Part shown: piece by piece, positions 1 through 41,355 of the stretch
Layout of the letters: each line of letters opens with the position of its first letter
Numbering within the stretch: position 1 is the first letter of the stretch
Assembly: GCA_016792565.1 (NCBI GenBank)
Contig: JAEUMK010000065.1
Span: forward strand, 1-41,355
Direction of reading: 5' to 3'
Length of the DNA: 41,355 nt
From: Alphaproteobacteria bacterium
GTDB taxonomy: Bacteria > Pseudomonadota > Alphaproteobacteria > Micropepsales > Micropepsaceae
Position numbers and translations under genes: made by a program
The notes under the pieces: generated by a model
What the model was told of the DNA's origin: nothing
Database searches by the model: none
What the model saw: only the letters and a program-made list of their open reading frames with translations

Positions 1-1463
1 GTCGACGCCACGAAAAACGCAACCGTGTACGGCAGCATCAGCGCAATCATCGAGCCAATCCCAAAGTCCGGCCGATAACGCTGCGCCATAATCAGGATCA
101 ACGGAAAATACGTCATGAACGGCGTAATCATGTTCGTCGTCGAATCGCCGAGCCGATAGGCGGCTTGCGTGGCCTCCGGCGCGATGCCGACCAGCATCAG
201 CATCGGCACGAGGACCGGCGCGAGAATCGCCCATTTGGCGGATGCGCTGCCGACCAGGAGGTCGGTGGCCATGGCGATCAGGATGACCATGATCAGGATC
301 GGCAGCCCGCCGGCGCCGATCGACTTGAGGAATTCGGCGCCGCTGATCGCCATGAGCGCGCCCAGATTCGACCAGGCGAAGAGCGTAACGAAGACGGCGG
401 CGAAGAATGCCAGCACCAGGTAGGAACTCATCTCCGCCATGCCCTTGGACGCCATCTGCACGGCATCCCGGTCGGACTTGATGGTGCCCGCGGCGACACC
501 GTAGGCGATACCCATCAGCAGAAAGCCGAGAAAGAGGACGGCGATCAGCCCCCGCAGCAGCGGGTCGAAATCGCCGTCGGCCGGATCGCGCAAAGCAGAG
601 CCCGGCTCCCAGGCGAGGAACGCGACGAAGCCCAGATAGGCGAGCAGCGTCAGTCCGGCCCAGCGCAGACCACGACGCTCGCGAGCCGCCTTGGCCGGAT
701 CGTGGTCGAGCGGCGCGACGTCGATCCACTTGGGCCCGGCGTTGAGGCGCGGCTCGACGATGCGTTCGCACACCAGGGTGCCGGCGATCGAAAGGACCGG
801 CATCAAGGCCATCATGAGAAACCAGTTCGAGGTGATCTCGACGGTGTAGGTCTTGTCGATGAGCTGCGCGGCCGCCTGGGTAAGGCCGGAGAGCAGGCCG
901 TCGAGCGTGGTGATGGAGAGATTTGCCGTGAAGCCGCCGGCGACGCCGGCGAAGGCCGCCGAAATGCCGGCCACCGGATGCCGGCCCGAGGCGGCGAAGA
1001 TGGCGCCGGCGAGCGGAATCAGAACGACATAACCGGCATCGGAGGCGATCGAGGCCTGACAGCCTGCGATGACGATGGTGAAGGTGAGCAGCGGCTTGGG
1101 GACCGCGCGCACGAGGCCCGACAAGGCAGCGGCGAACAGGCCGGCGCGCTCGGCGACGCCCACGCCGATCATCATGATGAGGACGATCCCGAGCGGGGGG
1201 AAGCCCGTGAAGATCTGCGGCAGTTCGGTGAAGAGCCGGCGCAGCTGATCGGCGTGCAGCAGGGAGATCGCGGCGATCGGCTTGCCGTCAGCGGGATTGA
1301 GCGCACCTGTACCGGCTGCCGCCAGCAAGGCCGAGACGATCATCAGGAGACCGATCGAGATGACGAACAGCGTCACCGGGTCGGGCAGCTTGTTTCCCGC
1401 GCGTTCCACGGCATCGAGTGCCCGGCGCAAGCGTGTCGGCCGTTCGGCTGCGATTTCCGTCAT
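1..1463 (-). CDS. AbgT-family membrane transporter (C-terminus beyond window)
   Basis: The minus-strand frame starts at ATG 1461-1463 and is open to the left edge, giving about 487 residues, so only the extreme C-terminus is missing (family members are about 500-520 residues). The translation is strongly hydrophobic with many membrane segments. It carries family-like stretches such as SDAGYVVLIPLAGAIF, GRHPVAG and AFAGVAGGFTANL, which I recognise from AbgT/MtrF proteins. That family moves p-aminobenzoyl-glutamate into the cell or pumps out sulfonamides; the substrate here cannot be told. A purine-rich GGGGGA lies 4 bases before the start. It is divergent from the monooxygenase gene at 1614 across about 150 bases. 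Identity is solid, substrate is inference. Confidence 0.9.
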   Translation of the reverse strand, partial: MTEIAAERPTRLRRALDAVERAGNKLPDPVTLFVISIGLLMIVSALLAAAGTGALNPADGKPIAAISLLHADQLRRLFTELPQIFTGFPPLGIVLIMMIGVGVAERAGLFAAALSGLVRAVPKPLLTFTIVIAGCQASIASDAGYVVLIPLAGAIFAASGRHPVAGISAAFAGVAGGFTANLSITTLDGLLSGLTQAAAQLIDKTYTVEITSNWFLMMALMPVLSIAGTLVCERIVEPRLNAGPKWIDVAPLDHDPAKAARERRGLRWAGLTLLAYLGFVAFLAWEPGSALRDPADGDFDPLLRGLIAVLFLGFLLMGIAYGVAAGTIKSDRDAVQMASKGMAEMSSYLVLAFFAAVFVTLFAWSNLGALMAISGAEFLKSIGAGGLPILIMVILIAMATDLLVGSASAKWAILAPVLVPMLMLVGIAPEATQAAYRLGDSTTNMITPFMTYFPLILIMAQRYRPDFGIGSMIALMLPYTVAFFVAS

Positions 1464-1613
1464 GGTCCCCCAAGAATCTGACGCAACGCGATCATCGCCG
1501 CTCTCCCGGCCGCCGTCCACTGCCGCACTGCATCATGGATTGCCTCTTGGCGCGGCGCTTCGCTTCGCTAACCTGACGGCGACCGCCCGCAGAGGCGGCT
1601 GCCGGAGGGCGCC

Positions 1614-2879
1614 ATGAAGTTCACCTGGTTCAATCTGATGCCGTGGCCGTATCTGCCGGACGATTTCCGGGAGAAGAACCGGTCGGTCTGGGTCGACATC
1701 GACCAACGCCTGTTCGACCCGGCCAAGAGCCATGCCGTCTACAACACCTACATGGACCTTCTGGAATATGCCGGGACGCTCGGCTTCGACGGCATCGGCG
1801 TCAACGAGCACCACCAGAACGGCTACGGCATCATGCCCTCGCCCAACATCATCGCGGCGGGCCTGGCGCGCGGCAAGTCGGACGCGGCGATCGTCGTGCT
1901 GGGCAACTCCATCGCCCTCTACAATCCGCCGATCCGGGTGGCGGAGGAGTTCGCCATGCTGGACTGCATCAGCGGCGGGCGGCTGGTCGCCGGGTTCCCG
2001 GTCGGCACTTCGATGGATACCAACTACTGCTACGGCCAGATCCCGTCGCTGACGCGCGAGAAATACCAGGAGGCGCACGATCTCATCATCAAGGCCTGGA
2101 CGACGCGCGATCCCTTCGCCTTCAACGGCCGCTACAACAAGCTGCGCCACGTCAATATCTGGCCGCGGCCGATCCAGCAGCCGCATCCGCCGGTGCATAT
2201 CCCCGGCGGCGGGTCGGTGGAGACCTACGATTTCTGCATCGACAACACCTACTCGTATTCCTATCTCAGCTTCTCGGGCTATATCCGCGCCAAGGCGCTG
2301 ATGCAGGGCTACTGGGACCGCGTCGCGGAGCGCGGCACGCCCGATACCTCGCCCTACCGCGCCGGCTTCGCGCAGACGATCTGCGTCGCCGAGACCGACG
2401 AGGAGGCCGAGCGGCTCTACGCGCCGCATGTCAGCTATTTCTACAATCGCTGCCTGCACGTGCATCCGGGCTTCGCCGACGCGCCCGGCTATCGCACCAT
2501 CAAGACGATCCAGACCGGCGCGCTGTCGCAATACGCGCCGCCGCGCGGCGGCTACGCCAACCTGACCTGGAAGGAACTGACCGAGCAGGGGCACGTCATC
2601 GCCGGCAGCCCGGAGACGGTGCGCCAGCGCATGGAGGAGCTGATCCGCTCGCTCCATGTCGGCAACATCTTCTGCCTGATGCATGTGGGCGACATGCCGG
2701 CCGACAAGTGCATGTATTCGACGCGGCTCTTCGCCGAGAAGGTAATGCCCAAGCTGCGTGGCATCTTCCCCGAGCATGCGAGCGACGACCGCTTCTGGTG
2801 CAAGCCTCTGGAGACGCGGGTAATGCCCGACAGCCTGCCGCCGTCCCCGGCGCGGGCGCCCGAGAGCGTGGGGGCCTGA
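1614..2879 (+). CDS. LLM-class (luciferase-like) flavin-dependent monooxygenase
   Basis: A 421-residue protein of the bacterial luciferase-like TIM-barrel family, which uses reduced flavin and O2 to oxidise small molecules. The N-terminal half shows the family pattern: GFDGIGVNEHH near residue 60, a psPN segment, then AEEFAMLD and SGGRLVAGFPVG, followed by a REKYQEA helix. It lies in the cytoplasm (no signal peptide). The ATG at 1614 is preceded by GGAGGG at 1604-1609, a good ribosome site. The next gene starts 3 bases after the stop, so the two are almost certainly co-transcribed and may act in sequence on one substrate (oxygenation, then hydrolysis). The substrate is unknown. Confidence 0.92.
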   Translation: MKFTWFNLMPWPYLPDDFREKNRSVWVDIDQRLFDPAKSHAVYNTYMDLLEYAGTLGFDGIGVNEHHQNGYGIMPSPNIIAAGLARGKSDAAIVVLGNSIALYNPPIRVAEEFAMLDCISGGRLVAGFPVGTSMDTNYCYGQIPSLTREKYQEAHDLIIKAWTTRDPFAFNGRYNKLRHVNIWPRPIQQPHPPVHIPGGGSVETYDFCIDNTYSYSYLSFSGYIRAKALMQGYWDRVAERGTPDTSPYRAGFAQTICVAETDEEAERLYAPHVSYFYNRCLHVHPGFADAPGYRTIKTIQTGALSQYAPPRGGYANLTWKELTEQGHVIAGSPETVRQRMEELIRSLHVGNIFCLMHVGDMPADKCMYSTRLFAEKVMPKLRGIFPEHASDDRFWCKPLETRVMPDSLPPSPARAPESVGA

Positions 2880-2882
2880 GCC

Positions 2883-3659
2883 ATGCAGACCATCACGATC
2901 GAGACGCAGCACGTTCCGGTACGGGTCATCACCGGCGGCGCCGGCGCGCCGCTGCTCTATCTGCACGGCGCGGGCGGGGTGACGGCGGAGGATCCGCTGT
3001 TGCAGCGTCTCGCCCGGCACCACACGGTCTATGCGCCGCTGCTGCCCGGCTATGGCGACAGCGCCGAGTGCGCCGAGTTGCGCGACATGCTGGACATCAC
3101 GCTCCACTATTGGGACGTCGTGGAGGCGCTCGGCCTGAAGGACCCGGTGATCGCCGGGCACTCGATGGGCGGCATGATCGCGGCCGAGATGGCGGCGATC
3201 GCCCCCCACGACGTGACGCGCCTTGCGCTGATCGCGCCGGCCGGGCTCTGGCTCGACGACCATCCGATCGCCGACATCTTCGCGATGCTGCCCTTCGAGA
3301 TGCCGGCGCTGCTGTTCCACGATCCGGCGGCCGGGGCGGCGGCGATGACGGCGGGGCTGAATATCGACGATCCGAAGTTCCTCCAGACCTATCTCGTCGC
3401 CAATGCGCGCCAGCTCGGCATGGCGGGGCGCATTCTCTTCCCCATCCCCGATCGCGGTCTCGCCCAGCGGCTCTACCGCATCCGCGCGAAGACCGTGCTG
3501 GTCTGGGGCGACAGCGACCGGCTGGTCCCGCCGGTCTATGCCCGCGCCTTCCAGAAGGGCATCGCCGGGGCGTCGCTGGTCTCGATCCCGGAGGCCGGCC
3601 ACATGGTGGTCGCGGAGAAGCCGGAGGCCGTGGCGGCGGCGATCGAGGCGCTCGGCTGA
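2883..3659 (+). CDS. alpha/beta hydrolase
   Basis: A 258-residue single-domain alpha/beta hydrolase. The nucleophile elbow GHSMGG places Ser94, WGDSDRLVPP gives the acid at Asp212, and EAGHMV gives His240; the oxyanion HG is at residues 28-29. The triad is complete, so the enzyme should be active on an ester, lactone or C-C bond. It resembles the MhpC/meta-cleavage-type hydrolases in length and spacing. It starts 3 bases after the monooxygenase stop codon and a G-rich stretch inside that gene's end can serve as ribosome site. No signal peptide. Specific substrate not readable from sequence. Confidence 0.92.
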   Translation: MQTITIETQHVPVRVITGGAGAPLLYLHGAGGVTAEDPLLQRLARHHTVYAPLLPGYGDSAECAELRDMLDITLHYWDVVEALGLKDPVIAGHSMGGMIAAEMAAIAPHDVTRLALIAPAGLWLDDHPIADIFAMLPFEMPALLFHDPAAGAAAMTAGLNIDDPKFLQTYLVANARQLGMAGRILFPIPDRGLAQRLYRIRAKTVLVWGDSDRLVPPVYARAFQKGIAGASLVSIPEAGHMVVAEKPEAVAAAIEALG

Positions 3660-3661
3660 CC

Positions 3662-3726
3662 GGTTCAATGGCAGGGCGGCGGCCGGAAGTCGCGGATTTC
3701 CGCGCCGCCGGCGGCGCATTGAACCC
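3662..3726. terminator. nested inverted repeat between convergent genes, possible bidirectional terminator
   Basis: GGTTCAATG (3662-3670) is exactly complementary to CATTGAACC (3718-3726). Inside it GGCGGC (3675-3680) can pair with GCCGCC (3704-3709), and at the centre CGCGG-ATTT-CCGCG (3691-3704) forms a hairpin. It sits between the stop codons of the convergent genes ending at 3659 and 3839. No T-run follows on either strand, so intrinsic termination is only a guess. Confidence 0.4.
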
Positions 3727-3838
3727 GGCCCATCATTCGAACGTCGCGTCCGTGGGTTTGTTCATCTTTCTCCCATGCCTCTCCCTTCGCCGCCCCGGCG
3801 CGGCCCGGCGGAAGAGATAGGAAGTTATTCCGACATCT

Positions 3839-5371
3839 TCAAGACCGGGCGGCGGCGAAGGCGGTGAGGCTGTCGAACAGGGCGCGGTCCGTGACGATGC
3901 GGGGCACCTTGTTCTGGCCGCCCGCCTTGCCGCGCGACGCCATCCAGGCGGCAAAGGTGCCGGGCGGCACGATGCGGATCTCGGGCGCGTGCAGGCCATG
4001 GCCGTCGGCCCGGTGGGCGCGGTAGTCGTCGTTGCGGCGCTGAAGGTCGGCGTCGATGAGGGCGGCGAAGCGCGCCGCGGCGTCGGCGCCGGGCGCCGCG
4101 GCGCATTCGACGACATAGAGATGCCGGCCGAGCTCGCCCGGCCGCTCGGGGAAGACTGGCCCGACGCTGAAATCGGTGACGTCGGCGGCGATCGCCCAGG
4201 CGGCGTCCGACACCGCCGACTCGATCTCCTCGCCGATGAGATGCTCGCCGAAGGCGGAGAGCATGTAGGAGGTGCGGCCGGTGACGAGGAGGCGCGGCAC
4301 CTTCGTGTCGACGAAGCGCACGGTGTCGCCGATGACATAGGCGAAGAGACCGGCGCAGGTGGTCATCACCACGGCATAGTTGACGTCCGGCTCGATGGTC
4401 GCCGCCCAGTGGCGCGTCGGGCGGGCGGCGCCGAGTTCGTCGACCGGCACGAACTCGAAGAAGAGGCCGTTGTCGAGACTGAGCTTTAGACCCTCGCCGG
4501 GGCCGCGGTCAGCGGCGGCGATGAAGCCTTCGGAAGCCGGATAGACCTCGCGCATGTCGATGTCCTGGCCTGCGAACATGGCCTCGAAGCGGGCGCGGTA
4601 GGGCGCGAAATTGACGCCGCCATGGATGAAGAGACGCAGGTCAGGAAGCGTGGCGCGCGCCGTCTCGCCGCGCGCGTCGCGCAAGGCGCGCATCCGCTCC
4701 ATGAGGATCAGCACCCAGGACGGCGTGCCGGTGAGCACCCGGATGTCCCGGTCGAGCGCCGCTCCGGCGATGCGCGCGAGCTTCTCGTTCCAATCGGCGA
4801 GGAGAGCGATGTCCGGCGGGGGAAAGGCATAAGGCTGCGCCCAGCGCGGCAGCGTCATGGCGGCGATGGCGGAAAGATCGCCGGAAAACACGCCGGGCGC
4901 TTCCTCGACCAGCGCCGTCGAGCCGCCCAGCATCAGCGACGCGCCGCCGAAGAACCGGCTGCCCGGCTTCGCGGCGGCGTGGAAGGCGAGGACATCGAGC
5001 GCCGCGCGCACGTTGGAGCGGCGCATCTGAGGCGTCAGCGGTAGATACTTGCTGCTGCCCGACGTGGTGCCCGACGAGACCGCGAAATAGGGAATGCGGC
5101 CGGGCCACGAGACGTTCTCCAGGACCGGAAAGGCGGGTCTCCAGTAGCCTTCCCACATCTGCTCGTAGCGGCGCAGCGGCACGCGTTCCTGGAAGTCGGC
5201 GACCGTGCGGATGGAGGCGAACCCGTGATCGCGCCCGAAGGCGGTGTCGCGCGCCGCCCGCACCAGCCTGGTGAGTTCGCGCGTCTGCGCCGCAACCGGG
5301 TCGAGCGCCGCCAGGCGGCGCCGCCGCCACGCCGCGTAGAGCCGGAGAGCGGGCGTCAGGTCGAGCGGCAC
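3839..5371 (-). CDS. GH3-family acyl-adenylating enzyme
   Basis: A 510-residue protein of the GH3 auxin-responsive-promoter family in the ANL adenylating superfamily. In plants these enzymes adenylate a carboxylic acid and couple it to an amino acid; bacterial members are mostly uncharacterised. The ATP-binding P-loop-like motif SSGTTSGSSK is at residues 99-108, followed by YLPLT as in the family. Later parts carry GGVNF, YPASEG and ATIEPDVNYAVV-like segments expected of GH3. It begins 4 bases after the stop of the upstream penicillin-acylase gene, so the two form a translationally close pair. No signal peptide: cytoplasmic. Substrate acid and acceptor are unknown. Confidence 0.88.
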   Translation of the reverse strand: MPLDLTPALRLYAAWRRRRLAALDPVAAQTRELTRLVRAARDTAFGRDHGFASIRTVADFQERVPLRRYEQMWEGYWRPAFPVLENVSWPGRIPYFAVSSGTTSGSSKYLPLTPQMRRSNVRAALDVLAFHAAAKPGSRFFGGASLMLGGSTALVEEAPGVFSGDLSAIAAMTLPRWAQPYAFPPPDIALLADWNEKLARIAGAALDRDIRVLTGTPSWVLILMERMRALRDARGETARATLPDLRLFIHGGVNFAPYRARFEAMFAGQDIDMREVYPASEGFIAAADRGPGEGLKLSLDNGLFFEFVPVDELGAARPTRHWAATIEPDVNYAVVMTTCAGLFAYVIGDTVRFVDTKVPRLLVTGRTSYMLSAFGEHLIGEEIESAVSDAAWAIAADVTDFSVGPVFPERPGELGRHLYVVECAAAPGADAAARFAALIDADLQRRNDDYRAHRADGHGLHAPEIRIVPPGTFAAWMASRGKAGGQNKVPRIVTDRALFDSLTAFAAARS

Positions 5372-5375
5372 GGCG

Positions 5376-7649
5376 TCACCTCGTCAGCGTCATCACGGTC
5401 GGATACTCGGCGGCGATGGTCTCGGGCCGGAGCGGCATGCGAACATATCCGCCCTGCTGCCAGAGATCGATCTGGTCGAAGAAATTGGCCGAACCGATCC
5501 AGCCGTCATTGCCGCCCAGCAGCACGAAGTAGTTCTCGTCGAGATCGCCGAGATCGCTGACATGGCGGGCCTGGCTGCCATAACGCGTGGGATGGACGGC
5601 GTTGTGGAAACCGTGGGCCGACTTGAAGATCGTCTCGCGCGAGCCGCCGGTCGGCACGTTCGCGTAGAGGAAGTTGCCGCCGACCACCGGAATGGCGCCG
5701 AGAATGTGGGCGACCTCGAGCCGGTGCATGTCGCCCCAGGTGGCGAAGGCAGCGGCGTCCCGCGCGGCGAGCGGAATCGCCTCGCGGATGGCGGCGATGC
5801 GCTTTTCCGCCGGCATGTTCATCAGATCGTAGGCGAACGCCTTGCCGAAGCCGTTCCAGTTCGCGAGATAGCCGGGGATATTCTCGGGCAGCGGCACGCC
5901 GTAGACGCGCGGCGCGAGGTGATAGAGGAACGTCTCGAAGGCCGGGGCGGAGACCGAGTCCACGCGGTAGTCGCCGTCGAAGGCGACGAGGCGCGCGGCG
6001 AAGGCGGCGTCGATCTCGCCGGCCCCGGCCTCGGCCAGGGCCTCGCGCAGCGCCGGCATCATCTCGCGCACGAAGAGCGAAACGGTGTCGAGCTGGATCG
6101 CCTTCATGTCGTCCAGCGTCAGCTTGTCGTTGGCGCCGAGAATCTGGCGCAGGCGCCGGATGCGCTCGTCGGCGGAGAAGAACCAGCCGACCGGTACCCC
6201 CGGCTCGGCCTCATAGGGCTTGTTGTTGGCGCTGGCGATGTAGCCTTCGGGCGGATTGAGCACCCAGGGCAGCTCGGTCGGGTCGAGAATGTCGCTCCAG
6301 CGCAGCGCCGGGTCGGCGGCATCGAGCACGATCGACTTCGGCAGCACGTCGAAGGCGCGGCGCGGCAGCATGGTGGCGGTGATCTGCGCGATGTCGCCGC
6401 GCACGTCGGCATAGACGAAATTCTGGGCCGGCAAGGCAAAGGTCTTGAGCGCGGCGCGGAAGTCCTGGGGCGTCGAGGTGCGCGAGGCGTTGAGGATGGC
6501 GGTGATCTCGTCGGTCGGCTCGTGTCCCATCCAGCGGATCGCAATCTCCTCGCCGGGCTTCGTCGCGCCGTCCAAGAGGAGCGTGTCGGACATGATCGGG
6601 CCGATACCCTTCGCCCAGCGCGTCTCGATCTCGCCGGAGAACCAGAGCCGCTTGGAGACCCGCTCGGTGGTCGAGACGATCTGGTCCGGCCGCAAGGTGG
6701 AGACGTCGTAGAAGTCGGTGTGGGCGGCCCGCATGTTGGTGCCGCCCCAGGCGATGTCCGGCGTGCGGCCGAAGGCGAGGAAGGGCGTGCCGGGGATCAT
6801 CATGCCGACGCCGCGATAGGAGGGCGAGGAATAGCCCGCCATCACCCACAGGCTGGGCAGCATGACGCCGAGATGGGGATCGCTGGCGAGCATCGCCGCG
6901 CCGCTGGCCGAGCGCGACGGCGCGACGGCGAAGGTGTTGGAGCCCGAGCGGATCGCGCTGCTGAGGAGGTCGAAGAAGGCGGAGGTCTGCGTGGCGTCGA
7001 AGCTGACGGTCGGGCCGGAGCCCGCCTGGAGCGAGCGGGCATAGGCGGTCTCGAAATCGCTCTGCCCGCGCTGGCGCATCAGGCCGATGGTCGGGAACCA
7101 GTTGATGTCGAGGCCGGCGATGTGGCCGATGCCGATGATGTCGGCGAGCTCGAACTCCTCGCGCCGCATGCCGAGCAGGGCGTATTCCGGCGGCAGATCG
7201 CGGACGGTCCGCTGGTAGTGGTTGAGGCCGTCGACGAAGGCCTGGAGATAGGCGCGGGTCTCGGCCGGCATGGCGGCGATGATCTCGGGCGCGGCGTGGC
7301 GGAAATCGAGCGTCCTGATCGCCTTGTCGAAGCCGGGCACGTAGAACGGGCCGGCCAGTTCGGAGAGGCGGCCCTGGGTGGCGCGCTTGAAGATCGCGAT
7401 CTCGGCCAGCCGCAGATGGCCGTGGACCAGGCCGAGCGCGAAGGCGAGGTCGCGGTCGGTCTGAGCCTCGACATAGGGGATCTGGTAGGCGTTCCAGCGG
7501 ATCGTGACCGGCTTCTCCAGCGGCAGGCCGGTGGTCGGGAAGACCGCCAGCCGCTCGGCGGTCGAGACCTCGCGGGGAAAGAGCGCGGCGCAGGAGCCGG
7601 TCAGGAAGGCGATCAGGATCGCGGCGGCGCGGGAAGCGAAGCGGGACAC
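5376..7649 (-). CDS. penicillin-acylase-family amidohydrolase (Ntn hydrolase), probably exported
   Basis: A 757-residue protein of the penicillin acylase family: a precursor that cuts itself into two chains and uses the new N-terminal serine to hydrolyse amides. The processing site reads SGSNTFAV, making Ser237 the likely nucleophile followed by Asn238; later segments DPHLG, GTPFLAFGRTPDIAWGGTN and DVRGDIAQI fit the beta chain. The N-terminus has a hydrophobic segment ending TGSC at residue 20, so export, perhaps as a lipoprotein, is likely although Thr at -3 is not ideal for a lipobox. Family members cleave beta-lactams, acyl-homoserine lactones or N-acyl amino acids. It leads the GH3 gene by 4 bases. 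Substrate is inference only. Confidence 0.93.
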   Translation of the reverse strand: MSRFASRAAAILIAFLTGSCAALFPREVSTAERLAVFPTTGLPLEKPVTIRWNAYQIPYVEAQTDRDLAFALGLVHGHLRLAEIAIFKRATQGRLSELAGPFYVPGFDKAIRTLDFRHAAPEIIAAMPAETRAYLQAFVDGLNHYQRTVRDLPPEYALLGMRREEFELADIIGIGHIAGLDINWFPTIGLMRQRGQSDFETAYARSLQAGSGPTVSFDATQTSAFFDLLSSAIRSGSNTFAVAPSRSASGAAMLASDPHLGVMLPSLWVMAGYSSPSYRGVGMMIPGTPFLAFGRTPDIAWGGTNMRAAHTDFYDVSTLRPDQIVSTTERVSKRLWFSGEIETRWAKGIGPIMSDTLLLDGATKPGEEIAIRWMGHEPTDEITAILNASRTSTPQDFRAALKTFALPAQNFVYADVRGDIAQITATMLPRRAFDVLPKSIVLDAADPALRWSDILDPTELPWVLNPPEGYIASANNKPYEAEPGVPVGWFFSADERIRRLRQILGANDKLTLDDMKAIQLDTVSLFVREMMPALREALAEAGAGEIDAAFAARLVAFDGDYRVDSVSAPAFETFLYHLAPRVYGVPLPENIPGYLANWNGFGKAFAYDLMNMPAEKRIAAIREAIPLAARDAAAFATWGDMHRLEVAHILGAIPVVGGNFLYANVPTGGSRETIFKSAHGFHNAVHPTRYGSQARHVSDLGDLDENYFVLLGGNDGWIGSANFFDQIDLWQQGGYVRMPLRPETIAAEYPTVMTLTR

Positions 7650-7674
7650 GAAGGTTCCAGTCCGGGGTTGGGGA

Positions 7675-7705
7675 GGCGGTCGGAATTTGGGGTCGGCCGA
7701 CCGCC
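7675..7705 (-). other. hairpin between gamma-glutamyltransferase and penicillin-acylase genes
   Basis: GGCGGTCGG (7675-7683) and CCGACCGCC (7697-7705) form a perfect 9-bp stem with a 13-base loop. It lies in the 115-base gap between two minus-strand genes. No U-run follows, so it could be a weak terminator, an mRNA-stability element or an operator; nothing in the sequence decides this. Confidence 0.4.
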
Positions 7706-7764
7706 GCGTCGAGAGGCGGTCGTCGCAGATACGGCAGCGGCCGAGGCGCGGATGTGCGCCCCCC

Positions 7765-9567
7765 TCAGTAGCCCATCGCGGCGCCGTCCTTGCGGCTTTC
7801 CGAAGCGCCCCAGTAAACCCCGGTTACGGGATCGCGCATGATCGCCTGGTAGCCGCCGAAGCCGCCGCTGCCGGGCGCGGTGACGAAGCCGCGGCGCTCC
7901 AGCTCGGCCTTGGCCTCGGCCGGGATGCCGCTTTCCAGCTCCACCGTGCCGACGCCCTTGGCGGCCTCGCCGGTCGGCTCGGTCGAGCCGGCATGACGCC
8001 AGCGCGCGGCGTCACCCGCCTCCTGAACGCCCATGCCGAAATCGACCATGTTGACGATGATCTGGACATGGCCCTGGGGCTGCATGTCGCCGCCCATGAC
8101 GCCGAAGGAGAGCCAGGGCTTGCCGTCCTTCATGGCGAAGCCGGGGATGATGGTCTGGAAGGGCCGCTTGCCCGGCGCGTAGGCGTTGGGGTGGGCGGGG
8201 TCCATGTTGAACAGCTCGCCGCGGTCCTGGAACATGAAGCCGAGCCCGTCGGGCACGAGGCCCGAACCCATGCCGCGATAGTTCGACTGGATGATCGAGA
8301 TCATCATCCCGTCGCCGTCGGCGACGGTGAAGTAGGTGGTGTCGGCGTGCAGCGGCGCTTCGCCCGGCGCGACCGACGTCATCGCGCGCTTGAGGTCGAT
8401 GAGGGCGCGGCGCTCGGCGGCGTAGTCCTTCGACAGCAGCCAGTCCTGCGGGATCTTCGAGAAGGCAGGGTCGGCGTAGTAGCGGGCGGCGTCCTCGAAG
8501 GCGAGGCGCTTGGCCTCGATCATCGCGGCGAGGGCATCCGCCGAGCCTGGGCCCATGGACTTCAGGTCGAAGCCTTCCAGGATGTTGAGCATCTGGAGCG
8601 CGGCGAGGCCCTGCGCGTTGGGCGGCAGGCCGTAGACCCCGACGCCGCGATAGTCGATGCCGGCGGGCTCGACCCACTCGCCTTGATGGGCGGCGAAGTC
8701 CGCGAGCGTCAGGTCGGCGCCGATGCGCCTGAAATAGGCGTCGATCCGCTCGGCGATCTCGCCCTTGTAGTAGGCGTCGCGGCCGCCCTTGGCGATCAGC
8801 TCGTAGGTGGCGGCGAGGTCGGGATTGCGGAAGATCTCGCCGTGCCTGGGCGTCGCCCCGTCCACCAGATAGGTGGCGCGGGCATTGGCGAATTCCTCGA
8901 TGCGGCTGTCGCCCTTGTCGAACATGTCGCCGAGGCGCTGCATGTTGCGCTCAAGGTAGTAGGCGATGAGCTCGGTGACCGGGAAACCCTCGCGGCCGTA
9001 GCGGATGGCGGGGGCGAGCAGCTGGTCCATCGGCAGGCGGCCGAACTTCCCGTGCAGCGCGAACCAGCCGTCGACCGTGCCCGGCACGGTGACCGAGAGC
9101 GAGCCGAAGCCGGGGATCAGTGCGTCGGCGCCGAGCTTCGCCTTCATCTGCTCGTAGGAGCGTCCCATCGGCGAGCGGCCCGAGCCGTTATAGCCATAGA
9201 GCTTGCCCGTCTTCGGGTCCCAGACGATGGCGAAGAGATCGCCGCCGATGCCGCAGCCGGTCGGCTCCATCAGGCCGAGCGCCGCATTGGCGGCGATGGC
9301 GGCATCGACCGCGCTGCCGCCGGCCTTGAGGATGTCGATGGCGATCTGGGTGGCGAGCGGCTGGGCGGTCGCCGCCATGCCGTGCGTGCCGAGCACGGGC
9401 GCGCGGGTGGCGAAGGGCGCGCCGACGATGCGGTCGCCGCCGCCGATGGCGCGGTCGGTGGTGTTGGGCTCGGCGAGCGCGCCGGCGGTGAAGGTCATGG
9501 CGGCGATGAATCCGGCGGCAAGGAGGCGGGTGGCGGGAAGACGGGCGGGGGGAAGACGGGCGGTCAT
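7765..9567 (-). CDS. gamma-glutamyltransferase-family enzyme (YwrD-like)
   Basis: A 600-residue gamma-glutamyltranspeptidase-family precursor. The autocatalytic site is DTTYFTVAD, with Thr410 the likely nucleophile; classical enzymes have TTH here, and the DTTYF form together with QSNYRGMGSGLVP and FMFQDRGELF resembles the YwrD-like branch. Upstream it has GGSAVDAAIAANAALGL and PTGCGIGGD as expected of the large subunit. A signal peptide ends near ALA at residues 30-32, so the enzyme is probably periplasmic, acting on gamma-glutamyl amides such as glutathione. The start at 9567 places the signal peptide at the N-terminus; the same frame is open far upstream but those codons lie opposite other genes. 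The signal segment contains a small in-frame repeat. Confidence 0.93.
   Translation of the reverse strand: MTARLPPARLPATRLLAAGFIAAMTFTAGALAEPNTTDRAIGGGDRIVGAPFATRAPVLGTHGMAATAQPLATQIAIDILKAGGSAVDAAIAANAALGLMEPTGCGIGGDLFAIVWDPKTGKLYGYNGSGRSPMGRSYEQMKAKLGADALIPGFGSLSVTVPGTVDGWFALHGKFGRLPMDQLLAPAIRYGREGFPVTELIAYYLERNMQRLGDMFDKGDSRIEEFANARATYLVDGATPRHGEIFRNPDLAATYELIAKGGRDAYYKGEIAERIDAYFRRIGADLTLADFAAHQGEWVEPAGIDYRGVGVYGLPPNAQGLAALQMLNILEGFDLKSMGPGSADALAAMIEAKRLAFEDAARYYADPAFSKIPQDWLLSKDYAAERRALIDLKRAMTSVAPGEAPLHADTTYFTVADGDGMMISIIQSNYRGMGSGLVPDGLGFMFQDRGELFNMDPAHPNAYAPGKRPFQTIIPGFAMKDGKPWLSFGVMGGDMQPQGHVQIIVNMVDFGMGVQEAGDAARWRHAGSTEPTGEAAKGVGTVELESGIPAEAKAELERRGFVTAPGSGGFGGYQAIMRDPVTGVYWGASESRKDGAAMGY
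9535..9563. repeat. 15-bp tandem direct repeat in signal-peptide codons
   Basis: GGGAAGACGGGCGG occurs at 9535-9548 and again at 9550-9563, a period of 15 bases. On the coding (minus) strand it yields the five-residue repeat RLPPA/RLPAT at the very start of the gamma-glutamyltransferase precursor. The period is a multiple of three, so gain or loss would stay in frame. Confidence 0.8.
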
Positions 9568-9638
9568 GGCGACCTTTCGTGAAACGGCTGGCGTCGAGCC
9601 TAGCGCAGTTTCGCAGCCGCGCACGGCGAAAACGCTCC

Positions 9639-10787
9639 CTAACGCCCCGGCCAGGAGAGCCGGTCGAGGGCGGCGACGAGGCGGGCGATGTCGGCCTCGT
9701 CGTTGTAGAGCTGGAACGAGAGGCGCAGCAGGAGCCGGCCGCCCGCGGACGAGGCGGCGACCTGGACGCCCGCCTCGTACCAGAGCGCGCGCATGAGGGC
9801 CGGGCCGTCGTCCGGACGGGCGGGGCGCGACTGGGGCAGCGTCCAGGCGGCGAGGGCCGGGGCGTGGGGGGTGACGAGGCCGGCGCCCCGGTCGCGCAGC
9901 GCCGCATCGGCGAGGGCGATCAGCGCGGCGCGATGAGCGGTGAGCGCCGCGAGGCCGTAGCGCTCGACGAAATCGGCGGCGTCGGCGGCGGCGAGATAGG
10001 CGGTGACGTCGCGCGTGCCGACATAGTCGAAGCGGCGCGGATAGGGATCGGCGTTGTAGTGGCTGACGATCACCGGGCGGGTCGCGTCCTCGACCTCGGG
10101 CGCGCTGTAGAGCAGGCAGCAGCCGCGCGGCGCGAACAGCCATTTGTGGGCGTTCGACGCATACCAGTCGGCCCCGAGCGCGGCGACGCCAAGGGGGAGC
10201 TGTCCCAGCGCATGGGCGCCATCGACGAAGACCTTTGCGCCGGCCGCCCTGGCGATCGGCACCAGCGTCTCGACCGGGATCAGCTGGGCGGTCGGCGAGA
10301 CGATGTGATCGAGGATGACGAGGCGGGTGCGGGGGCTGAGCGCGGCGCGGAGGCCTTCGGCATAGGCGGCGTCCGTCATCTGGAGCGCGGTCGGGATCGT
10401 GCGCAGGCCGGCCCCGGTGCGCGCCGCCGTCAGCTCCGCCGCCTTGCGTACGGCGGCATAGGCGACATCGAGCAGGACGATCTCGTCGCCGGGCGCAAAG
10501 CGCATGGCATCGAGCACGACGGCCACCGCTTCGGTGAGGTTGGGCAGGAAGACGAGGCTCTCGCCCGGCGCGCCCATCAGGCGGCCGAGGCGGGCGGCGC
10601 TGGCGCGGGTCGCGGTCCAGATGGTCTCGCGGAAAAAGACGTCGGGCTGGGTCTCGACGGTGTCGCGCCATGCCTGCTGGGCGGCGCGCACGGGCGCAGG
10701 CGTCGCGCCGAACGAACCGTGGTTGAGAAAGGCCGCGCCCGGCTGGAGCAGGAAGAGATCGCGGGCGGCGGCGCCGAGTGGGGGCAT
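9639..10787 (-). CDS. class-V aminotransferase-fold PLP enzyme (isopenicillin N epimerase / cysteine desulfurase-like)
   Basis: A 382-residue fold-type I PLP enzyme. Key features are LNHGSFGATP at residues 21-30 (typical of the isopenicillin N epimerase-like branch), VDGAHALGQ with Asp189 contacting the pyridine nitrogen, and SNAHKWLFAPRG with Lys215 as the Schiff-base lysine. The C-terminal small domain ends with RLSFQLYND. Cytoplasmic. The start at 10787 lies 2 bases after the stop of the methyltransferase gene, so the two are transcriptionally coupled. Reaction not certain: relatives epimerise, desulfurate or cleave amino acids. Confidence 0.88.
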   Translation of the reverse strand: MPPLGAAARDLFLLQPGAAFLNHGSFGATPAPVRAAQQAWRDTVETQPDVFFRETIWTATRASAARLGRLMGAPGESLVFLPNLTEAVAVVLDAMRFAPGDEIVLLDVAYAAVRKAAELTAARTGAGLRTIPTALQMTDAAYAEGLRAALSPRTRLVILDHIVSPTAQLIPVETLVPIARAAGAKVFVDGAHALGQLPLGVAALGADWYASNAHKWLFAPRGCCLLYSAPEVEDATRPVIVSHYNADPYPRRFDYVGTRDVTAYLAAADAADFVERYGLAALTAHRAALIALADAALRDRGAGLVTPHAPALAAWTLPQSRPARPDDGPALMRALWYEAGVQVAASSAGGRLLLRLSFQLYNDEADIARLVAALDRLSWPGR

Positions 10788-10789
10788 GG

Positions 10790-11980
10790 CTAGTCCAGCG
10801 CGAAGACCAGGGCCTTGAGATAGGCGGTCTCGGGCAGATGGGGATGGACGGGATGGTCGACATCGGCGCCGCTCGACCGCAGCAGGCGGGCCGGGCGCTT
10901 CGCCTGATGGATGCCGGCGGCGCATTCGGCGTGGAAGCGGGCCGCATCGATGTGGTGCGAGCAGGAGCCGAGCACCAGCGTGCCGCCGGGCTCGACCACC
11001 GAAGCGGCGGCGCGGGCGAGCTTGCGGTAGGCGCGGGCGGCCGGCTCGATGTCCTTGCGCGACTTGGCGAAGGCCGGCGGGTCGGCGATCACGAGGCCGA
11101 ACCTGACGCCCTGCGCCGCCATGTCGTCGAGGGCCTCGAAGGCGTCGGCCTTGCGCAGGCCGAGCTTCGCCTCGAAGCCGCTGGCCGAGGCCGCCTTGCC
11201 GGCGAGGCCGAGGGCCTTTTCCGAGGCGTCGATGCAGAGCGCCTCGCTCGCCCCGGCCGCCAGCGCGGCGAGCGCGAAGCCGCCGGCGTGGCTGAAGACG
11301 TCGAGCACCGAGAGGTTCTTGGCGAAGCGGGCGGCGAAGGCGCGGTTCTCGCGCTGGTCGTAGAACCAGCCGGTCTTCTGGCCGGTCATCGGGTCGCAAA
11401 GGAAGGTCGCGCCGTTCTCCTTGAAGGCGATCTCGCCCGGCTCCTCGCCATAGGCGAGGGCGGTGAGCGAGGGCAGGCCTTCGAGGGTGCGGGCCTGGAA
11501 GTCGTTGCGCAGGACGATGGCGCGCGGCTCGAAGACGCGCCTGAGCGCCGCGACGATGATGTCGGTGCGCACATCCATGCCGGCCGCGCCCATCTGGACC
11601 GAGAGCACGTCGCCGTAGCGGTCGACGACGAGGCCGGGCAGGCCGTCGGCCTCGGCGTGGGCGACGCGGTAGAAGGGCGTCGGAAAGAGCCGGGCGCGGA
11701 TCGCGTCGGCGCGGGCGAGGCGGGCGGCGAAGAAGTCGGCGTCGAGCGCGGTGCCGGGCTCGGACGAGACGAGGCGGGCGGCGATCAGCGTCTTGCCGTT
11801 GAAGATCGCCGTGCCGAGCGGCGTGCCGTCGTCGAGCACGACATCGACCGCCTCGCCGGGATCGAGCGCCTTCATCTCGGCGTCCATGACGATTTCGTTG
11901 GAGAAGATCCAGGGACTGCCGGCGCGGGCGCGTTTGCCCTCGCGGGGTTTGATCTTCATCGTGGGATGTATGAGGGCCAT
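10790..11980 (-). CDS. class I SAM-dependent rRNA methyltransferase, RlmI-like (PUA + methyltransferase)
   Basis: A 396-residue protein with an N-terminal PUA domain (KPREGKRARAGSPWIFSNEI) and a C-terminal Rossmann methyltransferase domain. The RlmI-type signature GQKTGWFYDQRENR is present, followed by VLDVFSHAGGF (SAM motif I) and DPPAFAKS (motif IV). RlmI methylates C1962 of 23S rRNA to m5C; unlike true m5C enzymes the family's catalytic details differ, so the exact target is by family only. ATG at 11959 (MKIKPREG) is an alternative start seven codons in. It sits 45 bases downstream of ahpD and 2 bases before the PLP-enzyme gene. Confidence 0.9.
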   Translation of the reverse strand: MALIHPTMKIKPREGKRARAGSPWIFSNEIVMDAEMKALDPGEAVDVVLDDGTPLGTAIFNGKTLIAARLVSSEPGTALDADFFAARLARADAIRARLFPTPFYRVAHAEADGLPGLVVDRYGDVLSVQMGAAGMDVRTDIIVAALRRVFEPRAIVLRNDFQARTLEGLPSLTALAYGEEPGEIAFKENGATFLCDPMTGQKTGWFYDQRENRAFAARFAKNLSVLDVFSHAGGFALAALAAGASEALCIDASEKALGLAGKAASASGFEAKLGLRKADAFEALDDMAAQGVRFGLVIADPPAFAKSRKDIEPAARAYRKLARAAASVVEPGGTLVLGSCSHHIDAARFHAECAAGIHQAKRPARLLRSSGADVDHPVHPHLPETAYLKALVFALD

Positions 11981-12025
11981 GGGCGGGCTTCTATCCCGCC
12001 GGGGCGACGAGCGATAGGGCGGCGC

Positions 12026-12577
12026 CTACTCCGCGGCGAGCGGCAGGGCGGCGGCCGATGCGGCTTCGGCGTCGAGCACGGTGGCGGCGGCCTGCACGAC
12101 GGCGGCGATGCGGACCGCCGTCTGCACCGCTTCGGGGGTGAGGCCGAGATCGCGGGCCGTGCGGGCGTGGCCATCGGCGCAGACGCCGCAGCCGTTGACC
12201 GCCGAGACGGCGACCGACCACAGTTCGAAATCCTGCTTGTCGGTTCCCGTGCATCCGAGCGCATTCATGCGCAGCCGGGCGGGGAGCCTGTCGTAGTCGT
12301 TCGAGGGGCGCTGGGTGAAACGGTAGTAGACGTTGGTCATCGCCGTGACGGCCGCACAGGCCTTGGCCGCTTCAAGCGCCGGGGCCGAGAGACGGGGCGC
12401 GAACTCGGCGAGCAGGGCGGCCGAGACGACCGGATTGCGGGCGGCGATCGCGGCGGCGACGAAAGCCCCTGCCCGCTGCTGCTCGCCGAGCACCGGGTCG
12501 GCGGCGAGGGCGGCGAGATTGTGGGCGATGTCCCGGGCATAACGGGGAAGCGCATCGCGCAGCTTTTGCAGGGACAT
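12026..12577 (-). CDS. ahpD: alkyl hydroperoxidase AhpD
   Basis: A 183-residue protein aligning closely in memory with Mycobacterium AhpD (MSLQKLRDALPRYARDIAHN at the N-terminus). AhpD is a cytoplasmic thiol peroxidase and reductant of AhpC. Active-site residues fall at the same numbers as in the mycobacterial enzyme: Glu118, Cys130, Cys133 and His137 in NGCGVCADGH. The relay His132 is replaced by Val, so peroxidase efficiency may differ. The start at 12577 matches the family's N-terminus and has AGAAGG upstream; the frame stays open to a GTG at 12724, so an N-terminal extension cannot be excluded. It is divergent from oxyR, which presumably controls it. No ahpC is visible in the window. Confidence 0.93.
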   Translation of the reverse strand: MSLQKLRDALPRYARDIAHNLAALAADPVLGEQQRAGAFVAAAIAARNPVVSAALLAEFAPRLSAPALEAAKACAAVTAMTNVYYRFTQRPSNDYDRLPARLRMNALGCTGTDKQDFELWSVAVSAVNGCGVCADGHARTARDLGLTPEAVQTAVRIAAVVQAAATVLDAEAASAAALPLAAE

Positions 12578-12719
12578 CGGCGCTTGAGCCTTCTGCGGAC
12601 CTGAGGGGGCCGGCGGCACGAACCGATGGAGGCCGATCCGCGCCGCCGCCTTGGCCGGCGGGGAGGGTTTGGGGAGAGACACCGCCGACCGGAAACCGTT
12701 GACGGGGAGTGGCATAGAC

Positions 12720-12744
12720 CTCACTTTCCAATCAGCAAAGTGAG
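12720..12744. promoter_or_regulatory. inverted repeat, candidate OxyR operator between ahpD and oxyR
   Basis: CTCACTTT (12720-12727) and AAAGTGAG (12737-12744) form a perfect 8-bp dyad with a 9-base spacer, 30 bases before the oxyR start. LysR-family regulators bind such dyads in divergent promoters. It does not match the enterobacterial OxyR ATAG-spaced consensus well, so assignment to OxyR is by position only. Confidence 0.55.
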
Positions 12745-12774
12745 TAATTTTTGTCTAACTGATCGGATACATCG

Positions 12775-13680
12775 ATGGACCGCCTCCCCACCCTGCGCCA
12801 GCTGCAGCACTTCATCGCCTTGAGCGAGCATCTGCATTTCGGGCGGGCGGCTTCTGCGATCCATGTCACGCAATCGACACTGAGCGCCAGCCTGAAGGAG
12901 CTGGAAGCCATTCTGGGGGCCCCGCTGGTCGACCGGACCAAGCGATCGGTGGTGCTGACGCCGATCGGGCACGAGATCGCGGGGCGGGCCAGGCTGCTGC
13001 TGGCCGAGGCGGAAGACCTGACCCAGGCGGCGAAGGCCGTGCGCGCCCCGCTGAGCGGCGCGATCCGGCTCGGCGTCATCCCGACGGTCGCGCCCTTCGT
13101 GCTGCCCTATGTCCTGCCCCAGCTGCGCCGCCGCTATCCCTCGCTGCTGCTCTTCCTGGTGGAAGACCTGACCGAGCGGCTGGTGACCTCGCTGCGCGAC
13201 GGGGCGCTGGACGCGGCGCTGATCGCCTTGCCCTTCGACACGCCGGGACTGGAGACGGCGACGCTGTTCAACGACCCGTTCGTGCTCGCCGCCCGGGCGG
13301 ATCATCCGCTGATGGCGGGCAAGACTCCTTCCGACGAGGCGGTGCAGGCCGAGCGGCTGCTGCTGCTGCGCGACGGGCACTGCATGCGCGATCACGCGCT
13401 GTCGGCCTGCGGCGTCCATGCGCCGCGTCACGATGACGCCTTCGAGGCGACCAGCCTGATGACGCTGGTGCAGATGGTCGACAACGGGCTCGGCGTCACG
13501 CTGCTGCCGCAGATGGCCGTGGCGCGCGGCCTGCTGAAAGGCACCAACCTGGCGACGCGTCCCTTGTCGGGCGATGCGCCGGCGCGCGAAATTGCGCTGG
13601 TCTGGCGCAAGGGTACGCTCAGGCGCGCCGAGTTCGAGCTGCTGGGCCGCGAGTTCAAGGCGCTGGCGAAGATCAAATAG
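12775..13680 (+). CDS. oxyR: LysR-family hydrogen peroxide sensor OxyR
   Basis: A 301-residue LysR-type regulator. The N-terminal winged helix (LRQLQHFIALSEHLHFGRAA, then TQSTLSASLKELE) occupies residues 7-66. The C-terminal sensor domain carries LLLLRDGHCMRDHALSAC, placing Cys203 and Cys212 nine residues apart exactly as Cys199/Cys208 of E. coli OxyR, with GHC and the basic residue around the first cysteine conserved. That pair forms the peroxide-induced disulfide. Divergent from ahpD and 11 bases upstream of a GST-like gene. GGA at 12765-12767 is the likely ribosome site. Confidence 0.93.
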   Translation: MDRLPTLRQLQHFIALSEHLHFGRAASAIHVTQSTLSASLKELEAILGAPLVDRTKRSVVLTPIGHEIAGRARLLLAEAEDLTQAAKAVRAPLSGAIRLGVIPTVAPFVLPYVLPQLRRRYPSLLLFLVEDLTERLVTSLRDGALDAALIALPFDTPGLETATLFNDPFVLAARADHPLMAGKTPSDEAVQAERLLLLRDGHCMRDHALSACGVHAPRHDDAFEATSLMTLVQMVDNGLGVTLLPQMAVARGLLKGTNLATRPLSGDAPAREIALVWRKGTLRRAEFELLGREFKALAKIK

Positions 13681-13691
13681 GGGGAGAAGCG

Positions 13692-14702
13692 ATGTCTGAC
13701 GTCTATCGGCTCTACGGCGCGGAGCTGTCGCCCTATTCGGTCAAGGTGCGCTCGTATCTGCGCTACAAGGGCCTGCCGCATCGCTGGATCGTGCGCGGCG
13801 CGGCGACCCAGGGCGAGTTCCAGGCCTACGCCAAGCTGCCGCTGATCCCGCTGCTGGTCACGCCCGAGAACGAGGCGATGCAGGATTCGACTCCGCTCAT
13901 CGAGGAGCTGGAGCGCCGCCATCCCGAGCCCGCGCTGCAGCCGGGCGACGCGCCGCGCGCCTTTCTCTCGGCCCTGATCGAGGAATACGCCGACGAATGG
14001 GGCAACAAGGCGATGTTCCACTATCGCTGGAGCTTTGAGGCCGACCGCCTGTCGGCGGCGTGGCGGATCGCCGGTTCGATCCTGGGCCCCGATGCGGCGC
14101 AGAGCGATCTGCAGCAGGCCGCCGCCGGAATCGTCCAGCGCATGGTGCCGCGCCTGGCGCTGGTCGGCAGCCATGCCGGGACGAAGGACCTGATCGAGTC
14201 CTCGTTCCGCCGCCAGCTGGAGATCGCCGAGGCGCATCTGGCGTCGCGGCCGTTCCTGTTCGGCAAGCGGCCGGCGCTCGCCGATCTCGGCTTCGCCGCG
14301 CAGCTCTACGAGCTGTCGACCGACCCGACGCCGCAGGCGCTGATGCAGCACTTCCCCGGCGTGCTCGCCTATGTGGCGCGGATGAACGCGCCGCGCGCCG
14401 AGGGCGGCTTCGAAGGCTGGGAGACGCTGAGCCCGACGCTGACGCCGCTGCTGCGCGAGGAAGTGGCGCGCTACTACCTGCCCTGGGCGCACGCCAATGC
14501 GATCGCGGTGAAGAATGACAGCCGCTCGTTCGAAATCGATCTGGGGGGGCGGCGCTATTCGCAGGCGCCGCAGAAATATCATGTGAAGTCGCTGGCCGTC
14601 ATTCGCGCCAAGGCGGCCGCCGCGCTGGCTGCGGCGCCAGGCCTCGCCGACGTGCTGAAGGACGCCGGCTGCTACGACCTCCTGACGGTTCCGCCGGGCT
14701 GA
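13692..14702 (+). CDS. glutathione S-transferase-like protein
   Basis: A 336-residue protein with an N-terminal thioredoxin-like GST domain (YGAELSPYSVKVRSYLRYKG, then a proline-containing KLPLIPLLVTPENEAMQDS loop typical of the glutathione site) and a longer-than-usual all-helical C-terminal part to about residue 250. The last 80 residues are extra relative to plain GSTs (about 200-230 residues). It follows oxyR by 11 bases with GGGGGAG before its ATG, so it is probably co-transcribed with the peroxide sensor and may help with peroxide or electrophile defence. Substrate unknown. Confidence 0.85.
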   Translation: MSDVYRLYGAELSPYSVKVRSYLRYKGLPHRWIVRGAATQGEFQAYAKLPLIPLLVTPENEAMQDSTPLIEELERRHPEPALQPGDAPRAFLSALIEEYADEWGNKAMFHYRWSFEADRLSAAWRIAGSILGPDAAQSDLQQAAAGIVQRMVPRLALVGSHAGTKDLIESSFRRQLEIAEAHLASRPFLFGKRPALADLGFAAQLYELSTDPTPQALMQHFPGVLAYVARMNAPRAEGGFEGWETLSPTLTPLLREEVARYYLPWAHANAIAVKNDSRSFEIDLGGRRYSQAPQKYHVKSLAVIRAKAAAALAAAPGLADVLKDAGCYDLLTVPPG

Positions 14703-14705
14703 TCG

Positions 14706-15467
14706 TCAGCCGGCGAGGAGCGGGGCGGGGGCGCGCGGAAGATGGGCCCACTGATCCGGGTCGTGGCCGGCGATGATGCGCGCGCCGCGATCGCAAAGCG
14801 CCTTCAGCCGGGCGATCGAGCGCAGCTGCTCTTCGCGGTCGTGGGCGAAGCCGGGCAGTTTCAGGTCGCTCAGCGTGCGGTGGAAGTAGCAGCAATCGCC
14901 GGCCAGCACGGTATCGCCGCCGTCGCAGGCGAGCCTGAGCGACTGGTGTCCGGCGGTGTGGCCGTAGGTCGGCAGCAGCACCGCCGAACCGTCGCCGAAA
15001 AGGTCGTGCTCGCCCTCTACCTCCAGCACGTCGCGGCCGTCGAGCATGGTCAGCGGATCGAAGCCCTCCTTCGGCGGTCCGGCGGCGCGGGCGGCCGCGG
15101 CCTCGCGCTTCTGCACGACGATGCGGGCGTTGGGCAGCAGGGCGTTGCCGGCGCAATGGTCGAAATGGAGGTGGCTGTTGACGACCAGATCGATCGAGGC
15201 GGGATCGACATCCATCGCCTCGAGCTGACGGTCGATAGCCTGTTCGGGCGTGAAGTCGGCCTTGAAGACCCCTGCGAGATAGCGCCCGATCGCGGCCTGG
15301 GGATCGGTGCGCAGGCCGGCCGGCATCCCGGTGTCGAACACGGCGCGGCCCCTGGGGTGGTCTATCAGATAGGCCGGGACCGGCACCTTCGCCTCGCCCG
15401 CGCCGCCCTCGACGAAGGCCTCCATCGGGGCGGTCAGCCAGCCGCAGACGAAACCGTAGACCTTCAT
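14706..15467 (-). CDS. metallo-beta-lactamase-fold lactonase, AHL-lactonase (AiiA/AttM)-like
   Basis: A 253-residue metallo-hydrolase with all zinc ligands: HLHFDH (His99, His101, Asp103, His104), TYGHTAGH (His170), GDCCYF (Asp191) and AGHDPDQW (His235). The overall layout, with VVNSHLHFDHCAG and GHTAGHQSL, matches N-acyl homoserine lactonases and gamma-butyrolactonases rather than glyoxalase II. Cytoplasmic, no signal peptide. Converges with the GST-like gene with only 3 bases between stops and is divergent from the threonine aldolase gene. Activity on signal lactones is inferred from the family. Confidence 0.88.
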   Translation of the reverse strand: MKVYGFVCGWLTAPMEAFVEGGAGEAKVPVPAYLIDHPRGRAVFDTGMPAGLRTDPQAAIGRYLAGVFKADFTPEQAIDRQLEAMDVDPASIDLVVNSHLHFDHCAGNALLPNARIVVQKREAAAARAAGPPKEGFDPLTMLDGRDVLEVEGEHDLFGDGSAVLLPTYGHTAGHQSLRLACDGGDTVLAGDCCYFHRTLSDLKLPGFAHDREEQLRSIARLKALCDRGARIIAGHDPDQWAHLPRAPAPLLAG

Positions 15468-15538
15468 CGCGTTTCCCCTGACGAACGACGCCCCGTCATG
15501 TTAGGCGAACGCGGCGACACAGGCGAGGCGGAGCGGGG

Positions 15539-16582
15539 ATGAATTTCGCGAGCGACAATACGGCGGGAGCGCATCCGGCGATCCTCGCGGCGATGGCGGC
15601 GGCCAATGAGGGCAGCGAACCTTCCTATGGCGAGGACCGCTGGTCGCGCCGGATGAACGAGGCGCTGGCGGACTGGTTCGGGACGGCCGTCGCGGTCTTT
15701 CCGGTGGCGACCGGCGGGGCCGCCAACGCCCTCGCGCTCGCCCAGATCGCGCCGCCCTGGAGCGCCGTCTTCTGCCTGGCGGGCAGCCATATCGACGTCG
15801 ACGAGTGCGGTGCGCCGGAATTCTACAGCGGCGGCGCCAAACTGGTGGCCGCCGGGCCGCCGGGACGACTCTATACGCCCGCCGACCTCGCGGCGGGGCT
15901 GGCGCGCCATCCGCGCGGCGTGGTGCACCACGTCCAGCCGGGAGCGGTCTCGATCACCCAGGCGACCGAGTGCGGCCTCGTCTATGCGCCGGACCAGGTC
16001 GCGGCGATCGCGGCGGCGGCGCACGGCGCGGATCTGCGGCTCCACATGGACGGGGCGAGGCTCGCCAATGCGCTGGCCCACCTGGGCTGTACGCCCGCCG
16101 AGGCGACGTGGAAGGCGGGGGTCGACGTGCTCTCGCTCGGCTTCACCAAGAACGGCGCCGTTGCGGCGGAGGCGGTCGTCTTCTTCGATCCGGCGCTCGC
16201 CGAGGGCTTCGCCTATCGCCGCAAGCGGGGCGGACATCTGTTCTCGAAGTCGAGGTTCCTCGCGGCGCAGGTGCTGGCGATGCTGGAGGGGGATCTGTGG
16301 AAGAGTCTTGCCGGACGGGCCAACGCCGCCGCCGCCGCGCTCGCCGCCGGCCTGTCGGCGGCAGGCTTCGCGCCGGCCTATCCCGTTCAGGCGAACGAGG
16401 TCTTCGTCCGCCTGCCGCGCAGCCTCGCGGCGGCGCTGAGCAAGGCCGGGGCGCGGTTCTATCCCTGGGACGACAGCGAGCCGGAGCGGCCGCTCTACCG
16501 CTTCGTCTGCTCGTTCGCGACGACGGCGGAAGAGGTTGAATCCCTTCAAATTCGACTAAAATCCGCACACGCAAGTCTCTGA
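15539..16582 (+). CDS. low-specificity L-threonine aldolase
   Basis: A 347-residue fold-type I PLP enzyme that cleaves threonine or allo-threonine to glycine and acetaldehyde. The N-terminus FASDNTAGAHPAI and YGEDRWS, the HMDGARLANA segment with Asp171, and LGFTKNGA with Lys204 as Schiff-base lysine are diagnostic. Length agrees with the family (about 340-350). The ATG at 15539 follows GGAGCGGGG. It is divergent from the lactonase-like gene across 71 bases, which must hold both promoters; I see no clear boxes there. Confidence 0.93.
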   Translation: MNFASDNTAGAHPAILAAMAAANEGSEPSYGEDRWSRRMNEALADWFGTAVAVFPVATGGAANALALAQIAPPWSAVFCLAGSHIDVDECGAPEFYSGGAKLVAAGPPGRLYTPADLAAGLARHPRGVVHHVQPGAVSITQATECGLVYAPDQVAAIAAAAHGADLRLHMDGARLANALAHLGCTPAEATWKAGVDVLSLGFTKNGAVAAEAVVFFDPALAEGFAYRRKRGGHLFSKSRFLAAQVLAMLEGDLWKSLAGRANAAAAALAAGLSAAGFAPAYPVQANEVFVRLPRSLAAALSKAGARFYPWDDSEPERPLYRFVCSFATTAEEVESLQIRLKSAHASL

Positions 16583-16637
16583 ACCCTCAATCTCGCGGGG
16601 CTAAGGTCGGGTCTTCTTCAACCGGAGCTGTGCCCAG

Positions 16638-17066
16638 ATGCTGGCCATGGAGCCCCTCGCAGCCGAAGAGGCAGACTACGCCGAGGCCGAAGCGGCCCTC
16701 GCGGCGCTCGCCGAGCAGTATCCGGACTACGCCGCGGCCGATGTCGCGGAGATGAAGGCGCGTCTCGCCGACATCGACGCCCACATGGCCGGCCTGGCGG
16801 CCGCCAGCGCCGCGCTCTTCGCCGTCGCTCACAACGTCAAGGGACAGGGCGCCTCGTTCGGCTACGATCTGATGACCCACCTGGGCGAGGCGCTGTGCGA
16901 GCGTCTGCGCGATCGCCAGGATCTGAGCGAGGCCGATGCCCGCTTCGTCCGGGCGGCCGTGGCGGCCTGCGACACGGTGATCGCCGAGCGGCTGTCGGGC
17001 GACGGCGGAGCCCGCGGCCAGGGGCTGCTGGCGGCGGCCGGCGTGGCCCATCCGGCGGCCTCTTAA
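16638..17066 (+). CDS. Hpt-domain histidine phosphotransfer protein
   Basis: A 142-residue mostly helical protein. The phosphoacceptor motif is FAVAHNVKGQGASFGY, placing His65 as the phosphorylated histidine with the usual K and G that follow; a helix with HLGEALCERL comes after. Such proteins relay phosphate between hybrid kinases and response regulators. No kinase is adjacent; the nearest response regulator in the window is CpdR about 22 kb away. A pentapeptide-repeat gene follows 90 bases downstream on the same strand. The last 20 residues look unstructured. The ATG at 16638 (two Met codons within four) follows CCGGAGCTG. Confidence 0.85.
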   Translation: MLAMEPLAAEEADYAEAEAALAALAEQYPDYAAADVAEMKARLADIDAHMAGLAAASAALFAVAHNVKGQGASFGYDLMTHLGEALCERLRDRQDLSEADARFVRAAVAACDTVIAERLSGDGGARGQGLLAAAGVAHPAAS

Positions 17067-17156
17067 CCCGTCCTTCAACCCACCCGTCCTAGGCTATGGC
17101 GAGGCGTCGTCGCGGCCAGCCGGGGCGCGCCTGCGGCCTTTGAACCGGGGGATGCG

Positions 17157-18473
17157 ATGGCTGCAGGGCCACAATCGCAGGCGGCGGGCGGCTATCGCCG
17201 GCTCAGCCAGAAGGATGCCCATCTCATCGCGACCAAGCATGAGATGCTCTATGCGGGGCGTCCCGGCGGGGCGCGGGCGTCGTTTGCGTTCTGCGACCTC
17301 TCGGGTCTCGATCTTTCCGGACGGGCGCTGAGCGACGCCGACTTCAGCGGCGCGATCCTGTCGGAAGTGAAGTTCGCACGGGCCAAGCTCGACAATGTCA
17401 ATTTCTTCGCCGCCGACCTGCGGCGGGCCAACCTGGAAGGCGCGAGCCTGCGCCGCTGCGACATGCGCGGGGCCTCGATGCGGGGCGCCAACCTGACCGG
17501 GGCCGATCTCTTCGAGGCCGATCTGCGCGAGGGCGTGATCGCCGAGCGCGACCGCCGCGCCGGCATCAAGGTGCTGCGCCACGAGGAATCGCCGACCGAG
17601 ATGCCGGGCGCCCTGCTGGCGCACGCCAATCTGGAGCGCGCCAAGATGACCGGCATCGTGGCGCTGCAGGCCGATTTCTCGGACGCGGTGATGCGCGGCT
17701 GCCGCCTGGTGCGGGCCAACCTGAAACACGTGAACATGAGCGGCGCCATCCTGGAGAACGCCGATCTCTCGGGCGCCGACCTGACGGGCGCCAATCTGCG
17801 CGGCGCGGTGCTGACCGGCGCCAGCCTCGCCCACACGCGCTGCGACGGCGCCGACATGACCGGGACGCTGACGGACGCGCCGTTCGGCAAGTCGCTGTCG
17901 GACCTGCCCGAACCGATCGACGTCATGCTGAAGAACCACGCGCTGTGGGTCGAGACCCAGGGCGCATCGGGCAAGCCGGCAATGCTGGCGGGCGTCGACA
18001 TGCGCCCCGTCAAACGTCTCGCCAACTATGACCTGACGGCGCTGCTGGCCTCGAACGCCACCTTCTTCGGAATCAACCTTGAAGGGGTGCGCCTGCAGGG
18101 CGCGCAGCTGGCCGGCGCCGACCTGCGCAATGCCTGCCTGGTGAAGGCCGATCTGCGCGGCATCAACCTGAAGAATGCCCGGCTCGGCGGCGCCAAGATG
18201 ACCGACGCCAATCTGTCGCCCCTGATGATCGCCGGCGACCGGCTGATGCCGGCGCAATTGTCGGGCGCCAATCTGCGCAGCGCCGATCTGCGCGGGGCCG
18301 ATCTCAGCTACGCCGTCCTGACGCAGGCCGATGCGTCCTACGCCAATCTGACGGGCGCCAACCTGCGGCGAGCCGACCTGTCGCACGCCATCCTCGCCGG
18401 CGCGCAGATGACGCATGCGACGACGCGCGAGGCTATCCTGGAAGGCACGACCGGATTGCGCCTGGGCGCCTGA
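17157..18473 (+). CDS. pentapeptide-repeat protein with two repeat blocks
   Basis: A 438-residue protein made of A(D/N)LxX repeats that build right-handed beta-helices. Block one runs roughly residues 46-125 and 155-240; block two roughly 300-430. Each block is preceded by a similar leader: H29..YAGRPGGARASFAFCDLSG near residues 29-50 and H261..WVETQGASGKPAMLAGVD near 261-281, suggesting an internal duplication of leader plus helix. No signal peptide or membrane segment: cytoplasmic. GGGGGA ends 5 bases before the ATG at 17157. It follows the Hpt gene. Function unknown; related proteins can mimic DNA or act as scaffolds. Confidence 0.9.
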   Translation: MAAGPQSQAAGGYRRLSQKDAHLIATKHEMLYAGRPGGARASFAFCDLSGLDLSGRALSDADFSGAILSEVKFARAKLDNVNFFAADLRRANLEGASLRRCDMRGASMRGANLTGADLFEADLREGVIAERDRRAGIKVLRHEESPTEMPGALLAHANLERAKMTGIVALQADFSDAVMRGCRLVRANLKHVNMSGAILENADLSGADLTGANLRGAVLTGASLAHTRCDGADMTGTLTDAPFGKSLSDLPEPIDVMLKNHALWVETQGASGKPAMLAGVDMRPVKRLANYDLTALLASNATFFGINLEGVRLQGAQLAGADLRNACLVKADLRGINLKNARLGGAKMTDANLSPLMIAGDRLMPAQLSGANLRSADLRGADLSYAVLTQADASYANLTGANLRRADLSHAILAGAQMTHATTREAILEGTTGLRLGA

Positions 18474-18480
18474 AGCCGGT

Positions 18481-18828
18481 TCAGGCTCCCGGCGCGAGCG
18501 CGGCGAAGGCGAGGGCCGACAGCATCAGCGGCCACGAGACGAACGGTCCGACGAGCGTCGCCAGCAACGGCCGGCGCGGCCGGAAGCCGAGCCCGTAGGC
18601 GACGCCGCCCAGCGCGCCGAGCAGCATCACCGGCGCGAGCGCACGGTCGAGCAGCCTTTCGCCGGGCACCGGCGAGACCGGATGGACAAGGACGAAGGCG
18701 ACCACGACCGCAGCGAGCCCGAGCGAGATCGCGCGCGCGATTCCATCCATGGCGACATGGCCGGTGCCGCCGCCGGCAGGGCCGCCGGGCTCGTCGCGAT
18801 GGACAGGCTTCATCGTGTCCAGCTTCAT
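18481..18828 (-). CDS. small integral membrane protein of unknown function
   Basis: A 115-residue protein with three hydrophobic segments: ISLGLAAVVVAFVLVH, then APVMLLGALGGVAYGLGF, then LVGPFVSWPLMLSALAFAAL. The N-terminal 30 residues are polar and glycine-rich. Start 18828 is chosen because GAAGG lies 8 bases upstream; ATG at 18813 and an upstream in-frame start at 18864 are alternatives. It converges with the pentapeptide-repeat gene with 7 bases between stops. I do not recognise the family. Confidence 0.7.
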   Translation of the reverse strand: MKLDTMKPVHRDEPGGPAGGGTGHVAMDGIARAISLGLAAVVVAFVLVHPVSPVPGERLLDRALAPVMLLGALGGVAYGLGFRPRRPLLATLVGPFVSWPLMLSALAFAALAPGA

Positions 18829-18970
18829 GGCGCACACCTTCGGACCGGCGACGCATGCCGCCATTGTGGTGTGATGAGGTCTCAGGAGGCGCGGAGCCAG
18901 TCACAAAACTGACGCGCGACGAAGTGCCCTGCACCAAACGGTCGCATGCCGAAAGGTCAAGCACTGGGAA

Positions 18971-18992
18971 GGCGCGCGCTGTTGCGCGCGCC
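18971..18992 (-). terminator. GC-rich hairpin downstream of hsp20, probable terminator
   Basis: GGCGCGCGC (18971-18979) and GCGCGCGCC (18984-18992) make a perfect 9-bp stem with a 4-base loop, 24 bases beyond the hsp20 stop codon. On the minus strand it is followed by TTCCC only, so the U-run is weak, as often seen in GC-rich alphaproteobacteria. Confidence 0.5.
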
Positions 18993-19016
18993 TCCGCCAA
19001 GCGGGCCGGCGAGCCG

Positions 19017-19463
19017 TCAGGCCGCCTGCGCCTCGATGGTCTGGGCCGGCTTTGCAGCCGCGGCGATCTCGATACGGCGCGGCTTCTTGGCGTCGGGAAT
19101 GACGCGCTTCAGCTCGATGTGGAGCAGCCCGTGCTCGAGCTTCGCGCCGCTGACCTCGACGTGGTCGGCAAGCTGGAAGCGGCGCTCGAAGGCGCGCGCG
19201 GCGATGCCCTGGTGGAGGTAGGAGCGCTTCTCGTCCTCGGTGCGCTTGCCCGAGACGGTCAGCGCATTCTCCTTCACCTCGATGGCGAGGTCGCTCTCGG
19301 CGAAGCCGGCGACGGCCATGGTGATGCGGTAGTCGGTCTCGCCCAGACGCTCGATGTTGTAGGGCGGGTAGCTCTGCGCGTCGGTCGTGTTGGCGTCCAG
19401 CATCTGGAACAGGCGGTCAAAGCCGACGGTCGAGCGGTAGAGGGGGGAAAGGTCGAAACGCAT
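19017..19463 (-). CDS. small heat-shock protein, Hsp20/IbpA type
   Basis: A 148-residue alpha-crystallin-domain chaperone that holds unfolding proteins. The start [19 protein letters not shown] is typical of the IbpA/HspH class of proteobacteria; the alpha-crystallin domain runs about residues 35-130 with [21 protein letters not shown] and a C-terminal GLLHIELKR strand. Instead of the usual IxI motif near the end I see KPRRIEI. The upstream region carries a heat-shock-sigma-like promoter and a ROSE-like thermometer that buries the ribosome site, so synthesis should rise with temperature at two levels. A strong hairpin follows the stop codon. Confidence 0.95.
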
Positions 19464-19520
19464 GGCAAATCCTCTTCTCGTGAGCGATTTTCACGCGCCC
19501 CGCCGGTGTGGCCGGGGCGC
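19464..19520 (-). promoter_or_regulatory. ROSE-like RNA thermometer in the hsp20 5' leader
   Basis: On the minus strand the leader reads AAAUCGCU, a 9-base loop, then AGGAUUU 4 bases before the ATG. These pair (plus-strand coordinates 19483-19490 with 19467-19473) with one bulged G, sequestering the AGAGGA ribosome site. UCGCU opposite AGGA with a bulged G fits the conserved UYGCU of ROSE elements. Just upstream, GCGCCCCG (19495-19502) pairs with CGGGGCGC (19513-19520), and a third stem GCCGCC/GGCGGC (19532-19555) precedes it, giving the multi-hairpin layout known for ROSE leaders of rhizobia. Confidence 0.75.
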
Positions 19521-19562
19521 CGGTGTCAGTCGCCGCCCCCGGATCGGCAGGCGGCACCGTTG

Positions 19563-19590
19563 AGATAGGGGCGTCGGCACGCGGTTCAAG
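19563..19590 (-). promoter_or_regulatory. RpoH (heat-shock sigma) type promoter for hsp20
   Basis: On the minus strand CTTGAA (19590-19585), a 13-base spacer, then CCCCTATCT (19571-19563). This closely follows the sigma-32 pattern CTTGAA-N13/14-CCCCATnT. The predicted start of transcription near 19555 leaves a leader of about 90 bases, right for a ROSE element. Confidence 0.7.
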
Positions 19591-19643
19591 ACCGCCGGCG
19601 CGGCGTCCCGGACAAAGCCCGGTTTCCGGCGCCACCGGCCTTC

Positions 19644-20249
19644 TCAGTAGCGCTCGTACGAGGTGACGCCGCCGCGCACGACGGTGCAGGTGGCCACCGC
19701 TTCGCGGATCCGCCCGCTCCGGGCGACGATCTCGAGGTCGAGCGTGACATCGTAGGCGCGGCGCCCGCGCGGCACGACATCCTCGACCCCTGTCACGGCG
19801 ATCCCTTCGGCGCCCCTGATGCGCTCCTGGTCGTCGGCATAGAGTGCGCAGGCGAGCGCCGCATCGGCGCGGCCGTAGCCCGGCTCGCGGCCGTCGTCGA
19901 TGTCTTCGGCGGCGAGATCCTCGAGAATCCAGTCCGGGACAAGATCGCCGGGCTCGATGTCGGGCTCCGGCGGCGGGCGATGGCTGCGGCCGGAGAGGAT
20001 GCGAAAGGTCCCCCGGCAGCCGCGATCGACCCAGACGCCGCCGCCGTCATAGCCCCAGCTTTCGCCGAAGACGCAGGGCGTGTTCGAGCGCTGCCGTTCC
20101 AGCTCGACGCCGTAGCCGGTGTCGGCCGGGCAGTAGGTGTAGCGATAGTCGCCGGAATCGCAGTCGAGCAGTTCGTCTGCCCGGGCCGTGGCGGCGAGGG
20201 CGACGGCCGACAGGACCGCCGTCAGCGCGAGGATGGCGCGGGCGATCAT
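19644..20249 (-). CDS. secreted DUF3011-like protein
   Basis: A 201-residue exported protein. The signal peptide MIARAILALTAVLSAVALAA ends after ARA near residue 24. The first third (LLDCDSGDYRYTYCPADTGY, then a QRSNTPC..GESWGYD..GVWVDRGC segment) has the Cys and WGYD/VWVDrGC pattern of the DUF3011 family, which I recognise but whose function is unknown. The rest is a proline-rich linker and a domain ending CTVVRGGVTSYERY. Its ATG overlaps the ppa stop by 4 bases (ATGA), so it is translationally coupled to pyrophosphatase. No role can be given. Confidence 0.8.
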   Translation of the reverse strand: MIARAILALTAVLSAVALAATARADELLDCDSGDYRYTYCPADTGYGVELERQRSNTPCVFGESWGYDGGGVWVDRGCRGTFRILSGRSHRPPPEPDIEPGDLVPDWILEDLAAEDIDDGREPGYGRADAALACALYADDQERIRGAEGIAVTGVEDVVPRGRRAYDVTLDLEIVARSGRIREAVATCTVVRGGVTSYERY

Positions 20250-20779
20250 CTTGCCGCTATGGCCCGCTCGATCCCGGCGGCGATCATCGCGGCGGCCTCG
20301 TCCGGCCCAAGCCACTCGACGACCTTCACCCATTTGCCGTGCTCCAGGTCCTTGTAGTGCTCGAAGAAGTGCTGGATCTGCTCGATGAGAATCGCGGGCA
20401 GGTCGCGATAGGTCTGCACGCCGCTGTAGAACGGGTGAAGCTGGTCGACCGGCACGGCGAGGACCTTCTCGTCGATCCCCTTCTCGTCCTGCATCATCAG
20501 CACGCCGACCGGGCGGCTGCGGATGATGCAGCCGGGTACGACCGGCGCGACGCCGGCGACCACCACGTCCACCGGATCGCCGTCCTCGGACAGCGTGTGC
20601 GGGATGAAGCCGTAATTGCCGGGGTAGTACATCGCGGTGTGCAGGAAGCGGTCGACGACCATGGCGCCGGCTTCCTTGTCGATTTCGTATTTCACCGGGA
20701 CACCGCCCTGGGGAATCTCGATCAGCACGTTGATGTCCCAAGGCGGGTTGGCGCCGGTCTTGATCTTGCTGAGATCCAT
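20246..20779 (-). CDS. ppa: inorganic pyrophosphatase, family I
   Basis: A 177-residue soluble enzyme hydrolysing pyrophosphate to drive biosynthesis. The metal-binding signature EDGDPVD gives Asp66, Asp68 and Asp71, equivalent to Asp65/67/70 of E. coli PPase; YPGNYGFIPHT and DEKVLAVP segments are also typical. Length is normal for the bacterial hexameric form. It lies 16 bases after the carboxyltransferase gene and overlaps the DUF3011-like gene by 4 bases. The chemistry fits the neighbour loosely: acyl-CoA activation releases pyrophosphate. Confidence 0.96.
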   Translation of the reverse strand: MDLSKIKTGANPPWDINVLIEIPQGGVPVKYEIDKEAGAMVVDRFLHTAMYYPGNYGFIPHTLSEDGDPVDVVVAGVAPVVPGCIIRSRPVGVLMMQDEKGIDEKVLAVPVDQLHPFYSGVQTYRDLPAILIEQIQHFFEHYKDLEHGKWVKVVEWLGPDEAAAMIAAGIERAIAAR

Positions 20780-20795
20780 CGCGGTTCGTCTCCGT

Positions 20796-22343
20796 CTACG
20801 GTCGCAGGCCGAAGGCCACAGGTCCCGGCGTGCGCAGCGGCGCCGCCAGATTGGCGAACTCGACCAGCAGGGGCCTTGTATCGCGCGGATCGACGATATC
20901 CTCGATCAGGAACGCCTCGGCGGTGCGGAACGGCGAGCGCACGAGGTTCATCCGCCGCTCGATGTCGGCCAGCAGGGCGGCGGGATCGTCGGACTTCTCG
21001 AGGTCGGACTTGAAGGCGGCCTCGATGCCGCCCTCCATGGGGAGCGAACCCCAGTCGCCGCTCGGCCAGGCGAAGCGGTAGTGCAGGCGCGTCGCGTTGG
21101 CGTTGGCGGCGCCGGCGACGCCGAAGCACTTGCGCACCAGCACAGAGCACCACGGCACGCTCGCCTGGTAGACCGCCGCGAGCGCCCGGCTGCCGTGGCG
21201 GATCGTGGCGGCGGCCTCCGCCGCCGTGCCGACGACGAAGCCGGGATTGTCGACGAAATTGACGACCGGCAGATGGAAGGCCTCGGCCATGTCGAGAAAG
21301 CGGATGACCTTGTGGCTGGAGTCCGCCGTCCAGCCGCCGCCGTAAAAGTAAGGGTCGTTGGCGAGGATCGCGACCGGCCAGCCGTCGATGCGGGCGAGGC
21401 CGGTGATCGCCGAGCGGCCGTTGTACTTGCCGATTTCGAAGAACGAGCCGAGGTCCACGACCGCCTCGACGATCTGGCGCATCTTGTAGACCTTGCGGCG
21501 GTCGCGCGGGACGATCGAGATGAGCTTCCCGTCGCGGCGCGCGGGATCGTCGGTGGGTTCGGTGCGGGCGGGCAGTTCGTGGACCGAGGACGGCAGATAG
21601 GAGAGGAAGCGCCGGGCGCGCTCGAAGGCCTCGTCCTCGCTCGCCGCCTCGTCGTCGATCGAGCCGTTGCGGGTGTGGATCTTCGAGCCGCCCAGGGTCT
21701 CCTTGTCGACATCCTCGCCGAGGCGGCGCACGACCGGCGGGCCGGCGGCGAAGAGCGAGGAAACGCCCGCCACCATCACCGAATAGTGCGACGTCACGGC
21801 GCGCGCCGCGCCGAGCCCGGCGACCGGACCGAGGGCGAGCGAGACCACCGGCACGGCAGCGAGATTGGCGACGACGTGATCCCACCCGGGATTGGCCGGC
21901 ACATAGGTGCGGCCATCGACATCGAGCGACTTCACCGAGCCGCCGCCGCCGGTGCCGTCGATGAGGCGGACGATAGGCAGCCGCAGTTCGCGCGCCATCT
22001 GCTCGGCGATCACCTGCTTCTGCCAGATGGCGGCGTCGGCGGCGCCGCCGCGCACCGTGAAGTCGTCGCCCTGGACGACCACCGTGCGGCCGCCGATCCT
22101 GGCCCGCCCGAGCACCGTGTTGGCGGGCGAGAGCGTGACGAGGTTTCCGTCCCTGTCGTAGACCGCCTTGCCCGAGAGTCCGCCGATCTCGCTGAAGGAG
22201 CCTTCATCGACCAGGCGGGCGATGCGCTCGCGCACGGTCAGCTTTCCCTGAGCGTGCTGGCGCTCGACCTTTTCGGGGCCGCCCATCTGGGCGGTCATCG
22301 CCTTGCGGCGGGCGATCTCGTCGACTTCGTTCTGCCAGGTCAT
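20796..22343 (-). CDS. acyl-CoA carboxylase carboxyltransferase (beta) subunit
   Basis: A 515-residue protein with two crotonase-fold halves, as in propionyl- and methylcrotonyl-CoA carboxylase beta subunits, which move CO2 from biotin to an acyl-CoA. The N-terminal region GKLTVRERIARLVDEGSF is diagnostic; oxyanion-type glycine segments occur at GTGGGGSV and GGGWTAD; NPGFVVG is in the second half. No biotin carboxylase or biotin carrier gene lies within the window, so the partner must be encoded elsewhere. It is 8 bases after the OmpA-like gene and 16 bases before ppa. The acyl-CoA substrate cannot be told. Confidence 0.9.
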   Translation of the reverse strand: MTWQNEVDEIARRKAMTAQMGGPEKVERQHAQGKLTVRERIARLVDEGSFSEIGGLSGKAVYDRDGNLVTLSPANTVLGRARIGGRTVVVQGDDFTVRGGAADAAIWQKQVIAEQMARELRLPIVRLIDGTGGGGSVKSLDVDGRTYVPANPGWDHVVANLAAVPVVSLALGPVAGLGAARAVTSHYSVMVAGVSSLFAAGPPVVRRLGEDVDKETLGGSKIHTRNGSIDDEAASEDEAFERARRFLSYLPSSVHELPARTEPTDDPARRDGKLISIVPRDRRKVYKMRQIVEAVVDLGSFFEIGKYNGRSAITGLARIDGWPVAILANDPYFYGGGWTADSSHKVIRFLDMAEAFHLPVVNFVDNPGFVVGTAAEAAATIRHGSRALAAVYQASVPWCSVLVRKCFGVAGAANANATRLHYRFAWPSGDWGSLPMEGGIEAAFKSDLEKSDDPAALLADIERRMNLVRSPFRTAEAFLIEDIVDPRDTRPLLVEFANLAAPLRTPGPVAFGLRP

Positions 22344-22351
22344 GGGCGCGC

Positions 22352-22780
22352 CTAACCGAGATCGATGGTGCAGCGGCGGTTGGAGACCGCAACGTCGAGG
22401 GGCGCATCGGGCACCAGGGGATCGACGAAGCCCTTGCCCACGGCGGCGATGGCCGCCTCCGGCACGCCGTAGATCACGAGATCGCCCTTGATGCGGTCGG
22501 CACGATCCTGGGTGAGCGCGATGTTGAGATCCTGGGAGCCGACATTGTCGCTGTAGCAGGCGATCGCGACGGCGGCATAGCCGATGCGCCGGTAGACCTC
22601 GGCGACCTGCGGCAGCAGGGCTTCCGCCTCCTCGGGGATCCAGGCGCCGCCATGGTCGAAGAAGATGACGTAGCCGCGCGGCGCGGGCGGGGCCGTCTGA
22701 GCCTGGGCAGGCGCCTCCCCGGCCAGGGCCGGGAGCGCCGATCCGATCAATGCAATGGCAGCCAAGCCGAGCGCCTTCAT
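22352..22780 (-). CDS. small exported OmpA-family protein
   Basis: A 142-residue protein with a signal peptide (MKALGLAAIALIGSALPALA) and a single OmpA C-terminal-like domain: FFDHGGAWIPEE, then YSDNVGSQDLNIALTQDRAD and a final NRRCTIDL, the expected peptidoglycan-contact and NRR end motifs. There is no beta-barrel or lipobox, so it would be a free periplasmic peptidoglycan-associated protein. Start 22780 follows GGAGAAGGA. It stands 34 bases after the DUF4838 gene and 8 bases before the carboxyltransferase gene. Confidence 0.82.
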   Translation of the reverse strand: MKALGLAAIALIGSALPALAGEAPAQAQTAPPAPRGYVIFFDHGGAWIPEEAEALLPQVAEVYRRIGYAAVAIACYSDNVGSQDLNIALTQDRADRIKGDLVIYGVPEAAIAAVGKGFVDPLVPDAPLDVAVSNRRCTIDLG

Positions 22781-22814
22781 GGGCCGTCCTTCTCCCCGGT
22801 CGTACCGGACCAGC

Positions 22815-24785
22815 CTATGTCGCCGCAGGGCCTGCGGGAAGCGCCTCGGGCGGCCAGAGGGCGGCGATCCGGGCGAAATTCTGCCGCGCCGTCTCCAGCC
22901 GGTTGCGCAGCCGCTTGCGGCGCGCGCCGTCGCCCTGGATGAGGCTGTCCTCAGCACGGTCGAGGGCGAGGCCGAGAAACAGCCAGAGCAGCAGACGGGT
23001 GTTGGCGACATAGGGTTCGCGAACGAAGCCGCGCATCTCGGTTTCTATGCGGGTGAGGTGGAAGCGGGCCTGTCGCACGGCCTCCTGCACGTCGCGCGCC
23101 GCCCCTGCGGCCTCTGCCGCCCGGACATCGAGCAGGGCCGCCTGCAGCATCAGGCGGGCATGGCAGAGATAGCGATGGCATTCCTCGCGGAGGATCGCCT
23201 GCGAGGGATCGGCGCCCGGCGGCCGCATCATGGTCTGGAAAAGGCGTTCGGCCTCGTCCAGCGCGTCCAGCGCCCGCTCCTGGCGGGCCTGCGCCTCGCC
23301 GACCCGTTCGGCGGCGACGTTGAACGGGCTGCCGATATCGGCGGGCGGGTCGGCGATGGTCTCCTCCAGGGAGCCTCTGCCCTTGAGGCGGGCCTCCTCG
23401 GGACGAAGGTCGAGGTCGAGCGCGAAGGCGCGCTCCAGCGCCTCGAAATAGGCCGGCATGTGAAGCCCGGAGCGGAAGACATGGGTGCAGAACGCCTCGC
23501 GGACGGCTTTCGCGCCGAGGCCAGGGTTCCAGGCGAGGCGGGCGAAGGCATAGGCGTTGAGGTTCGGCGCGGCGAAGGGCATCGAGCCGGTCGCCAGCGC
23601 GCCGACCGTATGGGCGCCGTTCGCGGCATAGAAGGCAAGGTCGCGGCGGATCGTCTCGACCATCGGCGGGGCGACGATCTTGAAGAGGATGGCGTCGAGC
23701 CAGTACTCGAAGACGCGCACCCGCCCCGGACCCGCGTAGAGCGCCGCGTTGTCGCGGAAGAGCGCGGGGTATTTGGCGTTCACCGCATGGGGCGCGTCGA
23801 TCCCGGCGGCGTAGCAGCGCAGGCGCGGCGCAAATGTCAGCGCGACATTGGCGGCGGGCGGGATGCGGGGCGGGGCCTCGGTATCGTGGTAGGAGAGGAA
23901 GGCGAGCATCGCGCCGGGGGCGATCGCCGCGAGTTCCGCCGCCACCGCGTTGGTCGCCAGCATCAGCTGGTCGGAGGGCGAAAGGCCTTCGGCCGCCGCC
24001 GCCTCGCACCAGCCGCCGTCGGCAAGATCGTCCGCCCACAGATGATAGACGTCGAAGCCGGGATTGGCCGCAAGCCAGGCGCGGGCGTTGGCGCGCACGG
24101 CGCCGAGCGCGCCGGCGGCCAGCGGGTTGAGGTTGAAGCGCTTCTCGCGCCGGCCGCCGCGCAGCGGGAACCAGTCCGGGTGATCTTCGAACGCGGCGCG
24201 CGGCAGCAGGGCGGCGAGGCCGTGGCCGCCCAGTTCCAGCGTCAGGCCGTAGCGCCGGGCGAGGGCGACCGCCTCGCCCCGCCGGGCCTGCCACTGTGCC
24301 GCCGGGATCGCGCCGAGGCCCGCGCCGTGCTCGTCGATGTGGAAGAAGATCGTGTTCAGCCGGTTGCGCGCCGCCCAGACGATCCAGTCGGCGGCCGCCG
24401 CCATGAAGGCATGGTGGCCGAGGATGAGGCTGCGTCCTGCGAGCGCCGGGGACTGTCGGGGACGGGCGGCGGGCAGCTCGTCGGGCGTCTCGGGGACAAC
24501 GGTCTCGGCCTCGCCGGGCGCGGGCCAGGCGAAGCCGAGGGCTTCGAGGAGGTCGTAGGCGCCGTGGAGCGCGCCGCGCGGGCCATCGGCGACGATGCGG
24601 ACGGCGCCGTCGTCGCTCTGCCAGGCGAAACCTTCGCCCGCCGGGTCGTCGCCGTGCGCGATCTCGATGGAAGCGAGGCCGCAGGGGATATCGAGGCGGC
24701 CGAGATGGGCGCGCAATTCCGCGGCGGCCAGCGCGGCGAGGGCCGAGCCTTCGGGAACCGTGACGGGAGGCAGAGATGCGGTCAT
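22815..24785 (-). CDS. DUF4838-like protein with glycoside-hydrolase-type fold
   Basis: A 656-residue protein. The first 110 residues (AALAAAELRAHLGRL, GPRGALHGAYDLLEALGF) look like the small alpha/beta domain that precedes GH20/GH67-type barrels. A barrel region follows with AARNRLNTIFFHIDEHG, DHPDWFPLRGGRR, FDVYHLWADDLADGGW and VFEYWLDAILFK, which match what I remember of DUF4838. The last 150 residues are helical. No signal peptide is visible, unusual for a polysaccharide-directed enzyme, so a cytoplasmic glycoside or glucuronide substrate is possible. Activity is unproven. It opens the five-gene minus-strand run that ends with the DUF3011-like gene. Confidence 0.75.
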   Translation of the reverse strand: MTASLPPVTVPEGSALAALAAAELRAHLGRLDIPCGLASIEIAHGDDPAGEGFAWQSDDGAVRIVADGPRGALHGAYDLLEALGFAWPAPGEAETVVPETPDELPAARPRQSPALAGRSLILGHHAFMAAAADWIVWAARNRLNTIFFHIDEHGAGLGAIPAAQWQARRGEAVALARRYGLTLELGGHGLAALLPRAAFEDHPDWFPLRGGRREKRFNLNPLAAGALGAVRANARAWLAANPGFDVYHLWADDLADGGWCEAAAAEGLSPSDQLMLATNAVAAELAAIAPGAMLAFLSYHDTEAPPRIPPAANVALTFAPRLRCYAAGIDAPHAVNAKYPALFRDNAALYAGPGRVRVFEYWLDAILFKIVAPPMVETIRRDLAFYAANGAHTVGALATGSMPFAAPNLNAYAFARLAWNPGLGAKAVREAFCTHVFRSGLHMPAYFEALERAFALDLDLRPEEARLKGRGSLEETIADPPADIGSPFNVAAERVGEAQARQERALDALDEAERLFQTMMRPPGADPSQAILREECHRYLCHARLMLQAALLDVRAAEAAGAARDVQEAVRQARFHLTRIETEMRGFVREPYVANTRLLLWLFLGLALDRAEDSLIQGDGARRKRLRNRLETARQNFARIAALWPPEALPAGPAAT

Positions 24786-24874
24786 GTCGTCCGGGAGCGG
24801 ATGGCGGTGCCGGCGCTTTTCCGCTATTCATCGGCGCCTAGCAACAGGCCCGCAGAGCCGCCGGAGGAGACCCC

Positions 24875-25207
24875 ATGAGCGCAGAGCTGATTTCCGAGAT
24901 CACCGCCGGGCTTGCCCAGGTGATCGGCGAGGACTCCGGCTTCGGCTCGATCCTGAAATTCGACTTCGAAGGCGCCGGCGTCACCGTGATCGACGGCAAG
25001 ACGGTTCCCAACAGCGTCAGCAACACGGACATGCCGGCCGACTGCACCATCGTCATCTCGGCCGAGAACCTGATGAAGATGTTCAAGCGCGAACTCGATC
25101 CGACGATGGCCTTCATGCAGGGCAAGATGAAGGTCGCCGGGGACATGTCGGTCGCCATGAAGCTCGGTCCGATCCTGCAGAAGGCGGCCGCCGCGGCCGG
25201 CGTGTAG
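24875..25207 (+). CDS. SCP2 sterol-carrier-domain protein
   Basis: A 110-residue stand-alone SCP2 domain. The pattern of a short helix, KFDFEGAGVTVIDGKTV, DCTIVISAENLMKMF and MQGKMKVAGDMSVAMKLGPIL is typical; the family binds lipids or acyl-CoA in a hydrophobic tunnel. GGAGGAG precedes the ATG. It is divergent from the DUF4838 gene (89 bases) and followed 6 bases later by a monoacylglycerol-lipase-like hydrolase, which suggests joint work on a lipid. Cytoplasmic. Confidence 0.93.
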   Translation: MSAELISEITAGLAQVIGEDSGFGSILKFDFEGAGVTVIDGKTVPNSVSNTDMPADCTIVISAENLMKMFKRELDPTMAFMQGKMKVAGDMSVAMKLGPILQKAAAAAGV

Positions 25208-25213
25208 CCCGCC

Positions 25214-26164
25214 TTGAGGCTGGTCGAGATCCCGGGCAATCCGGCGCCGCCGGGCGCCGTGCTGCACGAACTGGCGGCCGCCGACGGCGTGACGTTGCGC
25301 GCCGCCGTCTGGCCGTCCCGGGCGCAGGCGCCGCGCGGCACGATGGTGGTGTGCACCGGCCGCACCGAATTCATCGAGAAGTATTTCGAGTTCATCGGCG
25401 AAGTGCTGGCGCGCGGCTATGCCGTCGTCTGCTTCGACTGGCGCGGGCAGGGCCTGTCGCAGCGCCTCGCCGCCGATCGCAGCAAGGGCCATGTCGGGCG
25501 CTTCGCCGATTTCGATCTCGATCTCGACGCGGTGATGGACACCCTCGTCAGGAACCGGCTTCCGGCGCCCTATGTGCTGTTCGGGCACTCGATGGGCGGC
25601 CATCTGGCGCTGCGCTACCTGGCGCGGCGGCCGGCCGATTTCGAGCGCGCCTTCCTGTCGGCGCCGATGCTGAAGGCCTGGATGCCCTGGACCAAGCGGC
25701 TCGTCTCGGGACCGCTGGCCGCCGCGATGTGCGCGCTCGGCAGGGGCGAGGACTTCACGCCCGGCGGGGCAGGCAATGACGGGCTCTCGACGCCGTTCGA
25801 GTCCAATGCCGTCACCACCGACCGCCGTCGCTACGAGCGCAACAACGACATCTTGCGCGCCGAACCGCAGCTCGCGCTGTGCGGACCGACCTGGCGCTGG
25901 GCGCGCGAGGCGTTCGCGGCGATGCGCGAGGCGCGGCGGCCCGCCTTCGCCCGGCGCATCCAGTGCCCGTTGATGATCGTCGGCGCGGCGCACGACCGGA
26001 TCGTCAATCAGGGGCCGGACATGACGCTGATCCGCCGCGTGAAGCGCGGCCTCTTCGTCCTCTTCTCCGACGCCGAGCACGAGCTGGTGCAGGAGCGCGA
26101 CGAGGTGCGGCGGGTCTTCTGGAACGCGGCGGACGCGTTCCTGGATGCGGCGGACGGGGCCTAG
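25214..26164 (+). CDS. alpha/beta hydrolase, lysophospholipase/monoacylglycerol-lipase type
   Basis: A 316-residue hydrolase of the serine aminopeptidase S33 / Hydrolase_4 group. FDWRGQGLS, the elbow FGHSMGGH (Ser126), AAHDRIV (Asp261) and DAEHEL (His289) form a complete triad in the lysophospholipase L2 style. The start is TTG at 25214; no ATG lies close, and a GTG at 25259 is the alternative, so the N-terminus is uncertain. It follows the SCP2 gene by 6 bases and ends on a CTAG that is also the stop of the convergent hisN. Confidence 0.9.
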   Translation: MRLVEIPGNPAPPGAVLHELAAADGVTLRAAVWPSRAQAPRGTMVVCTGRTEFIEKYFEFIGEVLARGYAVVCFDWRGQGLSQRLAADRSKGHVGRFADFDLDLDAVMDTLVRNRLPAPYVLFGHSMGGHLALRYLARRPADFERAFLSAPMLKAWMPWTKRLVSGPLAAAMCALGRGEDFTPGGAGNDGLSTPFESNAVTTDRRRYERNNDILRAEPQLALCGPTWRWAREAFAAMREARRPAFARRIQCPLMIVGAAHDRIVNQGPDMTLIRRVKRGLFVLFSDAEHELVQERDEVRRVFWNAADAFLDAADGA

Positions 26165-26994
26165 CGGGCGAGAATCTTCAGCAGCTGCGCGTGCAGGCGC
26201 TCGTCGCCGCTGGCGACGATCTGGCCGCCGTCCTGGGGGTCGCCGCCCGTCCAGGTCGTGACGACGCCGCCGGCGCCCTCGACGATGGGGATGAGCGCCT
26301 GGATGTCCCAGGGCTTCAGCGCCGATTCGACCACCGCGTCGAGGCAGCCCATGGCGAGCAGGCCGTAGGCGTAGCAGTCGCCGCCGAAGCGGGTCATGCG
26401 GGCGCGCGCGTCGATGGCGCGGAAGAGCGTCTGCTCCTCGGGCGTGAAATAGCTCCAGGGGTGGGTCGAGGTGACGACGGCGTCGCCAAGCGCGGAACAG
26501 GGGCGGGTGCGCAGACGCTCGACCTTGCCGCGGGCATGAAAGTCGGTCCGGCCGTCATGGCCGATCCAGCGTTCGCCGGTGAAGGGCTGGTCGAGGACGC
26601 CGAGCACCGGCTTCTCGCCGTCATTGAGGGCGATCAGCGTGCCCCATTGCGGGCCGCCGGTGATGAAGGCGCGGGTGCCGTCGATCGGATCGATCACCCA
26701 GGTGAGGTTCGAGGTGCCGGGCTCGGCTCCGTGCTCCTCGCCCAGGATGCCGTGATCGGGATGTTCGGCGGCGATGAGGGCGCGGATCGCCGTCTCGGCC
26801 TCCCTGTCGGCCTCGGTGACAGGATCGTAGGCCTCGCCCTTCAGCCCGCCCTTGTCCACGACGGCGCGGCCGGCGCGGAAATGCGGCATGATCGCCGCGC
26901 CGCTCGCGTCGGCGAGGCGATGGGCGAAGGCGGCGAGGGCGGCGACGTCTGGCTGGGTCAAGATGGTCGGCTCGTCGGCGGCGCGGATCGCCAC
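26161..26994 (-). CDS. hisN: histidinol-phosphatase, inositol-monophosphatase family
   Basis: A 277-residue Mg-dependent phosphatase. Metal ligands are visible: GEEHG (Glu86), IDPIDGT (Asp102, Asp105) and KPWDIQALIPIVEGAGG near the C-terminus. The overall form, FGGDCYAYGLLAMG and WDIQALIPIVEGAGG, fits HisN (histidine biosynthesis) better than inositol monophosphatase SuhB. The start used is GTG at 26994; the first dozen residues are not conserved and a TTG eleven codons in is possible. It lies 68 bases downstream of typA on the same strand, with a hairpin between them. Its TAG stop shares CTAG with the hydrolase on the other strand. Confidence 0.88.
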   Translation of the reverse strand: MAIRAADEPTILTQPDVAALAAFAHRLADASGAAIMPHFRAGRAVVDKGGLKGEAYDPVTEADREAETAIRALIAAEHPDHGILGEEHGAEPGTSNLTWVIDPIDGTRAFITGGPQWGTLIALNDGEKPVLGVLDQPFTGERWIGHDGRTDFHARGKVERLRTRPCSALGDAVVTSTHPWSYFTPEEQTLFRAIDARARMTRFGGDCYAYGLLAMGCLDAVVESALKPWDIQALIPIVEGAGGVVTTWTGGDPQDGGQIVASGDERLHAQLLKILAR

Positions 26995-27039
26995 CGATAG
27001 ATCACCGGAGCGGTGCGGAGTTCAAGACGATAAGCTCCC

Positions 27040-27060
27040 GCGGCCGTTGCAGGCGGCCGC
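27040..27060 (-). terminator. hairpin directly after typA
   Basis: GCGGCCG (27040-27046) and CGGCCGC (27054-27060) form a 7-bp stem with a 7-base loop, 2 bases beyond the typA stop codon. The following minus-strand bases GGGAGCTT contain no real U-run, so termination may be partial and hisN might be read through. Confidence 0.4.
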
Positions 27061-27062
27061 CT

Positions 27063-28892
27063 TTACGCATCGACCTTCTCGGCGCGCTTCCGCAGGTGCG
27101 GCACGAGCTGGCGCTTCCTGAGGCGGATCGATTTGGGCGTCACCTCGACGAGTTCGTCGGTGTCGATATAGGCGATCGCCTGCTCCAGCGTCATCTGGCG
27201 GTGCGGGGTGAGGCGCACGGCCTCGTCCTTGCCCGAGGCGCGGAAATTGGTCAGCTGCTTGGACTTCAGCGGATTGACGTCCATGTCGTTGTCGCGCGAG
27301 TTCTCGCCGATGATCATGCCCTGGTAGAGCTTGGTGCCGGTCGTGACGAACAGCGTGCCGCGTTCCTCCAGATACCAGAGCGCATAGGTGACGGCCTCGC
27401 CGTCCTCCAGGCTGATCAGAACGCCGCGCGGGCGGCCCTCCATCGGACCCTTGTAGGGGCCGTAGTCCTTGAAGACGCGGTTCATGATGCCGGTGCCGCG
27501 CGTGTCGGTAAGGAACTGGCCGTGGTAGCCGATGAGGCCGCGCGAGGGGGCGTAGAACGTAATGCGGGTCTTGCCGGCGCCGGTCGGGCGCATGTCGGTC
27601 ATCTCGGCTTTGCGCAGCGCCATCTTCTCGATGACGATGCCGGTATAGGCGTCGTCCACGTCGACGAAGACCTCTTCCATCGGCTCAAGCCGTTCGCCGG
27701 TCGCCTCGTCGGTGCGGAAGAGCACGCGCGGACGCGAGATCGACAATTCGAAGCCCTCGCGGCGCATCGACTCGATCAGCACGCCGAGCTGGAGTTCGCC
27801 GCGGCCCGAGACCTCGAAGGTATCCTTGGACTCGCTTTCCTTGACCTTGATGGCGACGTTGCCTTCGGCCTCGCGGAACAGCCGCTCGCGGATGACGCGG
27901 CTCTGCACCTTGTCGCCCTCGCGCCCGGCGAGCGGCGAATCGTTGACGCCGACCTGGATCGAGATGGTGGGCGGGTCGACCGGGATGGCGTGCAGCGCCT
28001 CCTCGACGGTCAGGTCGCACAGCGTGTCGGCGACGGTGGCCGTCGTCAGGCCGGCGATCGAGATGATGTCGCCCGCCTCGGCGCGCTCGATGGGCGTGCG
28101 CGACAGGCCGCGGAAGGCCAGCAGCTTGGTGACGCGGGCCTTTTCGACGAGTTCGCTCGCGTTGTTGAGCGCCTTGATGTTGCGGTTGGTGGTCACGACG
28201 CCGCTCTCGATGCGGCCGGTCAGGATGCGCCCGAGATAGGGGTCGGCCTGGATGGTCGTGACCAGCATCTTGAAGGGATGGTCCTCGGTCCCGAGCGCAG
28301 CGACCTTCGGCGCCGGCACATAGGAGACGATCTTCTCGAAGAGCGGCGTCAGGCTGGTGCGCTCGTCCTTCAGATCGTTCACCGCCCAGCCGTTGCGGCC
28401 CGACGCATAGAGCACGGGGAAGTCGAGCTGGTCGTCGGCGGCTTCGAGCGCCAGGAAGAGGTCGAAGATCTCCTCCAGCACTTCCTCGTGGCGGGCGTCC
28501 TGGCGGTCGATCTTGTTGATGACGACGATGGGCTTGAGGCCGAGCTTCAGCGCCTTGGAGAGCACGAACTTGGTCTGCGGCATGACGCTCTCGGCGGCAT
28601 CGACCAGCAGGCAGACGCCGTCGACCATCGAGAGAATGCGCTCCACCTCGCCGCCGAAATCGGCGTGGCCGGGGGTATCGACGATGTTGATGCGCAGCCC
28701 GTTCCACTCCACACTCGTCGCCTTGGCGAGAATGGTGATGCCGCGCTCGCGCTCCTGATCGTTGGAGTCCATCGCGCGTTCCTGAACCTGCTGGTTCTCG
28801 CGGAACGTGCCCGACTGCTTGAGAAGCTGGTCCACCAGGGTCGTCTTGCCGTGGTCGACATGCGCGATGATCGCGATATTGCGGAGTTCCAT
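27063..28892 (-). CDS. typA: ribosome-associated translational GTPase TypA/BipA
   Basis: A 609-residue translational GTPase related to EF-G and LepA, linked to ribosome assembly and stress adaptation. GTPase motifs are AHVDHGKTT (residues 10-18), RGIT at 50-53, DTPGHADFGGEV from 72 and NKIDR near 125. Beta-barrel, EF-G-like domains and the TypA-specific C-terminal part (ending LRKRQLVPHLRKR) follow. ATG 28892 matches the family start MELRNIAIIAHVDHGKTT; seven codons upstream are open but not conserved. A strong hairpin lies in the leader. Divergent from the aspartyl protease gene. Confidence 0.97.
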   Translation of the reverse strand: MELRNIAIIAHVDHGKTTLVDQLLKQSGTFRENQQVQERAMDSNDQERERGITILAKATSVEWNGLRINIVDTPGHADFGGEVERILSMVDGVCLLVDAAESVMPQTKFVLSKALKLGLKPIVVINKIDRQDARHEEVLEEIFDLFLALEAADDQLDFPVLYASGRNGWAVNDLKDERTSLTPLFEKIVSYVPAPKVAALGTEDHPFKMLVTTIQADPYLGRILTGRIESGVVTTNRNIKALNNASELVEKARVTKLLAFRGLSRTPIERAEAGDIISIAGLTTATVADTLCDLTVEEALHAIPVDPPTISIQVGVNDSPLAGREGDKVQSRVIRERLFREAEGNVAIKVKESESKDTFEVSGRGELQLGVLIESMRREGFELSISRPRVLFRTDEATGERLEPMEEVFVDVDDAYTGIVIEKMALRKAEMTDMRPTGAGKTRITFYAPSRGLIGYHGQFLTDTRGTGIMNRVFKDYGPYKGPMEGRPRGVLISLEDGEAVTYALWYLEERGTLFVTTGTKLYQGMIIGENSRDNDMDVNPLKSKQLTNFRASGKDEAVRLTPHRQMTLEQAIAYIDTDELVEVTPKSIRLRKRQLVPHLRKRAEKVDA

Positions 28893-28923
28893 AAGGCTCG
28901 CTCGGTTTAGCAAAGGCCAAAAC

Positions 28924-28945
28924 GCGCGCTTTTCGCGAAGCGCGC
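28924..28945. other. hairpin in the typA/protease divergent region
   Basis: GCGCGCTT (28924-28931) and AAGCGCGC (28938-28945) form a perfect 8-bp stem with a 6-base loop, 32 bases before the typA ATG. It could sit in the typA leader or serve as a protein-binding dyad. Function unknown. Confidence 0.45.
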
Positions 28946-29014
28946 CCCGGGGCCCGATTGTTGCCGGAATTGGCCGGGCTTATATGTCGTTGCACTGCAA
29001 CAGGCAAGGCGAGG

Positions 29015-29947
29015 ATGGCTGGAGCGCAAGGGGCGAAGATCGATCGGAGGCGCCGTCTCGGGGCCATGCTGGCGGCCGTGCTGCTGGGCGGCGGCGCGGT
29101 CATGGCGGCCGAAACGCCCCTGAAACTGGCCGAACGGGGGGTGCCGGTGGTCGATCTGGCGATCAACGGCAAGGGGCCGTTCGCCATGGTGCTCGATACC
29201 GGCGCGGGTCTCACCACGGTCACGACGGCGCTCAAGGACGAACTCGGCCTGCTGAAGGTCGGCCGCATGGCCCAGCCGGTCCAGCTGGCGGGCGGCGCCC
29301 AGACGGTCGACATCTATACGCTCGGCTTCGTGATGCTGGCCGGCGAGCCCGCCCCCGCCCCCATCACCGTCATCCTCGATGCGCCGCTGCGGCGGGTGCG
29401 CGAGGCGCGCGGCATTCTGGGCATGAATGTCCTGTCGCGGTTTGCGGTCGAGATCGACCAGCCCGGCCGGCGACTCTCCCTGCATCCGGCCGGAACGGCG
29501 CCGGCGCGCGGCGCGGACTGGTCGCTGGCGCCGATGGCGCGACGGGCGGACTTCTTCATCGTCGTCGAGGCCGAGATCGACGGCGTCGCGGCCCGAGCGA
29601 TGATCGATACCGGCGCGAACGAGACGATCCTGAACGCCGCCCTGGCCGAGGCTCTCGGCATCACGCCAGGCGCACCGGGCGTCGGCCGCGCCGGATCCGG
29701 GATCGGCGGGGTTCCATCGCTGACGGGGCGCGTCGCGGCGCTATCGGTGGCCGGCGCGACCTGGCGCGATCTGGATGTGCAGGCGGCCGATCTGCCGCTT
29801 TTCGCCGCGCTCGGGCTGGATGACGGCCCGGCGCTGGTTCTCGGCAACGACGCGCTGAAGCTGGTGCGCCTGCACATCGACTATGCGGGCGACCGGCTCT
29901 ATCTGACGCGGCCGCCAGCCGAACCGGTGGTCGGCGCCGGACGCTAA
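29015..29947 (+). CDS. retropepsin-like aspartyl protease with two DTG motifs, exported or membrane-anchored
   Basis: A 310-residue protein with a positively charged start and hydrophobic segment (LGAMLAAVLLGGGAVMAA) acting as signal peptide or anchor. It has two retropepsin-like halves, each with a catalytic motif: VLDTGAGLTT (Asp61) and MIDTGANETI (Asp198). Retroviral-type proteases dimerise with one DTG each; here both are on one chain, so it may work as a monomer. Each half also carries the ILGMNVL / VLGNDAL type glycine turn. Start 29015 is chosen over 28958 because AAGGCGAGG precedes it and the signal peptide then sits at the N-terminus. Substrate unknown. Confidence 0.85.
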   Translation: MAGAQGAKIDRRRRLGAMLAAVLLGGGAVMAAETPLKLAERGVPVVDLAINGKGPFAMVLDTGAGLTTVTTALKDELGLLKVGRMAQPVQLAGGAQTVDIYTLGFVMLAGEPAPAPITVILDAPLRRVREARGILGMNVLSRFAVEIDQPGRRLSLHPAGTAPARGADWSLAPMARRADFFIVVEAEIDGVAARAMIDTGANETILNAALAEALGITPGAPGVGRAGSGIGGVPSLTGRVAALSVAGATWRDLDVQAADLPLFAALGLDDGPALVLGNDALKLVRLHIDYAGDRLYLTRPPAEPVVGAGR

Positions 29948-30053
29948 GGGCGCATCCGTCGCGGCCATTGCCGCTTGGCGTCGCCAGCGCCGGTGCGCAA
30001 GCTGCCTCGCGCGATTCGCTTCAGGGGAAGCGGGCCGGGCGGGGGATGGCACC

Positions 30054-32000
30054 ATGTCGGACGAAACCGCAACGCAGATCGTCGCCGCGTACGGCGCGTG
30101 GGCGTCGCCCGTCACTGTCGACGACGCGGTCGGTGCATCGCGGGCCGTCACCGACGTCGAGATCGACAACGGCGCGTTGTGGTTCGGCGAGGCGCGACCC
30201 GACAAGGGCGGTCAGACCCAGATCATCCGCCTGCGCCCGGACGGCGCCGTCGAGGAGGTCCTGCCGCCCGATCTCAGCGCCCGGTCGCGCGTCCACGAAT
30301 ATGGCGGCGGGGCGCTGCTGCCGGACAAGGGCCACGTCTATTTCGTCAACGATCGCGACCAGCGCATCTGGCAGGACCGGCCCGGCGGCAAGCCGCAGCC
30401 GCTGACCCCTGAAGGTCCGTGGCGCTATGCCGACATGGCCGCCGATCCGGCGGGCGGGCGGCTGGTGGCGGTGCGTGAGGATCATTCCGGCGGCGGCGAG
30501 GCGCGGAACGAGCTCGTGGCGATCGATCTCGCCGACGGCACGGTCACGCCGCTGTGGCAAGGCAGCGACTTCGTCGCCGCGCCGCGCTTCTCGCGCGATG
30601 GCGGCCGGCTGGCGTGGATCGCCTGGGACCACCCCAACATGCCGTGGGACGCGACGTCGCTGCATGTCGCCTCGTGCGGCGCGGGCGGCGGGCTGGAAAA
30701 CGTCTACACGATCGCCGCGGCGCGCGACGGCTACGCCGTGATGCAGCCGTGCTGGAGCGAGGACGGGACGCTCTACTTTCTCAGCGACGAGCCAGGCGAC
30801 TGGAGCCTCTTTCGCTGGCGCGGCGGGGCAGCGGAACTGGTCGCCCATCTCGATGGCGAGATCGGCGGTCCCGCCTGGAATTTCGGGTCCCGCGCCTTTG
30901 CGCTGATCGACGACCGCCTTGCCGTCGCAGCGCTGACGCGCAGCGGCGTCGATACGCTGGTGACGATCGACCTCGTCACCGGCACGGCGCGGCCGCTCGC
31001 CTCGCCGTTCACGGCGATCATGCCGCGGGTTCTCGCCGACGGCCGCTCGGCCATCGTGCTCGCCGCCTCGGCCGAGGAGGGCTTCGCGCTGCACCGGGTG
31101 CCGCTGGAGGGGGGCGGGCCGGCGCTCGTCCATCGCCCGGCAGGCGCCGGCATCCCGCCCGGCTTCGCCGCGCACCCGCATGCGCTCTCGTTCGCAACCA
31201 CCGACGACGCGACGGCGCACGCCTTCTACTATCCGCCGCTCAATCCCGGCTTCACCGCGCCGCCGGGCGCGCATCCGCCGCTGATCGTCACCGCCCATGG
31301 CGGCCCGACGGCCGGGGCCAAGCCCTCGCTCACGGCCTGGCGGACCTACTGGACGTCGCGCGGCTTCGCTATCCTCGACGTCAACTACCGCGGCTCGACG
31401 GGTTTCGGACGCGCCTATCGCAAGGCGCTGGACGGCCGCTGGGGCGAGGCCGACATCGCCGATGTCGTCGCCGGCGCGCGCTATTGCGCCGCGAACGGGC
31501 TGGCGGACCCGGGACGCATGGCGATCTATGGCGGCAGCGCGGGCGGCTATGTCGTGCTCGCGGCGCTTGCCTTCCACCCGGAGGTCTTCGCGGCCGGGGT
31601 CAACCTCTTCGGCATTTCCGATCTTGAGGCGCTGGCGCACGACACGCACAAGTTCGAGGCGCACTACACCGACACGCTGATCGGGCCGCTGCCGCAGGCC
31701 AAGGACGTCTATCGTGCGCGCTCGCCGCTCTATGCCGCCGACCGGATCCGCGCGCCGCTGCTGACCTTGCAGGGGCTGGACGACAAGGCGGTACCGCCCT
31801 CGCAGAGCCAGGCGATCTACGATGCCGTGAGGGCCAACGGCGTTGCCACCGCCTATATCCCCTTCGAGGGCGAGGGCCACGGCTTCCGCAAGGCCGAGAA
31901 CCAGCGGCGCACCCTGACCGCGACGCACTTCTTCCTGGCGCGGGTGTTCGGCCTTCAGCCGCCCGATGCGCTGGAACCGGTGGCGATCGACAATCTCTAG
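30054..32000 (+). CDS. S9-family prolyl oligopeptidase / acylaminoacyl peptidase
   Basis: A 648-residue serine peptidase. Residues 1-390 form a beta-propeller-like region (repeated WxxDG/FSRDGGRLAWIAWD segments). The alpha/beta hydrolase domain follows with HGGPTAG, NYRGSTGFGR, the elbow YGGSAGGY (Ser495), GLDDKAVP (Asp577) and GEGHGF (His609). The family trims short peptides or removes acyl-amino acids. No signal peptide: cytoplasmic. GGGGGA lies before the ATG at 30054. Convergent with the Pat-like gene, 58 bases between stops. Confidence 0.94.
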   Translation: MSDETATQIVAAYGAWASPVTVDDAVGASRAVTDVEIDNGALWFGEARPDKGGQTQIIRLRPDGAVEEVLPPDLSARSRVHEYGGGALLPDKGHVYFVNDRDQRIWQDRPGGKPQPLTPEGPWRYADMAADPAGGRLVAVREDHSGGGEARNELVAIDLADGTVTPLWQGSDFVAAPRFSRDGGRLAWIAWDHPNMPWDATSLHVASCGAGGGLENVYTIAAARDGYAVMQPCWSEDGTLYFLSDEPGDWSLFRWRGGAAELVAHLDGEIGGPAWNFGSRAFALIDDRLAVAALTRSGVDTLVTIDLVTGTARPLASPFTAIMPRVLADGRSAIVLAASAEEGFALHRVPLEGGGPALVHRPAGAGIPPGFAAHPHALSFATTDDATAHAFYYPPLNPGFTAPPGAHPPLIVTAHGGPTAGAKPSLTAWRTYWTSRGFAILDVNYRGSTGFGRAYRKALDGRWGEADIADVVAGARYCAANGLADPGRMAIYGGSAGGYVVLAALAFHPEVFAAGVNLFGISDLEALAHDTHKFEAHYTDTLIGPLPQAKDVYRARSPLYAADRIRAPLLTLQGLDDKAVPPSQSQAIYDAVRANGVATAYIPFEGEGHGFRKAENQRRTLTATHFFLARVFGLQPPDALEPVAIDNL

Positions 32001-32058
32001 CGCCTTCGCGGGGCATCGCTCGCTCGAGGAACCGCTCTCCGCCTTTTCGGGCGACGCC

Positions 32059-34491
32059 CTAGAGGGCGATCTCCACCCGCACCACGGTCGCATCGCCCGG
32101 CTCGCTGCGGGCGGTGAAGCCGAGATCCCGCGCGAGCCTCAGCATCCCGCTGTTCTCGGCGAGGACCAGGCCGAAAACGGTCTTGAGGTGCTGCGAACGG
32201 GCGTAGTCGAGGATGCGCTCCATCAGCAGCCGCCCCAGGCCGCGGCCCTGCATGTCGCTGCGCACCGTGATGGCGAACTCGCCGCTGTCGCCGCGCGTTT
32301 CGCGGTGCAGGCGCACCACGGCCAGCATGTGCTCGCCCTCCGCCGCGAAGAGCGCAAAGGCCATCTCGCGGTCGTAGTCGATCTGCGTCAGGCGCGCCGC
32401 CAACTCGTGGCTGAGCCCGCGCATGGGTTGAAAGAACCTCAGGCGCAAATCGTCGGCCGTCATGCGCTGGCCGAACTGGGTCAGCCCCGGCTCGTCTTCG
32501 GCGCGCAGCGGGCGCAAACGGTACTGGAGGCCGTCGCGCGCCGTCACTGTGGCGGCGAGTCTTGCGGGATAGGGCCGGATCGCGAACCGCGCGTCGGGAT
32601 CTGCGGCCGCCGGGGCGAGAGTGCCCGATATCGCCTCGATGGGGGCGAGCGGCCGGCCATCGGCGGTCACCAGACCGTCAATCGTCAGAGACTCGATCGA
32701 GGGCGCGCCGGCGACGAGGTCGCTGACACGCACCAGCAGCGCGGCGAGCGCATAGGTCGCGGCGTCATCGATGAGGCCCTCGGCCGCCGCGAGGCGGGCA
32801 TGGCGCGACGCGGCGATGAAGGCCTGGGCGGTGGCCGCATTGAGCGGCGGCAGCGCCGCGGTCATCTCGCCGGCGATGCGCGCGAACGGTCCGCCGGGGC
32901 CGAAGAAAATCGCCGGGCCGAAATCGGGGTCGTTCTCGACCCATATGCGCCAGGGCAACATCCCGGCCGTCGTCTCGTCGGCGCGGCCGATCCACAGCGC
33001 ACGGCGGATGGCGGCGGCGACGGCGACGTCGAACCCCGCCTCGCCGGCCGCCAGCACCCGGCGGGCGCGATGCTCGACCTCGGCAAGCAGCGGGGCTTCG
33101 AGCCCGGCGACGAATTCCGGCGTCGCGCTGCTGCGGACCGCCGCCCGGCGCATCGCCACAAGGGCGTTGAAGGCACGCACCGCCGCGGAGGGCGTGTCGA
33201 AGGAGGGAATGTGCAGGCGGCCGAGCGCGTCGCGCGCCTCGGCTTCGGCGACGCCGCCCGAGAACGAGGTCATCACGAAGGGACGGCGGCGCCCGGGCTT
33301 CAGCCGGGCGTCGTCGATGACGGCGGCGATCGCCTCTGCGACAGCCAGGGCCGGCGTTGTGCCGCTGGGGCCGAACACGGCGAGCACCGCATCGATGCCC
33401 TTGTCCTCGAACAATGCCTTCAGGGCATTGGCGAAGCGCTCGGGCGAGGCGTCGGGCAGGATGTCGACCGGATTGGTGCGCGGCCGGCCCGGCGGCATGA
33501 CGGCGGCGAGCTTGGCGATCGTGTCGGGATGAAGGCGGGCGATTTCGCCATCGCCGCCGTCGAGCGCGATGCGGGCGAGGGCGCCCAGGCTCTCGCCGTT
33601 CGAGAGGATCGCAAGGCGCGCGCCAAGCGTCGGAGGCGTGTCAGAGGGGAGGCGAACGGCCACCGCTTCCATCGCGGCGAAGAGATCTTCCAGTGTCCGG
33701 GCGCCCAGCGCGCCGGCGCGGCGCAAGGCCGCCGCGAAAACCGCCTCGCGGGCGGGGGGCATCGCCTCGTTGGAGGCGCGCAGCACGATCAGCGGCTTCA
33801 GCCGCGCCGCCTGCCGCGCCGCAGACAGGAAGCGCCGCGTCTCGGGCAGGCGCTCCATGAAGACGACGATCAGGCGGGTGCGGGCATCGGCGGCAAACCA
33901 GTCGATCGCATCGGCGAAATCGACGTCGATCATGTCGCCGGCCGCGGCGATGCCGGAGAAACCGAGATGCTGCTGCGTCGCCCATTCGGTGACGGCCCCC
34001 GCCGCCATCGTCGCCTGACCGACAAAGGCGATGCCGCCGGTCGGCGCGCGCAGCGACGACATGGTGGCCCTGATGGCGGAGGAGAGCACGCCGAGCGCGT
34101 TCGGACCGACGATGCGCATGCCGCTCTGGCGTCCGATGGCACGAAGCTGGCGGCGCACCGCGTTCGCCCGCTCGACGCCGCGTTTCACGTCGGTGATGAT
34201 GAGCGCGGCGCGCGCGCCCTTGGCGGCAAAGGCCTGCGCCGTTGCGACGACCGCTTCGGCCGGGGTGACGATGATCGCCAGGTCCGGCGCCTCGGGCAGG
34301 TTGCCGACTTCGCCATGGACCTCGAAGCCGGGAAGAGACGGGCGGCGAGGATTGACCGCATAGAGCCGCCCCTTGAATGTCTCGGCGACATTGCGCGTGA
34401 TCTGCGCGCCGATCGATCCGGCGCGGTCCGTCGCCCCGGCAATGGCGACAGAGGCCGGCGCGAAGACGGCATCGAGATTGCGCGTGCTCAT
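32059..34491 (-). CDS. Pat-like protein: acyl-CoA-synthetase-type CoA-binding domains fused to GNAT acetyltransferase
   Basis: An 810-residue fusion. Residues 1-130 form a CoA-binding Rossmann domain (FAPASVAIAGATDRAGSIG, then GPNALGVLS). A ligase-CoA-like domain follows to about 460. A shortened ATP-grasp-like piece carries DFGPAIFFGPGGPFARI. Residues about 660-810 are a GNAT domain with the acetyl-CoA motif QGRGLGRLL at 748-756. This architecture matches the Pat/YfiQ lysine acetyltransferase (about 880 residues) that shuts off acetyl-CoA synthetase. The phosphohistidine site SHTG of active synthetases is absent, so the synthetase part is probably regulatory. ATG 34491 is the natural family start; the frame is open further upstream. 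Confidence 0.88.
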   Translation of the reverse strand: MSTRNLDAVFAPASVAIAGATDRAGSIGAQITRNVAETFKGRLYAVNPRRPSLPGFEVHGEVGNLPEAPDLAIIVTPAEAVVATAQAFAAKGARAALIITDVKRGVERANAVRRQLRAIGRQSGMRIVGPNALGVLSSAIRATMSSLRAPTGGIAFVGQATMAAGAVTEWATQQHLGFSGIAAAGDMIDVDFADAIDWFAADARTRLIVVFMERLPETRRFLSAARQAARLKPLIVLRASNEAMPPAREAVFAAALRRAGALGARTLEDLFAAMEAVAVRLPSDTPPTLGARLAILSNGESLGALARIALDGGDGEIARLHPDTIAKLAAVMPPGRPRTNPVDILPDASPERFANALKALFEDKGIDAVLAVFGPSGTTPALAVAEAIAAVIDDARLKPGRRRPFVMTSFSGGVAEAEARDALGRLHIPSFDTPSAAVRAFNALVAMRRAAVRSSATPEFVAGLEAPLLAEVEHRARRVLAAGEAGFDVAVAAAIRRALWIGRADETTAGMLPWRIWVENDPDFGPAIFFGPGGPFARIAGEMTAALPPLNAATAQAFIAASRHARLAAAEGLIDDAATYALAALLVRVSDLVAGAPSIESLTIDGLVTADGRPLAPIEAISGTLAPAAADPDARFAIRPYPARLAATVTARDGLQYRLRPLRAEDEPGLTQFGQRMTADDLRLRFFQPMRGLSHELAARLTQIDYDREMAFALFAAEGEHMLAVVRLHRETRGDSGEFAITVRSDMQGRGLGRLLMERILDYARSQHLKTVFGLVLAENSGMLRLARDLGFTARSEPGDATVVRVEIAL

Positions 34492-34543
34492 GGGGCGATC
34501 TAACCACAGATCGGCCCCGCAGCGCATCAGCGGCAGCGGGCGC

Positions 34544-35125
34544 CTACTGCCCGAATCCCATGACGACAGATCCCCTGACCTCGATCTCGACATCGTCGGA
34601 GAGCACCAGTTCGTAGGCATCCATGCCGAATGCCGTGCGGTCGATTTCGGCTCTCGCTTCCATGTGCCCGAGGCCGGTACCGGCCAAGTCGGGCAGCCGA
34701 TAGCGGACGCGCAGCGTAACCGGCCGGGTGACGCCCCGCAGCGTCAGGTGTCCGGGGACGTTCAGCACGCCGGGCTCCTGAACGAGCGCGGTGAAGGAGG
34801 AGAAGTCCACCATCGGATACCGCGCGACGTCGAAGAAGTCGGGACCCTTCAGGTCCTCGGTCCATGACTGACGCTCGGTCGTCAGGCTGGTCGCATCGAT
34901 CATGACGACCGTGCGGGTCTCGCCGGGCGCCTCCTCGTCGATCGCCACCATCGCGATGAAACGTGTGAAGGCGCCCTCGACTTCGGAGAGGCCGAGCACG
35001 TCGCAGCTGAAGCTCAGTTCGGCATTGTTGCCGTCGATGATGAAGATGCGCGGCGCGGCGTGGGCCGCCTGCGCCAGCGCGCAGGCGGCGATCGTCAGGG
35101 AAAGCACCGCTGCCGCTCTTGCCAT
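34544..35125 (-). CDS. YceI-family periplasmic lipid-binding protein
   Basis: A 193-residue exported protein. The signal peptide ends at AHA-AP near residues 22-24. The lipocalin-like YceI domain shows IDGNNAELSFSCDVLGLSEV, EGAFTRF, then FDVARYPMVDFSS and LTLRGVTRPVTL and a C-terminal strand ending VVMGFGQ, all characteristic. YceI proteins bind isoprenoids or amides in the periplasm. It lies between the glycosyltransferase gene (48 bases upstream) and the Pat-like gene (52 bases downstream) on the same strand. Confidence 0.93.
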   Translation of the reverse strand: MARAAAVLSLTIAACALAQAAHAAPRIFIIDGNNAELSFSCDVLGLSEVEGAFTRFIAMVAIDEEAPGETRTVVMIDATSLTTERQSWTEDLKGPDFFDVARYPMVDFSSFTALVQEPGVLNVPGHLTLRGVTRPVTLRVRYRLPDLAGTGLGHMEARAEIDRTAFGMDAYELVLSDDVEIEVRGSVVMGFGQ

Positions 35126-35173
35126 CCCGGCACGCTAGTCCCTGGGGACCGCCGCCGCCAGCCGCCGGCGGAA

Positions 35174-36388
35174 CTATTCGGCCGCTTCCAGATTGCGCGC
35201 CGGCAGCGAAATCTCGGCCGCCCGGTAACCTGGGTCGGCTTCCCACGGCTCGAGATCGGGGATCGCCAGATGGCCGATGAACTGGCGCGCCGCCTCGTCC
35301 CAGGTGAAGCGCAGTGCGTGGGCGCGGCAGAGGTCGCGCGGAACGGCGAGGGCGCGCCGGCAGGCGGCGCCGAGATCGTCGTCCATCACGCCGGCCAGCG
35401 AACCGGCCAGCACGTCGAGCGGGCCCTGAACGGGATAGGCGGCGACCGGCAGGCCGCTTGCCAGCGCCTCGAGCATGACAAGGCCAAACGTGTCGGTGCG
35501 GCTGGGGAAGACGAAGACGTCCGCGCTGGCGTAGGCGCGGGCGAGATCGGCGCCGAACTTCACGCCGAGGAAGATGGCGTTCGGGAACTTCGCTTTCAAT
35601 TCGGCCGCCTGAGGACCGTCGCCGACGACCACTTTCGTGCCGGGCAGGTCGAGCCTGAGGAAGGCCTCGAGATTCTTCTCCACCGCCAGCCGCCCGACAT
35701 TGAGCCAGACCGGGCGGGGCAGGTCATAGGCAGGCGGCTGCCCGGCAAGGGGCTCGAACAGCGCCAGATCGACGCCGCGGCTCCACACCCGGGCGTTGGA
35801 GAAGCCATAACCCTCCAGGCAGGCCTTCATGGTGGCCGTCGGCGCCATCACGTTGATCGCCGGGCGGTGGAAGCGCCTCAGCCAGGCCCAGACCCAGGAT
35901 TTGGGCACCGGCAGGCGGGCGCTGACATAGTCGGGATAGCGGGTGTGGAAGGCCGTCGAGAAGCGCACACCGTGGCGCACGCAATAGCGCCGCGCGGCGT
36001 GGCCGAGCGGGCCTTCGGTCGCGATATGGATGGCGTCGGGCGCAAAGCTCTCGATAGTCCGGGCGACGGTGCGCCCGGCAAACAAGGCGAGGCGGATTTC
36101 CGGGTAGAATGGCATCGGCACGCTGCGGAACTGGTCCGGCGTGATCAGGCGGACCTCGTGGCCGTGAGCGCGCAGGGACGCAACGGTCGCCTCCAGCGTG
36201 CGGACCACGCCGTTGACCTGCGGCAGCCAGGCATCGCTGACGATCAGGATACGCTTGGGCGTGAGGGGCTGCGGAGCCATTGCGGCAGTTGCACTCTCCA
36301 ATGCGCGCGCCCGTCTGGCGCCTCGCCGCAAGACGATCCACAGCGGCGTCTGAAGCTGCAGTCTAGACCAGAATGCGCCGACCTGCAT
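35174..36388 (-). CDS. GT4-family glycosyltransferase, mannosyltransferase-like
   Basis: A GT-B fold glycosyltransferase of 404 residues from this start (368 from ATG 36280). The N-terminal domain begins ILIVSDAWLPQVNGVVRTL; the C-terminal domain has NVGRLAVEKNLEAFL, VVVGDGPQ and PSRTDTFGLVMLEALASGLPV, the GT4 donor site. It resembles GDP-mannose-dependent or lipid-directed alpha-glycosyltransferases. The start is open: ATG 36388 has GGAGG 5 bases ahead, but homology begins only near 36260, so 36280 may be the true N-terminus. It follows the LpxH-like gene by 19 bases, suggesting an operon for a glycolipid. Membrane-associated from the cytoplasm, by family. Confidence 0.88.
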   Translation of the reverse strand: MQVGAFWSRLQLQTPLWIVLRRGARRARALESATAAMAPQPLTPKRILIVSDAWLPQVNGVVRTLEATVASLRAHGHEVRLITPDQFRSVPMPFYPEIRLALFAGRTVARTIESFAPDAIHIATEGPLGHAARRYCVRHGVRFSTAFHTRYPDYVSARLPVPKSWVWAWLRRFHRPAINVMAPTATMKACLEGYGFSNARVWSRGVDLALFEPLAGQPPAYDLPRPVWLNVGRLAVEKNLEAFLRLDLPGTKVVVGDGPQAAELKAKFPNAIFLGVKFGADLARAYASADVFVFPSRTDTFGLVMLEALASGLPVAAYPVQGPLDVLAGSLAGVMDDDLGAACRRALAVPRDLCRAHALRFTWDEAARQFIGHLAIPDLEPWEADPGYRAAEISLPARNLEAAE

Positions 36389-36407
36389 CTGCGCCTCCAC
36401 GAAATTG

Positions 36408-37295
36408 TCACATGGTTGCCAGGGCCCGGGCGGGCCGCTCCCGGACCAGGGTCTCGCCCGTCGCCGAGAGGATCGTCAGGGTGCCGTCCGGGGTTTCGAC
36501 GAGCGCGGTGCAGCTCTCCACCCAGTCGCCGTCGTTGCAGTAGAGAATGCGGCCGATCCGGCGGATCGAGGCGTGGTGGATGTGGCCGCAGATCGCCCCG
36601 TCGAGGCCGCGCTGTTCGGCTTCGCGCGCCACCGCGTCCTCGAAACGGCCGATATATTCGACCGCATTCTTGACCGTGCGCTTCAGATAGGCGGCAAGCG
36701 ACCAGTGCGGCAGACCCAGCCAGCGACGCACGTCGCAGACCCGCTCGCTGACCCACAAGGCGATGTCGTAGGCCCAGTCACCCAGATGGGCGAGCCACTT
36801 GGCGTAGCGCACGACGCCGTCGAAATAGTCGCCGTGCATCACCAGGAAGTCGCGGCCATCGGCAGTGCGGTGCACGGCCTCGAAACGGATATCCACCCCG
36901 GCGAGGTTCAGTCCGGCATAGGGCCTGAGCGCCTCGTCATGATTGCCGGGAATAAGGATGACGCGCGTGCCGTCCTGCGCCTTGCGCAGGATCTCCTGGA
37001 TGACGGTGGTGTGGTCCGGCCGCCAGAACCAGGCTCGTTTCAGCCGCCAGCCATCGACGATGTCGCCGACCAGGTAGAGCGACTCGCAGGCATGGGAGCG
37101 CAGAAAGGCGGCGAGCGCCGCGGCCTTGCAGCCGCGCGTACCCAGATGAACGTCCGAGATAAAGATGGAACGGAGCCGCCGGACCGGTTCCGGGGCGCCC
37201 GACAAGTCAGGTTCCGGCGGCCGGAGCGCGAGGATGGTCCCGGTCCCCCCGCGTCGTGCCGGGGCCGAGAACTTGCGCAGCGCCGTTGCAATCAT
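36408..37295 (-). CDS. metallophosphoesterase, UDP-2,3-diacylglucosamine diphosphatase (LpxH)-like
   Basis: A 295-residue calcineurin-like phosphoesterase. Metal ligands are complete: SDVHLG (Asp48, His50), GDIVDGW (Asp78), PGNHDE (Asn118, His119), MHGDYFD (His154) and GHIHH (237-241). The pattern resembles LpxH-type enzymes that cleave UDP-diacylglucosamine in lipid A synthesis, and annotators usually call it so. Many alphaproteobacteria use LpxI for that step, so this paralogue may serve another lipid pathway, in keeping with the glycosyltransferase next to it. ATG 37295 has GAGGG 4 bases ahead and fits the family length. Confidence 0.88.
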   Translation of the reverse strand: MIATALRKFSAPARRGGTGTILALRPPEPDLSGAPEPVRRLRSIFISDVHLGTRGCKAAALAAFLRSHACESLYLVGDIVDGWRLKRAWFWRPDHTTVIQEILRKAQDGTRVILIPGNHDEALRPYAGLNLAGVDIRFEAVHRTADGRDFLVMHGDYFDGVVRYAKWLAHLGDWAYDIALWVSERVCDVRRWLGLPHWSLAAYLKRTVKNAVEYIGRFEDAVAREAEQRGLDGAICGHIHHASIRRIGRILYCNDGDWVESCTALVETPDGTLTILSATGETLVRERPARALATM

Positions 37296-37572
37296 GCGAC
37301 CCTCGCTGGAGCGATGGAGACGACCATCCCACCGGCGACGGGCGAGGCATTGTGGTCCGCCCCGGCTCAGCCACCACGGGGTGTATGCGCTCCCGGTGCG
37401 ACGGCGCAGCGACCGGCGCATGAATCTTCAGCGACGACGCAGCCCTACGTTTACGTAAGCGGCTGCGTCAATTTGACCGAAAGCTGAGCGCGCGTCGTTG
37501 CTGCGCCGCACATTTTTATTATCTATCTGAAATCATTGATAAAAAAATGTATTCATCAACTGATGAAGAGAC
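37296..37572. other. gene-free region with AT-rich island and several dyads
   Basis: This part of the 426-base gap between 37295 and 37722 has no supported coding gene. 37446-37457 holds TACGT-TT-ACGTA and 37467-37477 holds GTCAA-T-TTGAC, both inverted repeats. 37500-37572 is strikingly AT-rich for this genome, with ACATTTTTAT near 37510 and ATAAAAAAATGT near 37539 nearly complementary. It probably contains the control region of the small RNA that follows and the upstream part of the phosphoesterase promoter. Confidence 0.6.
37552..37567. promoter_or_regulatory. perfect dyad upstream of the small-RNA promoter, candidate operator
   Basis: TTCATCA (37552-37558), AC, TGATGAA (37561-37567): a perfect 7-bp inverted repeat with a 2-base spacer, ending 5 bases before the -35 box. 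Its position suits an activator or repressor of the small RNA. The binding protein is unknown. Confidence 0.5.
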
Positions 37573-37600
37573 TTGACTTGGAGAGCGATGATCCTTAAAT
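37573..37600 (+). promoter_or_regulatory. sigma-70-type promoter of the small RNA
   Basis: TTGACT (37573-37578, inside CTTGACTT), a 16-base spacer, and TTAAAT (37595-37600). The -35 agrees with the alphaproteobacterial CTTGAC form and lies just after an AT-rich stretch. Transcription should start near 37607, leading into a structured RNA with a strong terminator. Confidence 0.65.
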
Positions 37601-37606
37601 GTTGCA

Positions 37607-37696
37607 GTGCGAGAGGCGCTCCGGCGCGCTCGCATGCCCTTCCTGGGCGTTTCCTCCCTAAACTAGGGCCGCTCCTCGGAGCGGCCCCTTTTCTTT
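37607..37696 (+). ncRNA. small regulatory RNA resembling suhB/MmgR (alpha-r8) family
   Basis: About 90 bases between a good promoter and a perfect intrinsic terminator, with no open frame. Predicted fold: stem one TGCGAG/CTCGCA (37608-37634) with inner GCGC-TCCG-GCGC; stem two GCCC-TTCCT-GGGC (37636-37648); then GTTT-CCTCCCT-AAAC (37649-37663), a small hairpin or single strand displaying CCUCCC, which can pair with ribosome-binding sites; then the terminator. The TTTCCTCCCT segment before the terminator is what I remember from the alphaproteobacterial suhB/MmgR sRNAs. Family assignment is from memory; existence of a small RNA is well supported by sequence. It would act in trans on mRNAs, probably with Hfq. 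Confidence 0.7.
37666..37696 (+). terminator. intrinsic terminator of the small RNA
   Basis: GGGCCGCTCC (37666-37675) pairs perfectly with GGAGCGGCCC (37678-37687), followed by CTTTTCTTT. This is the strongest Rho-independent terminator in the window. It lies 26 bases before the stop of the convergent amidohydrolase gene and may insulate both. Confidence 0.88.
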
Positions 37697-37721
37697 CCAG
37701 GGTCTGCTTTCCCGGTGGCGG

Positions 37722-38615
37722 TCAGCCCGCGTCCGGCGGAACCCAGGCGACGAGGGCCTCTACGAAGCGCTCCAGCCGCTGGCGCAGGAGGTCGAAAGAC
37801 GAGGGCCTCTTCTCGAGCCGCTCCTCGTCGAGATAGAGCGCCCGGTTGATCTCGATCTGCAGCGCATGGATGCCGCGGCCGGGCGCGCCGTAGCGCTCCG
37901 CCGTGTAGCCGCCGGCATAGGGATTGTTGCGCGCGACGGCGAAACCCAGCGCCCGCAATACCTGTTCGGCGTGGGCCGTCAGTCCTGGCGCGCAACTGGC
38001 ACCGTAGCGGTCACCCAGAATGATGTCCGGCGCCGGTCCGCGCCCGGCCGCCGAGGCGGCCTGTGACGGCATGGAGTGACAGTCGATCAGGACACAAGCG
38101 CCGAAGCGCCGGCGGGTGTCGCCCACCAGGCCCGCAAGCGCTGCGTGATAAGGCGCATGCAGTCCGGCCAGCCTTCGCGTCGCTTCGGAGAGCGGCAGCT
38201 TGCGCAGGTAGATGTCGGTGCCGTCGCGCACCACGCGGGCGATGACCCCAAGGCCGGCATGAACGCGCGGCGAGCGCGTGTGCGGTGTCGAGGGCGGGGC
38301 CTCCAGGAACACCGCGGGATCCAGTTCGGCCGGATCGCGATTGGCATCGCAATAGGCCCTTGGAAAGAGCGCCAGCAACAGCGGCGCCCCAAGCGCGGGA
38401 ACACCAGCGAAAAGCTCGTCGACATAGCAGTCCTCGGACCGGCGCAGGGTCAGCGGGTCGAGCCGCGTCGCGCGAAGCAGATCCTCGGGATAGTCGCGCC
38501 CGCTGTGCGGCGAGGCGAAGACGAACGGCACCCCCTGAGCGGCCGGCGCCCTGATTTCCAGCGGCGGACCTGCGAAGCCGGCAACCGGACCGGCGATTTC
38601 GGCAAGGACGTTCAT
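37722..38615 (-). CDS. N-formylglutamate amidohydrolase
   Basis: A 297-residue enzyme of the N-formylglutamate amidohydrolase family, the last step of one histidine-degradation route (formylglutamate to glutamate and formate). Family motifs: FASPHSGRDYP near residue 38, RSEDCYVDELF, PRAYCDANRDP, VLIDCHSMPS with its His, and LQIEINRALYLDE near the C-terminus. ATG 38615 gives the normal N-terminus; an upstream in-frame start three codons earlier exists. It is divergent from cpdR, an arrangement I recall from other Rhizobiales. No other hut genes are nearby, so it could also act on related N-formyl amino acids. Confidence 0.92.
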   Translation of the reverse strand: MNVLAEIAGPVAGFAGPPLEIRAPAAQGVPFVFASPHSGRDYPEDLLRATRLDPLTLRRSEDCYVDELFAGVPALGAPLLLALFPRAYCDANRDPAELDPAVFLEAPPSTPHTRSPRVHAGLGVIARVVRDGTDIYLRKLPLSEATRRLAGLHAPYHAALAGLVGDTRRRFGACVLIDCHSMPSQAASAAGRGPAPDIILGDRYGASCAPGLTAHAEQVLRALGFAVARNNPYAGGYTAERYGAPGRGIHALQIEINRALYLDEERLEKRPSSFDLLRQRLERFVEALVAWVPPDAG

Positions 38616-38728
38616 GCACCGCACAAAACCACCGAGGCGCCCGGCGGGGCAAGGGCGTTCAACTCTCCCTTAAGCACCGATCGTCCACTTTACAGTCGAA
38701 TCGCCGCCCCTGTAGGGTTCCGGCGCGC

Positions 38729-38744
38729 TGGCACATGACTGGCA
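38729..38744 (+). promoter_or_regulatory. sigma-54-like promoter element before cpdR
   Basis: TGGCAC (38729-38734), five bases, then TGGCA (38740-38744). The GG and GC pairs are separated by exactly 10 bases as sigma-54 requires, and the -24 half is perfect; the -12 half differs from TTGCA by one base. Predicted transcription start is about 13 bases before the cpdR ATG. No activator site was identified. Confidence 0.4.
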
Positions 38745-38767
38745 CACGAAGGGTCTCGATACCGCCC

Positions 38768-39127
38768 ATGGCACGGATACTGCTCGCTGAAGACGACGAG
38801 TCGCTGCGCCGCTTCCTGGCCGCCGCACTCGGCAAGGCCGGTCACGAGGTCGCTCACTACGGCCAGGGCGACGAGGCGCTGGAAGCACTCAAGGGCTTCC
38901 GCTTCGATCTCCTCCTGACCGACATCGTCATGCCGGTCATGGACGGAATCGAACTGGCGCGCCTTGCGGCCCAGATCGATCCAGAAATGAAGATCATGTT
39001 CATTACGGGCTTCGCGGCCGTCGCGCTGAACCCGTCCAGCGGGGCGCCCAAACAGGCCAAGGTCCTGTCCAAGCCGTTCCACCTGAAGGATCTGGTCGGC
39101 GAGGTCGACCGGCTGATCGCCGCCTAG
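38768..39127 (+). CDS. cpdR: response regulator CpdR
   Basis: A 119-residue single receiver domain. Acidic pocket Asp9/Asp10, phosphoacceptor Asp52 in LLLTDIVMP, Thr80 in FITGFAAVALNP and Lys102 in LSKPFHLKDL are all present. The FITGFAAVALNP and KVLSKPFHL stretches are specific to CpdR, which when unphosphorylated brings ClpXP to the cell pole to degrade CtrA and other substrates. The phosphate normally comes through CckA and ChpT, not encoded here. ATG 38768 is chosen as the conserved MARILLAEDD start; 38735 would add 11 non-conserved residues and overlap a promoter-like element. Its stop CTAG is shared with the convergent regulator gene. Confidence 0.95.
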   Translation: MARILLAEDDESLRRFLAAALGKAGHEVAHYGQGDEALEALKGFRFDLLLTDIVMPVMDGIELARLAAQIDPEMKIMFITGFAAVALNPSSGAPKQAKVLSKPFHLKDLVGEVDRLIAA

Positions 39128-39867
39128 GGATCCTGGCCGAGCGCCAGGTTCAGGGTGCGCCGGTTCGCTGCCGGCTGGCCGACTCCCCCCTCGATCCATG
39201 CGCCGCCCGCCGGCGCGATCGCGCAGCCCGGCGAGGGTTCGGGCCGCGCCGCCCCATCGGGGACGAAGACAAACCGCGCATCGTCCAGGGCGATCACTCC
39301 GGCATCCCCCTGCCAGGTGGCCGGGGTCACGGCGAGCGAGGCGACCGAGGTAGTCGGCGCACCCTGCAGCAGGCTGGCGCCGCCGAGCGACAGCAGTCCG
39401 ACCAGCGTCATGTTGCGCGCTGCCGTCGTCCAGCCCCGGCGGGCGGCAAGCCAAGGCGCCGGCGTCACGGAGACAAGTCCGACTTCCTCCGGAAGGGAGG
39501 TGGCCACGGCACTGGCCACCGGTGCCAAGCGCGCCAGCCGATAGCCGACCTTTCGGATCGTCTCGATCTCGAAGGACGCGCCGCCGTCCGACCCCGCAAG
39601 GCGCCGAATTCGCCCGATCGCCCGGTTGATGGCGTCGTCGCCGATGGCCCGGCCGCCCCAGCACGAGGCGACCAATTCGTCCCGCGTGACGATAGCCCCA
39701 TCGGCGCGGACGAGCGCCACCAGAACCTGCATGACGCGCGGTTCAAGCGTCTCGGCCCCTGCCGGCCCAGCCGCCAGACGGCGCGATGGATCGATCGCAA
39801 AGCTCCCCAGCGCGAAGGACGGCGCGCGGGCCAGGACGACGGGAGCTGCTGCAGACGTCGTGTTCAT
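39124..39867 (-). CDS. CadC/ToxR-like membrane-bound winged-helix regulator
   Basis: A 247-residue protein. Residues 16-113 form an OmpR-type winged helix (FAIDPSRRL, LEPRVMQVLVALVRADGAIV, GDDAINRAIGRIRRL, IETIRKVGYRL). A transmembrane segment follows at about 153-169 (MTLVGLLSLGGASLLQG), leaving about 78 residues outside the membrane, too short for the TPR sensor often seen in this group. Such proteins bind DNA from the membrane in response to periplasmic cues. The stop shares CTAG with cpdR. The region upstream carries three phased TCATCGGC repeats, and a UrcA-family gene is divergent. Confidence 0.85.
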   Translation of the reverse strand: MNTTSAAAPVVLARAPSFALGSFAIDPSRRLAAGPAGAETLEPRVMQVLVALVRADGAIVTRDELVASCWGGRAIGDDAINRAIGRIRRLAGSDGGASFEIETIRKVGYRLARLAPVASAVATSLPEEVGLVSVTPAPWLAARRGWTTAARNMTLVGLLSLGGASLLQGAPTTSVASLAVTPATWQGDAGVIALDDARFVFVPDGAARPEPSPGCAIAPAGGAWIEGGVGQPAANRRTLNLALGQDP

Positions 39868-39934
39868 CGGCACCTCACCGGTCCGCCGGCGTCTTCGGCG
39901 GCATTTCATCGGCTTGAAGTCCTGTCTCATCGGC
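39864..39934. promoter_or_regulatory. three phased TCATCGGC direct repeats between the CadC-like gene and the UrcA gene
   Basis: TCATCGGC occurs at 39864-39871, 39906-39913 and 39927-39934. The spacings are 42 and 21 bases, i.e. whole multiples of two helical turns, so all copies face one side of DNA. The first covers the regulator's start codon. OmpR-type winged helices bind direct repeats, so autoregulation is a reasonable guess. Confidence 0.45.
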
Positions 39935-40004
39935 TGAGCAGAACCTCCAATGACAACAGCGGACCACGAAGTCCGGACGAAACATAGACCTGGAGGACAC
40001 GGCG

Positions 40005-40328
40005 ATGATCACGAATCTGGCAAGCGTAGCGGCCGTCACGCTCTTGCTGACCGCGCCGGCGGCCGCGGAGGGATTCACGCTGCGCTTCGATCCGGCCACG
40101 GCTGCGACGCCCGAAGGGCGCGCGGCGGTGCTGTCGCGCATCGAGCGTGCCGCCCGGAACGCCTGCAGCACGACCGGCACGCGCTTGCGCGACGCCGCAT
40201 GCGAAGCGGAATTCACCATGAGCGCTATCGACTCCATCAAGAGGCCTGAGGTGCAGGCCCAGTTGAGGCAGGACTATCTGGGAGCGGCCGGCCCGGAAGT
40301 CGCAGTCGTCGCAGCCCCTGACGACTGA
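40005..40328 (+). CDS. UrcA-family small exported protein
   Basis: A 107-residue protein with a signal peptide ending near AAA-EG at residues 19-22. The mature part has the UrcA pattern: FTLRFDPATAATPEGRAAVL, SRIERAARNACSTTG, then a second cysteine in DAACEAEF. Cys54 and Cys66 probably form a disulfide. UrcA proteins are common in alphaproteobacteria and of unknown function. GGAGG at 39991-39995 precedes the ATG at 40005. It is divergent from the CadC-like regulator and convergent with the TPR gene. Confidence 0.85.
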   Translation: MITNLASVAAVTLLLTAPAAAEGFTLRFDPATAATPEGRAAVLSRIERAARNACSTTGTRLRDAACEAEFTMSAIDSIKRPEVQAQLRQDYLGAAGPEVAVVAAPDD

Positions 40329-40398
40329 CGGACCGGCGGCCGGCGGCAACCCCGCCGGCCGCCGCCGCTGCGCGTGCAAGATTGAGCGAGGAACCAAG

Positions 40399-41355
40399 TC
40401 AGGGCGCGGCGCCGGGCGGGCGAGGCGCGTCCAGCGCGGCGCAGAAGGGCGGGGGCTCCTGCGCCGCGCAAATATCGGGGCGCCTTCCGGTGGTTCGCCA
40501 GTAGTCCATCAGCCCGAGCGACTGCATCAGCGGCTCGAACCGCCAATCGGCCCGCATCGCCGGCGTGAGCGGGCCGAAGAGGATGTGCGAGGCGCGCCGG
40601 CTCCCGCCAGCGTACTGGCCCTGGGTGATGCTGAACATCATCGGAGCGATTTCGACGCCCTCCTGGAGATAGACCGCCGACGCCGAGCGGAAGGCGGCAT
40701 CGATATCGGCGAGGGCGGCTTGGACGAGCATGGCGTTCTGGGCGTAGCCGTAGCCTTCTTTCAACTGCTTGGAGACGGCGTCGAGCGCAGCGGCGATGTC
40801 GGCCGGGTCCCGCCACGCGAAGGCGATGGCGATGCGGCGATAGATTTCGAAGTCCTCGGCCGGCACGCCGGACGGCCAGAGCGCGCGGTCCTCGATGAGG
40901 GCGAGGGCCTGGCGCGGCCGCCCGCTTTCCAGAAAAGCCCAGTAGCGCGTGAAATAGACCGAGGTATTGCGCGGCCAGAGCCGGGCGGCCTCGTCGAGCA
41001 CGGCGTCGGCCTCCTCGATCCGCCCGGCGGCCAGCAGCGTGCGGCCGAGAGCGCTGCGGGTCCGGGGCGTCGAGGGATCGGCTTCTACGGCCCGGCGCGC
41101 CATGACGGCGGCTTCCTGGAACTGGCCGGTGCTGCGCAGCAAGGCGGTGCGGGCGATGAGAATGCCGCGCTCGCCGGGGGCGGCGGCGAGGGCGTCGAGC
41201 TGAATCCTCTCGATCGCCGCGAGATCGTCGCCGACCTCCGACATGAGGGCCTTGACGACCTGCCCTTCGGGATCGGCAGGGTCGAGATCGAGGGCCCGCC
41301 GCCAGGCGGCGTCGGCACGGCGGATGATGCCCTCCTGGGCATCGACCGGGGTGAA
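40399..41355 (-). CDS. TPR-repeat protein, N-terminus beyond window
   Basis: The minus-strand frame enters at the right edge already open (residues ..AAWRRALDLDPADPEG..) and runs 318 residues to a TGA at 40399. It is built of TPR-like helix pairs: MARRAVEADPSTPRTRSALG, AGRIEEADAVLDEAARLWP, then YWAFLESGRPRQALAL. The tail ends with CAALDAPRPPGAAP. Such C-terminal TPR regions are frequently attached to CadC-type winged helices in alphaproteobacteria, but the N-terminal part needed to show that is not in the window. An ATG at 41244 is in frame but the open codons before it read as TPR, so I treat the gene as truncated by the edge. Confidence 0.85.
   Translation of the reverse strand, partial: FTPVDAQEGIIRRADAAWRRALDLDPADPEGQVVKALMSEVGDDLAAIERIQLDALAAAPGERGILIARTALLRSTGQFQEAAVMARRAVEADPSTPRTRSALGRTLLAAGRIEEADAVLDEAARLWPRNTSVYFTRYWAFLESGRPRQALALIEDRALWPSGVPAEDFEIYRRIAIAFAWRDPADIAAALDAVSKQLKEGYGYAQNAMLVQAALADIDAAFRSASAVYLQEGVEIAPMMFSITQGQYAGGSRRASHILFGPLTPAMRADWRFEPLMQSLGLMDYWRTTGRRPDICAAQEPPPFCAALDAPRPPGAAP

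Follow-up and report, generated by a model that had tools for sequence, protein, structure and literature searches.

A single-copy αr8 (suhB/mmgR) small RNA gene with a PhaR box at its promoter in a member of the Micropepsaceae

What is encoded between a metallophosphoesterase gene and the gene for N-formylglutamate amidohydrolase (FGase) in this alphaproteobacterial genome, and what might it do? We analyzed the locus within a window of 41,355 nucleotides (the whole stretch of DNA considered here) and compared it with the rest of the genome and with relatives. The first-pass annotation, made from the letters of the DNA, had suggested an independent small RNA gene, probably of the suhB/MmgR family, and had named a scan for Rfam family RF00519 as a check. 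The scan bears this out: the plus strand carries an independent small RNA gene of the αr8 family (Table 1).

Family, locus and transcript boundaries

The only Rfam match within the whole window is to RF00519 (suhB/mmgR, or αr8), at 37629-37702, with a score of 66.1 bits (E = 1.3e-11). The gathering score for this family is 41 bits, and the match spans the whole model (1-77). An RF00519 search of the genome found one copy. Across 61 genomes (the present one, others of its genus and family, and a sample from its class), the family is present in 43, some with two or three matches. The 20-mer GGGCGTTTCCTCCCTAAACT alone retrieves at least 120 stretches, nearly all of them labelled Alphaproteobacteria, and the window has a single occurrence of the 21-mer TGGGCGTTTCCTCCCTAAACT, where 0 were expected.

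We also noticed sub-threshold second matches to RF00519 in two members of the genus (G003:C1:1248411-1248498 and G002:C171:5321-5387), which may be diverged paralogs or chance matches. And one record with the αr8 core (L048) is labelled Mesoflavibacter sp., a Bacteroidota name; probably the label is wrong or the record is alphaproteobacterial.

Table 1. Features of the αr8 locus, in coordinates of the window.
Feature	Position	Strand	Basis
-35 element CTTGAC	37572..37577	+	CTTGAC kept in genus (L001, L003, L009, L014, L015)
-10 element TTAAAT, 17 nt spacer	37595..37600	+	sequence position relative to CTTGAC
PhaR/AniA core box TGCAGTGCG, perfect YGCRNYGCR match, overlapping the predicted start	37603..37611	+	motif search
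αr8 (suhB/mmgR, RF00519) small RNA, predicted ~89 nt	37607..37695	+	ends inferred from promoter and terminator
5' hairpin (SL1)	37607..37635	+	shape kept, sequence not
GCCC-UUCCU-GGGC hairpin (SL2)	37636..37648	+	predicted fold, alignment
10-mer UUUCCUCCCU, unpaired seed complementary to ribosome-binding sites	37650..37659	+	invariant in alignment
Intrinsic terminator: 9-bp stem (37666-37687) and T-rich CTTTTCTTTC	37666..37697	+	fold, compensatory stem changes
FGase gene, convergent neighbour	37722..38624	-	Pfam PF05013, 258 bits

The αr8 gene and the FGase gene are tail-to-tail, with 26 bp between the end of the RNA and the FGase gene. The gene order is glycosyltransferase, metallophosphoesterase, αr8, FGase, and a CpdR-like regulator. 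This full order recurs in relatives from the genus and the family, in Parvibaculum (L080), in a metagenome-assembled genome from the Rhodobiaceae (L137), and in others, and FGase adjoins αr8 in most close relatives. Linkage to FGase is part of the standing description of the αr8 family (PMC12559287).

The CTTGAC-type promoter that had been proposed holds up: CTTGAC and the start region are conserved across the genus, and the -35 element reads CTTG(A/C) in most members of the family. The counterpart of the -10 element is TATAAT in one genus member (L015) and CATATT or TATATT in many family members. Judged by its sequence, this is an alphaproteobacterial promoter of the sigma-70 type. A simple sigma-70 scan of the window called no promoter at the αr8 gene because it accepts only -10 elements with A as their second letter. 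The arrangement CTTGAC-N17-TTAAAT predicts a start at about 37606-37607, and together with the terminator this supports the earlier estimate of about 90 bases from near 37607. We infer that the gene is expressed as this transcript.

The first-pass annotation had also described the region as lacking an open frame. This is not literally so, as a mechanical list of open reading frames includes two TTG-initiated frames that cross it (87 amino acids on the plus strand and 110 amino acids on the minus strand). However, neither looks gene-like. We rejected them as genes: among relatives, the sequence of the 5' hairpin and the lengths of the hairpins vary freely.

The element might instead merely serve a neighbouring gene as its leader or terminator, with no independent RNA. 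The αr8 terminator does lie close to the end of the FGase gene, but FGase is on the opposite strand, and the T-run of the terminator is on the plus strand only. Furthermore, a conserved promoter-like sequence of its own stands immediately before the first hairpin, and the same core is kept in copies that have no FGase in their stretch. This explanation, which was already disfavoured, seems to us extremely improbable.

RNA structure and its conservation

The predicted transcript folds at -49.7 kcal/mol, as compared to a mean of -33.5 kcal/mol for 200 dinucleotide shuffles, none of which did as well (z = -4.5). The fold comprises three hairpins, the terminator stem being the third, and leaves the CCUCCC segment open. 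To compare structures, 30 homologues were aligned, and each was also folded as a single sequence. In these single-sequence folds, the terminator forms in all 30, and so does a 5' hairpin with 5 bp or more, although its sequence differs almost completely. The RNAalifold consensus over the aligned homologues yields the GCCC hairpin and also the terminator, whose stem shows compensatory changes. It misses the 5' hairpin; the probable reason is that this part varies too much in sequence to be aligned.

The CCUCCC segment had been read as an anti-ribosome-site sequence presented between GTTT and AAAC. The anti-ribosome-site role is supported: at least 9 of the 10 nucleotides of the invariant 10-mer UUUCCUCCCU are unpaired in the folds of 29 of the 30 relatives. 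A 4-bp stem between the GTTT and AAAC flanks is possible in 26 of the 30, but the predicted folds leave these flanks open, so the sequence is better termed single-stranded than a hairpin loop.

Membership in αr8 was judged by the covariance score, a single-stranded 10-mer after a short hairpin, a Rho-independent terminator, and a locus adjacent to FGase, and each of these was found. The gene is ordinary in kind, in that it is one more ortholog of a family that is already in Rfam and has been studied in two model species, Sinorhizobium meliloti and Caulobacter (PMC7143759, PMC12559287). Hfq is encoded in the genome. It is very likely that this is a single-copy, trans-acting RNA, orthologous to MmgR of S. 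meliloti and SisA of Caulobacter, that depends on Hfq and pairs by its 10-mer with ribosome sites.

A PhaR box at the promoter

In S. meliloti, mmgR is repressed by PhaR (AniA), a regulator of carbon storage, and its promoter is bound by the purified protein; the core of the PhaR/AniA motif is YGCRNYGCR (PMC12542648). The perfect match to this core at the αr8 promoter (Table 1) would mean little without its position and its conservation, as the core is short and has 70 matches in the 41-kb window. The same box stands at the equivalent position in each of the four relatives from the genus. More broadly, 55 of 75 FGase-linked αr8 promoters have a box within about 90 nt (about 6 were expected, from windows at the same loci), although αr8 homologues are not independent and these are not 75 separate trials. 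Among the other αr8 copies, 39 of 71 have a box, as compared to about 5 expected. The box extends into the beginning of the RNA, and part of its constraint may come from the 5' hairpin.

The genome also encodes PhaR (PF07879, 107 bits), three PhaC-type synthases, and phasins. The promoter of one phasin gene (L160) reads TTGACA...TATAGG...GCTGCAGTGCAGC, with the box just after the -10 element, and the promoter of another (L161) has two boxes. Given these sites and genes, αr8 probably belongs to the PhaR regulon in this species. The first-pass annotation had left the connection to polyhydroxybutyrate (PHB) open; the box at the αr8 promoter and the presence of genes for PhaR, PhaC and phasins now lend it support. 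(The nitrogen connection in S. meliloti is the control of mmgR by NtrC; PMC7143759.)

We also noticed that many αr8 promoters, from Microvirga, Parvibaculum and others (L059, L072, L080, L110, L131, L140), have two PhaR-like boxes. They lie around the -10 element at a spacing of about 19-20 nt, and the same arrangement is found before phasin gene L161.

Candidate targets and a possible link to carbon storage

In Caulobacter, SisA, together with Hfq, uses the same 10-mer to pair with the mRNA of a TonB-dependent receptor close to the start codon. Compensatory mutations proved this pairing, and further receptors and hppA are also repressed (PMC12559287). By analogy, the 10-mer of αr8 would pair with ribosome sites here and so repress the mRNAs, and the starts of TonB-dependent receptors are predicted candidate sites. 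We compared 9 receptors to 60 other open reading frames, in sampled stretches of the genome (nominal p = 0.018). Receptor starts rank 1, 4 and 5 in seed pairing among the 69 starts, but the comparison is biased, as some stretches, including that of receptor L156, were chosen for matching the seed. The ranking is also only suggestive because the ribosome sites of the receptors are stronger by anti-Shine-Dalgarno energy as well. The predicted duplexes at receptor starts have energies of -26.0 (L196), -21.5 (L156) and -20.8 kcal/mol (L200), and a receptor gene from a second member of the genus (L166) has GGGGAGGAAA before its ATG. We give even odds that the mRNAs of TonB-dependent receptors are targets in this species.

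A pattern search of the genome for the full seed complement, AGGGAGGAAA-N(3-12)-ATG, gave 0 matches. The shorter pattern GGGAGGAA-N(3-12)-ATG gave 9 matches, as compared to 0 in a reversed control, but it contains the Shine-Dalgarno sequence, so this enrichment by itself means little. Three of the candidates were rejected: L157 and L158 are dispersed CCTCCCCC...GGGGGAGG hairpin repeats, and at L153, which is phosphoglycerate dehydrogenase-like, the site sits inside such a hairpin.

This dispersed palindromic repeat, CCTCCCCC-GYGRAC-GGGGGAGG, stands before several ATGs in the genome (L153 at about 1480-1515, L157 at about 1480-1521, and L158). It mimics the complement of the αr8 seed, and once it lies directly before a D-3-phosphoglycerate dehydrogenase-like gene. 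Separately, a hydrophobic open reading frame of 39 amino acids (L154) has GGGGAGGAAACC directly before its ATG, which is among the best seed complements in the genome.

SisA of Caulobacter crescentus is the closest homologue that has been tested experimentally. The two share the FGase-linked locus, the 10-mer and, likely, TonB-dependent receptors as targets. However, C. crescentus has four sibling αr8 RNAs instead of one, and no motif common to the four sis promoters was reported (PMC12559287). MmgR resembles the RNA described here in its Rfam family, 10-mer, three stem-loops, terminator, and PhaR/AniA box at the promoter (PMC12542648, PMC7143759). But MmgR is 77 nt long, instead of the 89 nt predicted here, and the PhaR site is upstream of the start of mmgR (by our reading, position 13 in the table of PMC12542648) instead of on the start.

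We also considered that the main role of αr8 here might be direct, MmgR-like control of PHB granules via phasin mRNAs, instead of control of receptors. In S. meliloti, PHB and phasins are altered when MmgR is lost (PMC7143759), and this genome has phasin and PhaC genes. However, MmgR has no described direct target (PMC7143759, PMC12559287), and direct pairing at the ribosome sites of the phasin genes is not convincing: seed pairing is poor at the first start of L160 (-7.9 kcal/mol), and the first start of L161, at -19.5 kcal/mol, lacks a GGGAGG-type site. So we think a phasin-centered role is unlikely. It is less likely still that the level of αr8 is set mainly by a sponge RNA, as CrfA does for SisA. 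CrfA sponges all four Caulobacter αr8 RNAs via the same 10-mer (PMC12559287), but the sequences here that match the seed complement (the CCTCCCCC...GGGGGAGG repeats at L153, L157 and L158) resemble repeats, not small RNA genes.

Instead, we propose that PhaR, by binding at the start site, probably represses the promoter. PHB granules would titrate PhaR, so that αr8 RNA would be made together with the phasins. With Hfq, the open 10-mer would then pair with purine-rich ribosome-binding sites and repress a set of mRNAs at the level of translation, those of TonB-dependent receptors most likely among them.

It has already been demonstrated that PhaR controls mmgR and that SisA controls receptors, each in a different species. 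What is useful here are two predictions that extend the published work: the PhaR box, which is conserved at αr8 promoters outside of the rhizobia, and the receptor targets. Together, they suggest a simple connection, open to testing, between the storage of carbon and the uptake of nutrients. More tentatively, and with somewhat less than even confidence, we suggest that in much of the Alphaproteobacteria the PhaR regulon has αr8 as its RNA arm, and that αr8 released by PHB shuts down TonB-dependent receptors. If this is true, then stored carbon would feed back on uptake through PhaR, αr8 and the receptors, and the findings from S. meliloti (PhaR and PHB) and from Caulobacter (repression of receptors) would join in one conserved circuit.
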